Below, piece by piece: positions 1-64,000 of a DNA stretch of 64,000 nt. The position numbers were made by a program, and so were the translations under genes. The stretch is from an uncultured Desulfatitalea sp. (lineage in GTDB: Bacteria > Desulfobacterota > Desulfobacteria > Desulfobacterales > Desulfosarcinaceae). The stretch spans positions 508,749 to 572,748 of the forward strand of contig CALMNL010000004.1 of NCBI GenBank assembly GCA_937868765.1. The letters are read 5' to 3'. Numbering within the stretch: the stretch's first letter is position 1; every line of letters begins with the position of its first letter. Below the pieces are notes generated by a model, which had not been told where the DNA came from, searched no databases, and saw only the letters and a program-made list of their open reading frames with translations.

Positions 1-444
<444 letters not shown>

Positions 445-664
445 CTACGGGTATCGCCTGTGTGTATATTGGAAAGCGGCCGTTCCGATCCGCCTGCATG
501 AAATCGGGAACCTTCCAGAATCGTCAAAAACGCATCGCACTATGCCTGAACAGCATTCAAGGTCATCGGTCGTTGGCTTGCGATTGCCAGGGACAGGAGC
601 ATCGACAATATTAGTCCGCTTTTTCTTTTAGGAAGTTGCCTCCTGTCAAATATTTAAACAATAA

Positions 665-690
665 ATCATACCATTTGATAATCAATATCA
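665..690 (-). promoter_or_regulatory. Putative katG promoter with Fur/PerR-type box
   Basis: On the minus strand the 15-mer TGATATTGATTATCA (676-690) matches the Fur-family 7-1-7 palindrome at 13 of 14 arm positions. It is followed at once by an extended -10, TGG plus TATGAT (665-673). This lies between the end of perR (708) and the start of katG (390). Transcription would begin near 658, leaving a leader of about 270 nt in 391-658; I see no ORF or strong hairpin in that leader. The box covers the -35 position, as expected for a repressor site. Whether PerR or a Fur paralogue binds is not decidable here. Confidence 0.55.
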
Positions 691-707
691 CTTACAAGGA
701 AAAAAAA

Positions 708-1151
708 TTAGCCCTTGTTTGCCCCACAACTGCTGCAGATGCCGAAAAAATCCAACCGGTGATTCAGGATCTTAAAGCCGGTCTCGGCGGCGACCTCTTC
801 CCGCATATCATCGAGACTATCCAGTTCCGGATCGACAATTTTTTTGCATTTGATGCAGATCACGTGCGGATGGGGGTAAGGCCGGTTTCCGTCATAGCGG
901 TTGCTCCCATCCGGGAACCCTAACTCGAGCACCTCGCCAATTGATTTAATTAATAAGATATTGCGGTAGACGGTGGCGAGGCTCATCGTCGGGAAATCTA
1001 TTTTGATCTGATCATAGATGTTCTCGACGCTGGGATGGCCCTCGCTTTTGGCCAGAATTTTGACGATAGCCAGCCGCTGGGGCGTTAGCTTGTGACCATG
1101 GTCCCTTAATTTCCGAACAATTGTTTCGTATCTGTTATTATGATCTGCCAA
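708..1151 (-). CDS. perR: Fur-family peroxide repressor, PerR-type
   Basis: A 147-residue Fur-family metalloregulator. The N-terminal winged helix includes LTPQRLAIVKIL and ATVYRNI; the C-terminal half holds the metal-sensing residues YDGNRPYPHPHVIC. Two zinc CxxC pairs are present, CIKC (about residues 99-102) and CSSC near the C terminus. The regulatory-site position after KKIV is Asp, as in Bacillus PerR (Asp104), where Fur proteins usually have Glu; this favours a peroxide sensor. The start is a TTG at 1149-1151 preceded by AAAGGAAA, since no ATG lies nearby. The neighbouring katG is the natural target. An iron-responsive Fur is the alternative. Confidence 0.88.
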   Translation of the reverse strand: MADHNNRYETIVRKLRDHGHKLTPQRLAIVKILAKSEGHPSVENIYDQIKIDFPTMSLATVYRNILLIKSIGEVLELGFPDGSNRYDGNRPYPHPHVICIKCKKIVDPELDSLDDMREEVAAETGFKILNHRLDFFGICSSCGANKG

Positions 1152-1172
1152 CTCGATTTCCTTTGCCTCAAA

Positions 1173-1187
1173 TAGGAATCATTTTCA
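1173..1187 (-). promoter_or_regulatory. Weak Fur/PerR-like operator upstream of perR
   Basis: The sequence TGAAAATGATTCCTA on the minus strand lies about 20 bp upstream of the perR start. It resembles the Fur-family 7-1-7 box in its left arm (6 of 7) but poorly in the right arm (4 of 7). Autoregulation of perR would be normal for the family. Treat as tentative. Confidence 0.3.
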
Positions 1188-1263
1188 TTTAACACTGGTT
1201 TCCTTTTATGTCAACTTCCAGCCAACGCGCAAAGGCCCCGGGCGTGGAACGATGCAAAACGAC

Positions 1264-1302
1264 TTGACATCAGGACTGACGATCTATAACAACGTACGTT
1301 GT
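1264..1302 (+). promoter_or_regulatory. Promoter with 14-bp palindromic TetR-type operator
   Basis: TTGACA (1264-1269) is followed after 15 nt by TATAAC, or after 17 nt by TAACAA, and overlaps the perfect palindrome ACAACGTACGTTGT (1289-1302). The identical 14-mer occurs at 3977-3990, with exactly the same 25-bp offset from a TTGACA. The operator covers the -10 region and start site, so binding should repress. The adjacent TetR gene (3248-3877) is the obvious candidate repressor. Confidence 0.8.
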
Positions 1303-1332
1303 AAACAACATGATGGTCGTACGGGAGGTCCC

Positions 1333-2109
1333 TTGAAAATCAAAGATAAGGTAGTGGTGGTGACCGGCGGTGCTTCGGGCATCGGCCGGGGGTTGTGCCA
1401 GCGTTTCGCCCTGGAGGGCGCCAGGGGCGTCGTGGTGTCGGACTATAATGGAGAAGGCGCCGCCAAGGTGGCCGAGCAGATCGGCGGACTGGCCGTGACG
1501 GCCGATGTGGCCAAGGAAGCCGATATCCAGCGCCTGGTGAAGATCGCCACCGATCACTACGGCCCCATCGATCTCTTCTGCTCCAATGCGGGCCTCTCCC
1601 TGCCGGGCGGCTGCGAGGCACCGGATGCGGACTGGCAGCGCAGCTGGGATGTGCATGTCATGTCCCACGTCTATGCCGCGCGGGCCGTGCTGCCGTCGAT
1701 GATTGCGCGCGGCGGCGGCTACCTGCTCCAGACCGGTTCGGCCGGCGGGTTGCTGACCACCCTCGGTGCGGCGCCCTATGCCGTCAGCAAGCACGCCGCG
1801 GTGGCCTTTGCGGAATGGCTCTCCATCACCCACGCCCACCAGGGCATCAAGGTCAGCTGCTTCTGTCCGTTCGGCGTGCGCTCGGGCATGCTCAACGAAG
1901 AGACCGAAGGTATCGGCAAGTTGATTCTGCAAACCGCCATCTCTCCGGAAGAAGCTGCGGCGTATGTCGTCAAGGCCTTGGAGAAAGAAGAGTTCCTGAT
2001 CCTGCCCCATCCGGAAATCCTGGACTATTTCCGGAATAAGGCCAACGACTACGAACGCTGGCTGCGCCACATGCGCAAACTGCAGGCGGAGTACGTCACT
2101 CCCCGCTGA
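1333..2109 (+). CDS. Short-chain dehydrogenase/reductase (SDR)
   Basis: A classical NAD(P)-dependent SDR of 258 residues. It shows the cofactor motif TGGASGIG near the N terminus, SNAG in place of the usual NNAG, a catalytic Ser in the TGSAGG region and the YAVSK catalytic pair. I chose the TTG start at 1333 because GGGAGGT lies just upstream and the encoded LKIKDKVVVVTGG matches normal SDR starts; the longer frame from 1252 would run through the promoter and operator. The gene is the first of a two-gene unit with the zinc alcohol dehydrogenase 55 bp downstream. The substrate is unknown; the cluster suggests oxidation of a hydroxylated fatty-acid-like or alicyclic compound. Confidence 0.85.
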   Translation: MKIKDKVVVVTGGASGIGRGLCQRFALEGARGVVVSDYNGEGAAKVAEQIGGLAVTADVAKEADIQRLVKIATDHYGPIDLFCSNAGLSLPGGCEAPDADWQRSWDVHVMSHVYAARAVLPSMIARGGGYLLQTGSAGGLLTTLGAAPYAVSKHAAVAFAEWLSITHAHQGIKVSCFCPFGVRSGMLNEETEGIGKLILQTAISPEEAAAYVVKALEKEEFLILPHPEILDYFRNKANDYERWLRHMRKLQAEYVTPR

Positions 2110-2164
2110 TGCCCGGCGCCGGGGAGAAGTTCGCAACACTTCATTCGATAAGGAGGCCCACGCC

Positions 2165-3175
2165 ATGAAAGCCGCCGTGATGCACGGAATCAAAGAGATC
2201 CGAACGGAAACCGTACCCGACCCGGTACTCGAACCCCATGGGGTGATCATCAAGGTCAGGGCCTGCGGCATCTGCGGGTCCGATCTTCACGTATACAAGC
2301 GCGACGAACAGGGCACCATCTTCGGACACGAATTCAGCGGGGATGTGGTGGCGGTGGGCGCCCAGGTCAAAGGCATCACGCCGGGCATGCGCGTCACCGC
2401 CGTGGGGTTCAGGCCCTGCGGCAAATGCTTCTGGTGCAGCCAGGGCAAAGGCCACCGCTGCTCGGACATGGCCCTGCTGGGCTACCAGTTCCCCGGCGCG
2501 ATGGCCGAGTATGTGCACGTGCCCTTTGCGGTCCCGGGAAGGACCGTCTTCCCGCTGCCGGAAGAGTTGAGCTACGAGGAAGCGGCGTCGGTGGAACCCC
2601 TTTCGATCTCCTATTTTTCCGTCAGCCGGGCCCAGCCCAAGCCGGAAGAATCCGTCGCCGTGCTCGGCCTGGGAGTGATCGGGCTGTACGCCGTCCAGGT
2701 GCTGAAGAGTCTCGGGGTGGCCAAGATCGTGGCCAGCGGCCGCAGAGAGGCCCGGCTGCGGGCCGCCGCCTTATGCGGCGCCGATGTGACCATCGATGCC
2801 GCCACCCAGGACGCCACCGCGGCCGTCATGGCCGCCACCGCCAAGATGGGCGTCAATACGGTGGTGGAATGCGCCGGCATGCAGGCCACCTTCGACCAGG
2901 CGGTGGCCATGGCCCGGGGCGGCGGCAAGATCATGCTGGTGGGGGTGTACGAGCAGCCCCTGACCTGGGACCCGCTGCCGGCGATCTCCAAGAACCTTTC
3001 CCTGATCGGCTGCCTGGGCGGCAATTTCCCCGGCGCCATCGAACTGCTCCGGAGCCGCAAGGCCAGCGCCCAGCCCCTGATCACCCATCGCTTCACCCTG
3101 GACCAGGCCGCCGAGGCGTTCCGGACGCAGCTTCAGGACCCGGGTGCTATCAAGGTGATGTTCACCATGGATTGA
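2165..3175 (+). CDS. Zinc-dependent medium-chain alcohol dehydrogenase
   Basis: A 336-residue MDR-superfamily dehydrogenase related to threonine and sorbitol dehydrogenases. Catalytic-zinc ligands are visible in GICGSD (Cys) and GHEFSG (His-Glu); the structural zinc lobe is CGKCFWC followed by HRC. The Rossmann dinucleotide motif is VLGLGVIGLYA near residues 165-175. The start ATG at 2165 follows AAGGAGG. It is co-oriented with the upstream SDR and would share its TetR-controlled promoter. NAD(P)-linked oxidation of a secondary alcohol is the likely reaction; the substrate cannot be read from sequence. Confidence 0.88.
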   Translation: MKAAVMHGIKEIRTETVPDPVLEPHGVIIKVRACGICGSDLHVYKRDEQGTIFGHEFSGDVVAVGAQVKGITPGMRVTAVGFRPCGKCFWCSQGKGHRCSDMALLGYQFPGAMAEYVHVPFAVPGRTVFPLPEELSYEEAASVEPLSISYFSVSRAQPKPEESVAVLGLGVIGLYAVQVLKSLGVAKIVASGRREARLRAAALCGADVTIDAATQDATAAVMAATAKMGVNTVVECAGMQATFDQAVAMARGGGKIMLVGVYEQPLTWDPLPAISKNLSLIGCLGGNFPGAIELLRSRKASAQPLITHRFTLDQAAEAFRTQLQDPGAIKVMFTMD

Positions 3176-3247
3176 AGACTTGCGGATCATGACGGCCGGC
3201 GGGAGCGGTCCCGGCCGCCTCCCGGCCGTTCCAGATGATCAGAAGGA

Positions 3248-3877
3248 TCAGGTAGCGAGGACGGCGCCCATGATATGGCGTTCCACCCGCCTGATCAGAT
3301 CTGCCTGGGAATAGTGCTTCAGGTTCCAGCTGCGCAGGGGATAGAGCGAGAGTTCGTAGGCGATCAGGCCGGCGGTAAAGGCGGGGTCTTCCATGGCGAA
3401 GGCCTTCTTTTCCAGGCCTTTGCGTAAAATCGATTCGATATGCCGGATAAAGCCGCTTTCCCGGGCCAGGATTTCCTTGAGCAGTTTTTTGGGCAGTTGC
3501 TTGGATTCCCGGTAGAGCAGCAGCACTTCATCTTTGTAAAGGATGGAAAAGCGCATCATCTCCCGGATCACGGCCCTGAGTTGTTCCGCCGGGTCCTCGA
3601 GGCCCATGATCGCCTGGTTTTCGAATACACTGCTTTCCGGCCGATGGATCATTTCGAACACCCGGAAGAGGATCTCCTCCTTGCTTTCGATGAAATAGTA
3701 CAAGTTGCTCAGATCGATGCCGGTGGCCTTGGAGATTTCCCGCATGGAGGTCTGGGCATAGCCCTTTTTAGCGAAAAGCCGGGTGGCCTTCTTGACGATC
3801 TGCATGCGCCGCTTCTGAAACACGCTGCATTTTTCGGCCGCCGCGGACCCGCTGCCGGTTTCTTTCTTTCTTCGCAT
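3248..3877 (-). CDS. TetR-family transcriptional repressor
   Basis: A regulator of 209 residues. Its N-terminal helix-turn-helix (TRLFAKKGYAQTSMREIS, then GIDLSNLYYFIESKEEIL) is typical TetR, and the alpha-helical ligand-binding domain follows. I placed the start at the ATG ending at 3877, which has AAGGA at good spacing; a GTG at 3886 is possible but lies too close to that site. The gene is divergent from the OYE-family gene. The shared region holds the 14-bp palindrome also found in the SDR promoter, so it probably controls both units and perhaps itself. The ligand may be an acyl-CoA or an aromatic compound, which is inference only. Confidence 0.9.
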   Translation of the reverse strand: MRRKKETGSGSAAAEKCSVFQKRRMQIVKKATRLFAKKGYAQTSMREISKATGIDLSNLYYFIESKEEILFRVFEMIHRPESSVFENQAIMGLEDPAEQLRAVIREMMRFSILYKDEVLLLYRESKQLPKKLLKEILARESGFIRHIESILRKGLEKKAFAMEDPAFTAGLIAYELSLYPLRSWNLKHYSQADLIRRVERHIMGAVLAT

Positions 3878-3951
3878 GGGGAGCACATCCTTTTAAAATC
3901 GTGGGAAAAACTATATCACAAGAGCGCTCGCTGTCAATTCATGGAAGATTG

Positions 3952-3990
3952 TTGACACCGGCCTTGGGTTTGTATAACAACGTACGTTGT
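3952..3990 (+). promoter_or_regulatory. Second promoter with the same 14-bp TetR-type operator
   Basis: TTGACA (3952-3957) precedes TATAAC/TAACAA and the perfect palindrome ACAACGTACGTTGT (3977-3990). Spacing and the bases TATAACAACGTACGTTGT are the same as at 1285-1302. It drives the OYE-SDR pair and lies about 100 bp upstream of the divergent tetR start. Confidence 0.82.
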
Positions 3991-4045
3991 ATTTTTCCAT
4001 AAAAAACATGGGCGCAAAGAACCTTCATTGCAAGGGAGAAGCAAA

Positions 4046-6004
4046 ATGAAAACACTCGATCATCTACTGAAGCCGATCCGGATCAAATCATTGGAAATCG
4101 CCAACCGGGTCGTCATGCCGCCCATGGGGACCGGGCTGGGGAACGCCGACGGCACGGTGAGCGAAGCGAATCTGGCCTATTTGCGGCGCCGCGCCCGCAG
4201 CGGCGCGGGCCTTTACATCACCGAGATCACCGAAATCGACCCGGCCGGCGCGGTAACCCCCAACTGCCTCGGCATCTGGGACGACAAGTTCATCCCCGGC
4301 TTGCGAAAGATGGCCGATGTCGTTCATGCGGCCGGAAGCAAAATCGCCATGCAGCTGCACCATTGCGGCCGAGAAAGCCTTTACCAGACGCGCAAGAAGA
4401 CGGCGGTGGCCCCTTCGGCCGTGGGCAGCTTCCTGTTCGGTTTCATCGCCCCGCCGCGCGAAATGACGATAGAGGAGATTCGCCAGACCATCCGCGCCTT
4501 CGGCGCCGGCGCCCGCCGGGCCAGGGCGGCGGGCTTCGATGCGGTGGAGCTGCACGGGGCCCACGGGTATCTGCTCATGCAGTTTCTCTCGGCTTTTTCC
4601 AACCAGCGCACCGATGAATATGGCGGGGATTTCCGGGGCCGCGCCCGCTTCATGCTCGAGTGCCTGGCCGAAACACGCAAACAGGTGGGCGACGATTTCC
4701 CCATCTCCATCCGCATCTCCGGCGAGGAAGGCATCCAGGGGGGGTACACCATCGACGACATGGTGACCATCGTTCCAGACCTGGTGCGGGCCGGCGCCGA
4801 TCTGATCCATGTCTCGTTCGGCACCCACGGCCATGCGAAGATCTACACCGACGCCCCCAATCCCAGCGCGCCCATCGAGTACGACCAGGGATTCAAGACA
4901 ATTTTGGCCCGCAAGATCACGGCGGTGGCGGGCGTGCCGGTCATCACCGTGGGCCGCTTCACCGATCCCTATGTCATGGACGAGGCCATCGCCCGGGGCG
5001 ACGCCGATTTCGTGGCCGTGGGCCGCCAGCACCTGGCCGACCCCGACTTTCTGATCAATGCCCGCGCAGGGCGGCCGGAAGAGACCTGCGAGTGCCTGGC
5101 GTGCAACCAGGGCTGCATCGAACGCGAAGCCCTCGAAGGCAAACCGGTCCGCTGCGCCATCAACTGCGAAACGGGCCAGGAGCTCATCTACCCGGCCGGG
5201 CCAGCGCCGGTGGCCCGCACCGTCTGGGTCGTCGGCGGCGGACCGGCCGGCCTGACGGCCGCCGAAGAAGCCGCCCGGCTGGGGCACAAGGTCACCCTCT
5301 TCGAAAAGGAAAATAAGATCGGCGGCCAGATCCGCTATGCGGAAAAAGCCCCCCACAAGTCGGCCTACGGCAAGTGGATCCGCACCCTGGCGGCGCGCGC
5401 CGTCAAAAAGGGGGTGGAGCTGCGCACGGGAACGCAGGTCACCGAAGCAATGATCGACGCGGGCCGTCCGGAGGCGGTGATCCTGGCCATCGGCGCCGAC
5501 AAGGCCGAGTGTCCGGCCCCGGGCATCACCATGTCGGTGGTGTGCGACGCCTGGCAGATCCTCAACGGCGAGGTCGCGCCCCGGGAAGACGTGGTGGTCA
5601 TCGGCGGAGGACTGGTGGGCATGGAGACGGCTGATTTTCTCAGTCAGCAGGGCATCCGCAACGTGACCCTGGTGGAGATGCTGGCCAAACCGCCGGTGCG
5701 CCCGATTTCGGCCCATGGCACCATGCTGCACCGGCGTCTGGCCGCCGCCGGCGTCCGCCTGATGTTCGATACCAAGGTCGAGCAGATCGAGGAGGGCGCC
5801 GTGGTCGTCACCACCGGCGGCGTCGAAAAGCGGCTGGCGCCGGTGGGCCAGGTGATCGTGGCGGTAGGCGTGACCCCGCGCCAGGAACTCAAGGAGATCC
5901 TGGCGCGCAAAGGCATCCGCCATTTCGTGGTCGGCGATGCCCAGGCGCCGCGGCGGATCATCGAGGCCACCACCGAGGGCGCCCAGGCGGCCTGGCAGAT
6001 TTGA
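4046..6004 (+). CDS. OYE-family FMN/Fe-S/FAD oxidoreductase (2,4-dienoyl-CoA reductase-like)
   Basis: A 652-residue trimodular flavoenzyme. The N-terminal TIM barrel (about 1-340) is an Old Yellow Enzyme domain with HGAHGYLLMQFLSAFSNQR. A [4Fe-4S] cysteine cluster follows (CLACNQGC, then RC about 12 residues on). The C-terminal half has an FAD motif GGGPAGLTAAEEAA and a pyridine-nucleotide motif GGGLVGMETADF. This layout is that of FadH 2,4-dienoyl-CoA reductase, trimethylamine dehydrogenase and the BaiCD/BaiH enoate reductases. The ATG at 4046 has AAGGGAGAA upstream. It is transcribed with the SDR at 6070 from the operator-bearing promoter. It probably reduces a conjugated enoyl or enone substrate with NAD(P)H. 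Confidence 0.9.
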   Translation: MKTLDHLLKPIRIKSLEIANRVVMPPMGTGLGNADGTVSEANLAYLRRRARSGAGLYITEITEIDPAGAVTPNCLGIWDDKFIPGLRKMADVVHAAGSKIAMQLHHCGRESLYQTRKKTAVAPSAVGSFLFGFIAPPREMTIEEIRQTIRAFGAGARRARAAGFDAVELHGAHGYLLMQFLSAFSNQRTDEYGGDFRGRARFMLECLAETRKQVGDDFPISIRISGEEGIQGGYTIDDMVTIVPDLVRAGADLIHVSFGTHGHAKIYTDAPNPSAPIEYDQGFKTILARKITAVAGVPVITVGRFTDPYVMDEAIARGDADFVAVGRQHLADPDFLINARAGRPEETCECLACNQGCIEREALEGKPVRCAINCETGQELIYPAGPAPVARTVWVVGGGPAGLTAAEEAARLGHKVTLFEKENKIGGQIRYAEKAPHKSAYGKWIRTLAARAVKKGVELRTGTQVTEAMIDAGRPEAVILAIGADKAECPAPGITMSVVCDAWQILNGEVAPREDVVVIGGGLVGMETADFLSQQGIRNVTLVEMLAKPPVRPISAHGTMLHRRLAAAGVRLMFDTKVEQIEEGAVVVTTGGVEKRLAPVGQVIVAVGVTPRQELKEILARKGIRHFVVGDAQAPRRIIEATTEGAQAAWQI

Positions 6005-6069
6005 GGGCGAAGGCCCGCACACGTCGTGGTTTCGAATCGCCCAATGGCGGCATACAGGAGAAGCTTGAA

Positions 6070-6867
6070 ATGATCAAACTGGACATGACAGGCAAGGTGA
6101 CGCTGATCACCGGGGCCGGCGGCGGCATCGGCGGCGGCATCGCCGATGTCTTCGCCCATGCAGGGGCCAAGGTGTATGCGGCCGACTTGGAACTCGAGGT
6201 CGCCCGGGCCCAAGCGGATCAGTTGCGTAAAGAGGGCTTCGGCGTGGAGGCGGTAGAACTGGATGTCACCCGCAAGGCGCAGATCGATGCGCTCGTCGAA
6301 CGCATCGTGAAAGAAGACGGGAAAATCGATCATCTGATCAACTGTGCCGGCATCATGGTCAGCAAACCGTACCTGGAAACCACCGACGACGAGTTCCGCA
6401 AAATCCTGGAAGTCAACCTGGTCGGTGTGCACAACTGCTGCCAGGCGGCGCTCAAACAGATGGTTCCCCGCCGGGAAGGCAAGATCGTGAATATCCTGTC
6501 GGCCTCTTCGAGAATGGGCAGCGACTTTTTCTCGCACTACGCGTCGTCCAAGTTCGGGCTCATGGGGCTGACCCAGAGCATCGGACTGGCGGCCGCACGC
6601 CACAATATCAATGTCAACGGCATCTGTCCGGGCGTCGTCGTCACCCGGCTGGGAGAAAAGCAGGGCGGCAGTCTGATCCAGCAGATGGCCCGGTATTCCG
6701 GCAAGCCCGAAGCACTTTTGCAGGAAAACATCCGAAAGTCCATTCCGCTGCGGCGCTTTCAGAGTGGTGAAGACATCGGCTTCACGGCGCTTTTCCTCTG
6801 TTCGGATCTGGCGGCGAACATTACCTGCCAGGCGATCAATGTCTGCGGCGGGATGCGCATGAATTAG
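6070..6867 (+). CDS. Short-chain dehydrogenase/reductase, FabG-like
   Basis: A 265-residue SDR. It has TGAGGGIGGG for cofactor binding, NCAG, a catalytic Ser (ASSR region) and the Tyr/Lys pair in YASSK. The start ATG at 6070 follows CAGGAGAAG, about 65 bp after the OYE gene, so the two form one unit. Asp at the end of strand beta-2 (AADLE) suggests preference for NAD over NADP. It most likely oxidises a hydroxyacyl or alicyclic alcohol in the pathway served by the cluster. The C terminus (NVCGGMRMN) is a normal SDR ending. Confidence 0.87.
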   Translation: MIKLDMTGKVTLITGAGGGIGGGIADVFAHAGAKVYAADLELEVARAQADQLRKEGFGVEAVELDVTRKAQIDALVERIVKEDGKIDHLINCAGIMVSKPYLETTDDEFRKILEVNLVGVHNCCQAALKQMVPRREGKIVNILSASSRMGSDFFSHYASSKFGLMGLTQSIGLAAARHNINVNGICPGVVVTRLGEKQGGSLIQQMARYSGKPEALLQENIRKSIPLRRFQSGEDIGFTALFLCSDLAANITCQAINVCGGMRMN

Positions 6868-6921
6868 GACTTCAGCATATGCATGGCAGCCTTAACCGCC
6901 TGCCGCGAACGCCGCCGTAGC

Positions 6922-6950
6922 TTGTCATAACCGGGTGGCTCGGCTATAAA
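6922..6950 (+). promoter_or_regulatory. Sigma-70-type promoter of the moxR-DUF58-tgpA operon
   Basis: TTGTCA (6922-6927), a 17-nt spacer and TATAAA (6945-6950) lie 30 bp upstream of the moxR start. The 12-mer ATGGTTTCAACG that begins in this -10 (6950-6961) recurs at 11356-11367, upstream of the next transcription unit. Confidence 0.6.
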
Positions 6951-6979
6951 TGGTTTCAACGATCCAAGGAGAGACCATT

Positions 6980-7930
6980 ATGCCTGACACTGCACCCTCC
7001 ACGGGCAGGACGATCTATCGGAACATCGCGGCCAACATCGAAAAGGTGATGCGCGGCCAGTCCCGGGCCATCCGCCTGGCGCTGGCCGGGTTTGCCGCCG
7101 GCGGCCATATCCTGCTCGAGGATTGCCCGGGCACCGGCAAGACCACCCTGGCCAAGGCCCTGGCGCTCTCCATCGACGTAGCATTCAAACGCATCCAGTT
7201 CACTCCCGATCTGTTGCCCTCGGACATCACCGGGGTCTCCATTTTCGATCCCAAGGACCAACGCTTCCGGTTTCACCAGGGGCCGATTTTCACCAACATC
7301 CTCCTGGCCGACGAGATCAACCGCGCCTCTCCCCGAACCCAGTCCGCGCTGCTCGAAGCCATGGCCGAAAAGCAGGTAAGCATCGACGGGCAACTGTACC
7401 GGATGGAAGATCCCTTCCTGGTCATCGCCACCCAGAATCCGGTGGAATCCCATGGCACCTATCCACTGCCCGAAGGCCAGATGGATCGCTTCGCACTGCG
7501 ATTGAGCCTGGGATACGTCTCGGCGGAGGAAGAGGTGGCCATCCTCAGCGCCCAGAGCCACGGCCATCCCATCGAGGCCATTCGGGCCTGCGCCTCCCGG
7601 GAAGAGCTACTCGCCCTCCGGCAACAAATCGACGACGTGTACATCAGCGAAGAATTGAAGCATTACATCGTTGACCTCGTGAAGGCCACGCGCAACGCTT
7701 CCGGCGTGCGCCCGGGCGCCAGCCCCAGGGCCTCCCTGGCGCTGATGAAGACGGCCAAGGCGCTGTGCTTCATCGATGGCGCCGATTTCGTCACACCGGA
7801 CCATATTCAGGAATTGGCGGAGGCCGTCATTGCCCATCGCCTGGGCCTCGATCCCCAGGCCCGATTTTCCGGGCGCACCGCCCGCCAGGTGGTCGAAGAG
7901 ATCGTCCAGGCCACGCCGGTGCCCACCTGA
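6980..7930 (+). CDS. MoxR-family AAA+ ATPase
   Basis: A 316-residue MoxR ATPase. Walker A is DCPGTGKTTLAK, Walker B is LLADEINRA, and the ATQNPVE sensor and GTYPLPEGQ segments are diagnostic. MoxR proteins act as chaperone-like ATPases that help assemble or activate partner proteins encoded beside them, commonly DUF58 and vWA proteins. The ATG at 6980 is preceded by AAGGAG; the upstream in-frame ATG at 6950 overlaps the -10 box and is rejected. The gene heads an operon with DUF58 and transglutaminase proteins, a very common trio. A second MoxR gene lies at 52222-53196. Confidence 0.94.
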   Translation: MPDTAPSTGRTIYRNIAANIEKVMRGQSRAIRLALAGFAAGGHILLEDCPGTGKTTLAKALALSIDVAFKRIQFTPDLLPSDITGVSIFDPKDQRFRFHQGPIFTNILLADEINRASPRTQSALLEAMAEKQVSIDGQLYRMEDPFLVIATQNPVESHGTYPLPEGQMDRFALRLSLGYVSAEEEVAILSAQSHGHPIEAIRACASREELLALRQQIDDVYISEELKHYIVDLVKATRNASGVRPGASPRASLALMKTAKALCFIDGADFVTPDHIQELAEAVIAHRLGLDPQARFSGRTARQVVEEIVQATPVPT

Positions 7931-7953
7931 AGGGCGGGCCGCCAGGACCGAGC

Positions 7954-9309
7954 ATGATCAAGACCTTCTTATACAAAAGCTACCGCTTCTTCTACCTCTC
8001 GGACCGTCGCCGCCGGCGGCGTTTTACACCGGCGGGTATGGTCGTGGCGGCCATCGCCCTGATCACGGCCATCGAGGGCCTGGACACCCACGGCAGCCTG
8101 GTGCACCAGGTGTTTGCACTGCTGCTCCCGCTTTTGCTGATCTCCCTGGCCTGGAGCATATTCTTCGCCCGCATCGATTTAATCGTCACCCGCCGCCTTC
8201 CCCCCTATGCCACCGTCGGCCAGCGGCTCGTCTACCATGTGGACTTCGAAAACCACACGGCAAGGCCGCAAAAAGCGCTGCATTTCTATGAAGACACAAC
8301 CGATCCGCGGCCTTCGCTGGAGGAGCTGTTGAGCGTCCGGGAGCCTGGTGAAGAAAGACGCAACGTCTGGGACCGCAACATCTTATACTACCGCTGGCTG
8401 TGGCTCATCTCCAAGCGGCAGATCATCGAGGACCGCCTGCACGCCATCCCCGACCTGCCGGCCCGCGGCAAGGCCAGCGCCCGGGTCGAAATCATCCCGC
8501 AAAACAGGGGGCACCTGGATTTTTATGGCCTGAGGATCGCCCGGACCGACCCCTTCGGGCTGAGTAAAGCCCTGTGCCCGCTGCTGGCGCCGCAAAAGAT
8601 CGTGGTCCTGCCCAGGCGCTACCGGCTGCCCCCATTGAACCTGCCCGGTAGCAGGCGGCATCATGCGCGGGGCGCGCGCCCGGCGGCGGTGGTGGGCAAC
8701 TTCGGGGAGTTCGTCTCCCTGCGCGACTACCGGCCCGGCGACAACCGGCGCCAGATCCACTGGAAGAGCAGCGCCAAGCGCAACGAATTGATCATCAAAG
8801 AGTGCCAGGAAGAATTTTACGTCCGCCAGGCGTTGATTCTGGACACCTTCCTTACCGCCGCCCACAGCGAGCTGTTCGAGGAGGCGGTATCCATCGCCGC
8901 TTCCTTCATCGGTTCGCTGCAGATCCAGGAGTCGCTCCTGGATCTGATTTTTGTGGGGAATCAGGCTTATCGCTTCTCTTCCGGAAGGGGCGCGGCCTCC
9001 CGCGATCACCTGCTGGAAGTCCTGGCCGCCGTCCGGACCTGCCGGGATAAAAGCTTTGCCGCCATGACCCCGGCCGTATTCGAACATATTCACCTGTTCA
9101 GCGGATGCATTTGCGTATTGCTGGCATGGGACGAGGCCCGCCGGGCGCTCGTCACCCGCCTGAAAAAGCAGGGCGTGCCGCTGCTGGTCATGGTGGTCGC
9201 CGCGGACCGGCCCTCGCCGCCCATCGATCCCGGCCCCATGTCCGATGCTCTCGACCGGTTCCTGGTGTTGACGGCCGGCCATATCGAGGAAGGATTGGCA
9301 GGCCTATGA
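7954..9309 (+). CDS. DUF58 membrane protein
   Basis: A 451-residue DUF58 protein. Two hydrophobic segments near residues 28-75 anchor it in the inner membrane. The DUF58 signature GEFVSLRDYRPGDNRRQIHW and SSAKRNELIIKE follows at about 248-280, and a vWA-like fold follows it. The start ATG at 7954 lies 23 bp after moxR and the stop overlaps the next start (ATGA at 9306-9309), so translation is coupled. DUF58 proteins accompany MoxR ATPases and, in this arrangement, a periplasmic-facing transglutaminase. Its molecular role is not established. Confidence 0.9.
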   Translation: MIKTFLYKSYRFFYLSDRRRRRRFTPAGMVVAAIALITAIEGLDTHGSLVHQVFALLLPLLLISLAWSIFFARIDLIVTRRLPPYATVGQRLVYHVDFENHTARPQKALHFYEDTTDPRPSLEELLSVREPGEERRNVWDRNILYYRWLWLISKRQIIEDRLHAIPDLPARGKASARVEIIPQNRGHLDFYGLRIARTDPFGLSKALCPLLAPQKIVVLPRRYRLPPLNLPGSRRHHARGARPAAVVGNFGEFVSLRDYRPGDNRRQIHWKSSAKRNELIIKECQEEFYVRQALILDTFLTAAHSELFEEAVSIAASFIGSLQIQESLLDLIFVGNQAYRFSSGRGAASRDHLLEVLAAVRTCRDKSFAAMTPAVFEHIHLFSGCICVLLAWDEARRALVTRLKKQGVPLLVMVVAADRPSPPIDPGPMSDALDRFLVLTAGHIEEGLAGL

Positions 9310-11300
9310 AGACGCCGCCCCTGCTGATCGGCGCCTCGCTCCTGCTGTGGGGCTGGCAGGTCCATTTACTTTACGTCGCCTTAGGCATGGCGGTGCTGCT
9401 GGAAGGCGCCCGGTTCGCCAGGACCCGCTGGGATTTCTCCGAGCCGGATGTCCGGCGCATCTCCGATCTTTGCACCATCCTGCTGGCCATCCTGGTCCTG
9501 GTGGCCGTGCTCAAGGAGGCCGGCCGCTTCCTGATGCTGACGCTCCAGTGGGTCCCCCTGGCCGTCTATCCCCTGATGGTCGCCCAGCAGTACAGCCGGC
9601 TGGGTAAGATCCCTGGCCGTGCCTTGTTCATCCTGCTGCGCCGTAAAGGCGCACAGGAGCGCCAGGACCGCCTGCTCTTCGATACTTCCTATCCGTACTT
9701 CTTTCTCTGCCTGATTTCGGCGGCGGCCGTGAATACCGGCCGAAGCTGGTTTTATTACGGCCTGGGCCTGCTGGTCGCCTGGGCCCTGTGGGCCCTGAGG
9801 TCCAGGCGATATCCGATCTATCTGTGGGTTCTGCTGCTCGTCGTGGCGAGCTCAGCAGGCTATGCCGGCCAGGCCGGACTCTACCGGCTGCAAACGCTCA
9901 TCCTGGAGAAGACCTACGATTACTTCTCACGCAGCCGCGATCCCTTCAAGTCGACAACCGCCATCGGCGAGGTGATCGAACTCAAGCAATCCAGCCGCAT
10001 CCTCTTCAGGGTCGCGCCCCTGGGCCCTGTCTCTCTGCCGATCCTGCTGCGGGAGGCCTGCTACACGGCCTATGACCGCGCCACCTGGTACGCCACCCGT
10101 TCGGGGTTCGAAGAACTGCTCCCGGAACAGCGCGACCCGGGTGAATGGATCCTGGCCCGCCCCGCCGCCGACGCCCGCCGGCTCCAGATCGTGATGCGGC
10201 TTGCCCGGGGCCGCAATCTGCTCAAACTGCCCGCAGGCACGTTCCGGCTCCTTGACCTGTCGGTTGCTCGCCTGGAGAAAAATGCGCTGGGCGCGGTGCG
10301 CAGCGACAACGGGGCTGCCCTGATCGCTTTCCAGGCCGACTATGCGCCCGATCGCGTCTTCAACCGCCCGCCGGACGAAACCGACCTGAAAATCCCGGCG
10401 GCCGAGGCGCCGGCCATCCAGGTGATAGCCCGGCATCTCGCCCTGGGTGTGAAAACCGGGGACGAGGCCGTCGCGACCCTCCGCGCCTTTTTCGGAAACG
10501 ATTTCCGGTATTCCCTTGACCTGGAAGCCCCTCTCTCCCACGACGCGGGTCTGGCCGATTTTCTCCTGCGCCGGCGCGCCGGGCATTGCGAATACTTCGC
10601 CACCGCCACGGTCCTGCTGCTGCGGGCGGCCGGCATTCCGGCCCGCTACGTGTCGGGATACGTCGCCGGGGAGTACAGCCCGTTGGAAGGCCGCATCGTC
10701 GTGCGCGCGCGGCACGCCCATGCCTGGGCCCTGGCCCATGTGGCCGGGGAATGGGTAGCGGTCGACACCACGCCCCCGGACTGGCTGGCCCTGGAGTCCG
10801 CCGGCACTTCCCCGTGGGTGCGCGTGTCGGACTTTTTCTCTTTCCTGCGCCTGCGGGTGGCGCTCTGGCGGCAGCATCTCCAGATGAAAGAGCTGACGCT
10901 ATATCTGGTGCTGGCGCTGGCGGCGCTGGGCGTTTTGTTCATCAAGCGCCTCACCGGCGAGAAGCACATGCGCCGGGTGACCGCCGCCGATGCGGCCGCC
11001 GCCCCGCTGACGGATGTCCCCGGCATGGATTCCGAATTTTATGCCATCGAGAACTGGCTGAACCGCCAGGGCCACCGCCGGCAGCCCGGTGAAACCTTCC
11101 AGCGCTGGTTTCAACGCCTGGCCGCCGACGCGCCGGATGTCCTCTGTCTGGCTGACATGCAGCCCTTGCTGGCCCTGCACTATCGCTGCCGCTTCGGACC
11201 GGATGGGTTGCGGGGGGAGGATCGGGAACGCATGATTTGCGGCGTGCAGGCCTGGATGGCCCAAATGCTGCGCCGCGGTGCCACACGTTTGGCGAAATAG
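9306..11300 (+). CDS. TgpA-type transmembrane transglutaminase-like protein
   Basis: A 664-residue membrane protein with about five hydrophobic helices in the first 200 residues, a periplasmic transglutaminase-core domain, one more membrane helix (near 540-560) and a cytoplasmic DUF4129-like tail. The papain-like triad is intact: Cys428 in RRAGHCEYFATA, His472 in HAHAWA and Asp487 in VDTTPP. It closes the MoxR-DUF58 operon by a 4-base overlap. Proteins of this type are TgpA relatives, essential in Pseudomonas, with unknown substrate. A decayed paralogue of its last 40-50 codons lies at 25328-25564. Confidence 0.9.
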   Translation: MKTPPLLIGASLLLWGWQVHLLYVALGMAVLLEGARFARTRWDFSEPDVRRISDLCTILLAILVLVAVLKEAGRFLMLTLQWVPLAVYPLMVAQQYSRLGKIPGRALFILLRRKGAQERQDRLLFDTSYPYFFLCLISAAAVNTGRSWFYYGLGLLVAWALWALRSRRYPIYLWVLLLVVASSAGYAGQAGLYRLQTLILEKTYDYFSRSRDPFKSTTAIGEVIELKQSSRILFRVAPLGPVSLPILLREACYTAYDRATWYATRSGFEELLPEQRDPGEWILARPAADARRLQIVMRLARGRNLLKLPAGTFRLLDLSVARLEKNALGAVRSDNGAALIAFQADYAPDRVFNRPPDETDLKIPAAEAPAIQVIARHLALGVKTGDEAVATLRAFFGNDFRYSLDLEAPLSHDAGLADFLLRRRAGHCEYFATATVLLLRAAGIPARYVSGYVAGEYSPLEGRIVVRARHAHAWALAHVAGEWVAVDTTPPDWLALESAGTSPWVRVSDFFSFLRLRVALWRQHLQMKELTLYLVLALAALGVLFIKRLTGEKHMRRVTAADAAAAPLTDVPGMDSEFYAIENWLNRQGHRRQPGETFQRWFQRLAADAPDVLCLADMQPLLALHYRCRFGPDGLRGEDRERMICGVQAWMAQMLRRGATRLAK

Positions 11301-11518
11301 CCTCTCCCCATGCGCTATGCTATCAATCTTGCTTTTTCGCGGCTATCTTTCAAAGATGGTTTCAACGTCGCATGGATATTATGAAAACCGGGGTTCAACC
11401 CATCCAAGGCACTAGCCGGTTGCGTGTTGATCGAGGGGGTGCGGCCCGTGCCCAGCGAATGCCTTGACCTGGCTTCCGGCCCGGGTTTAGAGTGGCAGTG
11501 GTCACCAGGAGGTCGAAT

Positions 11519-12022
11519 ATGTCGAAAATGCTCAAAGGAATCACTCGGGCGGCGGTGCTGGCCGGCCTGCTGCTCGCCCTGGTTCCGCCTTGGCCGGCGG
11601 GCGCGGATGCGGAGGTCTCGAACAAGACCCCCGCGTCGGTCGAGGCCGGTCATGAATGGGAAGGCAACCTGTCCCGGCAAAAAGAAGAATTCATCCAGGT
11701 GGTCGAGGACCAGCAGACGTGGGTGGCGCTCTGGAAGCGCGCCTTCGACCAGCCGGCGCCGGCGGTGGATTTCGAGCGTCACGCAGTGGCCTGCGTCTTT
11801 CTGGGTCATTCGGCGCCGTGGCTCTTTTCAATCCGAATCGGCGCCCCCCAGGCGCGCGGTGAAACCATGGTCATCCAATATGGCTTGGTCGAGGTGATCC
11901 TCAGATTGAGCGGCCCCTTCAAGGCCGGCGGACAATACGCCATGCGGGTGGTCGAAAAGACCGAAGGCCATCGCCTGGTGATGGAAGAAATCCCCTTTCC
12001 CGGCGCCATCCGCCGCAAGTGA
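11519..12022 (+). CDS. Secreted protein with PrcB C-terminal-like domain
   Basis: A 167-residue protein with a signal peptide (AAVLAGLLLALVPPWPAGADA). The mature part resembles the PrcB_C domain: a TWVALWKRAF helix, PAVDFERHAVACVFLG, then beta strands. In Treponema denticola PrcB belongs to a surface protease complex. The start ATG at 11519 follows AGGAGG. The 218-bp gap upstream may carry a promoter. The gene lies 10 bp before the TPR-CHAT protein, so it may be a partner of that protease-like protein. The family assignment is by eye and moderate. Confidence 0.6.
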   Translation: MSKMLKGITRAAVLAGLLLALVPPWPAGADAEVSNKTPASVEAGHEWEGNLSRQKEEFIQVVEDQQTWVALWKRAFDQPAPAVDFERHAVACVFLGHSAPWLFSIRIGAPQARGETMVIQYGLVEVILRLSGPFKAGGQYAMRVVEKTEGHRLVMEEIPFPGAIRRK

Positions 12023-12032
12023 GCGCCCGCCT

Positions 12033-14987
12033 ATGAGCACCAGACCGATTTCGGCCGCCGTCCGCGCGGAAGCATCCCTATCGGCTTTCCGGTTCCGCTT
12101 CGGCGTGCTCTTGTTGCTCGCCTTGCCTTTGCTCCATTGCCAGGGGCCGGTCCGGACCGACCCGGTCGCGGCCGCCGATGCATCGATGCATCACGCCGTA
12201 ACGGCCTTCGACGAGGGGCGCTACGGGGAGGTGATCGCCCCGGCGCGCGCGGCCCTTAAGGGTTACGCCGCCGCCGGCCAGGTCGCCGGCCAGGGGCGCG
12301 CCCTGCACTACCTGGGGCAGGCCCAGCGGCGGCTGGCCAACTATCCCGAAGCCCTGGCCCTGCACCACCAGGCCCTGGACCTGGCCAGTCGGACCTCGGA
12401 TGCTTTGCTTCAGGGCCAGGCCCTCATTGACCTGGGGGATGTGCACGAGAGAAAAAAGGAACTCAAGGCGGCGGTCGAATCCTACCGTGACGCCCTCGAG
12501 GTGCTCAGCGCTCCAGACCATTGGCAGGAGGCGGCCCGCGCCTGCCGGCAGTTGGGAGACGTATTTGTCGCCACGGGAGATTTCCAAAGCGCCTATGACG
12601 CCTACAGCCAGGCCCTCCAGCGCGCCGAAACCGCCGGGGACTTCGAACGCATAGCGGAGTTCAATGACTACATCGGCTTCTGCCACCGCCGATTGGGCGA
12701 TTATCCCGCGGCCATGGCCTTTCACCGCCGGGCCTTGGAGAGCGCGGCCCTGATCATATCGGCCGATGGGCGGGCGCGGGCACGCGCCCGGTCGCTGAAC
12801 CACCTGGGCCTGTGTCGCGCCAAGCTGGCCGAGACCGATGCGGCCCAAGGCAACCCGGTGGCGGCGGCGCAAGGATACCGCGAAGCGATCGCCCGCGAAA
12901 CGGAAGCCCTGGGGCAGGCAGCACAGGCCCAGGACCGTTGGCGCCAGGGCTACATTCTGCGGGCCCTGTCCGGCATGCATCGCGAGTGGGGCGCCCTGCT
13001 GCAAGACCCGGAGACCGCCCGGGAGTACGAGCAAGCGCTCTTGCGGGCCGATGAGGCCCTGGCCCTGGGCATCGCCATGCAGGAAAAGGAGTGGCAGGGC
13101 CTGGCCCTGCACGACCGCGCCTTGGCCCTGGTCCTGCTGGGCCGGGCGCCGGAAGGCCTCGTAACCCTCCAGCGCGCCCTCGATCTGTGGGATCAGATCG
13201 GCGATCAGCAGTCGGCCGGCTATGCGCACCGCTTCGCGGCCCGGCAGTTTCATGAGGCCGGCGGGCGGCTGGCCGAGGCCGAGGCCGCGTACGGCCAAGC
13301 CCTGCGCGCCTTTGAAAAGATCGGCGATGTCGAATCCCAGGCCGCGACCCGGATGGACCAGGCCCGCGTCCAGGCGCTGCGGGGACACACCGATAATGCC
13401 GCCCGGCTGTACGATGCCGGCATCGCGCAACTGGAAGCCGTGCGCGCCAAAGCCGGCTTTCCCGAGTTCCGCAAGGCCTTCATGGGCAAGGTCTACGACC
13501 GCTATGAGGAGGCGGCGCGTTTTGCCCTCGGGCACGGTTTGAATGACCGGGCCCTGCGCTACGTGGAGAGCATGAAGGCCCGCACCTTCCTGGACCAACT
13601 GGCCGAGGGGCGCGTCGAACTGGAGAAGGGCATCGACCCCGCGCTCAAGGCCCGGCGGGACGACCTCGAAAGCGCCCTGGCGGCCCAAGCCGACAGTCTC
13701 GCCGCCGAGTACCGCAAGCCCATGCCCGACCCGGCGGTGCTCAATGCCGCCCAGGTCAACATGGAACGCCTGGGGGCGAGCCTGGACGATCTCAAAAAGC
13801 AGATCCGCCTGCGCAACCCCTTCTACGCCGCGGTGCAGTACCCGCAGCCGGTCTCCTTGGAGACGCTGCAAACCAAAGTTCTGCGCCCCGAAGAAGTGCT
13901 GCTGGAGTATTTCATCACCTCGCGGGAAGTTTTCTGCATCCTGGTCACCCGCGAAGGATTGGAGGCGGTCAAGCTGCCCATGGGCGCTTCCGAACTGGAC
14001 GACCGCGTGGCGGCGCTGCTCGACAACCTGCGCGCCGGACCGGCCAGGGGCGAGGGTTATGACCGCCCGGCGGCCGCGGAGCTGTATGAGCTTTTGCTGC
14101 GGCCCTTCGAGCAGACGCTGGCGGGCCGGACCCTGGTGATCGTGCCGGACGGCATCCTGGCCCTGTTTCCGTTCGAAGCCCTGGTGAAGGCCGAAAACGG
14201 CCGGCGCGCCTACCTTTTCGAAACGCACGCGATCAAATACGTGCAGTCGGCATCGGTCCTGACCCTGTTGCGCACCCAACACGCCGCCGCACCGGCCGGT
14301 GAGCGGTTCATCGGGTTCGGCGACCCGGTGTACGATTATGACAGTTTCAAGCAGGGCCAGCCGGAGAGCGACGCCGCGCTGACCGGGCGCGGCCTCGCTC
14401 CCGGGCGCTACGCCGTTCTGGGAGGCCGTCTGAGCCGCCTCGAAGCCAGCGGAGAGGAAGTGCGGGCCATCGAGCGCCTGTTCCGCGCAAAGAGCGCGGG
14501 CCGGACCCTGCTGCGGGACCAGGCTCGGGAAGAGTATGCCAAAGCCGCCGCCATGGCGCAATACGGTTACATCCATTTCTCCATGCACGGCATCGTCACC
14601 CCGGGGCTCCAGGCGATTGTTTTCAGCCAGATCCCGGGGGCCGGCGAAGACGGCCTGCTCACCATGGGCGAAATCATGAACCTGCGCTACAATGCCCGGC
14701 TGGTGGTGCTTTCGGCCTGCCGCACCGGGCTGGGCGCCATCGAACGCGGCGAGGGCGTCACGGGACTCACCCGGGCCGTGATCTACGCCGGCACACCGGC
14801 GGCCGTGGTCAGCTTGTGGGGCGTGGACGACAGCGCCACCCGGGAGTTGATGACCCGTTTTTACGAAAACATGATCGACCAGGGGGCCGGCCGGTCCGAA
14901 GCCTTGCGCCGGGCCAAGCGGGAGCTCGCCCAGACCCGCTACCGCCACCCCTATTTCTGGGCCGCCTTCGTGATGTATGGCGAATAA
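12033..14987 (+). CDS. TPR-CHAT caspase-like lipoprotein
   Basis: A 984-residue protein. A signal sequence ends at a lipobox-like LPLLHC around residue 36, so it is probably a lipoprotein. Tandem TPR-type repeats fill about residues 45-500, and a CHAT domain forms the C-terminal 300 residues. The CHAT dyad is visible: His852 in HFSMHG and Cys896 in LSACRTG, followed by GVTGLTRAV and the closing HPYFWAAFVMYG. CHAT domains belong to the caspase/separase clan, and TPR-CHAT proteins act as proteases in several bacterial systems. Downstream genes follow within 24 bp. With radical-SAM genes next to it and a serpin nearby, it may be the effector protease of the locus; that role is inference. Confidence 0.9.
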   Translation: MSTRPISAAVRAEASLSAFRFRFGVLLLLALPLLHCQGPVRTDPVAAADASMHHAVTAFDEGRYGEVIAPARAALKGYAAAGQVAGQGRALHYLGQAQRRLANYPEALALHHQALDLASRTSDALLQGQALIDLGDVHERKKELKAAVESYRDALEVLSAPDHWQEAARACRQLGDVFVATGDFQSAYDAYSQALQRAETAGDFERIAEFNDYIGFCHRRLGDYPAAMAFHRRALESAALIISADGRARARARSLNHLGLCRAKLAETDAAQGNPVAAAQGYREAIARETEALGQAAQAQDRWRQGYILRALSGMHREWGALLQDPETAREYEQALLRADEALALGIAMQEKEWQGLALHDRALALVLLGRAPEGLVTLQRALDLWDQIGDQQSAGYAHRFAARQFHEAGGRLAEAEAAYGQALRAFEKIGDVESQAATRMDQARVQALRGHTDNAARLYDAGIAQLEAVRAKAGFPEFRKAFMGKVYDRYEEAARFALGHGLNDRALRYVESMKARTFLDQLAEGRVELEKGIDPALKARRDDLESALAAQADSLAAEYRKPMPDPAVLNAAQVNMERLGASLDDLKKQIRLRNPFYAAVQYPQPVSLETLQTKVLRPEEVLLEYFITSREVFCILVTREGLEAVKLPMGASELDDRVAALLDNLRAGPARGEGYDRPAAAELYELLLRPFEQTLAGRTLVIVPDGILALFPFEALVKAENGRRAYLFETHAIKYVQSASVLTLLRTQHAAAPAGERFIGFGDPVYDYDSFKQGQPESDAALTGRGLAPGRYAVLGGRLSRLEASGEEVRAIERLFRAKSAGRTLLRDQAREEYAKAAAMAQYGYIHFSMHGIVTPGLQAIVFSQIPGAGEDGLLTMGEIMNLRYNARLVVLSACRTGLGAIERGEGVTGLTRAVIYAGTPAAVVSLWGVDDSATRELMTRFYENMIDQGAGRSEALRRAKRELAQTRYRHPYFWAAFVMYGE

Positions 14988-15011
14988 CCGCATGATCCGA
15001 AAGGAGTAAGA

Positions 15012-15560
15012 ATGAAGAAGCAAAGCCTCAAGAAGAAACTGATTCCGACCCTGTTGGCCACCGCCTACACCATTCCGGCCCTCTCGTGCGCCAAGGAGCA
15101 GATCGGCCCGGGGCAGGCGTCGACCCAACCGCCGGCCAGGCCCGTCCTGGCGTCGGAGGCGGTCCAGCAGGAGGTGATCCAACTGCTGCGCCAGGGGCAG
15201 ACCGACCAGGTGACGCTCAACATCGCCGGCCGGCCGGGCACCTATTTCCGCGTCCTCTACAGCCCCACCGGAGAAGAGGGCAGCTACACGCTGGTGCCCA
15301 AGGGCGAGGCCGTGATCGGTGAAAACGGGATGGGCTCCGTGGCTTTCGCCCTCAAGGCGCTGGCCAAGGAAGAGGTCTACCTGAAGGTGACCACCTCCGA
15401 CACGGCCGATTTCGTCAGTACGCGGGTGACACCCAAGCCCATGATTCTCGAGGTGACGCCGGCACAGATCAAGCAGCGCGACGTAACCGATACGATCAGG
15501 GAAAACCTTGAAAAAAGGACCGTCCGGACCCCCTCGGCCGTGGCCGGCGTGCGCGGATAG
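15012..15560 (+). CDS. Small exported/lipoprotein-like protein, candidate radical-SAM substrate
   Basis: A 182-residue protein I do not recognise. A lysine-rich start (MKKQSLKKKLIPTL) and a hydrophobic stretch end at PALSC, a plausible lipobox (Cys26). The mature part begins with a Pro/Gln-rich spacer, then predicted beta strands (TYFRVLYSPTGEEGSYTLVPK) and an Arg/Val-rich tail ending GVRG. AAGGAG lies 5 bp before the ATG. It sits between the CHAT gene and the first radical-SAM gene (6 bp gap). That is the usual place for a substrate or partner protein, but no repeated core motif is visible, so the substrate idea is weak. Confidence 0.75.
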   Translation: MKKQSLKKKLIPTLLATAYTIPALSCAKEQIGPGQASTQPPARPVLASEAVQQEVIQLLRQGQTDQVTLNIAGRPGTYFRVLYSPTGEEGSYTLVPKGEAVIGENGMGSVAFALKALAKEEVYLKVTTSDTADFVSTRVTPKPMILEVTPAQIKQRDVTDTIRENLEKRTVRTPSAVAGVRG

Positions 15561-15566
15561 AAGTCC

Positions 15567-17072
15567 ATGAACAATGCCAACCACAGCATCCCCATCGTCG
15601 GGGCGCGCGCGGAGCGCGCGGCCGAAACGTGCACGGTCCGGGGCCCGGGGGCGCCGCTGCGCCCGGGCCCCCGGGCCGACATCACCCTGGTCAACATGAA
15701 CCTGCTCTACATCCGGCTCGAGGGCCGCGTCGACTACGAAGCCCATCCGCCCCTCGGGCTGCTGTACCTGGCCGCAGCGCTCGAACAACCCGGCCATACG
15801 GTTGACTTCGTCGACTACCAGGTGCTGCCCCGGCGCAGCCCTGGCGCGGACCCCTTCGATCTGGACACGGCCCTGGCCTACATCGGCGACACCGCCGGGG
15901 TCGTGGGTTTTTCCTGCATGGCCAATTTGCTGCCCTTCACCTTGCTGGTGGCCCAGCGCCTCAAACAGCGCCATCCGGAGAAGATCGTTCTACTGGGCGG
16001 GGTGGGGCCGTTCAGCGTGGAGTCGCTGATCCTCGATCGCTTCCCCTGGATCGACATCGTCGCCCGGGGAGAAGCCGAACGCACCTTGCCCCTGCTCCTA
16101 AGCGCCCTGCCCGCCGCGGATCGGCTGGCGCAGGTCCCCGGCATCTTTTACCGGCGCGCCGACGGGTCGATCCATTATACCGGAAAGCCCGGGCGCATTC
16201 GCGACCTGGACGCTTTGCCGCTGCCGGCCTACCACCACCTGGACATGGCCGCCTACGACGCCTTCGGCATGATCTCTTCCCGGGGGTGTCCCTATGCCTG
16301 CCGCTTCTGCAGCGTGGCCCCGGTGTGGGACCGGCATGCCACCTACCGCGGCCACGACAGCATCCTGGCCGAGATCCGGCTGCTGCACGAGACCTACGGG
16401 GTGCGCACCGTGCTCTTCCAGGACGAGTTCTTCTACTCCAGCGAAGCCAAGATCCTGGACTTCTGCGACCGCTTGCAGGCCTCGGGCCTGCCGGTGCGCT
16501 GGAAGTGCTACGGCCGGGTGAACCTGGTCAGCGAGCGGGCCATGCGGCGCATGGCCGAAACCGGCTGCATCCAACTGCGCTTCGGGATCGAGTCCGGCTC
16601 GGACCGCGTGCTGCAAAGGGTGGTCAAGGGGTTTCGCTTCCGGGACGCCCTGGCGGCCGTGACCCAGGCGCTCGCCATCTTCGAATCCGTGGAGACTTTC
16701 TTCATCTGGGGCTTTCCCTTCGAAGAGATGCAAGACTTCTACGAAACGGCGTTGCAAATGGCCCGTTTCCGGCAGATGGGGGTCACGGTGCTGCCTTCGC
16801 TGCTCTCCCTGCTGCCGCAGACCGAGATCTACCGAGAGTTTCGTAAGGGGCGCTACGGCGGCGCGCTGACCCTGGCGCCGGAATTGGTCCCGATCTACGT
16901 CGTCACCGGGCACGAGGTCGTGGACACCTGGAACGCCGTGCCCGCGCGCTACCGGCCCTATTACGACTTCATCGCGGCCCACGAAGAGATCTTCCCCGGG
17001 TTCTTTCTCTTCGACCCCGAGACCAATGTGCGGCCGAAATACGCGGCGCTGCGCGAGATGGGGTTCGCATGA
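15567..17072 (+). CDS. B12-binding-type radical SAM protein
   Basis: A 501-residue class-B-like radical SAM enzyme. The N-terminal 190 residues look like a cobalamin-binding Rossmann domain (PPLGLLYLAAALE, LLGGVGPFSVE, VARGEAERTL). The radical SAM core follows with the [4Fe-4S] cysteines C241, C245 and C248 in SSRGCPYACRFCS, then FQDEFFY and LRFGIESGSD. The B12 domain lacks an obvious DxHxxG, so cobalamin may not be bound via His. The start has only weak Shine-Dalgarno pairing, and the first 40 codons are unusually GC-rich with a strong hairpin. It overlaps the next gene by 4 bp. Its substrate is unknown. Confidence 0.88.
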   Translation: MNNANHSIPIVGARAERAAETCTVRGPGAPLRPGPRADITLVNMNLLYIRLEGRVDYEAHPPLGLLYLAAALEQPGHTVDFVDYQVLPRRSPGADPFDLDTALAYIGDTAGVVGFSCMANLLPFTLLVAQRLKQRHPEKIVLLGGVGPFSVESLILDRFPWIDIVARGEAERTLPLLLSALPAADRLAQVPGIFYRRADGSIHYTGKPGRIRDLDALPLPAYHHLDMAAYDAFGMISSRGCPYACRFCSVAPVWDRHATYRGHDSILAEIRLLHETYGVRTVLFQDEFFYSSEAKILDFCDRLQASGLPVRWKCYGRVNLVSERAMRRMAETGCIQLRFGIESGSDRVLQRVVKGFRFRDALAAVTQALAIFESVETFFIWGFPFEEMQDFYETALQMARFRQMGVTVLPSLLSLLPQTEIYREFRKGRYGGALTLAPELVPIYVVTGHEVVDTWNAVPARYRPYYDFIAAHEEIFPGFFLFDPETNVRPKYAALREMGFA

Positions 17073-18013
17073 GCGACCGGGTGCGACGCGTGGCCGTGTT
17101 GGGCGGCAGCCGCTTCATCGGCCGAGCCATCGTGGCGGCGCTGCTGGCAAACGGCTGCCGGGTCACCACGGTCAACCGGGGGAAGACGCCGGTGCGCCAT
17201 GCGCGACCCGTCGCGCACGTTGCGGCCGATCGGAGCGATGCGGCCGCGTATGCCCGGGCCCTGGCCGGCCTCGACGTGGATGGCGTCGTGGATGTGACCG
17301 CCTACCACCCCGACGACACCCGGGTGGCACGCAACGCCTTTCGCGGCCGGTTGAAATGCTTCGTCCACATCAGCTCGCTGAGCGTCTACCGCTGGCCCAT
17401 GCCCGGTCCTGTGGCCGAAGCGGCACCGCTGGAGAACGACGCGCGCAATGCCTATGGATTCAACAAGGCCGCCTGTGAGCATCTGCTTTTCGACGAACCC
17501 ACGGCCGGTCTGCGGTGGACCGTTCTGCGGCTGCCCGCCGTGTTCGGCCCCGGCGATCCCTGCTCGCGGGAAGACGGCCTCTACCGCCGGATCGTCGCAG
17601 AAAAAGCGATCGTCGTCCCGCCCCGGCCCTATGGCTGCCAGAACCTCTTCGTGGCCGATGCGGCCCGGGCCGTGCTCCAGTTGCTGGAGAGCCCCCAGGC
17701 CGCGGGCAAAGCCTACAACGCGGGTGGCTTGCCGTTTACCCTTGAAGCCTATGTGGAACTGCTGGCGAAACGCGCGGGAAAGCCGCCGCGCATGCTGCGC
17801 GCCGACAGCCAGGTGTTGGCCCAGGGCGGGGCCGACCCCCGCAAAATTCCCTATTACTACGAAGGCGATCTCGTGCTGGACACGCGGCGCATCCGCCAAG
17901 AGATCGGCTTCGCGCCGGCATGGGAATTAGAGCCGGCCCTGGAAGCCACTCTGGCGGCCATCGAGGAGACACCGCGGCCGGCGGTCTCGGATGCCTGGGG
18001 GCTGCCATGGTAG
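17069..18013 (+). CDS. NAD-dependent epimerase/dehydratase-like protein (extended SDR)
   Basis: A 314-residue extended SDR. The N-terminal motif VLGGSRFIGRAI binds NAD(P), HISSLSVY supplies the Ser region and YGFNKAACE the Tyr/Lys pair, while VLRLPAVFGPGD is typical of nucleotide-sugar epimerases and of RNA-binding CSP41-like SDRs. Its start overlaps the preceding radical-SAM gene (ATGA) and its end overlaps the next start (ATGGTAG), so it is translationally coupled inside the radical-SAM block. It might process a sugar or a small molecule that is attached or rearranged by the neighbours; this is not shown by sequence. Confidence 0.85.
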   Translation: MSDRVRRVAVLGGSRFIGRAIVAALLANGCRVTTVNRGKTPVRHARPVAHVAADRSDAAAYARALAGLDVDGVVDVTAYHPDDTRVARNAFRGRLKCFVHISSLSVYRWPMPGPVAEAAPLENDARNAYGFNKAACEHLLFDEPTAGLRWTVLRLPAVFGPGDPCSREDGLYRRIVAEKAIVVPPRPYGCQNLFVADAARAVLQLLESPQAAGKAYNAGGLPFTLEAYVELLAKRAGKPPRMLRADSQVLAQGGADPRKIPYYYEGDLVLDTRRIRQEIGFAPAWELEPALEATLAAIEETPRPAVSDAWGLPW

Positions 18014-20160
18014 CCGTCAAGCGCCATGCCTTCAGCCTGCAACTCACCGAGCGCTGCAACCTGGCCTGCCATTACTGCTACGTGCGCCGCCGGCCCGCGC
18101 CCGATCCCGTGGACTGCACGCCCGAATTCTGCGAGCGCTTCCTGGACTTCGCCTGCCGCGAGGCCGACGGCCCGGTCAAGATCACCTTCTTCGGCGGCGA
18201 GCCGTTGCTGCGGCCTGATCTCATCCGCCAGATGGTGGCCTACGCCCGGAAGCTCCCGAGGGCCATCGGCTTTCACCTGATTACCAACGGGACCCTGCTC
18301 GACGACGCCATGGGCGACTTCATGGCCGCGCACGGCATCGGGCTGGAGGTGAGCCTGGACGGTCCCCAGGCGATTCACGACACCCACCGCGTCTTCGCCG
18401 ACGGCGCGCCGAGCTTCCACGAAGTACACAGCCGTCTGCTGCGCTTTGTCGAACGGCACCCCGCTCATCCGGTCTTCATCTTCTCCGTGGCCGCCTCTCC
18501 GGCGCCGCTGCCTTGGTTGCAGGCCTTCTGCCGGGCCATCGAGGCACGCGGCTTTTCCTTCAATCCCGTGCGATGGCCGCTGGAAGATCCGGCGCGCGAG
18601 ACCGGCGGCGACGATGACGAGCGCATGGCCGCGCTGCTTGAAGACGGCCCGGCACACCTCTGCGAAGCAGGCATCAACGCCACAATCACGACCCGCACGG
18701 GCGATATCTACCCCTGTCCTTTTTTCGCGGGTTACCCGGATCAGGCCATCGGCACCATCGCCCTGGGGTTCGATCCGGACAAGGCCAAGCCGTATGTGGA
18801 CCGCTTCCGCGCCGCGCGGGCATCGTGCGTGCGGTGCGGCGCCCGGCGGGTGTGCACCGAGGCGTGCGCCTTCAATGCCTTCGAACGCCGCGGCCGGGTG
18901 GCGGTTCCGGCCAAAGCCGATTGCCGGCAGACCCGGGCCGGGACGCGCCGTCTGGCGGCCGCGACGATCCGGCGGGCGGCCACGGCCCCGGAAAAGCTGC
19001 TCCAGAAAATCGGCGCACCGCCGAGGCCGGCCTTGGCCGCTTCGATTCCCCCGGCGCCGCGCAGCTTCGTGATCCGCCTGACGGGCCGTTGCAACCTGGC
19101 CTGCGATTACTGCTACGAGCAAGGCCATCGCGACCGCGGCGACCTGGACCGCGCCACGGCCTCCCGTATCGCCCGCCACGTGCTGGAAAGCCCGGTGATC
19201 GAGCCGCTCGTGTGCCTCTTCGGCGGCGAGCCGCTGCTCAACTGGGAGATCGGAGAGTTCCTGATCGAAACAATCGCCCGGGGCGCCCGGCGGACCGGCC
19301 AGCGTCCTTCTTTTCACCTGACAACCAACGGGACCCTGGTGACTCCGGAGATCGCCCGGGCCGTCGCGCGCCACGCCGTCACCGTGCAGGTGAGCGTGGA
19401 CGGCCCCCCGGAACGGCACGATCGCCACCGGAAGTATCCGGACGGCCGCGGCGCCTGGGAGGCCCTGCGCCGCGGCGTCGAACGGCTGCGACAGGCCGAC
19501 CCGGCCGCCCGGATCGACGGGCAGGCGGTGCTGACGCCGGGCAACCTCGACATGGTCGCCACGGTCCGGTACTTGAAACAGATGGGGTTGCGGCGGATCT
19601 CGTTCCTGACGGCCGGCTGGCAGACGGCCACCGGGCTGACCTGGTCGGCGGCCGACGTCGCGGTCCTCATGCGGGCCCGGGAGGCATTCTTTCCCTTCTT
19701 CATGGAATCGGCGCTGCGGGGCGCCGCCGAGGTGGATATGGGGTTTGCAAGTCTGGTGGCCGCCGAGCCCGACGGCCCGGCGGGCCTTTGCGAATGCGGC
19801 GCGGGCGAAATCTTCATCGACACCCGCGGAGCGATTCACCGCTGCCCGCAGCTCCATGCGGCGGGCCACCCGCCGATCGGGCAGTGCGGGCCAATCTCCG
19901 AAGAGGAGCCAGCGAGAAGGTGCGGCGAAGCCGCCGTCAACGCCGCCTGCCGCGCCTGCTGGGCCTTTGCCCGCTGCGGCGGCGGCTGCATGGTGCGCAA
20001 CCAGCGCTGTCCCTGGATGGCATCCCGCGCGCCGTCCCCTGAAACGCTATGGTGCGATCTGCTGCGGGCCGAATTCGGCCGGGCCATGCTGGCCTACCGC
20101 CTGCTGCAAAGCCGGCGGCCGCAGGCCAATGCCGCCATCAAAGCCATGTTTGGAGCCTGA
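18007..20160 (+). CDS. Tandem radical SAM/SPASM fusion protein (two complete modules)
   Basis: A 717-residue protein made of two radical-SAM/SPASM modules in one chain. Module 1 has CNLACHYC (C17, C21, C24), FFGGEPLL and EVSLDGPQ, and a cysteine-rich C-terminal part (CEAG, YPCPFF, CVRCGARRVC, ACAF). Module 2 repeats the order: CNLACDYC (C362, C366, C369), LFGGEPLLN, QVSVDGPP, then CECGAGEIF, HRCPQL and CRACWAFARCGGGCM. Both cores keep all three SAM-cluster cysteines, so both may be active. SPASM enzymes usually modify ribosomal peptides or proteins. The ATG at 18007 overlaps the upstream stop. Fusion of two whole modules is unusual. Confidence 0.9.
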   Translation: MVAVKRHAFSLQLTERCNLACHYCYVRRRPAPDPVDCTPEFCERFLDFACREADGPVKITFFGGEPLLRPDLIRQMVAYARKLPRAIGFHLITNGTLLDDAMGDFMAAHGIGLEVSLDGPQAIHDTHRVFADGAPSFHEVHSRLLRFVERHPAHPVFIFSVAASPAPLPWLQAFCRAIEARGFSFNPVRWPLEDPARETGGDDDERMAALLEDGPAHLCEAGINATITTRTGDIYPCPFFAGYPDQAIGTIALGFDPDKAKPYVDRFRAARASCVRCGARRVCTEACAFNAFERRGRVAVPAKADCRQTRAGTRRLAAATIRRAATAPEKLLQKIGAPPRPALAASIPPAPRSFVIRLTGRCNLACDYCYEQGHRDRGDLDRATASRIARHVLESPVIEPLVCLFGGEPLLNWEIGEFLIETIARGARRTGQRPSFHLTTNGTLVTPEIARAVARHAVTVQVSVDGPPERHDRHRKYPDGRGAWEALRRGVERLRQADPAARIDGQAVLTPGNLDMVATVRYLKQMGLRRISFLTAGWQTATGLTWSAADVAVLMRAREAFFPFFMESALRGAAEVDMGFASLVAAEPDGPAGLCECGAGEIFIDTRGAIHRCPQLHAAGHPPIGQCGPISEEEPARRCGEAAVNAACRACWAFARCGGGCMVRNQRCPWMASRAPSPETLWCDLLRAEFGRAMLAYRLLQSRRPQANAAIKAMFGA

Positions 20161-20164
20161 GCCA

Positions 20165-21919
20165 ATGAAGGGCGCTTCTCTTCCCAAGGCCATGGCCGTC
20201 GATCTCCTGCTCGTTTTCCCGCCCTTTCAACGCCTGGTCGTCTCCATGGAGAATATCGGCATCGCCTACATCGCGGCGGCGGCCCGGGCCGAGGGGTTTA
20301 CGGCCGCCCTGCTCAATGCCGGGCTGCACGGCCTGGGGCTCGACGACATCGTGGCCATCGTGGGCCGCGCGCGTTTCCGGGTGCTGGGCATCTCCACCAT
20401 CCACTGGACCCTGCCCGCGGCCGTGGCCATCGCCCGGGCGGCGCGCCAGAGCCATCCCGACAGCCACATCATCTTCGGCGGCATCGAGGCGGCCCTGGAC
20501 GCCGAGCGCATTCTGCGCGCGTACCCGTTCGTCGACAGCGTGGGCCTGGGCGAGGGCGAGCGGACGGTGGCGGCCCTGTTGCGCGCTTTAGTCGCCGGAA
20601 GGGATTGGCGGGATGTCGAGGGGCTCGCCTACCGCAATGGCGACGCCATTCACTACTCCCGCCCGGCCCAACTCATCGACCCCCTGGACGCACTGCCGTT
20701 TGCCGCCCGGGACGACATGGCCGCGGTGCGCGATGCGGGCGGCGCCGTGAGCATGAGTTCCAGCCGGGGGTGTCCGGGCCGCTGCACCTTCTGCTCGGTG
20801 CGGGCCTTTTACGGACGCTCCCGGGGAGACGCCTGGCGGGGCCGATCGCCGCTGTCCGTGGTGACCGAAATGCAGGCCCTTCGGGAACAATACGGCGCGC
20901 GCCTTTTCGCCTTCATCGACGAGACGGTGGTGGGCCCGGGCGAGCGCGGTCCGGCGCGCCTCCGGGAACTGGCCGCGCTGATCCGGGAAGCGCGCCTGGC
21001 GTGCGAGTTCTTCATGACCGTGCGGGCCGACCAGGTGGAAAAACGGCTGTTCCGCGAATTGAAAGCCGCCGGGCTGCGCAAGGTCGAAATCGGCATCGAA
21101 TCCATGGCCCCCTCGCAATTGAAGCGTTACGGCAAGATCGCTTCCACGAAAGATAACCGCCGGGCCCTCGCAACGCTCGACGATCTGGGCATCGCCGTGG
21201 AACTCTTCATGGTGCCCTTCGACCCCGGCCTGACGGCGGCCGAGTTGCAGACCAACCTGCGCTTCTACCGCCAGCGCTTCCAGCGACGCGGTGGGTACGA
21301 TGTGTCTCCGCTGAGCATGGGCAACTACCTTTATCCCTACCCCGGAACCGGGGCCAGGGCGCTCTATGAACGGAACGGGTGGCTGCCGGCCGACGGCCAG
21401 GCCCGGTTCCGCGCCCGGGACCGGCGGATGCAAACGGTGGGCGAAGTCCTGATCCGGCTGGTGGGGGCCGTGGAACCGGCGTTTCCCATGTCATACCTCG
21501 GGCTCGGCAATCTATGGGTCAACAGCGCCGGGCTTCCGGAGCCCGTCCATAACCGTATCGGTGGGATGTGCGCCGAGGTCGGCGCGCTCCTGGTGGAAGT
21601 GGGCCAATGGGCGCTTGCGGTCGTCGCCCGGCCGCTGCCGATTCCGATGGGAGACATCGCGGCCTTGATCGCGGATCTGCGCGGCTTCCTGGCCCGGCTG
21701 GCCCCGCTGCGCCGGGAATTGGCCGCCATCGTCTCCGCCTGGAAAGGCCAGGGGCCGCAAGCACCGGCCATGGCCATCGAAAATCGATTCGCCGCGGAAC
21801 TCTATCGGCTGGGGGTGGCGCGCAAAGGCCGGATCGTCACCGAGATGCAGGGCCGCGCACCGGATGAATATGAATGGGTCACCGCGATGATCGACCTTCT
21901 CACGAAAGGGGCCGCCTGA
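20165..21919 (+). CDS. B12-binding-type radical SAM protein, second copy
   Basis: A 584-residue class-B-like radical SAM protein. The N-terminal cobalamin-domain-like half contains LVFPPFQRL, NIGIAYIAAAARAEG and FGGIEAALDAE with GLGEGERTV. The radical core has C203, C207 and C210 in SSRGCPGRCTFCS, then FIDETVVG and KVEIGIESMAP. About 150 extra residues at the C terminus are helical and unassigned. The start ATG is 4 bp after the tandem protein and the stop overlaps the next start (TGATG). It is only distantly similar to the protein at 15567-17072, so it probably has a separate substrate or step. Confidence 0.88.
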   Translation: MKGASLPKAMAVDLLLVFPPFQRLVVSMENIGIAYIAAAARAEGFTAALLNAGLHGLGLDDIVAIVGRARFRVLGISTIHWTLPAAVAIARAARQSHPDSHIIFGGIEAALDAERILRAYPFVDSVGLGEGERTVAALLRALVAGRDWRDVEGLAYRNGDAIHYSRPAQLIDPLDALPFAARDDMAAVRDAGGAVSMSSSRGCPGRCTFCSVRAFYGRSRGDAWRGRSPLSVVTEMQALREQYGARLFAFIDETVVGPGERGPARLRELAALIREARLACEFFMTVRADQVEKRLFRELKAAGLRKVEIGIESMAPSQLKRYGKIASTKDNRRALATLDDLGIAVELFMVPFDPGLTAAELQTNLRFYRQRFQRRGGYDVSPLSMGNYLYPYPGTGARALYERNGWLPADGQARFRARDRRMQTVGEVLIRLVGAVEPAFPMSYLGLGNLWVNSAGLPEPVHNRIGGMCAEVGALLVEVGQWALAVVARPLPIPMGDIAALIADLRGFLARLAPLRRELAAIVSAWKGQGPQAPAMAIENRFAAELYRLGVARKGRIVTEMQGRAPDEYEWVTAMIDLLTKGAA

Positions 21920-23271
21920 TGCGCGCGAAAGCCGAGGGGCCGGCGCCGGCGGAACTCAAGCGCCTGCGTGTGCTGGGCCGCTGCTTTGTGTACGACCCCC
22001 GCACGGCGCGCCATGCCGAACTCGACGGCCGGACCCGGCGCGGGGCGCGGCTGCCGGAGCCGGCCGACCTTCAGGCGCTGCCGCCCGCCGCCGGAGGGAT
22101 GCCGCCCGGACTCAAGGGCCTGGTCCTGCAGGTGTCGCATGCCTGCAATCTGCGCTGCCGCTACTGCAGCGCCGATTTCGGCCGCTATGGCGCGGGCTTC
22201 AGGGCCATGAGCGCCCGCACGGCCGAGCGGGCCATCGATTTTCTCTTCGATACCAGTACCTCCAGGGAACTGGCGCTCACCTACTTCGGCGGCGAGCCGT
22301 TGCTCAACCTGGAGACGGTCTTCTCCTCGGCGCATTATGCGCGCGCCCGGGCCGCCAAAGAGGGACGGACCATTGCGTTGCATCTGGTGACCAACGGCGT
22401 CCTGCTGGCGCCCCGGACGCTGTTTCTACTGGATGAACTGGATTTCAGCCTCACGGTGAGCCTGGATGGCCCGGCGGCCTGCCATGACCGGGTCCGTCCC
22501 TTGGCCGACGGCGGCGGTTCCCAGCGGATCATCGTCCGGGCCCTGGAGATCGCCAGCGAGTTGCCCATCGGCCGGCGCATCACCGTGCGCGGCACCTTCA
22601 CGCGCCGGAGCGCCGCGTTCTTCCCCAATGTCCGTTTCCTGGTGGAGAAAGGATTTTCCCGGAATATCGCCTTCGAACCCGTGTTCCTGCCGGCCGCCCA
22701 CCCCCTGGCCCTGCGCTGGCGGGATCTGCCGGCCGTGAAGCGGGCCTACGATAGCCTGGCGCAATGCTACGTCCGTCGCTGGCGGCAAGGCGAGCCCTTT
22801 TGCCTGTGGGATCTGGACGATGCCATCACGCAACTGGCGGCGGCCAGAACACGTCAATCGCGTTGCGGCGCGGGGGTGACACTGCTGGCGGTGACGGCCG
22901 AAGAAACGCTATATGCCTGTCACATGTCCACCGGCTTGGCCGGCGCCAGGCTGGGCAGTTTGCGGGAAGGGTTGAACGCGCACCGCTGCCGCCCGTGGCA
23001 GGAGAAATACCGGGCCGGCCGATCCGGCTGCGCCGGCTGCTGGCTGCGGGCACTGTGTGGCGGCGGTTGCAATACCCACGCCCTTTGCTACCGTGATGGT
23101 CTGGATAACCCTTATCGCCTGGAGTGTGAGCTGATCGCCCACCGCTACCGGCTGGCGCTCTGGATCCTGGCCGAACTGCCGGATTTGAAACAGGCGTTAG
23201 CGGCCCGCGGCGCGCAAGAGGGGGCCGATGCCGGACACCTTCTTCGCGCGCCGCTTTGGAGCTACCGGTGA
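21919..23271 (+). CDS. Radical SAM/SPASM maturase
   Basis: A 450-residue peptide- or protein-maturase-type enzyme. Residues 1-60 (GRCFVYDPRTARHAELDG) resemble the N-terminal segment seen before the core in six-cysteine-peptide maturases. The core has C76, C80 and C83 in CNLRCRYC, then YFGGEPLLN and TVSLDGPAA. The SPASM region shows CGAG, YACHMS and CAGCWLRALCGGGCN with a final Cys in LECEL, enough ligands for two auxiliary [4Fe-4S] clusters. Such enzymes form thioether or C-C crosslinks or oxidise side chains. It ends the plus-strand radical-SAM block and converges on the serpin gene with 17 bp between. Confidence 0.9.
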   Translation: MRAKAEGPAPAELKRLRVLGRCFVYDPRTARHAELDGRTRRGARLPEPADLQALPPAAGGMPPGLKGLVLQVSHACNLRCRYCSADFGRYGAGFRAMSARTAERAIDFLFDTSTSRELALTYFGGEPLLNLETVFSSAHYARARAAKEGRTIALHLVTNGVLLAPRTLFLLDELDFSLTVSLDGPAACHDRVRPLADGGGSQRIIVRALEIASELPIGRRITVRGTFTRRSAAFFPNVRFLVEKGFSRNIAFEPVFLPAAHPLALRWRDLPAVKRAYDSLAQCYVRRWRQGEPFCLWDLDDAITQLAAARTRQSRCGAGVTLLAVTAEETLYACHMSTGLAGARLGSLREGLNAHRCRPWQEKYRAGRSGCAGCWLRALCGGGCNTHALCYRDGLDNPYRLECELIAHRYRLALWILAELPDLKQALAARGAQEGADAGHLLRAPLWSYR

Positions 23272-23288
23272 TGGAAGTGCTTTCGAAA

Positions 23289-24500
23289 TCACTTCTGACC
23301 GGGATTCGCCATCCGGCCCAAGAAAAGCAGGGTGCCGGTGGCGTCGTGGCGGATCAAGAAGAGAAAGGGATGATCGGCGCGGAACACTTCGGGCGGCGCA
23401 GGCATACTCTTGGTGGCCATCTCCACGGCCGTGGCCGCCGCCGCTTCCGTGCCCTCTTCGTTGACTTCGACAACGGCCTTATGCTTGGCTTGGGAGATGT
23501 AGAGCCTGCCTTTGGGCCAGCCCATGCCCCGGAAATCGGCGCGCATCATGTCGAACGCATCCCGCATGCCCATTGTTTTCAAGGGCAACGCCAGGTCATA
23601 AGCCGTTTCGAGCTTGAACCTGGGCAAATAGAGTTGCACTTTTTGCGGCCGTTGCCCGTCCAGCGCGCTCAGCCATTGGTTCAGACCCTGCGCGCTCATT
23701 CTGGCTTCCAGGTCACCCAGGCCCTGCACCTGCCGGGGCAGCAGGACCACCATCGAGAGCGTTTGGCCCTTGTAAGGAAGGACGATGGCCTGGAAATCCT
23801 CCTCGGAGAGGAGTTTGAAATCGCCCTTCTGATTCATCAGGGGCACATTCACCGTATCGGTGGCCGACCGTTTGAAAGGAGCCTCCCGGGTGAGGCTTTC
23901 GTCGAACCGGCGCTCCCAGATGCCTTTGAAATAGATGGCGTTCAGGATCACGCAGACCGAGTTGGGATCCAGCTCTTCGAGGATCTTCTCGATTTTGGCC
24001 TCGGTCTTTTGTTTGACCCAGTCGTTGATGGCGCCCAGATCGCCCGGGAAGATTTCCGCGGCATAGTTCTCTTCCAGAATCTGTTTGTACTCCGGGCTGA
24101 CGTCGCCGCCGGTGAGGATCAGCGCGTTGGCGATGTTCAGCTTCTGGCCGCTGGGCGCCATGCCGTCCGCCAGCGTCGCGTTGAGCGCCTTGAAGGCCGG
24201 ATACAGTTGGTTCGGATCGAGTTGGAAATGCAGGGTCGCCTTCATTTCCCGGGCCGTGTTCTCTCTCGCGCCGCCATAGGTCATGGCCAGGGCCGAGGAG
24301 ATGCTGTAGGGCGAGAAGAAAGTGTTGCGGTCCGCTTCGACGAGGTGACCGTAGAGCTGTTCCGCAAAAGCGGTATTGCCCCGGGCCAGGGTCTCCTGCG
24401 ACGGTGTTGGCGCGGCGGCCGAGGCCTTGGTCGGGGCGCAGGCGGCCAGGCAGAGAACGCCCAGGAGCAGCGTCGAAAGGGCCAGGCATACGCGTTTCAT
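23289..24500 (-). CDS. Serpin-family protease inhibitor, lipoprotein
   Basis: A 403-residue serpin. A lipoprotein signal ends at LCLAAC, so it is probably tethered to a membrane facing the periplasm or outside. Serpin landmarks are NTFFSPYSISSALAMTYGGA, LILNAIYFKG-type VILNAIYFKG, and the hinge EEGTEAAAATAVEM of the reactive-centre loop, whose small residues mark an inhibitory serpin. Counting from the hinge Gly (P15), P1-P1' would be Lys-Ser, pointing to a trypsin-like or clostripain-like target. DHPFLFLIRH closes the fold. The ATG at 24500 has AAAGGAAC upstream. The gene converges on the radical-SAM block; whether it guards against the CHAT protein is speculation. Confidence 0.95.
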   Translation of the reverse strand: MKRVCLALSTLLLGVLCLAACAPTKASAAAPTPSQETLARGNTAFAEQLYGHLVEADRNTFFSPYSISSALAMTYGGARENTAREMKATLHFQLDPNQLYPAFKALNATLADGMAPSGQKLNIANALILTGGDVSPEYKQILEENYAAEIFPGDLGAINDWVKQKTEAKIEKILEELDPNSVCVILNAIYFKGIWERRFDESLTREAPFKRSATDTVNVPLMNQKGDFKLLSEEDFQAIVLPYKGQTLSMVVLLPRQVQGLGDLEARMSAQGLNQWLSALDGQRPQKVQLYLPRFKLETAYDLALPLKTMGMRDAFDMMRADFRGMGWPKGRLYISQAKHKAVVEVNEEGTEAAAATAVEMATKSMPAPPEVFRADHPFLFLIRHDATGTLLFLGRMANPGQK

Positions 24501-24589
24501 TTTTTGTTCCTTTCCAGATCGATTCGGATTCAAAGCCGGGATCAGTCTAATTGGATGGCGCTGTACTTTCAAGTGCATCGTACATTCAC

Positions 24590-24617
24590 TTGACGCCGCG
24601 CACGACCCCGGCATAGA
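24590..24617 (+). promoter_or_regulatory. Putative sigma-70 promoter
   Basis: TTGACG (24590-24595), a 16-nt spacer and CATAGA (24612-24617) lie just upstream of the secreted-protein gene at 24646. The -35 is good and the -10 is fair. Confidence 0.45.
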
Positions 24618-24645
24618 GTCGCACAAGGCCATGAGGAGGTTGGAC

Positions 24646-25296
24646 ATGCTGAAAACATTCAGGAAAAATTTCAGGGCGGCGCTGTTGGGATGCCTGTCGC
24701 TCTTCGTCTGGGCCGCCTGCGCGGGGGCCGACGAGCCGCAAAAACTGAGCCTCGATCTTTCCATGCCCATCGGCCTCTCCTACCTGATCGAATATCGCCA
24801 GTTCCACGCCGAGCGCTTCATGCTCGTTTCCGGATCGCGTCCGGCCCATGACCTGGCCGGGAAGAGCATCCGGGTGCACGGCAAGCAAAAGAGCGCTTCG
24901 GACTGGCTGCTGGTCGATGGCCCGAGCGCCATATGGGTGACGGGTCTGGCCGGCCCGGGCCATCAGGCCCCGCTGATGCTGCGCGCCCGCCTCGAGGAGC
25001 GGGGCGGCACGCTTGGGTTGCGAGGGTACCAATTGATCAAAATCGGCCTAAAGGAAGAAAAGCGGGTGCGCCTGCGTCCCGGAGAATACCTCTACTACGA
25101 TTTACCCGGCTCCAAGAGCAACAGCAGCCATGTCGAGCTATCGACAGGTTCCGTCCAGATCGTTTTTTTGGACCCGTTCAGCGGCGTCATTCTGCGGGCC
25201 GTGGCACCCGGCATCACCCGCATGCGGATCTACACCCAATGGTGGCAGGATGCCGAGCGCGAGTTTCTTGCGGAATATGAAATTGCGGTGGAGTAA
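24646..25296 (+). CDS. Secreted or lipid-anchored protein of unknown function
   Basis: A 216-residue protein I do not recognise. The signal region MLKTFRKNFRAALLG then CLSLFVWAAC ends at a possible lipobox, with the mature protein starting around GADEPQ. The rest is rich in predicted beta strands (RMRIYTQWW, VQIVFLDP) without clear catalytic motifs. The ATG at 24646 was chosen because GAGGAGG lies 6 bp upstream; an ATG 15 bp earlier is inside that site. It has its own promoter and is divergent from the serpin gene. Confidence 0.7.
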   Translation: MLKTFRKNFRAALLGCLSLFVWAACAGADEPQKLSLDLSMPIGLSYLIEYRQFHAERFMLVSGSRPAHDLAGKSIRVHGKQKSASDWLLVDGPSAIWVTGLAGPGHQAPLMLRARLEERGGTLGLRGYQLIKIGLKEEKRVRLRPGEYLYYDLPGSKSNSSHVELSTGSVQIVFLDPFSGVILRAVAPGITRMRIYTQWWQDAEREFLAEYEIAVE

Positions 25297-25327
25297 TATA
25301 CATTGTCGCCCTGGGGGTAGCCGTTGG

Positions 25328-25564
25328 ATGACCCGTCGGGAATACCCATTGCCGCATCCTCTTCAGGGTCACGCCCCGGGGTTCAGTCTCCCTGCCGATC
25401 CTGCTGAAGAAATCAAATCCCTGCTCGCTTTGCATTATCGCTGCCGGTTCGGGCCGGAAGGATTGAGCCGGGAGGATCGGGAGAGATTGGTTTCGGGAGT
25501 GGGGACATGGCTCGCACGGATGATGGCGCGGTCCGCCGCCGGTCCGAAGGCGCCGGGCATATGA
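25328..25564 (+). pseudogene. Remnant of a TgpA-like transglutaminase 3' end
   Basis: The last 45 codons encode LLALHYRCRFGPEGLSREDRE and WLARMM, closely matching the C terminus of the transglutaminase at 9306-11300 (LLALHYRCRFGPDGLRGEDRE, WMAQML). The similarity is also plain at DNA level (roughly three quarters of bases by eye over about 70 bp at 11164-11231 and 25420-25487). No membrane or transglutaminase core precedes it: only about 78 codons are open from an ATG at 25328. I read it as a broken paralogue, though expression of a short DUF4129-like protein cannot be excluded. Confidence 0.65.
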
Positions 25565-25600
25565 CGGAAAGCACTCGCGGGGTGAAGATTTCCCTGAAGC

Positions 25601-25634
25601 AGAGAAGGGGCGCCGTTGCCAGCGCCCCTTCTCT
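25601..25634. terminator. Strong hairpin at the end of the hydrogenase operon
   Basis: A perfect 13-bp stem (AGAGAAGGGGCGC with GCGCCCCTTCTCT) and an 8-nt loop lie just after the true stop of mvhA (25656) and after the plus-strand remnant. No T-run follows on either side, so it may end transcripts only partly or protect 3' ends. Its position fits an operon end only if mvhA is read through its UGA. Confidence 0.55.
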
Positions 25635-25655
25635 ATCGGGTGGGAGGGCTCTGAT

Positions 25656-27101
25656 TTAACGTGGCCAGCGGCGCACGATGTTGCCCTGGGAGTCTTTTAC
25701 GGTGACGGTGAAGCCGTGATCGCCATCCAGGCGATGGGTTGCGCAGCTGATTCAGGGGTCGTAGGCACGCACCGCCATTTCGATCTGGTTCAGGATGCCT
25801 TCGTCGACATGGCCATCCTTGATCAGGGTGCGGGCCGCCTGGTTGACGCTCATGTTCATGGGGCCGAGGTTGTGGGTGGTGCCCACGATGAGATTGGCGT
25901 GGGCGATCAGGCCGTTGCTGTCGGTCGTATAATCGTGAATCAGGGTGCCGCGCGGCGCCTCCACGCAGCCCACGCCGCGGCCGGCCTTGGGTTCGACCTT
26001 GGCGCGCACGTTGGGATCGGTGATCTCGGGGTCCTTTAGAATTTCGATGGCCCGCTCGCAGGCGTAGACCTCTTCGATGAGCCGGGCGTAGTGGTAGAGC
26101 AGCGTCGCCTGGGCCGGACGGCCGAAGAGCGAGCGGAACTCTTCCAGTTCGGCCTGGGCCCGGGGCGTGGCCATCTTGTCGGCGACGTTGATGCGCGCCA
26201 GGGTGTTGGCCCGGTAGATGCCCTTGGGTTGCTCCAGGTCCATGGAGAAGCCTTCGTTCCAGAAGCGCGCGTAGGGATACTTGCCGTAGGAATAAGGCTC
26301 CACATGCTCGCCGATGTAGTTGGCGTAATCCTTGGCGGCGAAATCGGTGTAACTGCCGTCGGCCTTCATGATGCGCAGTTTGCCGTCATACAGGTTCAAG
26401 GCGCCCTGGGCATCGATGGTGCCGATGAAGCCGGTCTTGATCACGCCCAGGGTCTGGATGGCCTCCAGGTACTGGGGGAAGACCCCTTTCTTGGCAAAAT
26501 CGATGGTGAAGAGCGCGAAATCCAGGATCTGCTGCATCTTGTCGAGCATCTCCTTGCGCTCTTCTTCCAACAGCGGTTTGGCGAACCCGCCCACCACGCC
26601 GGCAACCGGGTGGATGGTCTTGCGGGAGAATTTATCCAGCATCATCTTGGCCATCTGGCGGGTCTTGACCACCTGGGTGGCCAGCTCGGGATTGGCCTGG
26701 GCGATGCCGATGACGTTGCGCACGGCATAGTCGGCCGTGGGGCCGATGACGAAGTCCGCCGCCGCCAGGAAGAAGAAGTGCAGCAGTTTGTCTTCGGCAT
26801 GGGCGATGGTCTGCATCAGCTCGCGCAGCTTGCTGCCGGCCGGCGTGGGGGTGACCCCGAAGCAGCCGTCCACGGCCTTGTTGGAGGCCAGGTGGTGCAT
26901 CCAGGGGCAGATGCCGCAGATGCGACTGACGATGCGCGGCACCTCCTCGGCCGGCTTGCCTTCGATGAACTTTTCGAACCCGCGCAGCGACATGTAGCTG
27001 AGACGGGCATCGGCCACATTACCGCTGTCATCCAGGGTGATGCCGATGGAGGCATGGCCTTCGATGCGGGTGATGGGCTGAATGGTGATGGTTTGGGACA
27101 T
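25656..27101 (-). CDS. mvhA: [NiFeSe] hydrogenase large subunit MvhA/VhuA, with selenocysteine
   Basis: A 481-residue catalytic subunit of a group-3 (Mvh/Vhu) hydrogenase that splits H2 at a Ni-Fe site. The N-terminal Ni motif is RICGIC (near residue 62). The frame meets UGA at 25752-25754 right after RAYDP and then continues I-S-C-A-T-H-R. Read as Sec450 this gives DPUISCATHR, the C-terminal Ni-binding motif (DPCxxCxxH) with the first Cys replaced by Sec. A 25-residue tail after His456 ends at TAA 25656-25658; such tails are removed by a HycI-type protease, encoded upstream at 34436. A SECIS-like hairpin follows the UGA. The ATG at 27101 has AAAGGAGG. Without readthrough the enzyme would lose two Ni ligands. 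Confidence 0.93.
25719..25754 (-). promoter_or_regulatory. Sec codon and SECIS-like hairpin of mvhA
   Basis: UGA at 25752-25754 is followed by 16 nt and then the hairpin ATCGCC-TGGAT-GGCGAT (25719-25735 on the minus strand): a perfect 6-bp stem with a 5-nt loop containing GG. Bacterial SECIS elements lie in this position within the reading frame and recruit SelB. Confidence 0.8.
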
Positions 27102-27116
27102 GGGGTATGCCTCCTT

Positions 27117-28043
27117 TTATTTGTGCGCCGGGCGCAGCAACCCATGCGCCCCGGAAAACCGGAGCATGGAGATGCTTTCCGGTAGTGTCGCGATGTCGAT
27201 GCCGTTGGACGCCAGAGCATTGAGCATGTCCAGGCGCTGATTGCCTTCGGGCCGCACCGGACCGTAACATCCCCGGCAAGGCACCCGCGCCGAAACGCAG
27301 CGCGGCACGATCCCGTCGCCGCCGCAGCCGGCCCGGGTCACCGGCCCCATGCACATGTAGCCCTGCTCGAGCAGACAGCGCATCTTGTCCAGAGGTTCGC
27401 CGGGCGCGCCGTATTCCGGGGCCTTCAGAAATCTCTGGACGCTCTTCAATTGGCCCTTGCCTTCCCGGCGGGTGGGGCAGGTGTCGCAGACGCTCTTGTC
27501 CGGCAGCACGGGTGAACGGCCTTCCACCAGGGCCACCAGGGCCGCGAAGACATGGTCCGGATGGGGCGGGCAGCCGGGCAGGTAGATATCCACGGCGATC
27601 TTCTCGTCCAGGGCCATGACCGAGTCGAGCAGCGGCGGCAGGCCCTCGCTGGGAAAGGCGCCCGGCGCATCGGTGGTTTCGGTGGCGTAGTAGCGCTGCT
27701 TGATCTCCTCGTTGCTGAAACTGTTGGCCAGCGTGGGGATGCCGCCGTGGGTGGCGCAGGTGCCCAGGGCGATGATGATCTTGCAGCTCTTGCGAAACGC
27801 CTCGGCCACCTCCACGTGCTCCTGGTTGCGAAGCCCGCCGCTGAGGATACCCACATCGGCCTCGGGGATCTCGATGTGCTTTCCCGTGCCCCGCTGGCCG
27901 AAGTATTTGTGGTCCATGAGGGCCGGCAGGTGGACGAACTGCGCCACTTTGAGCACATCCAACAGCCGCTCGCCCATGTCGACGATGGAGATTTCACAGC
28001 CTGAACAGGAATTGAGCCAATCGCTGGCAACTTTAACGGTCAT
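27117..28043 (-). CDS. mvhG: Hydrogenase small subunit MvhG/VhuG
   Basis: The 308-residue electron-transferring small subunit of the Mvh-type hydrogenase. The proximal cluster motif is SCSGCEIS (about residues 13-19), followed by ALGTCATHGG and LPGCPPHPD, all typical of [NiFe] small subunits. More cysteines near the C terminus (CMGPVTRAGCGG, CRGCYG) hold further Fe-S clusters. There is no Tat signal, as expected for a cytoplasmic group-3 enzyme. The start at ATG 28043 follows AGGAGG; the upstream MPRGGY extension is rejected. It lies 15 bp before mvhA. Confidence 0.95.
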   Translation of the reverse strand: MTVKVASDWLNSCSGCEISIVDMGERLLDVLKVAQFVHLPALMDHKYFGQRGTGKHIEIPEADVGILSGGLRNQEHVEVAEAFRKSCKIIIALGTCATHGGIPTLANSFSNEEIKQRYYATETTDAPGAFPSEGLPPLLDSVMALDEKIAVDIYLPGCPPHPDHVFAALVALVEGRSPVLPDKSVCDTCPTRREGKGQLKSVQRFLKAPEYGAPGEPLDKMRCLLEQGYMCMGPVTRAGCGGDGIVPRCVSARVPCRGCYGPVRPEGNQRLDMLNALASNGIDIATLPESISMLRFSGAHGLLRPAHK

Positions 28044-28094
28044 ATAGCCTCCTCGTGGCAATCGTACATTGCGGACCCGGGCCTCGCGCTTCTG

Positions 28095-29213
28095 TCACTG
28101 GCGAAAGGAGACCGGAGCCGGAGTGTGTCCGCGGCGGATATGGCGCGCGTTTTTCTTCTTCTGGGCGGAGCCGCCGCGGACACCGGCCAGTGCGTCGGTG
28201 ACATAGCTGGCATTTTCCTTGTAGTTGAACTCTTCGATACAGCCGCTGCCCTTGGCATCGGCCAGGCTGGCGCGCCCCAGGGGCGTGCGGGTCAGCACCG
28301 TGGTCCAGCCTTCGGCCGCACCGATACCGCCGAAGGAGATGTCGGCGAACTCGGCGGCATAGTCCGAGCAGAACTGGCAGGCGTAACGTCGGATGGCGAA
28401 CAGGTCGTTGAGCGGGATCGATTTGACTTCCCCGGAGTGCAGATGCAGCATCAGCGATTCTTTGATGTTGACCTTGCGCACCTGGGCCCAGTCAAATCCG
28501 CCCAATTCGGCCAGCTCGGCCCGTTCGGCTTCGCCGAAGACGAAGTTGCCCGAGCAGAAGAGCCCCAGGCACAGCTTGATGGCATCCGATGGGACCAGTT
28601 CCATGGCCTGCATGCGACGCACCGAGTTGATCTGGCAGGGGGTGCCCACCAAGGCCACGCGCTTGAGCCCCTTTTTGACCATAGGGTCGAATTCCTCGAT
28701 GGACGAGTAGGTCATGTACTGTTCGCTGAACTGCTTCATACCGTGGGAGGTGTCGAAGAAAAAACCGGCCGCAGCGATGATCTCCTCCCGGCTGGTGGCC
28801 AAAAACGGCGCCCGCTGGAATGGCCCGATCTGCCGGGTCACGATGGCACCGTCGATGCGCCCGCGGTCGAACAAGTGCAGCAGCAGGGCGGTCACCACAC
28901 CGCCGTCGGTGGCCTTGGCCAGGATCTCTTTGTCCGTGGCGCGGGCCACCGAGGTCTCGATCACCCGCCCCATGGGCTCGCTCCAGTTGGCCCGACGCCG
29001 GATCTCTTCTTCGAGCTCCTCGATCTCCGGACAGATGGCATGGCACAACCCGCACTCAATGCACTTTTCGATCTCGTCGTAACAGGGCTTGCCCTCGTCA
29101 TCGATCTTGAGGGCACCGTAGTTGATGGCGGTACAGAAAGTGACGCAACCACCACAGCGATGACAGCGCCCTGGTTTCTGCACTTCCTGGATCAAGTTGA
29201 AGAAAGTCTTCAT
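28095..29213 (-). CDS. FrhB-family Fe-S flavoprotein (coenzyme F420 hydrogenase beta-like)
   Basis: A 372-residue FrhB/FdhB-family protein. Two ferredoxin-like cysteine groups are at the N terminus (CHRCGGCVTFC and CIECGLCHAIC), then KATDGGVVTALLLHL and GTPCQINSVRRMQ, typical of the family, plus CQFCSDYAAEFADIS. In methanogens FrhB holds FAD and reduces F420; bacterial homologues are thought to pass electrons to other acceptors or donors. In this operon it may add an extra redox partner to the Hdr-Mvh complex. The ATG at 29213 has AAGGAG. The lysine-rich tail (QKKKNARHIRRG) is unusual. The exact electron acceptor is unknown. Confidence 0.9.
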   Translation of the reverse strand: MKTFFNLIQEVQKPGRCHRCGGCVTFCTAINYGALKIDDEGKPCYDEIEKCIECGLCHAICPEIEELEEEIRRRANWSEPMGRVIETSVARATDKEILAKATDGGVVTALLLHLFDRGRIDGAIVTRQIGPFQRAPFLATSREEIIAAAGFFFDTSHGMKQFSEQYMTYSSIEEFDPMVKKGLKRVALVGTPCQINSVRRMQAMELVPSDAIKLCLGLFCSGNFVFGEAERAELAELGGFDWAQVRKVNIKESLMLHLHSGEVKSIPLNDLFAIRRYACQFCSDYAAEFADISFGGIGAAEGWTTVLTRTPLGRASLADAKGSGCIEEFNYKENASYVTDALAGVRGGSAQKKKNARHIRRGHTPAPVSFRQ

Positions 29214-29286
29214 AACGGCTCCTTAAAGCACAGCGACTTTCGGCTGGGTTTGTCTGTTCGTCAATCGGCTGGCAGGGCTGATAAAT

Positions 29287-30585
29287 TTACAGCCCGAGCC
29301 GCGCCAGGTCCGGCCCCAGGTAAGTCCGTTCGTTTTCTCCCAGTACGCCCATGGCCAGGCAGAGTATGGTCCACAGGTGCACCGTATGGTATTTGCCTTG
29401 GTAGTGCTCGCTCAGGTCGTGCACCTGGGCGTGGCAGTTGTGGCACGGCGTCACGCAGTAGTCCGCCCCCGTGGCCTGGATCTGCTCGAACTTGATCCGG
29501 CCATAGTTTCGGCGTGCTTCGGGAAAGCCGGACTGCAGGAATCCGCCGCCGCCCCCGCAGCAGTAGTTGTTGGAGCGGTTGGGACTCATATCCACGAAGT
29601 TCTCTTCGCCCACAGCGGCTTTCAATACGTAACGCAGATCTTCGGCCACCGGATCGCCGAAGCTCTTGCGCACCAGCTGGCAAGGATCCTGGCAGGTGAA
29701 TTTGATCTTCAGATCCTTGTTCCAGGCGGCATTGACTTTCAGTTTGCCCTCGCGGATCAGCTCGGCGTAAAGTGTAATGATGCTCTTGATCTCGAACTTG
29801 TGAGAGATGTTGAACTTTTTCAGTCCGACCCGGACTGCGAAGAGTTCGTGCCCTCACTCCGTATTGAGCCAGTACTTGCACCCCAGGTCGTCCACCGCCT
29901 TGGCCTTGGTGCGCACCACCTTCTCCCAGTTCTCGTCGTCGGCGATGAACATGCAGTAGTTTTCGGCGGCCCACCCTTTAGACCCGTAGGTCCAGTCCAC
30001 GCCGCCCAGGTGCAGCACTTTCCAAAGGGGCACCATTTCATCGGGCTCGGTCACCGGCTCACGGGAGTTTTGATTGAGAAAATAGGTGGCGCCCTTCTTG
30101 TCCATGGGCGCGAGCAGGTGCTCGAATCCCGGCTGGCTCTGGCGCACCTCTTCGGCCACATCCTCCACCACGTAGCGCCAGTCTTCCTCATTGGCGCCCA
30201 TGGCGCTGCAGGTATCGCTGCGCAGGGCCATATCGCACGATTCGCGGATGCCCTTGGGGCGACGATCCCGGGGCCAGCTCTTGCGCAGGTTGAAGACCAG
30301 CTGGGGAATGTCGATTTTCATGGGGCAGACGTAGATGCAGCGCTGGCACATGGTGCAGTACCAGGCCCACTGGGTGCGCAGGATCTCTTCATCCATGCCC
30401 AGCGATGCCATGCGCAGCAGTTTGCGCGGGTCCATGCCTTCCAGGCCGGTGGCCGGACAACCGGCGGCGCAGGCGCCGCAGGTCAGGCAGGCATTCAAAT
30501 TGCCGCCGTCGGGCAGCAGGTCCATGACCTTGTCTTTGAACAGGCTCTTTGGCGCTCCTCCGAGGGGAAGTGTTTGTGTGGTCAT
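29287..30585 (-). CDS. HdrCB fusion (Fe-S and CCG domains) with selenocysteine
   Basis: A 432-residue fusion. The N-terminal HdrC-like half has CLTCGACAAGCPATG and CTMCQRCIYVCPMKID, ligands for two [4Fe-4S] clusters. The C-terminal half is HdrB/HdrD-like CCG: CQDPCQLV, NYCCGGGGGF and CVTPCHNCHAQ are intact. UGA at 29854-29856 falls at residue 244, in LNTE-U-GHELF, where this family reads ECGH. The frame stays open for 188 more codons of well-conserved sequence to the stop at 29287. A perfect 6-bp hairpin follows the UGA. AGGAG precedes the ATG at 30585. The first CCG module has lost several other cysteines. The protein should carry the disulfide-reductase-type cofactor; the partner thiol is unknown. 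Confidence 0.9.
29821..29856 (-). promoter_or_regulatory. Sec codon and SECIS-like hairpin of hdrCB
   Basis: UGA at 29854-29856, 16 nt, then CAGTCC-GGGTC-GGACTG (29821-29837, minus strand). Stem length, loop length and spacing are the same as in mvhA and mvhD, and the loop GGGUC is close to the GGUCU loop known from E. coli fdhF. Confidence 0.8.
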
Positions 30586-30593
30586 AGGGGCTC

Positions 30594-31028
30594 CTATAAA
30601 TTGGCCGCCGCGGTCCGCGATTGCCGTCGATTAGGTCCCAGGTCTTTGATCTTTTGAGTGAATTGAGTAACCACCTCAGCAAAACGGGGGGCTTCGGCCG
30701 AAGAGACCCACTCGATGGCGAAGCGCTCCGGATCGATGCCGCTGTCCTGCATCACGAGGCGGATAATTTGGGCGCGGGCTTGGGCTTTGTGATTACCTTC
30801 CAGGTAATGGCATTCACCCAGGTGTCAGCCCATGAGGATGACGCCGTCGGCGCCATGCTGGAATGCTTCCATCACCAGGTCCGGATGGACCATGCCCGAG
30901 CACATCACCCGCACGGCACGCAGGTTGGGCGGATACTGCAACCGCGATACGCCGGCCAGATCGCCGCCGGCGTAGGCGCACCAGTTGCACAGGAAACCGA
31001 GAATGACGGGTTCGAAGTTTTGAGACAT
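30594..31028 (-). CDS. mvhD: MvhD/VhuD electron-transfer subunit with selenocysteine
   Basis: A 144-residue [2Fe-2S] protein that links the hydrogenase to HdrA. It starts SQNFEPVILGFLCNWCAYAG, typical of MvhD, with RVMCSGMVHPD following. UGA at 30825-30827 is residue 68 in ILMG-U-HLGECHY, where the family has GCHxGxCHY. The frame continues for 76 codons (EGNHKAQARAQI, then FTQKIKDLG) to TAG at 30594-30596. The methanococcal homologue VhuD is a known selenoprotein with Sec in this motif. AGGAG lies upstream of the ATG at 31028. Stopping at the UGA would remove half the protein. The hdrCB start follows after 8 bp. Confidence 0.94.
30792..30827 (-). promoter_or_regulatory. Sec codon and SECIS-like hairpin of mvhD
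   Basis: UGA at 30825-30827, 16 nt, then ATTACC-TGGAA-GGTAAT (30792-30808, minus strand), a perfect 6-bp stem with a 5-nt loop. The loop TGGAA differs by one base from that of mvhA, while the stem sequence is wholly different, which points to conserved structure. Confidence 0.8.
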
Positions 31029-31079
31029 ATCTTCACCTTTCTCCTATAGGTGTGTAAGTGCACTTTTCTGACGATTGGC

Positions 31080-34000
31080 TCACCCATTCGCCGCCAGAGC
31101 CGCCACCACCTGGGCTTTGAGCTGTTCCAGCGTAAAGCCGTGCACATAGATGCCGCCCTTGGGGCAGGTGGCCGCACACAGGCCGCAGCCCTTGCACAGC
31201 GCCGGGTCGCTGGCGATCATGCGCCGGGGCCGGCCGTTGCCGTTTTCTTCCATCAGCTTCAGGGCGCGGTAGGGGCAGACATCCAGGCACAGGGCGCAGC
31301 CGTCGCATTTCTCGGTCACCGCCGACTTGATGGCATCCAGCTGCATCTCTTTCCTGGCCAGCACCACGCAGGCCCTGGAGACCGTGGCCTGGGCCTGGGC
31401 CAGGCTCTCTTCGATGGGTTGCGGGTAGTTGCCCATGCCGCACAGGAAGAGGCCGTCCACCGACATGTCCACGGGCCGCAGCTTGGGATGCGCTTCGGTG
31501 AGGAATCCGTCGGCATTGAAGCCGCATTTATACAAGGCCACCAGGTCGTGATTGGGGTTGGGCTCCACGGCGGCCGCCAGCACCAGATGGTCCACGCTGA
31601 GTTCCAGCGGCATCTGCAGGATGGGATCGCTGCAGGCGATGGTCAGGCCGCGGCCGTTGGATGTTACCCTCGGTTTGCTGTCGAGGGTGTAGCGGATGAA
31701 GAGCACGCCGAGGTCGCGGGCCTTCTTGTAAAGCTCTTCGCGCTTGCCGTAAGTACGTAGATCGCGGAAGAGCACGTAGACGTTCATGCGCGGGTTGAGC
31801 TCCTTGAGCCGGATGGCGCTCTTGACCGTATGGGTGCAGCAGATCCTGGAGCAGTAGGGGCGCTGCTCGTTGCGGGACCCCACACACTGGATGAAGGCCA
31901 CGCTGCCGAGTTTGGCAATCTCTGCCGGGCGCTCCATGAGCCGGGTCGCCATCTGAAGCTGGGTCATGACCCGCGGGTCCTGGCCATAGAGATATTCGTC
32001 AGGGCGACTCTCCCGGGCGCCGGTGGCCAGAATGGCGGCACCGTAGGTGATCGACTGGAGTTGACCGTCGACCTCGACCTCGCTGACGAAACTGCCCACC
32101 GAACCGACAGCCGTCTTCAAGGTGGCACTGGTCAGCACCTTGATGTGCTCGTGCTGGTTGACCTTTTCGATCAGCCCTTCCAGCCAGGGCCGCACCGCTT
32201 CGCCCTTGGCCGTGGAGGTGAGGTTCCAGGCGTTGCCGCCCAGGCGATCGGCTTTTTCGAGAAGCACTGTGGGATAGCCCTGTTCGGCCATACCCAGGGC
32301 CGCCGTCATACCGGAAATGCCGCCGCCGATGACCAAGGCTTTCTGAACGACCTGGATGGTGAGCTTGTGCAGGGGATCGGCCAGGGCCGCCTTGGCCACG
32401 GCCATACGCACCTGGTCCTTGGCCTTGGCCGTGGCCTTTTCCGGTTCGCGCTGGTGGACCCAGGAGTTCTGGTTGCGGATGTTGGCCATCTCCACCAGGT
32501 AACCGTTGAGCCCGGCCTCTTTGAGGGTGTCCTGGAAGAGGGGCTCATGAGTCCGGGGCGTGCAGGCGGCGATGACGATGCGATTCAAGTTGTGCTCGCG
32601 GACGCGGGCGGCGATCATGTCCTGGGTGTCGGCCGAACAGGTGAACAGATTGTTCTCGACCAGGGCCACATTGGGCAGGGCACGGGCATATTCGGCCACG
32701 CTCTTCACATCGACGACGCCGGCGATATTGATGCCGCAGGAGCAGACGAAGACACCGATGCGCGGGGCCTGCCCGCTCACATCGCGCTCGGCCGGATAAC
32801 TCTTCTCGCGGGTCAGCGTGCCCCGGACCACATGCAGGGCTTCGGCGGCGGCAGCCGCGGCGGCCGAGGCCTGGGTCACCGAACGGGGAATGGCCTTGGG
32901 GGCCTGGAAGGCACCGGTCACGAAGACGCCGGGCCGGGTGCTGTGCACCGGCGACAGGTTGGACGATTGGGCAAAGCCGAAATTGTCCAACTGGATGCCG
33001 AACGTCTCGGCCAGCTGCCGGCTGCCCTTGGCCGGTTCCAGACCCACCGACAGCACGGCCAGGTCGAATTCTTCTTCCTTGAGTTCACCGGCTTCGGTGA
33101 CGTAACGCATGCGCACGCCGTTGCCGCCCTCTCCGGGTTCGATGGTGTGCGGCCGGCTGCGCAGGAAGCGGATGCCGCGGGCCTTGGCCGATTCGTAATA
33201 ACGCTCGAACTCTTTGCCCGGGCTGCGCATGTCCATATAAAAGACGGTCTGCTCCACCGGCTGGCCCTTGGCGTGTTCGGCCGTGATCAGCATCTGCTTG
33301 ATGGCATACATGCAGCAGACGCTGGAGCAGTACCCATTGCTGCAACGATTGGTGTTGCGTGACCCGACGCATTGGATCCAGGCCACCTTGCGCGGCTCTT
33401 TTTCGTCGGATGGTCGGACCACATGGCCCATATAAGGACCGCCGGCAGAGAGCAGGCGTTCATATTGAATGCTGGTCACCACGTCGCTGATGCGGCCATA
33501 GCCGTAGAAATCCCATCCCGTGGGATCGAAGGGGGTATAGCCCGGTGCCAGGATCACCGAGCCGACGGCCATTTGAACGATCTCTTCCTTCTCCTCGAAA
33601 TCGATGGCGCCGGTGGGGCAGAATTTTTCGCAGGCCCGGCACTTGCCGCGGGTCAGATAGATGCACGCCTCCGGGTCGATGGCATATTTGAGCGGCACCG
33701 ACTGGGCGTACTTGATGTAGGCGGCCTTGCGCTTGCTCAGCCCCATGTTGTATTCGTCGGGTACCTTTTTCGGGCATTTTTCGGCACACGCCCCGCAGGC
33801 GATGCATTTTTCAGGTCGTATGTACCGGGGATGTTTTTTTACGGTGACGTTGAAATTGCCGGCTTCGCCGTTGAAACCGATCACTTCGGACAGGGTGTGG
33901 AGCTGAATGTTTAAGTGCCGACCGCACTCAACCAACTTGGGCGAAATAATTCACATGGCGCAGTCGTTGGTGGGATAGGTCTTGTCCAACTGGGCCATGA

Positions 34001-34397
34001 CGCCGCCGATGCCGGCGCTGCGCTCGACCAGATGGACCGCATACCCCGAATTGGCCAGATCGAGACTGGCCTGGATGCCGGCGATGCCGCCGCCGACGAC
34101 CATGACGGAACCGATGGGCTTGTCTGACATACGCACCTCGCTTTGGATGGATTTGGGTTGAGTAAGGATGGCATTATCAATGGGATGGGCGGGAAGATCG
34201 GGGGCCACGATGGCGGCCACCATCCGTTCGGGGATACGCAGCGTCTGGCTGAAACGGCGGAACTCCGATTCCTCGACCAGGTAACGCTTGCCGACGGTGG
34301 CGGTGGCTTTGAGCTTTCCGCTCTTGATCCAGTTGGTGATGGTATTGCGGTGGACACCGAGCTGTTGGGCCAATTGTCCGATACGAACATCGATCAT
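31080..34397 (-). CDS. hdrA: Duplicated HdrA with selenocysteine and an N-terminal HTH domain
   Basis: An open frame of 1105 residues if UGA is read. Residues 1-50 form an excisionase/MerR-like HTH (VRIGQLAQQLGVHRNTITNW). HdrA begins at Met90 (ATG 34128-34130, with a possible site GAGG upstream), so HdrA alone is 1016 residues. It has an FAD motif VVGGGIAGIQ and UGA at 33951-33953 in NDCAM-U-IISPKL, where HdrA has Cys. Ferredoxin motifs (CIACGACAEKC, CRACEKFC), then a second HdrA-like flavin module (VIGGGISGMTAALGMAEQG) and two [4Fe-4S] motifs (CDGCALCLDVC, CKGCGLCAATC) follow. HdrA is the flavin-bifurcating subunit. The HTH start (34397) has GGAGAG. The HTH could be read separately only if translation restarts at 34130. 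Confidence 0.88.
33911..33953 (-). promoter_or_regulatory. Sec codon and SECIS-like hairpin of hdrA
   Basis: UGA at 33951-33953 is followed after 19 nt by TTGAGTGC-GGTCG-GCACTTAA (33911-33931, minus strand), an 8-bp stem with one G-U pair and a 5-nt loop GGUCG. The hairpin sits 5 nt further from the UGA (by loop position) than in the other three genes, still in the bacterial SECIS range. Confidence 0.7.
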
Positions 34398-34435
34398 AAC
34401 TACTCTCCGCTTACATATATAAGGATGGCTGGTTG

Positions 34436-34930
34436 TCAGCGTCGAACGATCTCCATGATACGCCGGCACATCACCGGCACGGCCGCGGCCACGGCCGGCG
34501 ATAATCCAGGGCGCACCTCGTCGGGCACTTCGGCGGTCTGGGCCACCAGCACCCGAACTTCGATCGGAGTTCCCTCCTTGATCTCCTTGAGCATATTGGT
34601 TGTGGGAAACTGATGCAGGGAGAAGTCGCTGATTTTCTCCGGCTGAATCTGATCCACATCGATTTCATAGATTTGCCCCGGCACGCCGCCGGCCAAGTTC
34701 ATGGCATCCACAATGATTATCTGCTCTGGCTTCTCAGGGTATAGTAGGATGTCAAAGAGCAGGTCTCGGATGGCTGTGCCAATGTCGAGGCAGGCCACAT
34801 GCCGGGGCATTACATGATTTTTGGTCAGGTATTCGATGACTTCGGAGCCGAAGCCGTCGTCTCCGAAAAGGGGATTGCCACATCCAAAAACAAGGCAGCG
34901 CTGGGTGAGATGAGAGCCGGTTGCGAACAT
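34436..34930 (-). CDS. Hydrogenase maturation protease, HycI/HyaD-type
   Basis: A 164-residue endopeptidase of the family that trims the C-terminal tail of [NiFe] hydrogenase large subunits after nickel insertion. CLVFGCGNPLFGDDGFG carries the nickel-binding Glu/Asp position (Asp in GDDG), IIIVDAMNLAG the second Asp, and LHQFPTTNML the His. The longer frame reaches a TTG at 35029, but a sigma-54 promoter at 34994-35010 would start transcripts near 34984, so I use the ATG at 34928-34930. It is the first gene of the Mvh-Hdr operon and should cut MvhA after the His of UxxCxxH. The weak Shine-Dalgarno makes the start uncertain. Confidence 0.85.
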   Translation of the reverse strand: MFATGSHLTQRCLVFGCGNPLFGDDGFGSEVIEYLTKNHVMPRHVACLDIGTAIRDLLFDILLYPEKPEQIIIVDAMNLAGGVPGQIYEIDVDQIQPEKISDFSLHQFPTTNMLKEIKEGTPIEVRVLVAQTAEVPDEVRPGLSPAVAAAVPVMCRRIMEIVRR

Positions 34931-34993
34931 GCGATTTATGCCGTTTGTGCAATGTGTGCAGGTAATGCCTGTGGACGCTTCGGGCATTACAGT

Positions 34994-35010
34994 TCCAATA
35001 TTTGTGCCAA
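34994..35010 (-). promoter_or_regulatory. Sigma-54 (-24/-12) promoter of the Mvh-Hdr operon
   Basis: On the minus strand TTGGCACAAATATTGGA matches the RpoN consensus TTGGCACRNNNNTTGCW except at the conserved G after the first block and the C of TTGC. It lies about 65 bp upstream of the chosen start of the maturation protease gene. The gene for a sigma-54 activator follows upstream (35239-37077). Together these suggest activator-dependent control of the hydrogenase operon. Confidence 0.7.
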
Positions 35011-35089
35011 TGGGTGAAATTTCGGACAACCAACTTAATTCGATCGGAAATATACAAAAAAGCGGTCGGTGGGAATTTCATAGACAAAA

Positions 35090-35105
35090 GGGGCGATATC
35101 GCCCC
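35090..35105. promoter_or_regulatory. Perfect 16-bp palindrome, candidate activator site
   Basis: GGGGCGATATCGCCCC lies about 80-95 bp upstream of the -24 element, the normal distance for an enhancer-like site of a sigma-54 activator. The flanking region (35040-35230) is AT-rich and also holds an ATGCA-N5-TGCAT inverted repeat near 35118-35132 and two CATTATT-containing direct repeats near 35163-35195. Confidence 0.45.
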
Positions 35106-35238
35106 ATCGATGGGCCATGTATGCAATTAATGCATTTCATTCCAGAGACCTGTAAGAATGCGGCCATTATTACCAAATTGGGGTCATTATTCCACATTCG
35201 GTTTGCACAATGAATGCCATTTATGACTTAAATCATAA

Positions 35239-37077
35239 TCACCCGATCTCATATCGCTTCATTTTGGCAAAGAGCGTCTTGCGATCGAGTCCCATTTGCC
35301 TGGCGGCCTTGCCCCGATGCCAGAGATGCTTCTCCAGACACTGCAGAATCACCTGTTTTTCATAGGCGGCCACCATGGATTTGAGATTCCCATCCCCTTC
35401 CAGGGGATAGGGGACCACCGGGATCTCCGCACGCTTTGGCGCAGCCGGCGACACGGCGCCCAGTTCCAGCACCTGCAGTGAGCAGAAACGAATGATCACA
35501 TTCTGCAATTCGCGAACATTGCCCGGCCAATCATGCTGCTGCAACCTTTCGAGCATTTTGGTGGTGAGCGGCGGCAGCGCCTTTTTCGCACCGTAGAGTT
35601 TCATGAAATGATCGATGAGCAGGGGCAGATCCTCTTTGCGCTCCCTGAGGGCCGGCAGCTTGATCGGCAGAATATGAATCCGATAATAGAAATCCTCCCG
35701 GAACAACCCTTTGCTGATCCGTTCGCCCAGATCCCGGTTGGTCGCGGCGATGATGCGGATGTTGGATTGACGGACCTGGTTGCTGCCCACCGGCGTGAAG
35801 CCGATCCCCTCGATCACGCGCAGCAGCTTGATCTGCATATGCAGGGTAATTTCACCCACCTCATCGAGAAACATGGTGCCGCCATTGGCGAAATCGACAT
35901 ACCCCTCCCGATCGGTGTCGGCGCCGGAGAAGGCACCTTTCTTGTAACCGAAAAACTCGCTTTCGATCAGATTTTCCGGGATCGCGCCGCAGTGCACAGG
36001 CACGAAACGATGGGTGCGGCGCTCGCTCAAGTCGTGAATGGCGTTGGCCACAAGCTCCTTGCCGGTGCCCGGCTCCCCATAAATGATCACGGTGGCGTCC
36101 GTGGCCGCGGCGCTCAGGATCTGCTCGTAGACCTTCTGCATGGCGGGACTTTTGCCCACGATATTGCCGAAACGCTGCCGCCCGGTGTCGCGGTTGAGCA
36201 GAAATATGTTCTCGGATTGGGCTTGCAGGCCGGCCGCCTGGAGGGCGGCTTCGGCATGTTTGCGGTCGTTGATATCCGAAACCATGGCCAACAGAGAACT
36301 TTTTCCGCTGACGTGGTGGATGGGGCTGTTAATGCTCTGATACCAGCGCTGGTCCTTGGGATTGAGCATTTCGAAGCGGACGGTTTGGCCTTTCTGGACC
36401 TGGTCCATCACACAGAACAGGCACGGGGTTTCGCGGCGGTGAATGGCCTGGTAGCAGATTTCGCCGATGGCATTGTGCCCCACCCGCCGCCGGCACTGGG
36501 GGTTCAAATAGGCCAGGCGGTAGTCCGGATCGCAAACGTAGAGAAACCCTTCGAAACCTTCGACGATGGCTTGAAAAAGCGCCTTGCCCTCCAGGTTCTC
36601 CAACCGGGCCTGCTTGAGTTGGGTCATGTCCACGAAAGAGCCGATGGCACTCTGGGTACCCGGGATCAGATCCAGTTTTAGATGGACATCCCGCACCGCC
36701 CCCTGACGATCCACGATGCGCAGCTCCAATTCCGTTGGTGCCGGCTTGTTGTGGCGGCGGTCGGAATGGTATTGGACCATGCGCTGGCGGTCATCCGGAT
36801 GGATGAAGTCGGTCCATTTCATGCGATTTTCGATTTCGGCCTTGGCATAGCCGGTCAAACGCTCGAAACCCTGGTTGACCATGGAAAGGGTCATGTCGGC
36901 TTCCTTGACGAAGGTGCCGGCCCCGGTGTTTTCGAATACCGTGCGGTAACGCGCCTCGCTCTCCATGTAGACGGTCCGCTCTTTCTCATACCGGCGGACG
37001 AAGTGCTCCAGCAATGCGATCTTGGCATGAAGCTGAACGACTTCCGTGGTCAATTGTTCCTTGGTCTTGATCTCCAT
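35239..37077 (-). CDS. Sigma-54-dependent activator with two PAS domains
   Basis: A 612-residue NtrC-family activator. A short coiled coil (about 5-45) is followed by PAS 1 (TVFENTGAGTFVKEAD) and PAS 2 (VCDPDYRLAYLN), the AAA+ domain and a Fis-type HTH (GKAARQMGLDRKTLFAKMK). Walker A is GEPGTGKE. The sigma-54 contact loop reads GAFSGA instead of GAFTGA, a conservative change. PAS 2 has a cysteine group (EICYQ, then ETPCLFC) that could hold a metal or sense redox state. The ATG at 37077 has GGGGAAA upstream. It lies just upstream of the Mvh-Hdr operon, with the same orientation, and probably activates its -24/-12 promoter. The signal is unknown. Confidence 0.92.
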   Translation of the reverse strand: MEIKTKEQLTTEVVQLHAKIALLEHFVRRYEKERTVYMESEARYRTVFENTGAGTFVKEADMTLSMVNQGFERLTGYAKAEIENRMKWTDFIHPDDRQRMVQYHSDRRHNKPAPTELELRIVDRQGAVRDVHLKLDLIPGTQSAIGSFVDMTQLKQARLENLEGKALFQAIVEGFEGFLYVCDPDYRLAYLNPQCRRRVGHNAIGEICYQAIHRRETPCLFCVMDQVQKGQTVRFEMLNPKDQRWYQSINSPIHHVSGKSSLLAMVSDINDRKHAEAALQAAGLQAQSENIFLLNRDTGRQRFGNIVGKSPAMQKVYEQILSAAATDATVIIYGEPGTGKELVANAIHDLSERRTHRFVPVHCGAIPENLIESEFFGYKKGAFSGADTDREGYVDFANGGTMFLDEVGEITLHMQIKLLRVIEGIGFTPVGSNQVRQSNIRIIAATNRDLGERISKGLFREDFYYRIHILPIKLPALRERKEDLPLLIDHFMKLYGAKKALPPLTTKMLERLQQHDWPGNVRELQNVIIRFCSLQVLELGAVSPAAPKRAEIPVVPYPLEGDGNLKSMVAAYEKQVILQCLEKHLWHRGKAARQMGLDRKTLFAKMKRYEIG

Positions 37078-37222
37078 GAATCGATTTCCCCGAATCGGCC
37101 TTATTTTGGGCGGCAGGCAGCCCTGCCGCCGAATGGGGTGATTAAACCACAAAATGGGGAAATATGCCATGGTCCTGTCAGGGGCGGCAGGCTCGAACCG
37201 AACGCTCTTGACCTATCTGCCC

Positions 37223-37260
37223 AAAAAAAGTGGGGGAAGGATCTTCATCCTTTCCCCCAC
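37223..37260 (-). terminator. Rho-independent terminator of the PEP-CTERM-like gene
   Basis: Read on the minus strand, the arms GTGGGGGAAAGGAT and ATCCTTCCCCCAC (37230-37260) form a long stem with a 1-nt bulge and short loop, followed by seven T residues (37229-37223). It ends the transcript of the 58-codon gene at 37347-37523. Confidence 0.85.
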
Positions 37261-37346
37261 CCAAGACCTGTCTGAATCCGAATTCGTATATTACCGTCGA
37301 TTGGATCGGCAGCCCACGACCTGCCTGGATGCAACAGGCGGCACGG

Positions 37347-37523
37347 CTATTTGAATCGCTTTCGCGCCACGCCACCCAACGCGATCAAGAAAGTCCCCAG
37401 CAGCAGCATGGTCACCGGCTCATTGCCCGAGGTTTTTACCAGGCCCCATGGGAATGCGACCGCATTCTGGGCAAGTGCCAGTATCAAAAGAATCGATACT
37501 ATTATCAGCAGATATTTCCTCAT
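37347..37523 (-). CDS. 58-residue exported mini-protein with PEP-CTERM-like sorting tail
   Basis: A short gene that conventional calling can miss. The protein begins MRKYLLIIVSILLILALAQN and AVAF, a signal peptide, leaving only about ten residues (PWGLVKTSG) before the C-terminal tail NEPVTMLLLGTFLIALGG then VARKRFK. That tail has the three parts of a PEP-CTERM/exosortase signal: a short EP motif, a hydrophobic helix and a basic end. GAGGA precedes the ATG (37521-37523) and a strong terminator follows the TAG. The almost absent middle is strange: after sorting, hardly any peptide would remain. It may be a regulatory or decayed substrate. No exosortase is in this window. Confidence 0.7.
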   Translation of the reverse strand: MRKYLLIIVSILLILALAQNAVAFPWGLVKTSGNEPVTMLLLGTFLIALGGVARKRFK

Positions 37524-37849
37524 CTCGTCCTCGCTGTTTCCCCGTCTTTTTCATCACCATGAGTTGGGCCTGGATTTTTTGGCCCGGATTTCGACTACAG
37601 GGATAGCAAGGCACATACCAAGGCGCGGCACTCCCTAAATTTAATTATTTAAACATTATTTTCAGTTAGTTGCATATTTCCAGAAAAGGCATGCCGCTAT
37701 GGAGGTATGAAGCAGGGGTTAGTCCAATTACCTTGAAACCCTAATATGTATGTAATCCAATACCCACTCGTTGGCCGGTTCCCACGGAAATGCGTTCCCG
37801 TGAAATTATGGCCGTCGACCATCAGGGAATATCGTCGGGGATGACACGA

Positions 37850-38023
37850 TGATTGGGGAAGGTGCGTTTTCAGTCCCGAGGGGCCACAGGGTCGTAATCG
37901 GCACAGCGGAATAACAGTGAATAGCAGCAGGAACTCAGTTTCAGCAAACCCTGTGGACCACTCGGGAAGGCGACGAGGCCTGACCTGGTAACAGCAAGGA
38001 GGGTGCCAAGGCCTTGATTTTTT
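37850..38023 (+). ncRNA. Candidate structured noncoding RNA
   Basis: The 570-bp stretch 37524-38093 has no convincing gene. Inside it, 37874-37892 (TCCCGAGGGGCCACAGGGT) can pair with 37948-37967 (ACCCTGTGGACCACTCGGGA) to form a long interrupted stem closing a 55-nt loop. Downstream GAGGCC (37975-37980) pairs with GGCCTT (38010-38015), followed by a run of six T (38018-38023), like a terminator. The layout suggests a plus-strand transcript of about 170 nt. Repeated GGA motifs (GGGGAAGG, CAGGAAC, CGGGAAGG, AAGGAGG) may be protein-binding sites. I cannot match it to a known RNA family; the rest of the gap is AT-rich with nothing clear. Confidence 0.4.
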
Positions 38024-38093
38024 AAATGTACTTTTATTACAGTCAGTTATATATCTATCGCCCCGTGGCGCGGATCCGATGTGCCGTATTTTG

Positions 38094-40322
38094 TCAGCGG
38101 GCCTGACATATTGCGGAAAACCGCGGGCTGCCACCAAGGTCGATAGCGCCCTGATCCCACCCATCCCGGAAGGCATAATAGCCGGCCGCCTTGGAAAGCG
38201 CCGAGACCGCCCGGTCCAGGCCTTCGTAGATGGGTATGCGCGCGGCAAGCAACTTTTTCTCGAGGTTCAGGCGCGACGCGTGCATGGCCGGATTGGGCTG
38301 GTACTGGCGCCATACCACCACCAGTGGTTTTCCGTTGGTGTACCGACGCGCCTCTTCGGCCAGGTAGTCGCCGATGCGTTCGATCTGCCGGCCCTCCTCC
38401 AGACCGAAGATCCAATCGAGATGCAGCGAGATCACGAACATGTCCAGAAAGGACTGGGCCGAGAGCAGCTGCAGGGTCGGCCCCAGCAGCTCCAGGTTCA
38501 TCAGGATCAGGTGAGCATCGATGGGATTGCGGATCATGTTGCCTGCCGGCGGAATGAATTCCCGCAGGCGCGCCATGACCGGCTCCGGCAGCCCCGGCAT
38601 TTCCAAACCCGCCCTGGCGCAGCTGTCGGCCGCCGCCACACCGACACCGCCGCCGGTGCCCAGGATGGCGACCCCCCGGCCGCGAACGGGCGGCAGATAA
38701 TGGAGCGCCGCGATCACTTCGGCCATCTCCTCCAGCGAGCCCACCTGAACGGCGCCGCTCTGCTTGAAGAAGGCCCGCCAGATCTTTTCGCCGCCGGCCA
38801 TCGAGCCGGTGTGGGAGGCCACGGTGCGCGCTCCCGATTCGCTCAACCCGCCCTTGATCATGACGATGGGTTTGTTCCGGTTGATCTCGGTGACCATGCG
38901 CAGCAATTTGCGGCCGTTGCCGACCCCCTCCAGATACATGGCGATGATGCGGGTCTCGTCATCCGCGGCCAGGTAGGCCAGATAGTCGGTGCTGTCCATG
39001 GTCAAGGCGTTGCCGTAGCTGACCACCTTGCTGAAGTGGAGCCCGAAGCGGTCGGCGGCGAAATTGACAAAATCCTGGGCGTTGCCGCCGCTCTGGCTGA
39101 TCATGCCCACCGGGCCGCTGATCTGCGAAGCACACGTCCAGGTGAGCAGACGGGACTTGGGCACGTGCAACCCCATGCAGTTGGGGCCGACGATCTTAAG
39201 GTCTCCCTCCATGGCGATACGTTCGATGTCGGCCTGCAGGCGCATGCCTTCGGCTTCGCCGGTCTCCTTGAAACCGGACGTGAAGATATGCACATGACGG
39301 TTGCCCGTGGCGATGCAATCGCGCAACGCCGCCGGTACGTAGGGGGCAGGCAGGGAAAGCACCACCAGGTCCACCGGTTCGGGCAGGGCTTTCAGGCTGG
39401 GATAGGCCTTTAGGCCGTCGATCTCGTCGGCTTTGGGATTTATGGGGTAGAGCCGGCCTGGATATCCGAAGTTGCGGATACAGCCGAAGATTCCCGGAAA
39501 GGCGCCGTTGCGGGTGCGGGCGGCCCCCACCACGGCGATGGACCGCGGATGGGCCATCACCGCCAGGGCGGCATTGATCTTTTCGGTGCGCTCCTGCTCG
39601 GCGGCATCCGTCAGTCCCCTACCGCCCCCTTCGGCCTCGGGTGGGCCCAACACCACCAGGGCATCCACGGCCGTCACCTCGCCCCGGGCCGACAGGATCA
39701 GCGGGTTGATATCCACCTCGCTTATTTCCGGATGGGCCATGGCCAGCCGCGAGAGCCCCACGATCGCCCGGGCCAGTTGCTCCCTGTCCACCGCCGCCTC
39801 CCCGCGGAATTCCTCCAGCAGCTTGCCGGAGGCCAGTTCCCGGGTCATGTCGAGCGCCTGGCCGGCATCCACCGGTGCGATACGGAAGACCGCATCCCCC
39901 AGGGCTTCGGCAAAAATACCGCCCAGGCCGAACATGATGGTCGGGCCGAACTGGGCATCCCGGACCATTCCGGCCACAAACTCACGGCGACCGGCTACCA
40001 GCGGCTGAATCAGACACCCCTCCCAATCCCGGCCGGCGCCGGTCTTGATTTCCTGGTAGGCCTGGCGTACGGCCGACACCGAAACGAGGTTGACCTTCAC
40101 CAGCCCCCGTTCGGTCTTGTGGGTCAGTCGGGCGCCCAAGCCCTTGAGCACCACCGGCAATCCCATTTTTTGGGCTAGCGCCACGGCCTCATCTTCACTC
40201 GCCGCCACAACCTCGGGCACCACGGGCACACCATAGCGGTGCAGCAGCATTTTGGATTCGGCTTCATTCAGCGTTGTCCTGCCGGTCTGCAAACAATGGT
40301 CGATCAATGCAGTTGATTCCAA
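38094..40322 (-). CDS. ADP-forming acyl-CoA synthetase (acetate--CoA ligase type)
   Basis: A 742-residue fusion of both subunits of an NDP-forming acyl-CoA synthetase. The ATP-grasp part comes first (about 1-225; KGLGARLTHKTERG, QPLVAGRREF, EVDINPL) and the CoA-binding/ligase part second (SIAVVGAARTRNGAFPG, GPNCMGL, ISQSGG). The catalytic phospho-His is in TVASHTGSMAGG. These enzymes convert acyl-CoA, ADP and phosphate to acid, CoA and ATP, or run in reverse. The order with ATP-grasp first is one known variant. The start is TTG (40320-40322) with AAGGA just upstream. The upstream region carries a 14-bp inverted repeat that may be an operator. The acyl substrate is not readable. Confidence 0.9.
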   Translation of the reverse strand: MESTALIDHCLQTGRTTLNEAESKMLLHRYGVPVVPEVVAASEDEAVALAQKMGLPVVLKGLGARLTHKTERGLVKVNLVSVSAVRQAYQEIKTGAGRDWEGCLIQPLVAGRREFVAGMVRDAQFGPTIMFGLGGIFAEALGDAVFRIAPVDAGQALDMTRELASGKLLEEFRGEAAVDREQLARAIVGLSRLAMAHPEISEVDINPLILSARGEVTAVDALVVLGPPEAEGGGRGLTDAAEQERTEKINAALAVMAHPRSIAVVGAARTRNGAFPGIFGCIRNFGYPGRLYPINPKADEIDGLKAYPSLKALPEPVDLVVLSLPAPYVPAALRDCIATGNRHVHIFTSGFKETGEAEGMRLQADIERIAMEGDLKIVGPNCMGLHVPKSRLLTWTCASQISGPVGMISQSGGNAQDFVNFAADRFGLHFSKVVSYGNALTMDSTDYLAYLAADDETRIIAMYLEGVGNGRKLLRMVTEINRNKPIVMIKGGLSESGARTVASHTGSMAGGEKIWRAFFKQSGAVQVGSLEEMAEVIAALHYLPPVRGRGVAILGTGGGVGVAAADSCARAGLEMPGLPEPVMARLREFIPPAGNMIRNPIDAHLILMNLELLGPTLQLLSAQSFLDMFVISLHLDWIFGLEEGRQIERIGDYLAEEARRYTNGKPLVVVWRQYQPNPAMHASRLNLEKKLLAARIPIYEGLDRAVSALSKAAGYYAFRDGWDQGAIDLGGSPRFSAICQAR

Positions 40323-40393
40323 AGATCCTTACCTCGCACGGCACGACGCCAGATATCCCCGCAGATGATGGCAATGCGCGACGGGATTACCTG

Positions 40394-40505
40394 GCGTTCG
40401 TTTCATTATGAAAAGGTCATCCAATCACAAAAATACCATTCAGAACCTGAAATTAAGTAACAGGCCGGACAACGTGTGTCAACGAAATGAAACGAACGCT
40501 CGTTC
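40394..40505. repeat. Separated 14-bp inverted repeat upstream of the acyl-CoA synthetase gene
   Basis: GCGTTCGTTTCATT (40394-40407) and its exact complement AATGAAACGAACGC (40486-40499) are separated by 78 bp. The second arm overlaps a compact palindrome GAACG-CT-CGTTC (40494-40505). The GAACG/CGTTC halves look like TetR-family half-sites, so the two arms may be operators in the promoter of the gene at 38094-40322, with possible looping. No regulator gene is adjacent. Confidence 0.5.
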
Positions 40506-40538
40506 TATTTATGTGAAGGATCGGCAGGGTGGGGATGA

Positions 40539-40793
40539 CTACGGCCTTTTGCGGCCCAGCATCCGCGCATGCAGCCGGCGAAACAATGGGCGAAGAACGA
40601 TGCCGGAGGCGGCATAACCGATGACGGCCAGCATGACATATAGAAGGATGAGGGCGAACGGGCCGGCGCCGGCCGGGGCCAGGCGCGGCGTCATGCCCCA
40701 GGCGAGCAGCAGACCGAGGAGCATTTGCCAGGCATCGGGGGACAACAGTCCGTAGAAAAGAATATAAGTGAACGTCAATGGTCTTTTGGACAA
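40539..40793 (-). CDS. Small inner-membrane protein
   Basis: An 84-residue protein of unknown function. Two hydrophobic helices are visible (WQMLLGLLLAWGMTP and FALILLYVMLAVIGYAASG), followed by a strongly basic cytoplasmic tail (RRLHARMLGRKRP), so both ends are probably inside. I chose a TTG start at 40793 because GAGGTG lies a few bases upstream; the longer frame to 40865 has no ribosome site. No operon partner is apparent. Small two-helix membrane proteins of this type are common and often unassigned. Confidence 0.55.
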   Translation of the reverse strand: MSKRPLTFTYILFYGLLSPDAWQMLLGLLLAWGMTPRLAPAGAGPFALILLYVMLAVIGYAASGIVLRPLFRRLHARMLGRKRP

Positions 40794-40882
40794 GCGACAC
40801 CTCGCCGGCGAAGTTGGGGCGGATCTAAAAACGGCGATTATAGGGTCGTATGGGACGATGTTCAAGCCTGGAATGATTCATG

Positions 40883-40911
40883 TTGACAATGCAGCCGAAG
40901 TATTTAAGAAT
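40883..40911 (+). promoter_or_regulatory. Putative promoter of the SPOR-protein gene
   Basis: TTGACA (40883-40888), 17 nt, AAGAAT (40906-40911). It would give a leader of about 200 nt before 41124. The 330-bp gap 40794-41123 otherwise shows only GC-rich inverted repeats around 40983-41025 (CCGCAGGCGG, CCGGGCCGGCCGG) and no further gene. Confidence 0.45.
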
Positions 40912-41123
40912 TTATCGCAACTACGAGCACTTGGCTGTTGACGCGCACCACGTTCATTCTGTAGTTATCTCCTCGAAGCGCAACGGCCGCAGGCGGCCTG
41001 GAGAATCCGGGCCGGCCGGCAGAAGGGCGCGGATAACCATGCCGGAATGAATTGCCCGCCAGGGATCGATTTTCAGACAAGAAAGGGCCTCCAAACTCCC
41101 GGGCCCAACCAAAATCGGAGGTG

Positions 41124-41957
41124 ATGGCTTTGAAAGACAGCATTTTGGAAGGCAATAGAGGCTCGCTCCTGTGGGTTTTGATCATCATTCTGGTGCTCTT
41201 GCTTGCAGCCCTGGCCGCCGCCCTCAAATTCATGCCCAAAGAAACGCCGCCAGCCCCGCCCACGGCGGTCTCCCGGGCCAAGGTGCCGCCCATACCCGCC
41301 ACGACCCCCAATCCATCACCCCAGGCCATGCCGGCGGCCGCCCCCCCTGTCGAGACCCAAAAGAGTGAGGGTGCGGCCTCGACCGCTGCACCGTCGCCAT
41401 CTCCCCAGGCCGCAGCGGACATAGTCACAACCAGTTCGAAAGAAGGCGCTGCCGAAAAATCCACGCAAGCGCCCCAGCCAGCGCCGGTCACTCCAACGGC
41501 CGAAGTCAAACAGGCGACGCTGCCGCTGGCGCCGCCGCCAAAAGCCCCCCCCAAGGCGGAGACCGCGCCCGCCGTTCAAAAACCCGACGCCGCCGTTGCC
41601 CTGGCCACGCCCCCACCCAAATCCGAACCCTCGCCCGGCCCGACCGCCAAACCGAAGGCCCCCGCGGAAAAGCCGAAAGAGACAAGCCTTGCGCGCATCG
41701 ATACGCAGAAGTCGACACCCTTCACCATTCAGGTGGGCGCATTCCGCAACAAGACCAATGCCGATGAAATACTTTCCAAGTTGACCAAAAAAGGTTACGC
41801 GCCTTACATCTTTCAGGTTACCGATGCCGAGCAGCGCTCGTTTTACATGGTGCGTTTCGGCCACTTCGGCTCCCGGGAAGAGGCGGCCAAAGCCCTCGAG
41901 GCTTTCAAGACGACAGAAAAAGTGGACGCGGTCATCGTCCGATCGGGGATGATGTAA
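41124..41957 (+). CDS. SPOR-domain membrane protein
   Basis: A 277-residue envelope protein. It has one N-terminal membrane helix (LLWVLIIILVLLLAALAAAL), a long Pro/Ala/Lys-rich periplasmic linker (about 40-200) and a C-terminal SPOR domain (FTIQVGAFRNKTNADEIL, then FYMVRFGHFGSREEAA). SPOR domains bind denuded peptidoglycan strands at the division septum, so a role in cell-wall work or division is likely. The ATG at 41124 overlaps the ribosome-site end (GGAGGTGATG); a TTG two codons later at 41130 has better spacing and may be the true start. A neighbour, the methyltransferase gene, is convergent with 1 bp between. Confidence 0.85.
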   Translation: MALKDSILEGNRGSLLWVLIIILVLLLAALAAALKFMPKETPPAPPTAVSRAKVPPIPATTPNPSPQAMPAAAPPVETQKSEGAASTAAPSPSPQAAADIVTTSSKEGAAEKSTQAPQPAPVTPTAEVKQATLPLAPPPKAPPKAETAPAVQKPDAAVALATPPPKSEPSPGPTAKPKAPAEKPKETSLARIDTQKSTPFTIQVGAFRNKTNADEILSKLTKKGYAPYIFQVTDAEQRSFYMVRFGHFGSREEAAKALEAFKTTEKVDAVIVRSGMM

Positions 41958-41958
41958 G

Positions 41959-42933
41959 CTAAATTGTAATCTGCCAGCAGCGGTGGATACGTTTGCGCTT
42001 GTGCCGATAATCTTCGGGAATGGTGGCGGCCGTAATCTCGCGCACATCCGCGAAGCCCGACGCCTCCAGGCGTGGTAGAAAATCCTGATGGTTGGTAGAA
42101 AAAAAGATCGTACCGCCCCGCTGCATCAACAGCGCAACGGCCTCGAGCAGCATCGGGTGATCGGCGTTGATGTCGAAGCGATCTTCTTTTTCCTTGACGG
42201 TGTAGAATGAAGGCGGATCGACCACCGCCAGATCGAAGCGTTCGGCCTGACTTTTGGCAGCGGCCAGAAATTCGAAGACATGCATCTGGACCAGCCGGTG
42301 GCGGGAAGGGTCGATATCGTTGAGTTCCAGATTGCGCCGGGCCCAGGCGATGTTGCTCTTGGAACGATCCACCGACAGGCTCCGCCGCGCGCCGCCCTTG
42401 GCGGCGTAACAGGTAAAAGCGCCGGTGTAGCAGAACAGGTTTAGAAAATCCTTGCCCGCCGCGGCCTCCCGAACCATCTGGCGGGTGTCGCGATGATCGC
42501 CGAAAAGCCCCGTATCGACAAAATCCCACGGGTTGATGTGGAATTTCAAGTCTCGCTCGGAGACGACGAAGGTCTGGTGGGTGGTGGCGAGGCGTGAATA
42601 GCGCTGACCATCCGCTTTTCCATAGAACCTTTGCTTGAGGTGCAGATGTTCCGGCGGCACGCCCAGGGCCGCCGCCACCGCAGCTCCCATCGCAGGCAGC
42701 CATTCGGGGGTGGATTGGGTGCGCGCGTATTCACCCACCACCAAATGGCCGCCATACCAATCGACCACCGCCCGGATCTCGGGGATATCCCAATCGTACA
42801 GCCGGAAGACGTCTATATGCTGCCTGGCGAACCGCTTGTTCAGGTGACGAAAGCGCTTTTTCACCTTGTTGGCCAGCATGTCGGCCTGGCGGCTGTATTT
42901 GGCGGGCAGTTCGGCGACCGGGATGGTGGGCAA
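41959..42933 (-). CDS. Class I SAM-dependent rRNA methyltransferase (RlmK/RlmL C-domain-like)
   Basis: A 324-residue protein matching the C-terminal (RlmK) half of RlmL, which makes m7G2069 in E. coli 23S rRNA. Landmarks are MLANKVKKRFRHLNK, FRLYDWDIPE, the SAM-binding segment FLNLFCYTGAFTCYAAKGGA, the VDRSKSNIAWARRNLELN block and the catalytic-site VVDPPSFY. E. coli has a two-domain fusion; here the methyltransferase stands alone, without the THUMP-RlmL half. I placed the start at TTG 42931-42933, behind GGAGGAA; the reading frame further upstream has no start with a ribosome site. The specific nucleotide is not proven. Confidence 0.85.
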   Translation of the reverse strand: MPTIPVAELPAKYSRQADMLANKVKKRFRHLNKRFARQHIDVFRLYDWDIPEIRAVVDWYGGHLVVGEYARTQSTPEWLPAMGAAVAAALGVPPEHLHLKQRFYGKADGQRYSRLATTHQTFVVSERDLKFHINPWDFVDTGLFGDHRDTRQMVREAAAGKDFLNLFCYTGAFTCYAAKGGARRSLSVDRSKSNIAWARRNLELNDIDPSRHRLVQMHVFEFLAAAKSQAERFDLAVVDPPSFYTVKEKEDRFDINADHPMLLEAVALLMQRGGTIFFSTNHQDFLPRLEASGFADVREITAATIPEDYRHKRKRIHRCWQITI

Positions 42934-43255
42934 GGGTTCCTCCGGATAAATGGTTTCAAATGAGGCCGCCCTCGTGATCCGGCAGCGACCCGTTTTATAG
43001 CTTCGCCGCCGGCCACGGGTCAAGGCGGCATATGGCGGCGCGCCCCGAAGCGGTTCCAAGGCAAACGTCAGAAAATACAAATATGTGATTTAGAACCTTT
43101 TTTATGACAATTTTGTCTATCTTGCCGGTCGACCGTCTGCGGCCATCTATTAAATATGCATAAAAAATCAAGGCATTGACGCAAATCCGAAACGGTGGCA
43201 CACTGTTTGTAACGCCTGATGAAAAGGTTTTGCCAAGTTGCCAAGAGAGGTGGAG
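42934..43255. other. Intergenic gap without a recognised gene
   Basis: 322 bp between the divergent methyltransferase and small-protein genes. The right half (43078-43180) is AT-rich. TTGACG (43176-43181) with a poor -10 (CACACT, 43199-43204, 17-nt spacer) could serve the gene at 43256. No RNA gene or strong hairpin was found. Confidence 0.4.
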
Positions 43256-43453
43256 ATGATACCCATTCACACAATCACGCGGAACGGAGAAATCTGGCGG
43301 AAAATCCTGAACAGTGTGGCCGACAAATACAACTGCGGTGTACGCTTTACCGTATCCCAAGGCCGCCTGGGGTATGAGGGCGACAAGGCCTGTGCCGTCG
43401 AGATTATCAAAGAGACCATGGCCTTGTTTGGCGCCGGCGCAAATCGCAACTGA
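43256..43453 (+). CDS. Small conserved-looking cytoplasmic protein
   Basis: A 65-residue protein of unknown function. It contains WRKILNSVADKYNCGVRFT and a helical C-terminal part (AVEIIKETMALFG). It has no signal peptide or membrane helix, and a single Cys pair separated by 35 residues. The ATG at 43256 lies after GAGGTGGAG. It is convergent with the aspartyl protease gene (6 bp apart). Size, ribosome site and balanced composition suggest a real gene; I cannot name a family. Confidence 0.6.
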   Translation: MIPIHTITRNGEIWRKILNSVADKYNCGVRFTVSQGRLGYEGDKACAVEIIKETMALFGAGANRN

Positions 43454-43459
43454 TCCGGG

Positions 43460-44314
43460 TCAGGGTTCGGCGCTTTCCCCGCCCCAGCGAATTACCTGGG
43501 CATCGAAGTCGATCTCGTACTTGAGGCCCTTGAGAAAGTTCATACCCAGCAGGCCGTCGTAAGCATTATCGTCCGGCGGCCCCTGGTAATCCACGATGGC
43601 CACGCGCAGGTTGCGCTTCTCGTAAGGCCCGACCTGAACCGACTGCAGCCGTCCGATGCGGGCGTCGATTTCGATGCCGCCCACCCCGCGCCCCTTGGCC
43701 CGGGTCAAAGAGTTGATGCCCAAGCGGTCGGCCACATCCTGATGCACCACCAGGCTGCCGGCGCCGGTGTCGAAGATCATGTTGGCTTCCACCTTGCGGC
43801 CATCATACGCCAGCACCACCGGCACGAAGATCCGATCCCCCCTGATTACCACCGGCGTTTCGAAATCATCGGCCTTGTCGGCGATATCCTGGGCCGGGGC
43901 GCGGCCCGCTTCGTCCGGTTCCTGGTTCAGTATGAGCATGCGTTCCTTTTCGCCCGGCTTGAAGATCTGGATTTCGTTCAACCGCAGAGCCCGGTCGCCG
44001 GAACCGGAAGTATTCTCCGGAACCCAGATGAAGATGGAGTTCAGCGGCCGCAGGATCGATTTGAGGCCTTCTTCCACATCTTTGTTTTGGAACGATGCGT
44101 TGACCACCGGATTGATGGCGGGGTCGATGCGAACCGCCACGCCGTATTGGGACAACCCGCGCAAAAGGTCCTGGAGCGGCACCCGCGCGGCCTGCACCGA
44201 AAGTCTGCCGGCGCTGAGCGACAGCTTGAACGGTGCGGCCGCGCTGCTCATGGCCGGCATGACCAGCAACAGCATCAACTGAACCGCAAAGATCCTGCAA
44301 GTAAACCGCCGCAT
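43460..44314 (-). CDS. Exported retropepsin-like aspartyl protease
   Basis: A 284-residue protein with a signal peptide (LMLLLVMPAMSSAAA). The first half (LSAGRLSVQAARVPLQDLL, then NPVVNASFQNKDVEEGL) resembles secretin/TonB short N-terminal (STN-like) folds. The second half is a retroviral-type aspartic protease: ANMIFDTGAGSLVVHQDVA with catalytic Asp in DTGA, GRGVGGIEIDARIG, and DGLLGMNFLKGLKYEID. Such single-domain proteases act as dimers. The ATG at 44314 has a weak GAGGG site. It probably acts in the periplasm; the substrate is unknown. Confidence 0.85.
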   Translation of the reverse strand: MRRFTCRIFAVQLMLLLVMPAMSSAAAPFKLSLSAGRLSVQAARVPLQDLLRGLSQYGVAVRIDPAINPVVNASFQNKDVEEGLKSILRPLNSIFIWVPENTSGSGDRALRLNEIQIFKPGEKERMLILNQEPDEAGRAPAQDIADKADDFETPVVIRGDRIFVPVVLAYDGRKVEANMIFDTGAGSLVVHQDVADRLGINSLTRAKGRGVGGIEIDARIGRLQSVQVGPYEKRNLRVAIVDYQGPPDDNAYDGLLGMNFLKGLKYEIDFDAQVIRWGGESAEP

Positions 44315-44626
44315 TGGTGGCGCCCTCTCGAATTTCCACTGAATTCGACTGAAAAAGCTGGCTTATTGTATTTGCTCGGACGCCGCCAGGTCAATGGCCT
44401 TCCGCCCTGAAGAAGAAATGTTTCGCCGGGCTACCCCAGGGGATGCAAAAAAGCAAGCGCGAAACCCGCTGCAGCTTCAAAGTCTGGCTTGCATCCAGGA
44501 CATGACCTGGTAAGATGCCGTCCGTTCGACCCGGCGGCCGCAGGCCTGGATGGCACTTGGCTTCACCGCGGCAAGGCCCTCTGGTTCGTCAGGCCGGAGA
44601 TCTGCCGGGTCAGGGATAGGAGGAGC
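44315..44626. other. Intergenic gap with a small inverted repeat
   Basis: 312 bp between the divergent protease and Nudix genes. An 8-bp inverted repeat, GGATGCAA (44441-44448) and TTGCATCC (44489-44496), brackets a 40-bp segment. No gene, RNA or convincing promoter pair was identified. Confidence 0.35.
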
Positions 44627-45169
44627 ATGAATTTTTGTTCACACTGCGGGGCCCGGGTGGTGCTGCAGGTACCCCGGGGAGACGACCGGCCGCGCCACAT
44701 CTGCAATGCCTGCGGTCGCATCTATTATGAAAACCCCAAACTGGTCGTGGGTTGCATCCCCGAGTGGGAAGACAAGATTTTGATGTGCCGCCGGGATATC
44801 GAGCCCCGCAAAGGCAAATGGACCTTGCCGGCCGGGTATCTGGAAAACGGGGAAACGGTCATGGACGGCGCCCGGCGCGAGACCCTCGAAGAGGCCGGGG
44901 CCGTGGTGACCGAAATGAAACCCTACCTGCTCTTCGATATCGTTCACGTGAACCAGTTATACTTGATGTTCCGGGCCCGCATGCAGAAACCGGAATTCAG
45001 GGCAACGGCCGAAAGCGCCGAGGTGGTCCTGATGCGTCGGGAAGAGATCCCCTGGGAGGCCATCGCCTTTGGCGCCATTGAAAGCACTTTGCGTCACTAC
45101 TTCGCCGACCGCGAAAAGGCCTGCTTCCCGTTCCGCATCCGCCAGATTACCAAACCCATCGAGTGGTGA
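44627..45169 (+). CDS. Nudix hydrolase with N-terminal zinc ribbon
   Basis: A 180-residue Nudix hydrolase. The N terminus has a zinc ribbon (CSHC and CNAC, residues 4-29), as in NudC-type and ADP-ribose-type enzymes. The full Nudix box is GYLENGETVMDGARRETLEE then AGAVV. It cleaves a nucleoside diphosphate linked to another group; NAD-derived or nucleotide-sugar substrates are possible. The ATG at 44627 follows TAGGAGGAG. The length is that of the short zinc-ribbon Nudix proteins, not of full NudC (about 260 residues). It is followed by a hairpin that probably ends transcription. Confidence 0.9.
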   Translation: MNFCSHCGARVVLQVPRGDDRPRHICNACGRIYYENPKLVVGCIPEWEDKILMCRRDIEPRKGKWTLPAGYLENGETVMDGARRETLEEAGAVVTEMKPYLLFDIVHVNQLYLMFRARMQKPEFRATAESAEVVLMRREEIPWEAIAFGAIESTLRHYFADREKACFPFRIRQITKPIEW

Positions 45170-45212
45170 GAAACGGCGGCGTCACCGGGGCCGTCCCGAA
45201 AGAAGAACTGCC

Positions 45213-45232
45213 GAGGGGCCGGACGGCCCCTC
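45213..45232. terminator. Hairpin between convergent genes
   Basis: A perfect 8-bp stem GAGGGGCC/GGCCCCTC with loop GGAC lies between the Nudix gene (plus) and the lysine-rich mini-gene (minus). On the minus strand it is followed by TTCTTCTTTC; on the plus strand no T-run is present. Confidence 0.5.
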
Positions 45233-45275
45233 CGGCCTATTAAAAAGGTTTGGCTGAATTTGAATCGCATCGAGC

Positions 45276-45392
45276 TCAGGCGCCTGCGCCGGTCTTTTCC
45301 TTTTTCTTTTCCTGTTTGGCTTTGCGCTTTTCTTTGATGTTCTGGGCGGGTTTCTTTTTCGTCTCTTTTTTCGTATCGCGGGACTTGGACAT
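45276..45392 (-). CDS. 38-residue lysine-rich protein
   Basis: A very short gene with an ideal start: AAGGAGAGG lies 6-13 bp before the ATG (45390-45392). The protein begins MSKSRDTKKETKKKPAQN, and about 40 percent of residues are Lys with Glu/Gln between. It is predicted to be a single charged helix or disordered. Such small basic proteins may bind nucleic acid or ribosomes; function is unknown. A T-rich hairpin region follows. The ribosome site is the main support. Confidence 0.6.
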   Translation of the reverse strand: MSKSRDTKKETKKKPAQNIKEKRKAKQEKKKEKTGAGA

Positions 45393-45456
45393 GCTGCCTC
45401 TCCTTTCAATGAATGGAATTCATTTTTGGCACTATACCGCGGTTCGGCTCCCGATT

Positions 45457-46248
45457 TCAACCCTGGATCGGAACGGCGGACAACTGGGAAACGAGCCCCA
45501 CTTTGTCTTTGGGCACCCATCCCAGCTTGTCTGCGGAAAATCGGATCTGGTAGTGATTCTCCCGTTCTTTGGTCACGCGTACCTTGGCGCCTGCGTGCAG
45601 CACAAATAGTTCCGTGGCGCTCTCCTCCAACCCGGCGCGCACCGCCACCTGGTCGGGCAGAATGATGCCCGGCCGGAATCGCGCCGCCGTGTAGTAGTTG
45701 AAGGCCGCGGTCGAGGCGAAGACGACCGCCGGAAGGGCGACGACCAGGGCGGCGCGGGCCGCTCCGCGACGCCCGGTCAGCAACCAGATGCCGGCCAGCA
45801 CCCAGGCCAGCAGATTGAAACCGATGGCCGCCGCTTTGACGCTCCCCGGACTGAACTGGTAATTCCAGAAGAAAAAAACGCGCACCAGCGGGGAGCCCTG
45901 CTCTTCGGCCTCGTCTTTGGTCAGGGAACGGGCGTAATCCAGATTGAAACGCAGATCCGGATCGGCCGACCCCAGGGCCTGGGCGCGTTCGTACCATAAG
46001 ATGGCCGGCCCCAGCGCGTTGTTCTTCAGGCAGGCGTTGCCCAGGTTGTAGTAAAGCTGGGCATTGACCACGCCGCTGCCGGCGATGGCGCTGAATTGCG
46101 CGATGGCTTCAGGGTATTGTCCGGACTTGTAATCGGCCACGCCGGAAAGAAACGCCCGGGCCTGCTCCGAAGCCCAGGCCGGACATGCGGCACTGGCCAC
46201 CAGCAGCATGCCCAGGCACCAGCGAACGATGATCGTCTTGAATTTCAT
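45457..46248 (-). CDS. BatE-like TPR and SH3-domain membrane protein
   Basis: A 263-residue protein. A signal peptide is followed by TPR-like repeats (NAQLYYNLGNACLKNNALG, PAILWYERAQALG), two membrane helices (AAAIGFNLLAWVLAGIWLL and ALVVALPAVVFASTAAF) and a C-terminal bacterial SH3-like domain (VAVRAGLEESATELFVLHAG). This is BatE of the Bacteroides aerotolerance-type operon. Its start overlaps the batD stop by 4 bp. It is the last gene of the MoxR-Bat operon. The operon's exact role (envelope stress, oxygen tolerance) is not fixed. Confidence 0.85.
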   Translation of the reverse strand: MKFKTIIVRWCLGMLLVASAACPAWASEQARAFLSGVADYKSGQYPEAIAQFSAIAGSGVVNAQLYYNLGNACLKNNALGPAILWYERAQALGSADPDLRFNLDYARSLTKDEAEEQGSPLVRVFFFWNYQFSPGSVKAAAIGFNLLAWVLAGIWLLTGRRGAARAALVVALPAVVFASTAAFNYYTAARFRPGIILPDQVAVRAGLEESATELFVLHAGAKVRVTKERENHYQIRFSADKLGWVPKDKVGLVSQLSAVPIQG

Positions 46249-47996
46249 GGGACCAGCCTCCCTATCATCCGGCGCGTATCGGCCAGCAATTCCCTGCGCT
46301 GATCGACATCGAGCCTGCGGCCGCTGAACTTGGCCGATTCCACGGCGCTCAACAGTTCGGCCGCCTCCCGGGCCAGGTGCGCATCCGCGCCGGCCTCACC
46401 CAGGGCGCTCTCGGCCTCTCGCCAGGTCAAGGTCTCACCGCTGCGGCCGACCCTGGAGAAGATGGCGGCCGTCAGCGCCTGGTAGAGCGCCGTCAGAAAG
46501 AGGTCGTCCTGATCCACGGCACCAGCGGCGGTTTTGAGCGCCTGCCGGGCCTTGATCCGCATGCGCGCTGCGGGGCTCGGATCCACGCGCCGAAGCTGCT
46601 TGACCAGCAACAGCGCCGCCCAGGCCAGGGCCGGCGTCGCCAGCCAAACGAGAAAAATGGGCCAGCCCATGGGCTGCCGTGACCGCAGGGCCGACAGATC
46701 CTCCTTTATCGGCAGAATATCCCGGCCGACCACCTCGACGTGGCGCTTGCCATCGCTCGAGGCTTCGGCCGTCGCTGCCGGCACGCCGACCTGGCCCTCG
46801 GCGGGGGCCACCTGCAAATCCCCCAGCGAGACGCGCATGGTGCGGTAATCCCCCTGCGCCACGTCGAAATAGGTCCACTGCACGGGCGGCAGCAAGATGC
46901 GGCCGTCGCGAAGCGGTACCAGGGCCGTGCGGAACACCTTGCGGCCACTGTATCCGCGGGCGTCGAGCTCAATCTCTTCCTGGGGCGTGTCGGCATAAAC
47001 CTTGAACCCCTCGGGCAGCGGGAGGGACGGTGCCTGGGCGTCCATGAGGTTGCCCTGGCCCTGGAGCGTGAGGGTCAGGGTGGTGGCGTCACCCGCCTTG
47101 AGCTGGCGCTTCTCCACGGCGGCGGAAAGATCGAACCGGCCCACCAGTCCGGAAAAGGCCGGTGCGCCCGGAGGCATCGGCGGCAGGGGCTTGACCCGCA
47201 CTGCTACGGCCGGCGCCTGGATTACCTTGTTCTCCACGCGATTGCGGCCGAACATGGGATCGTTGAAGAAATCGTCGAAGGCCGAACGCCGCCGGCCCGG
47301 CACCGGTCGCACGACCCCTACCTGCAGCACGGCCGGTGCGATGGTCTTGGCGCCGGCCGCCAGCGGTACCAGCACGTAGTGAATCTGGGTGATCACATGC
47401 TCACGGCCGTTGATGAGCTTGCGGCTGGAGCCGCGCTGGGGCACCTCCTTGGCGTTGAAACCGTCGAAGTCCGGCGCCTGGAGCGAGGCGTTGGCGATCT
47501 GCACGGCCTGGTACAACGAGACGGTATAGGTGATCTGCTGCCCCACGTAAGGGTCCGGTTGGGAGACGGAGGCTTCGACCCACACCTCCCGGCCGCCGTC
47601 GGCCCGGCCTGCGGCCGGTTGCTCGGCGACGGTGATCCCAATGGGGTCGGTGTGCAGCACCTGTCCGCCCACGGTCACGGCCAGGGAGGGAATGGTCAAT
47701 TGGCCGGTGCGCCGGGGCAAAAGGAGATAGGTGTTGATGACCTCCCGGGAAGAGACCCCGTTGACGATGCGCAGGCTGGTGCTGGTGCCCTGGGAGAGCA
47801 CCTTGAAATCCTTGATGGCCGCGACATCCACCTCGCCTTCCCCGTTCTGAACGGTCACCGACAATTGCAGCGATTCGCCCGGCGCCAGGCCGTTGCGATC
47901 CACGGTGGCCGTGACCGCGGGTGGATCGGAGGCCCGTCCGGCGACCGGCGCCAGCAGCAGCCCCAGGCATATCAGCAGCGAAACCAGCTTTCTCAT
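46245..47996 (-). CDS. BatD oxygen-tolerance-like membrane protein
   Basis: A 583-residue protein with a signal peptide (LVSLLICLGLLLAPVAG), several immunoglobulin-like beta domains beginning PPAVTATVDRNGLAPGESLQ and including PDPYVGQQITYTVSLY, one membrane helix near residue 445 (PIFLVWLATPALAWAALLL) and a cytoplasmic helical tail. This is the standard BatD layout. The ATG at 47996 overlaps the TAA of batBC (TAATG) and has AAGGA upstream. BatD is thought to bind the vWA proteins BatA/BatB on the periplasmic side. Confidence 0.9.
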   Translation of the reverse strand: MRKLVSLLICLGLLLAPVAGRASDPPAVTATVDRNGLAPGESLQLSVTVQNGEGEVDVAAIKDFKVLSQGTSTSLRIVNGVSSREVINTYLLLPRRTGQLTIPSLAVTVGGQVLHTDPIGITVAEQPAAGRADGGREVWVEASVSQPDPYVGQQITYTVSLYQAVQIANASLQAPDFDGFNAKEVPQRGSSRKLINGREHVITQIHYVLVPLAAGAKTIAPAVLQVGVVRPVPGRRRSAFDDFFNDPMFGRNRVENKVIQAPAVAVRVKPLPPMPPGAPAFSGLVGRFDLSAAVEKRQLKAGDATTLTLTLQGQGNLMDAQAPSLPLPEGFKVYADTPQEEIELDARGYSGRKVFRTALVPLRDGRILLPPVQWTYFDVAQGDYRTMRVSLGDLQVAPAEGQVGVPAATAEASSDGKRHVEVVGRDILPIKEDLSALRSRQPMGWPIFLVWLATPALAWAALLLVKQLRRVDPSPAARMRIKARQALKTAAGAVDQDDLFLTALYQALTAAIFSRVGRSGETLTWREAESALGEAGADAHLAREAAELLSAVESAKFSGRRLDVDQRRELLADTRRMIGRLVP

Positions 47997-49795
47997 TACC
48001 AATCCTTCTCCACGGGTTGTTTTTCGTAACGGGGCATCAGGGCCCGGCCGGGCTCGTCCTTGAGCCGGTTGAGCATCTGTTCGGCCGCGGCTTCGGTCGG
48101 CGCGGGCCGGTTTTCGCCCGGTTGCGGCTGGGAAGCGGATGGCGACCTCTGCTCTCCCTGGTCTGCCTGCTGGGATCCCTGGACCGGCGTCGGTTGGCGC
48201 TCCGGGGCTCGATCCGCCGGCGTCGGCCCGGTGGCGGGCGACGCTTCTTTTTCCCGCTGCTCCTGGCCGGAAGAACCATTGGCAGCTGGCTGCTCCGATT
48301 GCGCCTGGGACTGCCCCTCTTTTGGCGCCGGCCGGGATTGCTGCTGCTCCCGCTGTTGCTGTTGTGGCTGCTCTTTCTGCTTCTCCTGCTGCTTTTTCAG
48401 CTGCTCTTCCACGAAAGCCAGATTCTCCCTGGCTTGCACATCCGCAGGTGAAAGCTGCAGGGCCGCCTGGTAATTCTTTACAGCCTCTTCCAGGGAACCC
48501 TGACGAAAGGCGCTGTTGCCTAGATTATAAAGCAACTGCGCCTTGAGGGCCGGGTCGGCCTTGGCGAGCGCCTGGTTGTATTGGGCCTGGGCCGCGGCGT
48601 AGTCGCCCTGCTTGTAGTAGGCATTGCCCAGGTTGTAGAGCACCCGGGGATTGTCCGGATCGTCGAGCTGGCCCTGGCGGAATTTCGCCACGGCCCGGCC
48701 ATAGTCTTCCTTCTGATAGGCCTGGTACCCCTCCTGGAGGGGACCGGCCTGCACCGGCCCGGGCATTGCCAGCAGTACCAGGGTCAGGGCCGCCAGGGTC
48801 GCGGGCGCCCTGGCGCCGGGCAGGGCCGCGGCCGCCATCAAGAGCAGGATGGCCAGTCCCAGGGGCCACTGGTAGCGGTCGGCCCATACCTGCCGGCGGC
48901 CGCCCTCTGCGATGACGCCGGCCATTTCGCCCCGGATGTGCTTGCGATAGATGGTGTCCAGGTCCAGATCGCCGGCCACCGAGCGCACATAGGTACCGCC
49001 GGCGGTCACGGCCATGCGTGTCAGCACCCCTTCGTCCATGCGGCTCATGACGATCCGGCCCTGGCTGTCCTTTTGGAAACCCCCGCCGCCCATGGGCACC
49101 GGCACCCCCTGGGCCGAGCCCACGCCGATGGCAAAGAGTTTGACGCCGGCCTTCCTGGCTTCCTGGGCCGCGGCCTCGGGATCGCTTCGGCCCGTCTGCT
49201 CGCCGTCGGTGATCAGGATGATGGCCTTGTCCGCCGCGCTGCGGGGATCGAAGGCCGCCAGCGATGTCTGCACGGCGGCCGTCAGATCCGTGCCGCCCAG
49301 GGGCAGGTAGTCGGGGGTCAGCACGTTGAGGAACAGATCGAAGGCGCTGTAGTCGATGGTCAGGGGACACTGCAGGAAGGCGGTGCCGCTGAAGGCCACC
49401 AGCCCCACCCGGTCCCCCTTGAGCATGGCCAGCAGGTCGACGATCTCGCGCTTGGCCCGTTCCAGGCGCGTGGGCTGGATGTCCCCGGCCAGCATGCTGC
49501 GCGAGCAGTCCAGGGCGATGATCAGGTCCACCCCGCGGCGCGTGACCGTCTGCCACTGGTAGCCGTACCGGGGGCCGGCCAGGGCCACCACCAGCAGCGA
49601 GGCGGCCGCAAGGACCAGGGCCGCGCGCAGCCGGCGCCGGGCGTTGATGCCCGGCGGCACCAGGCCTTCCAGGGCGCGCCGGTCGGCAAAGCGTTCCAGG
49701 ATCACGCGCCGCTTGCGCCAGCCGTACAGGTAGGCCAGCATCAGAAGCGGCACCCCCCAGAGGAGAAAAAGCATTTGGACACGGGCGAAGTTCAT
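47996..49795 (-). CDS. BatB-BatC fusion: vWA domain plus TPR protein
   Basis: A 599-residue fusion. The N-terminal part has two membrane helices and a vWA domain with the metal-ion site DCSRS (near residue 95), GGTDLTAA and LITDGEQ. A further hydrophobic segment (GLAILLLMAAAALPG) leads to TPR repeats (PRVLYNLGNAYYKQGDYAAA, AQLLYNLGNSAFRQGSLEEA), then a long Gln/Glu/Pro-rich disordered tail. BatB and BatC are separate genes in Bacteroides, and here one chain holds both. Its start overlaps batA by 4 bp. Confidence 0.9.
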   Translation of the reverse strand: MNFARVQMLFLLWGVPLLMLAYLYGWRKRRVILERFADRRALEGLVPPGINARRRLRAALVLAAASLLVVALAGPRYGYQWQTVTRRGVDLIIALDCSRSMLAGDIQPTRLERAKREIVDLLAMLKGDRVGLVAFSGTAFLQCPLTIDYSAFDLFLNVLTPDYLPLGGTDLTAAVQTSLAAFDPRSAADKAIILITDGEQTGRSDPEAAAQEARKAGVKLFAIGVGSAQGVPVPMGGGGFQKDSQGRIVMSRMDEGVLTRMAVTAGGTYVRSVAGDLDLDTIYRKHIRGEMAGVIAEGGRRQVWADRYQWPLGLAILLLMAAAALPGARAPATLAALTLVLLAMPGPVQAGPLQEGYQAYQKEDYGRAVAKFRQGQLDDPDNPRVLYNLGNAYYKQGDYAAAQAQYNQALAKADPALKAQLLYNLGNSAFRQGSLEEAVKNYQAALQLSPADVQARENLAFVEEQLKKQQEKQKEQPQQQQREQQQSRPAPKEGQSQAQSEQPAANGSSGQEQREKEASPATGPTPADRAPERQPTPVQGSQQADQGEQRSPSASQPQPGENRPAPTEAAAEQMLNRLKDEPGRALMPRYEKQPVEKDW

Positions 49796-50787
49796 GGGAT
49801 CTCCAGAAACCTCGTATGTTTCAGCACGATCCAGGCCGCCAGGAGTAACAGCGCCGGCGGCAGCAGATAGAAGTAAAGTTCCTTGTATTCGGCGAAGCCC
49901 TGTGCCTCGACCTTGTTCTTCTCCAGCCGGTCGATGGTGGCATAGATCTGCTGCAGGCCCGCCAGGTCTTCGGCCCGGAAATAGCGTCCGCCGGTCTCCG
50001 CGGCGATGGCTTGCAGCCCCTCTTCGTCCAGGTCGTCCTGCTGATAGACGTAGCGCCGGCCGAAGATGGGATCATCGATGGGTACCGGCGCCCGCCCCTT
50101 GCCGCCGACGCCGATGGTGTAGATCTTGATCCCCTTCTGGTGGGCGATCCCCGCGGCGGCCATGGGCTCCAGCTCGCCGGTGTTGCTGCGGCCGTCGGTG
50201 AGCAGAATGATGATGTTCGAACGGCTTTCGATGTCGGCCAGGCGCTTGACGCTGATGCCGATGGCGTCGCCGATGGCCGTGTTGCGCCCGGCCGCGCCGA
50301 TCGTAAGGCGCTCGAGGATGGCGGCGATGGTCTGGTAGTCGCGGGTCAGCGGCAGCTGGGTATAGGCCTGGCTGCCGAAGACCACCATGCCGATGCGGTC
50401 GCCGGCGCGCCGGGCGATGAAGTCGCGCACCACCATCTTGATCGCTTCCAGCCGGTTCATGCGCCGGCCCTGGTAGTTGAAATCCTCGGCGGCCATGCTG
50501 CCCGACAGGTCCACGGCCAGCACGATATTGATGCCCTCGGTGTCGGTGGGCAGCCGCTCGGTGCCCCACTGCGGCCGGGCCAGGGCGGCGATCAGCAGCA
50601 GCAGCGTCAGGTAGTACAGGCCGGGCAGCATCCGGTGCAGCCGCAAGGCCGGCGAAGCGCCGAGGCCGGCCGCCAGGCGAGTCTCCCCCACGGCCAGGGC
50701 CGGCGGCCGGCGGCGACGGCGGTACCATGCCAGCAGCGGAATCAACGCCAGCAGCAGCAAAGCATATGGGGTGGCCAGACGGAACAT
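49792..50787 (-). CDS. BatA-like vWA membrane protein
   Basis: A 331-residue membrane-anchored vWA protein. Helices near the N terminus (ALLLLALIPLLAWYRRR; LPGLYYLTLLLLIAAL) and at the C terminus (LLPPALLLLAAWIVL) flank the vWA domain with DLSGSM, GRNTAIGDAIG and LLTDGRSNTG (complete metal site). The start ATG at 50787 lies 5 bp after the DUF4381 stop with a weak ribosome site, suggesting coupling. Together with BatB it forms the core of the MoxR-linked complex. Confidence 0.9.
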   Translation of the reverse strand: MFRLATPYALLLLALIPLLAWYRRRRRPPALAVGETRLAAGLGASPALRLHRMLPGLYYLTLLLLIAALARPQWGTERLPTDTEGINIVLAVDLSGSMAAEDFNYQGRRMNRLEAIKMVVRDFIARRAGDRIGMVVFGSQAYTQLPLTRDYQTIAAILERLTIGAAGRNTAIGDAIGISVKRLADIESRSNIIILLTDGRSNTGELEPMAAAGIAHQKGIKIYTIGVGGKGRAPVPIDDPIFGRRYVYQQDDLDEEGLQAIAAETGGRYFRAEDLAGLQQIYATIDRLEKNKVEAQGFAEYKELYFYLLPPALLLLAAWIVLKHTRFLEIP

Positions 50788-50792
50788 CTTCT

Positions 50793-51317
50793 TCAGGCTC
50801 CCGACTTTTCCTGTTCTTCCGCCGCCTCGGGCGTCGTGCGCCGCACCAGATCCCGCACGAACGCCAGATCCGCGGCCATTCTGCCCGGGTCGGCCGCGGC
50901 ATCGGCGAATTTGATCGGCTCGGACAGGCGGCACAGGGCCTTGAACGGCTCGGCCAATTCAACAGGCAACGGCAGCCGCGCCACCTGGGGCAGCAGCTCC
51001 TCCACGGTCATCTCTGCGGCGGGGATCGCATAGCGCCGCTCCAGGTAGCGTTTGAGAATGGCGGTGAGGCCGAAGTAAAACCGCTTGCCGTCGGCCGAGC
51101 GCGCGGCGGCCAGGGCATCCAGGGCGGCCAGGGCTTCGGCCTCGGGGCTGGGCAAGGGTTCGGCCGAAAACTCCCGGGGCGGCCGTCGCCGGCGACGCCA
51201 CCAGCGCCATAGCAGCGCCATCCCGGATAGCGCGGCCAGGACCGCCAGCAGCCACGGCAGCCAGCCCCAATCGAGGCCCACCGCCAGCAGCGGCTTGATG
51301 TCGTGGATGTCGTTCAT
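50793..51317 (-). CDS. DUF4381 membrane protein
   Basis: A 174-residue DUF4381 protein with an N-terminal helix (GWLPWLLAVLAALSGMALLWR) followed by a basic stop-transfer patch (RWWRRRRRPP) and a cytoplasmic helical domain that includes YFGLTAILKRYLERRY. It usually sits between DUF58 and BatA genes in MoxR operons, as here. Its start overlaps the DUF58 stop by 4 bp. The molecular role is unknown. Confidence 0.85.
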   Translation of the reverse strand: MNDIHDIKPLLAVGLDWGWLPWLLAVLAALSGMALLWRWWRRRRRPPREFSAEPLPSPEAEALAALDALAAARSADGKRFYFGLTAILKRYLERRYAIPAAEMTVEELLPQVARLPLPVELAEPFKALCRLSEPIKFADAAADPGRMAADLAFVRDLVRRTTPEAAEEQEKSGA

Positions 51318-52204
51318 CGCTTGCGCCGCTCCCGAAGATGGAAATAGCGGGTCAAAGCATCGGCCGCCGAACCGGCGGTGCTGATCTCCACACAGTCCAG
51401 CCCGGCGCTCTTGAACTGGTCGGCCACGGCCTGGTGGGCCGCGGCCCGCCCCGCGGCGAAACGCCGCCGGATACCCGCGTGGCCGGCATCCAGAACCACC
51501 CGGCGGCCGCTCTCCAGGTCCCGCACGGTGACGATGCCGGCCGCCGGCAGTTCGAATTCGCCCGGGTCACTGATGCGCACCTGGATCAGCTCGTGCTTGC
51601 GGGCCACGGCGCGCATGGCGCGGTCCACCACCGGGCCGCCGCCGGGTACCAGAAAATCGGAGATCACGAAGGCCACCGACCGCTTGCGGCACACCCGGCC
51701 CAGGTAGGTCACGGCGCCCGAGATGTCCGTGCCCGTGTGCCGGGGCACATGGCTGAAGATCTCCTTGATCACCCGCCAGACGTGGCCGCTGCCCTTCTGG
51801 GGTGGGATGTAGCGCTCCACCTGGTCGGTGAAGAGGATGGCGCCGACCTTGTCATTGTTGCGCACGGCGTTGAAGGCCAGGATGGCGGCGGCCTCGGCGG
51901 CGGTCTCCTGTTTGTTGGCCGCGCGGGTGCCGAAGCGGCCCGAGGCGCTCAGGTCCACCAGCAGCATGATGACCAGCTCGCGCTCTTCGCGGTAGCGTTT
52001 GATGAAGGGCCGTCCCAGGCGCGCGGAGACCTTCCAGTCGATGCTCTTGACGTCGTCGCCCGGGGTATAGTCCCGCACCTCCTCGAACTCGATGCCCACC
52101 CCCCGGAAGACCGATTTGTACTGGCCGGCCATGAGGGTGTTCACCGTGCGGCCGGTGCGGATATGGACCCGTTTGATCTTCTTGATCAGGTCGGCAGGCA
52201 GCAT
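51314..52204 (-). CDS. DUF58 protein, soluble type
   Basis: A 296-residue DUF58 protein without membrane helices, unlike the copy at 7954. The signature GIEFEEVRDYTPGDDVKSID then WKVSARLGRPFIKRY is at about 37-70, and a vWA-like part follows (VIMLLVDLSASGRFG). It lies between MoxR and DUF4381 in the same operon and probably forms a complex with them. The ATG at 52204 is 17 bp after moxR. Confidence 0.92.
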   Translation of the reverse strand: MLPADLIKKIKRVHIRTGRTVNTLMAGQYKSVFRGVGIEFEEVRDYTPGDDVKSIDWKVSARLGRPFIKRYREERELVIMLLVDLSASGRFGTRAANKQETAAEAAAILAFNAVRNNDKVGAILFTDQVERYIPPQKGSGHVWRVIKEIFSHVPRHTGTDISGAVTYLGRVCRKRSVAFVISDFLVPGGGPVVDRAMRAVARKHELIQVRISDPGEFELPAAGIVTVRDLESGRRVVLDAGHAGIRRRFAAGRAAAHQAVADQFKSAGLDCVEISTAGSAADALTRYFHLRERRKR

Positions 52205-52221
52205 GGGGGTTTCTCCGCGTA

Positions 52222-53196
52222 TCAGGGAACGGGCACCGCGTCGAATATCCGGCCGATGATCTGGTCGGTGGTGACATCCTCGGCCTCGGCCTCGTAGGTC
52301 GGAATGATGCGGTGGCGCAGCACCGGCAGGGCGATGCTCTTGACATCCTGGGGCGTCACGTAGGCCCGGCCGTGCAAAAAGGCGTAGGCCCGGGCCGCCA
52401 GGCTCAGGAAGATGGTGGCCCGGGGCGAGGCGCCGTACTGGATGTAGTCGGCCACGTCGAGCTTGAAGGCCTTGGGATCGCGGGTGGCGAAGACCAGCTC
52501 CACGATATAGTCCCGCAGCTTCTCGTCCATGTAGATGGCGTTGATCAGGCGCCCGATGGTTTCGATCTGCTGGGGCGTAAGCACCGCCGCCACCTGGGCC
52601 GGCGCCTCGAAGCCCACCCGCTGCATGATCCGCTTCTCTTCGGCCTTGTCCGGATAGCCGATGAGCAGCTTGAGCATGAAGCGGTCCACCTGGGCCTCGG
52701 GCAGGGGATAGGTGCCCTCCTGCTCGATGGGATTCTGGGTGGCCAGCACCAGGAACGGGTCGGCCAGCTTGAAGGTGGCGTCGCCGATGGTCACCTGGCG
52801 CTCCTGCATGGCCTCCAGCAGGGCCGACTGCACCTTGGAAGGCGCGCGGTTGATCTCGTCGGCCAGGATGATGTTGTTGAACAGGGGGCCTTTTTTGATG
52901 ACGAAATCGCCGGTCTTGGGCCGGTAGACCTCGGTGCCGATCAGGTCGGCCGGCAGCAGGTCGGGGGTGAACTGGATGCGCTTGAAGTCGGCCTGCACCG
53001 TGTCGGCCAGGGCCTTGACCGCGCTGGTCTTGGCCAGGCCGGGCACCCCCTCGATGAGGATATGGCCTTTGGTGAAAAGCCCGATGAGCAAGCCTTCCAC
53101 CAGATTGCCCTGGCCCACCAGCACCTTGCCGATTTCGTCCCGGATGCGGTTCACCAGGGCGTGCTGCTGCTCGATTTGACGTGTCAGCTCTTCCAT
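52222..53196 (-). CDS. MoxR-family AAA+ ATPase, first gene of the Bat operon
   Basis: A 324-residue MoxR ATPase. Walker A is EGVPGLAKTS, with Leu-Ala in place of the usual Thr-Gly before Lys, as is common in this MoxR subfamily; Walker B is IILADEINRAP; ATQNPIEQEGTYPLPEAQ is diagnostic. AAGGAGAG lies before the ATG at 53196. It heads the seven-gene operon to BatE. Its sequence is clearly different from the MoxR at 6980, so the two operons are not a recent duplication. Confidence 0.94.
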   Translation of the reverse strand: MEELTRQIEQQHALVNRIRDEIGKVLVGQGNLVEGLLIGLFTKGHILIEGVPGLAKTSAVKALADTVQADFKRIQFTPDLLPADLIGTEVYRPKTGDFVIKKGPLFNNIILADEINRAPSKVQSALLEAMQERQVTIGDATFKLADPFLVLATQNPIEQEGTYPLPEAQVDRFMLKLLIGYPDKAEEKRIMQRVGFEAPAQVAAVLTPQQIETIGRLINAIYMDEKLRDYIVELVFATRDPKAFKLDVADYIQYGASPRATIFLSLAARAYAFLHGRAYVTPQDVKSIALPVLRHRIIPTYEAEAEDVTTDQIIGRIFDAVPVP

Positions 53197-53253
53197 GGCT
53201 CTCTCCTTCGATCCGCGCCGGAAACGGCTGGGATGGTTGTCAAAAACCGCGAT

Positions 53254-53282
53254 AAATTAGAAGGAAGGCGCGGCCTTGTCAA
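53254..53282 (-). promoter_or_regulatory. Promoter of the MoxR-Bat operon
   Basis: On the minus strand TTGACA (53277-53282), a 17-nt spacer and TAATTT (53254-53259) lie about 60 bp upstream of the moxR start. This is a near-consensus sigma-70 promoter. Confidence 0.75.
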
Positions 53283-53404
53283 GGGTGGCGCATGGGTCAT
53301 TTTCCACTTGTGTAAATAGCCGCGGTTGAGTATGTTGGCCCTTCCTTTTTACAAGCTTCCGTTCCGATCCCGGGAAAAACTTTCATGCAAGGAGCGCGCG
53401 AGCC

Positions 53405-54445
53405 GTGACACCGCAACTTTGGACGGGTGCGAAACCGCAACAGGATGTGGCCATTGACGTTCAAGCCCTGGCGGATCTGATTCTTTCCATGCAGCAGCCC
53501 GACGGCGCCATTCCCTGGTGGCCCGGCCACAAGACCGACCCCTGGGATCATGTGGAATCCGCCATGGGCCTGACCATCGCCGGCGCGTTTGACGGCGTCG
53601 AACGCGCCTTCGCCTGGCTCGAAAGATACCAGCTTCCCGATGGCAGCTGGTACGCGGCCTACACCGACGGACGCCCCTCCGACTGCACCCGCGAAACCAA
53701 CCACAGCGCCTATATCGCCGTGGGACTTTACCATTATTACCTGCGCAGCGGCGACCTGGCTTTCGTCCGGCGCATGTGGCCCACCGTCTCCCGGGCCATC
53801 GATTTCGTGGTGCGCCACCAGGCGCCGTCCGGGGAAATCTACTGGGCCGTCAGCCCCCAGGGCCGGGTGGACCGCATGGCCCTGATCACCGGCTGCAGCT
53901 CCATCGCCTTCAGCCTCAGGTGCGCCCTGGCCCTTTCGCGGCTGCTCGAGGTCGAGCGGCCCAGGTGGCGCCAGGCCCTGGAGGGCCTGCAGAACTGCCT
54001 GCAAAACAAGCCCCATCGCTTCAACACCACCAAGGCCCGTTTTTCCATGGACTGGTTCTATCCCGTGCTCAGCGGCGCCCTCACCGGCACCGAGGCCCAG
54101 CAGCGCATCGACGCCTACTGGAAAAAATTCGTGGTGCAGGATCTGGGCGTGCGCTGCGTCTCCGACCGCCCCTGGGTCACCATCGCCGAGTCCAGCGAGC
54201 TGATCCTGGCCCTGACGGCCATGGGCAACGCCCAGAAAGCCGAAATCATCTACCGCTGGATCTGCGACCACACCTTCGAGGACGGCACCTTCTGGTGCGG
54301 CTTCACCTTTCCGGACATGGTGCGCTGGCCCGAAGAGAAGATCTCCTGGACCAATGCCGCGGTGCTGCTGGCCGCCGACGCCCTGTTCAACCTGACGCCG
54401 GCGGGCCACCTGTTCAGCCACGCCCATTGGGCCTCGCAGCCGTGA
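53405..54445 (+). CDS. Alpha/alpha-toroid (terpene cyclase/prenyltransferase-like) protein
   Basis: A 346-residue soluble protein. Repeated helical segments with QxPDGxxxW-like turns are visible (MQQPDGAIPWW, QLPDGSWYAAY, EDGTFWCGF), pointing to the alpha/alpha-barrel fold shared by squalene-cyclase, prenyltransferase-beta and some glycosidase-like enzymes. The start is GTG 53405 with AAGGAGC upstream. The gene lies 15 bp before a hexapeptide acyltransferase, so the two probably work on the same envelope or sugar-lipid molecule. No DxDD cyclase motif is seen. Function is unassigned. Confidence 0.65.
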   Translation: MTPQLWTGAKPQQDVAIDVQALADLILSMQQPDGAIPWWPGHKTDPWDHVESAMGLTIAGAFDGVERAFAWLERYQLPDGSWYAAYTDGRPSDCTRETNHSAYIAVGLYHYYLRSGDLAFVRRMWPTVSRAIDFVVRHQAPSGEIYWAVSPQGRVDRMALITGCSSIAFSLRCALALSRLLEVERPRWRQALEGLQNCLQNKPHRFNTTKARFSMDWFYPVLSGALTGTEAQQRIDAYWKKFVVQDLGVRCVSDRPWVTIAESSELILALTAMGNAQKAEIIYRWICDHTFEDGTFWCGFTFPDMVRWPEEKISWTNAAVLLAADALFNLTPAGHLFSHAHWASQP

Positions 54446-54460
54446 TCGCCCGGAACCGCC

Positions 54461-55180
54461 GTGCGTAAAGATTATCGACCATACGTCCTGAAAAAGGCCT
54501 GGCTCAGGTTCCAAAAGTTCTACACCCACCATTTCCTGGAACCCCAGTTGCAGTCCCTGGGCAAGGGGTTTGCCTTCATGGGCCCCTGGCACGTGGAGAT
54601 CTTCGGCGGCCCGGTCCACATCGGCCAATACGCCACGGTGATCGCCACGCCGGACAAGAAAGTGCGCCTGTCGGTCTGGCCGGAAATGGCCGACCAGGGC
54701 CTGATCCGCATCGGCGATTACACCCTGATCTGTCCGGGGGTGCGCATCAGTGCGGCCAAGGAGATCGTCATCGAAGACAACTGCATGCTGGCCAGCGGGG
54801 TGTACATCACCGACAGCGACTGGCACGGCATCTACGACCGCATCTCCATGGGCCGCGCCACGCCGGTGCACCTGGGCAAGAACGTCTGGGTGGGCGACAG
54901 CGCCATCGTCTGCAAGGGCGTGACCATCGGCGACAACAGCATCATCGGCGCCGGCGCCATCGTGGTCTCCTCCATCCCGGCCAACTGCGTGGCCGTGGGC
55001 AATCCGGCCCGGGTGGTCAAGGAGCTGGACCCCACCGAAACCTTCACCACCCGCGCCCACTTCTACGCCGACCCGGCGCGCCTGGCCCGTGAGTTCATGC
55101 GCTGGGAGCAGGCCGTGCTCAAGGGCAATACCCTCTTCGGGTGGCTGCGGCACCTGATCTGTCCCCGCAGGGATGGATAA
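54461..55180 (+). CDS. Left-handed beta-helix (hexapeptide) acyltransferase
   Basis: A 239-residue acyltransferase. Hexapeptide repeats are clear (IRIGDYTLICPGVRISAAKE, IGDNSIIGAGAIVVSSIPAN), with the active-site-like segment YITDSDWHG and the closing VAVGNPARVVKEL. Sugar or lipid-headgroup O-acetyl/acyl transfer is typical. The start is GTG 54461 and the gene is coupled to the toroid gene. The extra C-terminal 60 residues are helical (AHFYADPARLAREFMRWEQ) and basic, perhaps for membrane contact. The acceptor is unknown. Confidence 0.85.
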   Translation: MRKDYRPYVLKKAWLRFQKFYTHHFLEPQLQSLGKGFAFMGPWHVEIFGGPVHIGQYATVIATPDKKVRLSVWPEMADQGLIRIGDYTLICPGVRISAAKEIVIEDNCMLASGVYITDSDWHGIYDRISMGRATPVHLGKNVWVGDSAIVCKGVTIGDNSIIGAGAIVVSSIPANCVAVGNPARVVKELDPTETFTTRAHFYADPARLAREFMRWEQAVLKGNTLFGWLRHLICPRRDG

Positions 55181-55206
55181 GCAGGGTTAAGGTCTTAACC
55201 CTGCTT
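55179..55206. terminator. Bidirectional terminator hairpin
   Basis: AAGCAGGGTTAAG-GT-CTTAACCCTGCTT is a perfect 13-bp inverted repeat with a 2-nt loop, overlapping the acyltransferase stop (TAA) and lying before the end of the convergent MFS gene (55231). AT-rich flanks on both sides fit a two-way terminator. Confidence 0.7.
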
Positions 55207-55230
55207 ATTCACGTTATATGGTCCCAAGCG

Positions 55231-56403
55231 TTACCCTTTCTGCTTGGTCAGCGGCCTGTGCGTCAGCGAATAAGCCGCGAAAATCATCCCACCGAGCAAC
55301 GCGATCCCGCCGCTGAGGGCGAACAGGTTGTGGGCGCCGATCTTCTGGAAGAGGGCGCCGCTGAGGAAAAAGCCGGCCATCAGCCCCAGGCCGTAGGAGA
55401 CGGCATTGTTGACCACCTGGCCCAGGGTTTTGGATTGGGGGGGCGCCAGATGGTCCATATAAAGGATGCTGGCCATGTGGAAGGTGCCGTAGGTCACGGC
55501 ATGGGTCAGCTGCAACATCAGCAGGACGACGGCCGAATCGGAAGACCACAGCCCGCCCCAACGCAATACGGCCACGGCGAACGAGACGATCAGCACGGTT
55601 TCGTACCGCCAGCGCTTGAAGATGCGCTCGGAAGAGATCATGGCCAGGATCTCGGCGGCCACGGCCACGGCCCAGCTCGCACCGATAAAAAAAGTGCCAT
55701 ACCCCAGCTTGGCCAGATGGATGGAAAAGAAGGTGTAATAGGCGCCGTGGCTCACCAGCATCAAAAAAGCGCAGATTTGGAAGATGGCCACGCGCCCCGT
55801 GACCAGCTGGCGCCAGTCGCCGGCTTTGGGCCGTTGGGCGGGCGCGGCCGTCCTGGGGAAGCCCAGTGAGACCAGGGCCTGGGCCCAGCCGCCGGCGAAG
55901 ATCAGGCTGACGATGATCTTGACGCCGTAGGCGTCGATGCCCCGGCCCAGCGCCAGCACCACCAGGATGAACGCCAGGGAGCCCCAGGCGCGCATGCGGC
56001 CGTAGCGCTTTTTGTCCCGTCCCAGGGCTTCCATGGCGAATGCTTCCAGGAAAGCGATCAGGGGCGCGTAGAAGATGCCGTGCAGGATGGTGGCGGTCCA
56101 CATCCAGAAAAAATCGGCGGTGAGCAGGAACAGACCCCACAAGGCCGCGCTGATGAAGTTGCAGGCGACATAGATGCCGCGTCGGGACTGGAAACGGTCG
56201 GCCAGCACCCCCCAGAAGATGGAGAAGAGAATCAGGGTCACCGAACGGCTGGCCGAAAGAGCCCCGATCTGCCAGCCGCTGAATCCCAGCTTGTAGCAAT
56301 AGAGATTGAAAAAGGGCAGGTACATGCCCATGACGCCGAAGTATAGAAAGTACTGGGCGGCGAGCACGCCGCGTCCGGAAGGCATCGATCTCATGGCGGC
56401 CAT
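55231..56403 (-). CDS. MFS transporter, HcaT/LacY-related
   Basis: A membrane transporter of about 390 residues with 12 predicted helices. The N-terminal helix runs QYFLYFGVMGMYLPFFN, and the loop GVLADRFQSRRG is the MFS motif between helices 2 and 3. The family with this N terminus includes the 3-phenylpropionate transporter HcaT and the nucleoside/oligosaccharide symporters. The cargo is not readable. The ATG at 56403 is used; in-frame ATGs at 56394 and 56385 and a TTG at 56430 are alternatives, none with a clear ribosome site. Confidence 0.82.
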   Translation of the reverse strand: MAAMRSMPSGRGVLAAQYFLYFGVMGMYLPFFNLYCYKLGFSGWQIGALSASRSVTLILFSIFWGVLADRFQSRRGIYVACNFISAALWGLFLLTADFFWMWTATILHGIFYAPLIAFLEAFAMEALGRDKKRYGRMRAWGSLAFILVVLALGRGIDAYGVKIIVSLIFAGGWAQALVSLGFPRTAAPAQRPKAGDWRQLVTGRVAIFQICAFLMLVSHGAYYTFFSIHLAKLGYGTFFIGASWAVAVAAEILAMISSERIFKRWRYETVLIVSFAVAVLRWGGLWSSDSAVVLLMLQLTHAVTYGTFHMASILYMDHLAPPQSKTLGQVVNNAVSYGLGLMAGFFLSGALFQKIGAHNLFALSGGIALLGGMIFAAYSLTHRPLTKQKG

Positions 56404-56502
56404 GATAGGGAATACGGCGCAAAAGCGCAAATCAAATCAGCCGGATGAACGGTGGACAGGGTTTCCGGTCAGGCGCGGCCGGCGCCGCTGGCCGGCCATC
56501 CC

Positions 56503-56952
56503 CTAATCTATGGACACCGATATCTTCTTGGGTTTCTCTTCTTCGGGCCTGGGCACGAGCACGGTCAGCACACCGTTCTTGAAAGAAGCCTTGATGCTTT
56601 CCGGGGCGACGGTATCGCGCAGGGCGAACGATCGCTGAAACGAGCCGCAGCTGCGCTCGCGGCGGAAATAGCGATCCTCGTTCACCGGGGTTTCCACCTG
56701 GCGCAGGCCCTGGATGACGAGCAGGTTGTTTTTGACTTCCACCGAGACATCTTCTTTTCTCACGCCGGGCAGGTCGACCTGCACGACGACCCCCTCCTCG
56801 GTTTCGTAAATATCCACCGCCGGCCGCCAGGCACACACGGCCAGGCCCTCTTCGTCCTCGGCACTCCGGGGAAAGGCGTCTTCGAAAAGACGGTTGATCC
56901 GATCCTGCAGGGCGGAAATGTTTTTGAAAGGATCCCAACGCATCACCGACAT
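56503..56952 (-). CDS. Hsp20-family small heat-shock protein
   Basis: A 149-residue small heat-shock protein with a full alpha-crystallin domain: VDIYETEEGVVVQVDLPGV, EDVSVEVKNNLLVIQGLR, FQRSFALRDTV and FKNGVLTVLVPR. The N terminus (MRWDPFKNISALQDRINRLF) is the normal Hsp20 start. ATG 56952 follows GGGAGGTG. Such proteins hold unfolded clients. It is divergent from a second Hsp20 gene, with Lon downstream of that one, a common heat-shock neighbourhood. Confidence 0.95.
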   Translation of the reverse strand: MSVMRWDPFKNISALQDRINRLFEDAFPRSAEDEEGLAVCAWRPAVDIYETEEGVVVQVDLPGVRKEDVSVEVKNNLLVIQGLRQVETPVNEDRYFRRERSCGSFQRSFALRDTVAPESIKASFKNGVLTVLVPRPEEEKPKKISVSID

Positions 56953-56995
56953 GACGCACCTCCCGGTAGTTTCTGGATAGGGTCGACGAGGCCCG

Positions 56996-57023
56996 AAACT
57001 AAGCACCCGGGCTGCCTTGTCAA
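56996..57023 (-). promoter_or_regulatory. Putative hsp20 promoter
   Basis: On the minus strand TTGACA (57018-57023), a 16-nt spacer and TAGTTT (56996-57001) precede the Hsp20 gene at 56952 by about 45 bp. No CIRCE (HrcA) box is apparent in 56953-57215. Confidence 0.5.
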
Positions 57024-57215
57024 TATAATGGAAACGCCGGTCGCGGTGCAAGGCGGATCCGGCGCAGATGGACCTGTGTCGCCTTTACAAAGCCGGGAGG
57101 CGATGCTATTTTACTCACAATTTTCGCGCCTCGGCAATTTGTTCGTATCATGGATGGCGCCCCCCGCCCGGCAACCGGCACCGGGGGCGCATTTAAAAAC
57201 CCGCAGGAGTCGCCC

Positions 57216-57668
57216 ATGGACTACATCAAAATCCGGTTCGGTGATGAATTCGACCGTATCGGGTCCAACTTGGAACGCACGCTTCAGGATATCTTCCGGC
57301 CGCGGCCGGTCAACCCCATGTTCGCGTGCAAGGATTGTGGCTGGGTTCCTCAGATGGACATCTACGAAACCGAGAAAGAGGTGTTCATCTGGGCGGAATT
57401 GGCCGGCGTGGACAAGGAAGATCTGGAGGTCGAGGTCAACAACAAAGCCGTTCGCATCCACGGGTTGCGCCGGGAGCTGCCCAAACCTACGGAAGGGGCC
57501 TACCGGCTGGCGGAGATCCGTTACGGCCGCTTCGAGCGGGTGCTCTACCTGCCTTCGCCGGTGGACACGGAGGTGGTTTCCTCCTCCTACGCCAACGGGT
57601 TTCTGACCATCCGCATGGTCAAGCTCGATGTTCACAAAACTCACAAAGTCCACATCAGCGATGGATGA
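57216..57668 (+). CDS. Hsp20-family protein, cysteine-containing variant
   Basis: A 150-residue Hsp20. The alpha-crystallin domain is seen in MDIYETEKEVFIWAELAGV, EDLEVEVNNKAVRIHGLRRE and the closing YANGFLTIRMVKL. Unlike the neighbour at 56503 it carries a Cys pair (CKDCGW, about residues 38-43) before the domain, and its C terminus lacks a clear IxI/V motif. ATG 57216 has AGGAG. It is 112 bp upstream of lon, in the same direction. Confidence 0.9.
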   Translation: MDYIKIRFGDEFDRIGSNLERTLQDIFRPRPVNPMFACKDCGWVPQMDIYETEKEVFIWAELAGVDKEDLEVEVNNKAVRIHGLRRELPKPTEGAYRLAEIRYGRFERVLYLPSPVDTEVVSSSYANGFLTIRMVKLDVHKTHKVHISDG

Positions 57669-57780
57669 CCTCCGGTCATGACACCCCGGCCCTTCCGGCC
57701 GCGCCGGGTCATGCGTCCGAGGAGAAATGGAAGCCACAATGGAAGCACGCAAGCCCTCAACCGACGAGAAGGAGGTTGCA

Positions 57781-60132
<2,352 letters not shown>

Positions 60133-60154
60133 CGGCCGGCCAGAGAAAACGAGC

Positions 60155-60934
60155 ATGCGAAAAAGCCACCGGCCCCCTGCGGGGGGCCATCTACTGATCC
60201 TTGGGGTGATCTTGCTGGCCGCCTTCACGTCCCAGGCCTGCTCGGTGCTCTCCGGGCGGCCGTCCGCGCCGGCGCCGCCCACCGTTCCCGGCCAGCCCAA
60301 ACCCTATAAGGTCAACGGCGACTGGTACCAGCCCCTGGCCCACGCCCGGGGTTTCGAGGAAGAAGGCCTGGCCTCGTGGTACGGCCGGGAGTTCCACGGC
60401 CGCCGGACCTCCAACGGCGAAGTCTACGACATGTACGGCGTCACCGCCGCCCACAAGACCCTGCCCCTGGGCACCTACGTGCGGGTGCACAACCTGGCCA
60501 ACGACCGCACCCTGGATGTGCGCATCAATGACCGGGGACCCTTCGTCCGCGGCCGCATCATCGATCTCTCCTACACCGCGGCCCAGAAGCTGGGCGTGGT
60601 CGGCCCGGGCACCGCGCCGGTGAAGATTATGGCCCTGGGTGCGCCGGCGGCGCCGGCCGCGCCGGGACAGCCCGCGCGGTACGTGCCCCTGGACTACTAC
60701 TCGGGCAACTTCACCTTCCAGGTGGGGGCCTTCACCGAGCGCACCAATGCCGAACGGCTGGTGCAGCGGCTGGCCGCCGCGTATCCCAACGCCCATATGG
60801 TGCCCTACTTCGACGGCCGCCGCACCTTCTACCGGGTGCGCGTCGGGCGCCAGACCCAGCTGGAAGCGGCCAATGCCTATGAAGAGACGTTGAAGCAACA
60901 AGGTTTCCCGGAAACCTTCATCGTGGCGGAGTAG
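60155..60934 (+). CDS. rlpA: RlpA-like septal-ring lipoprotein
   Basis: A 259-residue lipoprotein. The signal ends in SQAC; the double-psi beta-barrel domain follows (GLASWYGREFHGRRTSNGE, DVRINDRGPFVRGRIIDLSY) with the lytic-transglycosylase-type Asp-His-region residues, and a C-terminal SPOR domain is present (FTFQVGAFTERTNAERLV). RlpA cleaves naked glycan strands at division sites. The ATG at 60155 is 22 bp after lon; the ribosome site is weak. It probably acts with the SPOR-type division machinery. Confidence 0.93.
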   Translation: MRKSHRPPAGGHLLILGVILLAAFTSQACSVLSGRPSAPAPPTVPGQPKPYKVNGDWYQPLAHARGFEEEGLASWYGREFHGRRTSNGEVYDMYGVTAAHKTLPLGTYVRVHNLANDRTLDVRINDRGPFVRGRIIDLSYTAAQKLGVVGPGTAPVKIMALGAPAAPAAPGQPARYVPLDYYSGNFTFQVGAFTERTNAERLVQRLAAAYPNAHMVPYFDGRRTFYRVRVGRQTQLEAANAYEETLKQQGFPETFIVAE

Positions 60935-60935
60935 C

Positions 60936-61514
60936 GTGGCACTGGACAAGGTCATATTCCTGGACCGCGACGGCGTGATCAACCGCGACTCCCCGGATTA
61001 TATCAAGCGCTGGGAAGAGTTCGAATTCCTGCCCGGCAGCCTGGAAGCGTTGCGGTTGCTCACCGAGGCCGGCTTTCACCTGATCCTGATCACCAATCAG
61101 TCGATCATCAACCGCGGCATGGTTCCCCTGGAAGAATTGGCGCGCACCCACCGCCGCCTGCGCCAAGCCGTGGCCGCGGCCGGCGGGCACATCTTCGACA
61201 TCTTCTTCTGCCCCCACCGGCCCGACGAGGATTGCGCCTGCCGCAAACCCAGCCCCGGCCTGATCCTGCAAGCCCGGGCGCAGTACGGCATTGATTTAGG
61301 CCGAACCATCATGATCGGCGACAGCGGCCGGGACATCCACTGCGGTCGCAATGCCGGCTGCGGGGCGGTCATCCTGGTGCGCACCGGCTACAAGACCGAC
61401 GTCGCGCAGCGCCTGGCCGCCGAAGGCGTGCGGCCCGACGCGGTGGAGGACGACCTGCTGGCCGCGGCCCGGCGGATCCTCTCCGGCCCGCCCCTGCCGG
61501 CGCACCGGTCCTGA
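60936..61514 (+). CDS. gmhB: D-glycero-D-manno-heptose-1,7-bisphosphate 7-phosphatase-like (GmhB)
   Basis: A 192-residue HAD-superfamily phosphatase. The nucleophile motif is FLDRDGVIN, the second is LITNQS, and the zinc-binding loop is CPHRPDEDCACRKP, which distinguishes GmhB and HisB phosphatases. MIGDSGRDI provides the last Asp pair. In GmhB it dephosphorylates heptose bisphosphate during LPS-core sugar synthesis. The start is GTG 60936, one base after the rlpA stop, with GGAG upstream. A histidinol-phosphatase role is less likely without his genes nearby. Confidence 0.88.
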   Translation: MALDKVIFLDRDGVINRDSPDYIKRWEEFEFLPGSLEALRLLTEAGFHLILITNQSIINRGMVPLEELARTHRRLRQAVAAAGGHIFDIFFCPHRPDEDCACRKPSPGLILQARAQYGIDLGRTIMIGDSGRDIHCGRNAGCGAVILVRTGYKTDVAQRLAAEGVRPDAVEDDLLAAARRILSGPPLPAHRS

Positions 61515-61521
61515 GGCGGCC

Positions 61522-63705
61522 ATGGGCGAAGAGTTCTGCCAGACCACCCTGGAGGGCCGCATCGAACGGGTCACCTACCGCAGCGCCGACTCCCATTTCA
61601 TGATCGCCAAGCTGCGGCCCACCGGCCAGGCCGGCCTGGTCACCGTCAAGGGCCACATTCCCGAACCCCATCCCGGCGAAACCCTGCGGCTGCAGGGCAG
61701 CTGGCAGTACCACGCCCGTTTCGGCCAGCAGTTCGCCGTGACCGGCTTCGAAGTGCTGCTGCCGGCCGGCGTGGAAGAGATCCGGCGCTACCTGTGTTCC
61801 GGAATGATCAAGGGCATCGGGGTCAAGACCGCCGAACGGCTGCTGGCGCACTTCAAAGGCGAGACGCTGGCCGTGATCGAGCGAGAGCCCGAACGCCTGG
61901 CCGAGGTGCGCGGCATCGGCCCGGAAAAGGCCCAGCGCATCGGTGCGGCCTGGCTGGCCCATCACCACGTGCGCGCCCTGATGGAACTGCTCCAGGCGGC
62001 CGGCCTCCCGCCCGCCTGCGGCGCCCGCATCTACAAAGAGTACGGCAGCGAGAGCCTGGCCGTGCTGCGGGAAGATCCCTACCGCCTGGCCGCCGACCTT
62101 CCCCGCATCGGATTTCGAATCGCCGATGCCGTGGCGCGCCACTGCGGCCTGCCGATTTCCGAAACCGAGCGCGCCCGGGCCTGCCTGCGCCATCTGCTGG
62201 AGGAGGCCCTGGAGGACGGCCACCTCTTCATGCCCCTGGCGGTGCTGGCGGAACGCTGCGGCACGGCTTTCAACCTGGATTACCACGCGGTCCAGGAGGC
62301 GCTGGAGCACCTGGCGGCCGAAGGGGAGGTCACCGCAGACCCCGAGGCAACGGAGCACCCGGTCTACCTCACCCCGCTCTACGCGGCCGAAACCGACATC
62401 GCCCGGCGGGTGCAGGCCATGGCCCAGATCCCCATGCCTGCCGCGCCCGTGGACACCGAGCGCATCATGGCCACGGTGGTGCAACGCCTGGCCATCCAGC
62501 TCTCGCCGGCCCAGCTGGCCGTGCTGGAGAGCGTCTTTCGCCACCGCATCGTGATCATCACCGGCGGGCCGGGCACGGGCAAGACCACGCTGATCCGGGC
62601 CATCGTCGCCGTGCTGGCGGCCGTCGGCCGCGAGTACCAGCTGGCCGCGCCCACGGGCCGGGCGGCCCGGCGCATGGCCGAGGTCACCGGACGGCCGGCG
62701 GCCACGCTGCACAAGCTGCTGGGCTTCAATTTGTCCGAAGGCCGCTTCGAGCGCGACCAGGACGATCCCCTGACCACCGACGCCCTCATCGTGGACGAGG
62801 CCTCCATGATCGATGTCCTGCTCATGGGGCACCTCATCAAGGCCCTGCCGCTTCAGTCCCACCTGATCCTGGTGGGCGATGTCTTCCAGCTGCCGTCGGT
62901 GGGCCCCGGCACCGTGCTGGCCGACCTGATCGCCTCGGGCGCGGCCGCCACCTTCGCGCTGGAGGAGGTGTTCCGCCAGGCGGCCCGGAGCCCCATCATC
63001 CGCCAGGCCCACCAGGTGCGCCACGGCCTTCTGCCGGAGCTGGTCTCCGTGGCGCCCCAGGACCCGCTGCCCGAGTTCGCCTTCATCGCCGAGGATCGGC
63101 TCGAAGCCGTGGCCCAGACCGTGGTGGCGCTGTGCAGCCGGCGCATCCCGGCCCAGCTGGGATCGCAGGGCGGCTACCCGGTGCAGGTGCTCACGCCCAT
63201 GCACAAAGGGGTGGTGGGCACCATCGAGCTCAACAAGCGGCTGCAGGCGGCCCTCAATCCCCAGGCCAAGGGCGGCGCGGCCCTGGGCGGGCGCTTTCAC
63301 CTGCACGACAAGGTGATGCACCTGCGCAACAACTACCAGAAGGAGGTGTTCAACGGCGAGATCGGCACGGTCTGCGCGCTGGATGCCGAAGAGGGCCGCC
63401 TGACGGTGGATTACGAGGGCCGGCAGGTCGAATACGAAGAGGCCGACCTGGACGAGCTGACCCTGGCCTACGCCATCTCGGTGCACAAATCCCAGGGTTC
63501 CGAATACCCGGTGATTGTCCTGCCCATGGTCACCCACCATTATATTATGCTCCAGCGCAACCTGCTCTACACCGCCCTCACCCGGGCGCGGCACATGGTG
63601 GTCCTGGTGGGTTCGGCCAAGGCCGTCGCCATCGCCGTGGCCGCCGACCAGCCGCGCCGGCGGCAGTCGCTCTTGGCCTGGCGGCTGGGAAGCGGTTCAT
63701 CCTGA
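61522..63705 (+). CDS. recD2: RecD2-type 5'-3' DNA helicase
   Basis: A 727-residue RecD2 helicase. The N-terminal RecD2 domain (TTLEGRIERVTYRSADSHFM) and helix-hairpin-helix repeats (GIGVKTAERLL, GIGPEKAQRIG) precede the SF1 helicase core: Walker A GGPGTGKTTLIRA, Walker B DEASMID, motif III VGDVFQLPSVGPG, and the C-terminal motifs AISVHKSQGSEYP and LYTALTRARHMVV. Unlike RecD it works without RecBC. The ATG at 61522 is 7 bp after gmhB. It probably takes part in DNA repair or recombination. Confidence 0.93.
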   Translation: MGEEFCQTTLEGRIERVTYRSADSHFMIAKLRPTGQAGLVTVKGHIPEPHPGETLRLQGSWQYHARFGQQFAVTGFEVLLPAGVEEIRRYLCSGMIKGIGVKTAERLLAHFKGETLAVIEREPERLAEVRGIGPEKAQRIGAAWLAHHHVRALMELLQAAGLPPACGARIYKEYGSESLAVLREDPYRLAADLPRIGFRIADAVARHCGLPISETERARACLRHLLEEALEDGHLFMPLAVLAERCGTAFNLDYHAVQEALEHLAAEGEVTADPEATEHPVYLTPLYAAETDIARRVQAMAQIPMPAAPVDTERIMATVVQRLAIQLSPAQLAVLESVFRHRIVIITGGPGTGKTTLIRAIVAVLAAVGREYQLAAPTGRAARRMAEVTGRPAATLHKLLGFNLSEGRFERDQDDPLTTDALIVDEASMIDVLLMGHLIKALPLQSHLILVGDVFQLPSVGPGTVLADLIASGAAATFALEEVFRQAARSPIIRQAHQVRHGLLPELVSVAPQDPLPEFAFIAEDRLEAVAQTVVALCSRRIPAQLGSQGGYPVQVLTPMHKGVVGTIELNKRLQAALNPQAKGGAALGGRFHLHDKVMHLRNNYQKEVFNGEIGTVCALDAEEGRLTVDYEGRQVEYEEADLDELTLAYAISVHKSQGSEYPVIVLPMVTHHYIMLQRNLLYTALTRARHMVVLVGSAKAVAIAVAADQPRRRQSLLAWRLGSGSS

Positions 63706-63716
63706 TCCGGATGCTG

Positions 63717-63929
63717 TCACTGCTGGAGGATTGAAGGTCCCCTTGCAGGCAGATCTCTTTGGAAGATCGTGGTGGTGACCCGCGCCTGCTTGGGCATCGG
63801 CAAGATGGTGGCCCTGGCTCTTATGGCCGCAATTAAGACATCGCCTGCGGGAAGATCGATATCGGGAAAAGGGGTGACCGAAGCGTAGGGAAAGATGAGC
63901 TGGTCCGAGAGAGGCTTGACGCCACGCAT
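63717..63929 (-). CDS. Doubtful short ORF
   Basis: A 70-codon minus-strand frame (MRGVKPLSDQLIFPYASVTP) lies between recD2 and a strong hairpin. There is no ribosome site upstream of the ATG at 63929 and no recognisable motif. Its amino-acid mixture is less GC-skewed than most antisense frames here, so it may be a remnant or a small gene. The rest of 63706-64000 holds only the hairpin at 63937. Confidence 0.2.
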   Translation of the reverse strand: MRGVKPLSDQLIFPYASVTPFPDIDLPAGDVLIAAIRARATILPMPKQARVTTTIFQRDLPARGPSILQQ

Positions 63930-63936
63930 GACCGGC

Positions 63937-63970
63937 AGCGAAAAGCCGCGCTTGCGCGCGGCTTTTCGCT
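63937..63970. terminator. Perfect 15-bp hairpin, likely two-way terminator
   Basis: AGCGAAAAGCCGCGC and GCGCGGCTTTTCGCT are exact complements with a 4-nt loop (TTGC). T-runs occur within both arms. It lies 230 bp after recD2 and may end transcription from both sides. Confidence 0.7.
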
Positions 63971-64000
63971 GTACGAGTCGATGCGATTGTTCGGCAATCA

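Follow-up and report, generated by a model that had tools for sequence, protein, structure and literature searches.

Operon layout and the four in-frame TGA codons

The window, a 64,000-nucleotide stretch of DNA from an uncultured Desulfatitalea sp., carries a hydrogenase–heterodisulfide reductase operon in the order hyaD, HTH-hdrA, mvhD, hdrCB, frhB, mvhG and mvhA. The genes and parts are as follows.

35239..37170, minus strand: upstream open reading frame of 643 aa, putatively sigma-54 activator-like from its sequence
34436..34930, minus strand: hydrogenase maturation protease of the hyaD type (predicted start; open frame from 35029), PF01750 and TIGR00072 over cut-off
34131..34397, minus strand: winged-HTH domain and linker, the N-terminal part of the HTH-HdrA frame (PF12728, TIGR01764, model and fold search)
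31080..34130, minus strand: hdrA, tandem HdrA-HdrA, predicted Sec codon 33953-33951, internal ATG at 34130 after GAGGTG
30594..31028, minus strand: mvhD (PF02662), predicted Sec codon 30827-30825
29287..30585, minus strand: hdrCB, GlpC-like Fe-S oxidoreductase, predicted Sec codon 29856-29854 in a UGH motif
28095..29213, minus strand: FrhB-like subunit without internal TGA (PF04432 and PF04422 over cut-off)
27117..28043, minus strand: mvhG, small hydrogenase subunit without internal TGA (PF01058)
25656..27101, minus strand: mvhA, large subunit with VhuA- and VhuU-like parts in one frame, predicted Sec codon 25754-25752 in DPUxxCxxH

The initial annotation had claimed one in-frame TGA in each of hdrA, mvhD, hdrCB and mvhA, and indeed each of these minus-strand frames contains exactly one ahead of its final stop; the positions given there are the last bases of the codons. 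It had further stated that 33 to more than 950 codons follow the TGA, which agrees with HdrA (956), MvhD (76) and HdrCB (188) but not with MvhA, where 31 codons follow. Read through, the chains are 1016 (HdrA without the HTH part), 144 (MvhD), 432 (HdrCB) and 481 (MvhA) residues long and match the expected Pfam families. MvhA scored above the cut-off of PF00374, but did not reach those of the NCBIfam models for VhuA (449 bits, cut-off 800) and VhuU (42.1 bits, cut-off 70). The tandem HdrA chain scored 951.8 bits against the HdrA2 NCBIfam model (cut-off 1100), and MvhG 238.1 bits against NF045875 VhuG, under the cut-off of 450. For HdrCB, the profile search gave only one canonical CCG match; HdrC chains were the sole matches by sequence, and EtfD and HdrB were matched by fold.

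Alignment of homologues showed a cysteine at all four sites, in agreement with the proposal that TGA replaces conserved cysteines. Aligned to 9sw2_F and 5odc_F, the MvhA site corresponds to the leading Cys of DPCxxCxxH; the HdrA site aligns with Cys197 of 5odc_A, at a CxxC position, and the MvhD site aligns with Cys67 of 5odc_D, in a GCHxGDC motif. In HdrCB the codon falls within the CGH motif (UGH here). The FrhB-like subunit is doubtful as a partner of F420, since the one marker of F420 synthesis searched for in the host genome, CofD, gave no match over its cut-off (best 29.5 bits, cut-off 257.45).

Predicted decoding of TGA as selenocysteine

The genes selA, selB and selD and a tRNA-Sec are all present in the host genome, with scores of 614.5 bits for SelA (cut-off 267.9), 360.6 for SelB (242.25), 386.1 for SelD (125) and 72.4 for tRNA-Sec (47). 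Immediately 3' of the TGA codons, four SECIS-like hairpins were located.

33911..33931, minus strand: SECIS-like hairpin of hdrA, 8 bp, loop GGUCG
30792..30808, minus strand: SECIS-like hairpin of mvhD
29821..29837, minus strand: SECIS-like hairpin of hdrCB
25719..25735, minus strand: SECIS-like hairpin of mvhA, 6 bp, loop UGGAU

By a simple hairpin rule, with the threshold set at the 95th percentile of 3000 random windows, such a hairpin follows 205 of the 216 distinct TGA alleles (hdrA 63/64, mvhD 47/47, hdrCB 53/58, mvhA 42/47), compared with three of the 55 Cys alleles (hdrA 1/11, mvhD 0/32, hdrCB 2/12). Stem pairs were formed in 85-96% of cells for TGA alleles and in 51-58% for Cys alleles, the stems (like the repeats described below) having been picked after the window and five relatives had been viewed. 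In 21 of the 64 hdrA TGA alleles the hairpin is in a different register from that of the window, and two-sided stem changes were found for a single pair in hdrA and a single pair in mvhD. The ordinary TGA stops of hyaD, hdrA and frhB scored 0, 0 and 12 against the threshold of 13.5. Six of the 49 long stop-to-stop frames with a terminal TGA in the window also exceed this threshold, so a hairpin by itself proves nothing.

The codon aligned with each site was compared across 100 stretches (L046-L145, with one overlapping pair on contig C5) and the window, after removal of alignments with E >1e-20, identity <30% or too little context, and of those gapped at the site. Stretches L086-L125 had been chosen for an MvhA with TGA, and L126-L145 for an HTH match (20 of 36 genomes with a match, the host genome included; 12 further ones were left out). 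In this set the codon is either TGA or Cys and nothing else: 67 TGA and 12 Cys in hdrA, 49 and 32 in mvhD, 60 and 12 in hdrCB, and 48 and 0 in mvhA. A further set, hereafter the named loci, comprises the best 80 of 182 loci found by the motif HRNT[VI][RTS]NW and includes Desulfosarcina widdelii, Desulfacinum infernum and Desulfothermus okinawensis. Six of them have neither Sec nor Cys at the hdrCB site (L171 G, L177 L, L183 F, L187 T, L208 S and L216 S); some of these residues may be misalignments, although the Phe of L183 is also seen in a good alignment. Sec/Cys exchange at the mvhA site was found in two loci, L182 and L184. The Desulfothermus okinawensis locus, L225, carries TGA in hdrA, mvhD and hdrCB, its mvhA falling outside the stretch, and L099 carries TGA in hdrA, mvhD and mvhA but lacks hdrCB in the operon.

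Taken with the motif and structure-chain alignments, the machinery, the exchange and the hairpins support Sec at all four sites, as initially proposed, and the reading of the four TGA codons as Sec is well supported; actual Sec incorporation and assembly of the complex are predicted from these data. The initial annotation had gone further and described the whole path from H2 to heterodisulfide as selenium-dependent. The dependence is not obligate for the path as a whole, since in one relative, L116, three sites are Cys while MvhA keeps its TGA. The acceptor, moreover, need not be the CoM-CoB heterodisulfide.

The winged-HTH domain and the upstream repeats

A winged-HTH domain (34397-34131), not mentioned in the initial annotation although it lies inside the region described there, is fused in frame to HdrA in the window and to HdrCB in other genomes. 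Searched alone, it scored 42.9 bits against PF12728 (cut-off 27) and 39.9 against TIGR01764 (28.8), which makes it HTH_17/excisionase-like, and 19.3 bits against NCBIfam HTH_BldC, whose cut-off of 77 was not reached. The first Foldseek match of its model was BldC on DNA (best E-value 0.013, none <0.001). The domain may work in a BldC-like mode without being filed as BldC. Among 46 loci with the HTH domain (of 66 examined), the host is hdrA in 27, hdrCB in 17 and neither in two; the fusion is in frame and uninterrupted by a stop in 44 of the 46, and in L091 and its duplicate L166 stops separate the HTH from hdrA. Fusion to HdrA or HdrCB was found in 79 of the 80 named loci. The recognition-helix residues HRNT..NW are invariant across 28 aligned domains that were not selected by this motif, whereas among the named loci, found through these very letters, their invariance holds by construction. 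Among the matches listed in openly licensed PubMed Central full text, no paper described an HTH-Hdr fusion. HdrR of Methanosarcina barkeri is reportedly a separate regulator.

Three candidate control elements lie upstream of the operon.

34934..34960, minus strand: candidate operator of three tandem 9-bp repeats, half-sites from 34959, 34950 and 34941
34994..35010, minus strand: candidate sigma-54 -24/-12 promoter TTGGCACAAATATTGGA, read from the sequence by its consensus
35090..35105, minus strand: palindrome GGGGCGATATCGCCCC, candidate activator site, read from the sequence

Tandem 9-bp repeats resembling TTGCACAAT were found upstream of 30 of 36 operons with the HTH domain and one of 15 without it, a comparison from which the six discovery regions were dropped, in which the loci without HTH are few and partly related, and which ignores kinship. 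On the plus strand of 42 regions with HTH, 51 repeat pairs are spaced by 9 bp, 16 by 18 bp and eight by 27 bp, and the 15 regions without HTH contain a single pair. Among 47 named loci that are not duplicates, only 20 had a 9-bp pair on the plus strand, and 31 had one on either strand; the loci without HTH that have such a pair on one or other strand are L077, L115 and L118. In the host genome, a strict version of the pattern has one match, upstream of the HTH-hdrA operon. Across 18 genomes it gave 20 matches, 13 upstream of an HTH operon, two upstream of a second hdrA without HTH domain and five elsewhere (L229-L233); the last five gave no match to any of the operon genes and may be due to chance. 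The strict pattern was absent in three of the 18 genomes, and in G160 and G654 its matches were not at the operon.

An AATAATG repeat noticed by eye upstream in the window had one match (L113) among 56 other upstream regions and was discarded. Palindromes of the GGGG-N8-CCCC type were also seen, by eye, in five other upstream regions. A sigma-54 promoter is disfavoured as the cause of the repeat conservation: only six of 49 repeat loci reach a consensus score of at least 12 of 13.5 within 70 nt upstream.

Known systems and the proposed control of the operon

A four-selenoprotein operon, glpC-hdrA-frhD-frhG-frhA, was reported in 2006 in Syntrophobacter fumaroxidans and Desulfotalea psychrophila (Zhang et al. 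2006, PMC1794560; 2026 review PMC13188914). The operon described here is therefore not of a new kind, but a well-supported addition to a known type. According to the available portions of these sources, the two share the same four Sec families (homologues of GlpC, HdrA, FrhD and FrhA), a Sec-free small subunit, a duplicated hdrA and an Fe-S oxidoreductase with the UGH motif. They differ in that hdrCB follows mvhD in the window, an frhB-like gene is added and an HTH domain is present, which the same portions (PMC1794560, PMC13188914) do not mention for the 2006 operon. Since the gene order is not matched, the operon in the window is a variant; a second copy in the host genome, on contig C5 (L125), has a split hdrA and is closer to the 2006 order. 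The archaeal HdrABC-MvhAGD/Vhu complex (5odc; PMC6019823) likewise has homologues of HdrA, MvhD, MvhG and MvhA, and the Sec sites have cysteine counterparts in 5odc, but in the window the HdrC and HdrB parts form one HdrCB chain, HdrA is doubled and carries the HTH, and an FrhB-like subunit is present.

Each BldC protomer occupies a 9-bp direct repeat (PMC5859096). BldC resembles the domain in the window in its winged HTH, the first fold match, and in its 9-bp direct repeats, but is a free protein of 68 residues, whereas the domain in the window is fused to an enzyme and falls under the HTH_BldC cut-off. Trifunctional PutA (PMC5293562) is a flavoenzyme with an N-terminal DNA-binding domain, and the in-frame fusion likewise places a DNA-binding-type domain and a flavoenzyme in one predicted polypeptide; control of its own genes is our proposal here, and the ribbon-helix-helix domain and membrane switching are features of PutA.

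The reading that we favour, with a probability of roughly 70%, is that a four-Sec bifurcating hydrogenase-Hdr complex binds the upstream repeats through its HTH part and feeds back on transcription. The operon product would be a cytoplasmic electron-bifurcating complex of the [NiFeSe] hydrogenase–heterodisulfide reductase type. Four of its redox sites would contain Sec, namely the Ni-binding motif of MvhA, GCHxGDC of MvhD, CxxC of HdrA and CGH of HdrCB, each UGA being decoded by SelB, tRNA-Sec and the SECIS hairpin directly 3' of it. The BldC/excisionase-like HTH on HdrA would bind the tandem 9-bp repeats head-to-tail, and HTH-HdrA so bound would act back on transcription, comparable to the DNA-binding domain of PutA; from an internal start, HdrA could also be made without the HTH in most HdrA fusions examined. 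The sequence-level evidence covers the codons, the machinery, the hairpins, the in-frame fusion, the repeats and the co-occurrence of repeats and domain, and from it we infer DNA binding by the HTH, the direction of control and any switching by redox state or selenium. About as likely as not is the broader proposal that Sec-rich complexes of Desulfobacterota-type bacteria are their own transcription regulators, in which BldC-like HTH domains on HdrA or HdrCB would assemble head-to-tail on the 9-bp repeats of the operon (in two genomes possibly also those of a second hdrA) and hydrogenase expression would depend on the amount of enzyme, on redox state or on the supply of Sec. If true, an electron-bifurcating hydrogenase that takes part in anaerobic energy metabolism would newly join the enzymes that control their own genes, through a fused DNA-binding-type domain and a repeat site nearly unique in the genome. 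Tests in culture are feasible, as the carriers include the three named species listed above.

Unlikely, but the best surviving alternative, is an ordinary four-selenoprotein Mvh-Hdr operon, in which the HTH is vestigial or serves in protein docking and another regulator reads the repeats. Such an operon type is in print, and a sigma-54 activator-like gene lies upstream in the window; however, an activator homologue was found upstream in only nine of 69 loci (49 of the 69 with repeats), and nine is a minimum, as numerous stretches stop too soon after hyaD to show such a gene. The invariant recognition helix, the co-occurrence of repeats and domain, and a period equal to the BldC protomer footprint (PMC5859096) also argue against it. 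Still less probable is a selenium gauge, in which translation of HTH-HdrA without Sec would stop at UGA and the resulting free HTH fragment (~148 residues) would act as a repressor of the operon, the full enzyme being made with Sec. In agreement with this, the first stop is a TGA at codon 143-157 in HTH-HdrA Sec frames and near codon 300-308 in HTH-HdrCB Sec frames. However, the HTH is kept where the host site is Cys (e.g. L116, L128, L130-L133, L135, L139, L140 and L144), and repeats occur in 11 of 19 named Cys-host loci, compared with 16 of 23 Sec-host loci; a gauge thus cannot be the general function of the HTH. An origin of the TGAs in sequencing error, pseudogene decay or codon reassignment is highly improbable: nothing was found in its favour, identical TGA sites recur across many genomes and the Sec machinery is complete, and reassignment is ruled out by the ordinary TGA stops within the operon, those of hyaD, hdrA and frhB. 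Gene calling that ends frames at UGA would report a small HTH protein in place of HdrA.

Operon layout and the four selenocysteine sites

The operon comprises the following frames:

start near 34930, end 34436, minus strand: hyaD
34397-31080, minus strand: HTH-hdrA
31028-30594, minus strand: mvhD
30585-29287, minus strand: hdrCB
29213-28095, minus strand: frhB-like gene
28043-27117, minus strand: mvhG
27101-25656, minus strand: mvhA

Elsewhere in the window, the frame at 23289-24770 has a translation that resembles a serpin.

The initial annotation reported a single TGA ahead of the final stop in each of hdrA, mvhD, hdrCB and mvhA and read all four as selenocysteine (Sec) codons. We confirmed the four single TGAs, and the Sec reading is supported by Sec machinery, Sec/Cys exchange at the aligned sites and SECIS-like hairpins. 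SelA, SelB, SelD and tRNA-Sec all scored over their cut-offs in the window's genome, which spans 5.36 Mb in 18 contigs and whose SelD itself has an in-frame TGA (G000:C6:34195-35121, L013). The read-through proteins fall in the expected Pfam families; several archaeal NCBIfam equivalog models also match operon proteins, with scores under the cut-off. HdrA is of a tandem type, aligning twice to archaeal HdrA. In alignments with Cys homologues, the Sec residues of HdrA and MvhD pair with Cys197 and Cys67 of the archaeal HdrABC-MvhAGD complex (5odc_A and 5odc_D, respectively), and that of MvhA with the first Cys of DPCxxCxxH. The Sec of HdrCB begins a (C/U)GH motif that all but one of 31 aligned homologues retain; the exception, locus L183, has Phe.

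Codons at the aligned sites, SECIS-like hairpins and stem pairs with two-sided changes. The hairpin rule was defined after inspection of the window's four sites, with the 95th percentile of 3000 random windows as threshold.
Site	TGA / Cys codons	Hairpin, distinct TGA alleles	Hairpin, Cys alleles	Two-sided stem pairs
hdrA	67 / 12	63/64	1/11	1/8
mvhD	49 / 32	47/47	0/32	1/7
hdrCB	60 / 12	53/58	2/12	4/7
mvhA	48 / 0	42/47	–	2/6

Among the named loci (the best 80 of 182 relatives), the MvhA site is Cys in L182 and L184, and the HdrCB site is neither Sec nor Cys in six. TGA occupies all four sites in 14 of the 66 stretches examined (L053, L065, L076, L077, L082, L087, L091, L093, L097, L098, L103, L110, L113 and L125), and in the others at least one Sec site is lost, exchanged or outside view. 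The four sites exchange independently, since in L115-L119 TGA is retained in MvhA while MvhD has Cys, as do HdrA and HdrCB where covered.

The hairpin lies 3' of the UGA, mostly 26-31 nt from its U, with a G within the first two bases of the apical loop. For stems fixed on the window, pairs are formed in 85-96% of cells in TGA alleles versus 51-58% in Cys alleles; 21 hdrA alleles use another register. The genuine stops of hyaD, hdrA and frhB scored 0, 0 and 12 against a threshold of 13.5, which was also passed by 6 of 49 long TGA-ending frames of the window.

Relation to known operons and enzymes

An operon of this kind was already known, because Zhang et al. (2006, PMC1794560), a 2026 review and other reports of Sec-containing Hdr proteins precede our finding. 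These sources describe a four-selenoprotein-gene operon and a UGH motif in an Fe-S oxidoreductase (PMC13188914) and Sec-containing HdrA, HdrD and MvhD in Desulfobacterium autotrophicum (PMC2702500). In Desulfococcus multivorans (PMC5109826) the Sec proteins reported are HdrA and MvhD; in a MAG from a marine deltaproteobacterium (PMC8318568) they are a hydrogenase, a heterodisulfide reductase and an Fe-S oxidoreductase. Unlike the published glpC-hdrA-frhD-frhG-frhA operon, that of the window has a different gene order and an frhB-like gene. The genome has another hydrogenase-Hdr operon (contig C5, L125 and L047), whose gene order is closer to the 2006 order than the window's is. Its hdrCB, mvhD and mvhA contain TGA, as does the N-terminal portion of its split hdrA, and the HTH domain was not found in it.

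All 194 genomes of the order contained at least one HdrCB match with E ≤ 0.001, and every match among those listed (E down to 4.3e-218) has one TGA, accompanied in one of them by a TAG. Four of the listed TGA-bearing matches belong to the window's genome. Its three further copies (G000:C7:352476, C5:44397 and C6:59364) have one TGA each, and the stretches surrounding the C7 and C6 copies contain no Sec-type hdrA. MvhA was matched at E up to 1e-60 in 123 of 389 genomes; the matches listed down to E 7.9e-196 have one TGA each, except a fragment in genome G204 that stops short of the Sec site, and in a lower-identity group among the matches listed most have no stop and some a TGA.

In the archaeal complex (PMC6019823), MvhA oxidises H2, and the electrons are relayed by MvhG and the [2Fe-2S] cluster of MvhD to HdrA's FAD, where they bifurcate. 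Judging by sequence, the window's complex may use the same route. F420 is a doubtful partner of the FrhB-like protein (window 28095-29213), and no CofD scored over the cut-off in the genome carrying its gene.

A fused winged-HTH domain and upstream 9-bp repeats

The novelty rests with a fused domain and its repeats, the part deserving experiment. The first hdr frame opens with a winged-HTH domain and linker (residues 1-89; 34397-34131), overlooked in the initial annotation. Top Foldseek matches of the domain are DNA-bound BldC and phage Xis (E 0.013 and above). The domain is present in 46 of the 66 stretches (fused to hdrA in 27, to hdrCB in 17, to neither in 2) and, at E up to 1e-6, in 36 of 395 sampled genomes of the phylum. 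A scan of genome contigs limited to the motif HRNT[VI][RTS]NW gave 182 relatives; among the best 80, 32 of which duplicate earlier loci, fusion is to hdrA in 45, to hdrCB in 34 and to neither in 1, and the record titles give either a deltaproteobacterial group or no assignment. H16, R17, N18, T19, N22, W23 and A31 are invariant across 28 domains. Where the domain adjoins hdrA (29 rows, including the window and the unfused L091), HdrA's own ATG is retained at the usual start in 24, and 22 of the 24 have a Shine-Dalgarno-like stretch; such a start is absent from L088, L089, L101, L116 and L135.

The repeat TTGCACA-N2-TTGCACAAA was noticed in six upstream regions (window, L053 and L087-L090). Among 57 regions, the repeat score reached the 99th percentile of composition shuffles in 40 of 42 with the domain at the operon (HTH+) versus 4 of 15 without it (HTH-). 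Plus-strand GCA(C/T)A half-sites in HTH+ regions are spaced by 9 bp in 51 pairs, 18 bp in 16 and 27 bp in 8, with at most 6 pairs at every other spacing; HTH- regions have one pair. With the six discovery regions dropped, a 9-bp pair occurs on the plus strand in 30/36 HTH+ versus 1/15 HTH- regions, and on either strand in 31/36 versus 3/15. A plus-strand pair is present in 20, and a pair on either strand in 31, of the 47 non-duplicate named loci that had sufficient sequence; the random background is 51 of 2000 windows for the plus strand. A strict pattern gave 20 matches in 18 genomes and its reversal one. By coordinates, 13 of the 20 precede the HTH operon, 2 precede a second hdrA that lacks the domain, and 5 are located elsewhere. 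The single strict match in the window's genome lies upstream of hyaD, with candidate operator repeats at 34934-34960.

Proposed regulation by the fused domain

The fused domain is predicted to bind these repeats. BldC is described as binding head-to-tail, each protomer occupying one 9-bp direct repeat (PMC5859096), and PutA as a flavoenzyme with a DNA-binding domain that can repress its own genes (PMC5293562). A general role of the domain as a selenium gauge, acting through truncation at the host frame's UGA, is disfavoured, since both the domain and the repeats are still found at loci with a Cys host site. For regulation through the repeats, both sign and signal at the operon are putative. 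Action in trans is hinted at by L227 and L228, stretches from two genomes with strict repeats upstream of a second hdrA and no match to the HTH domain. The window's repeats are flanked by a candidate -24/-12 element on one side and hyaD on the other, a layout compatible with repression; across other loci the position and strand of the repeats vary.
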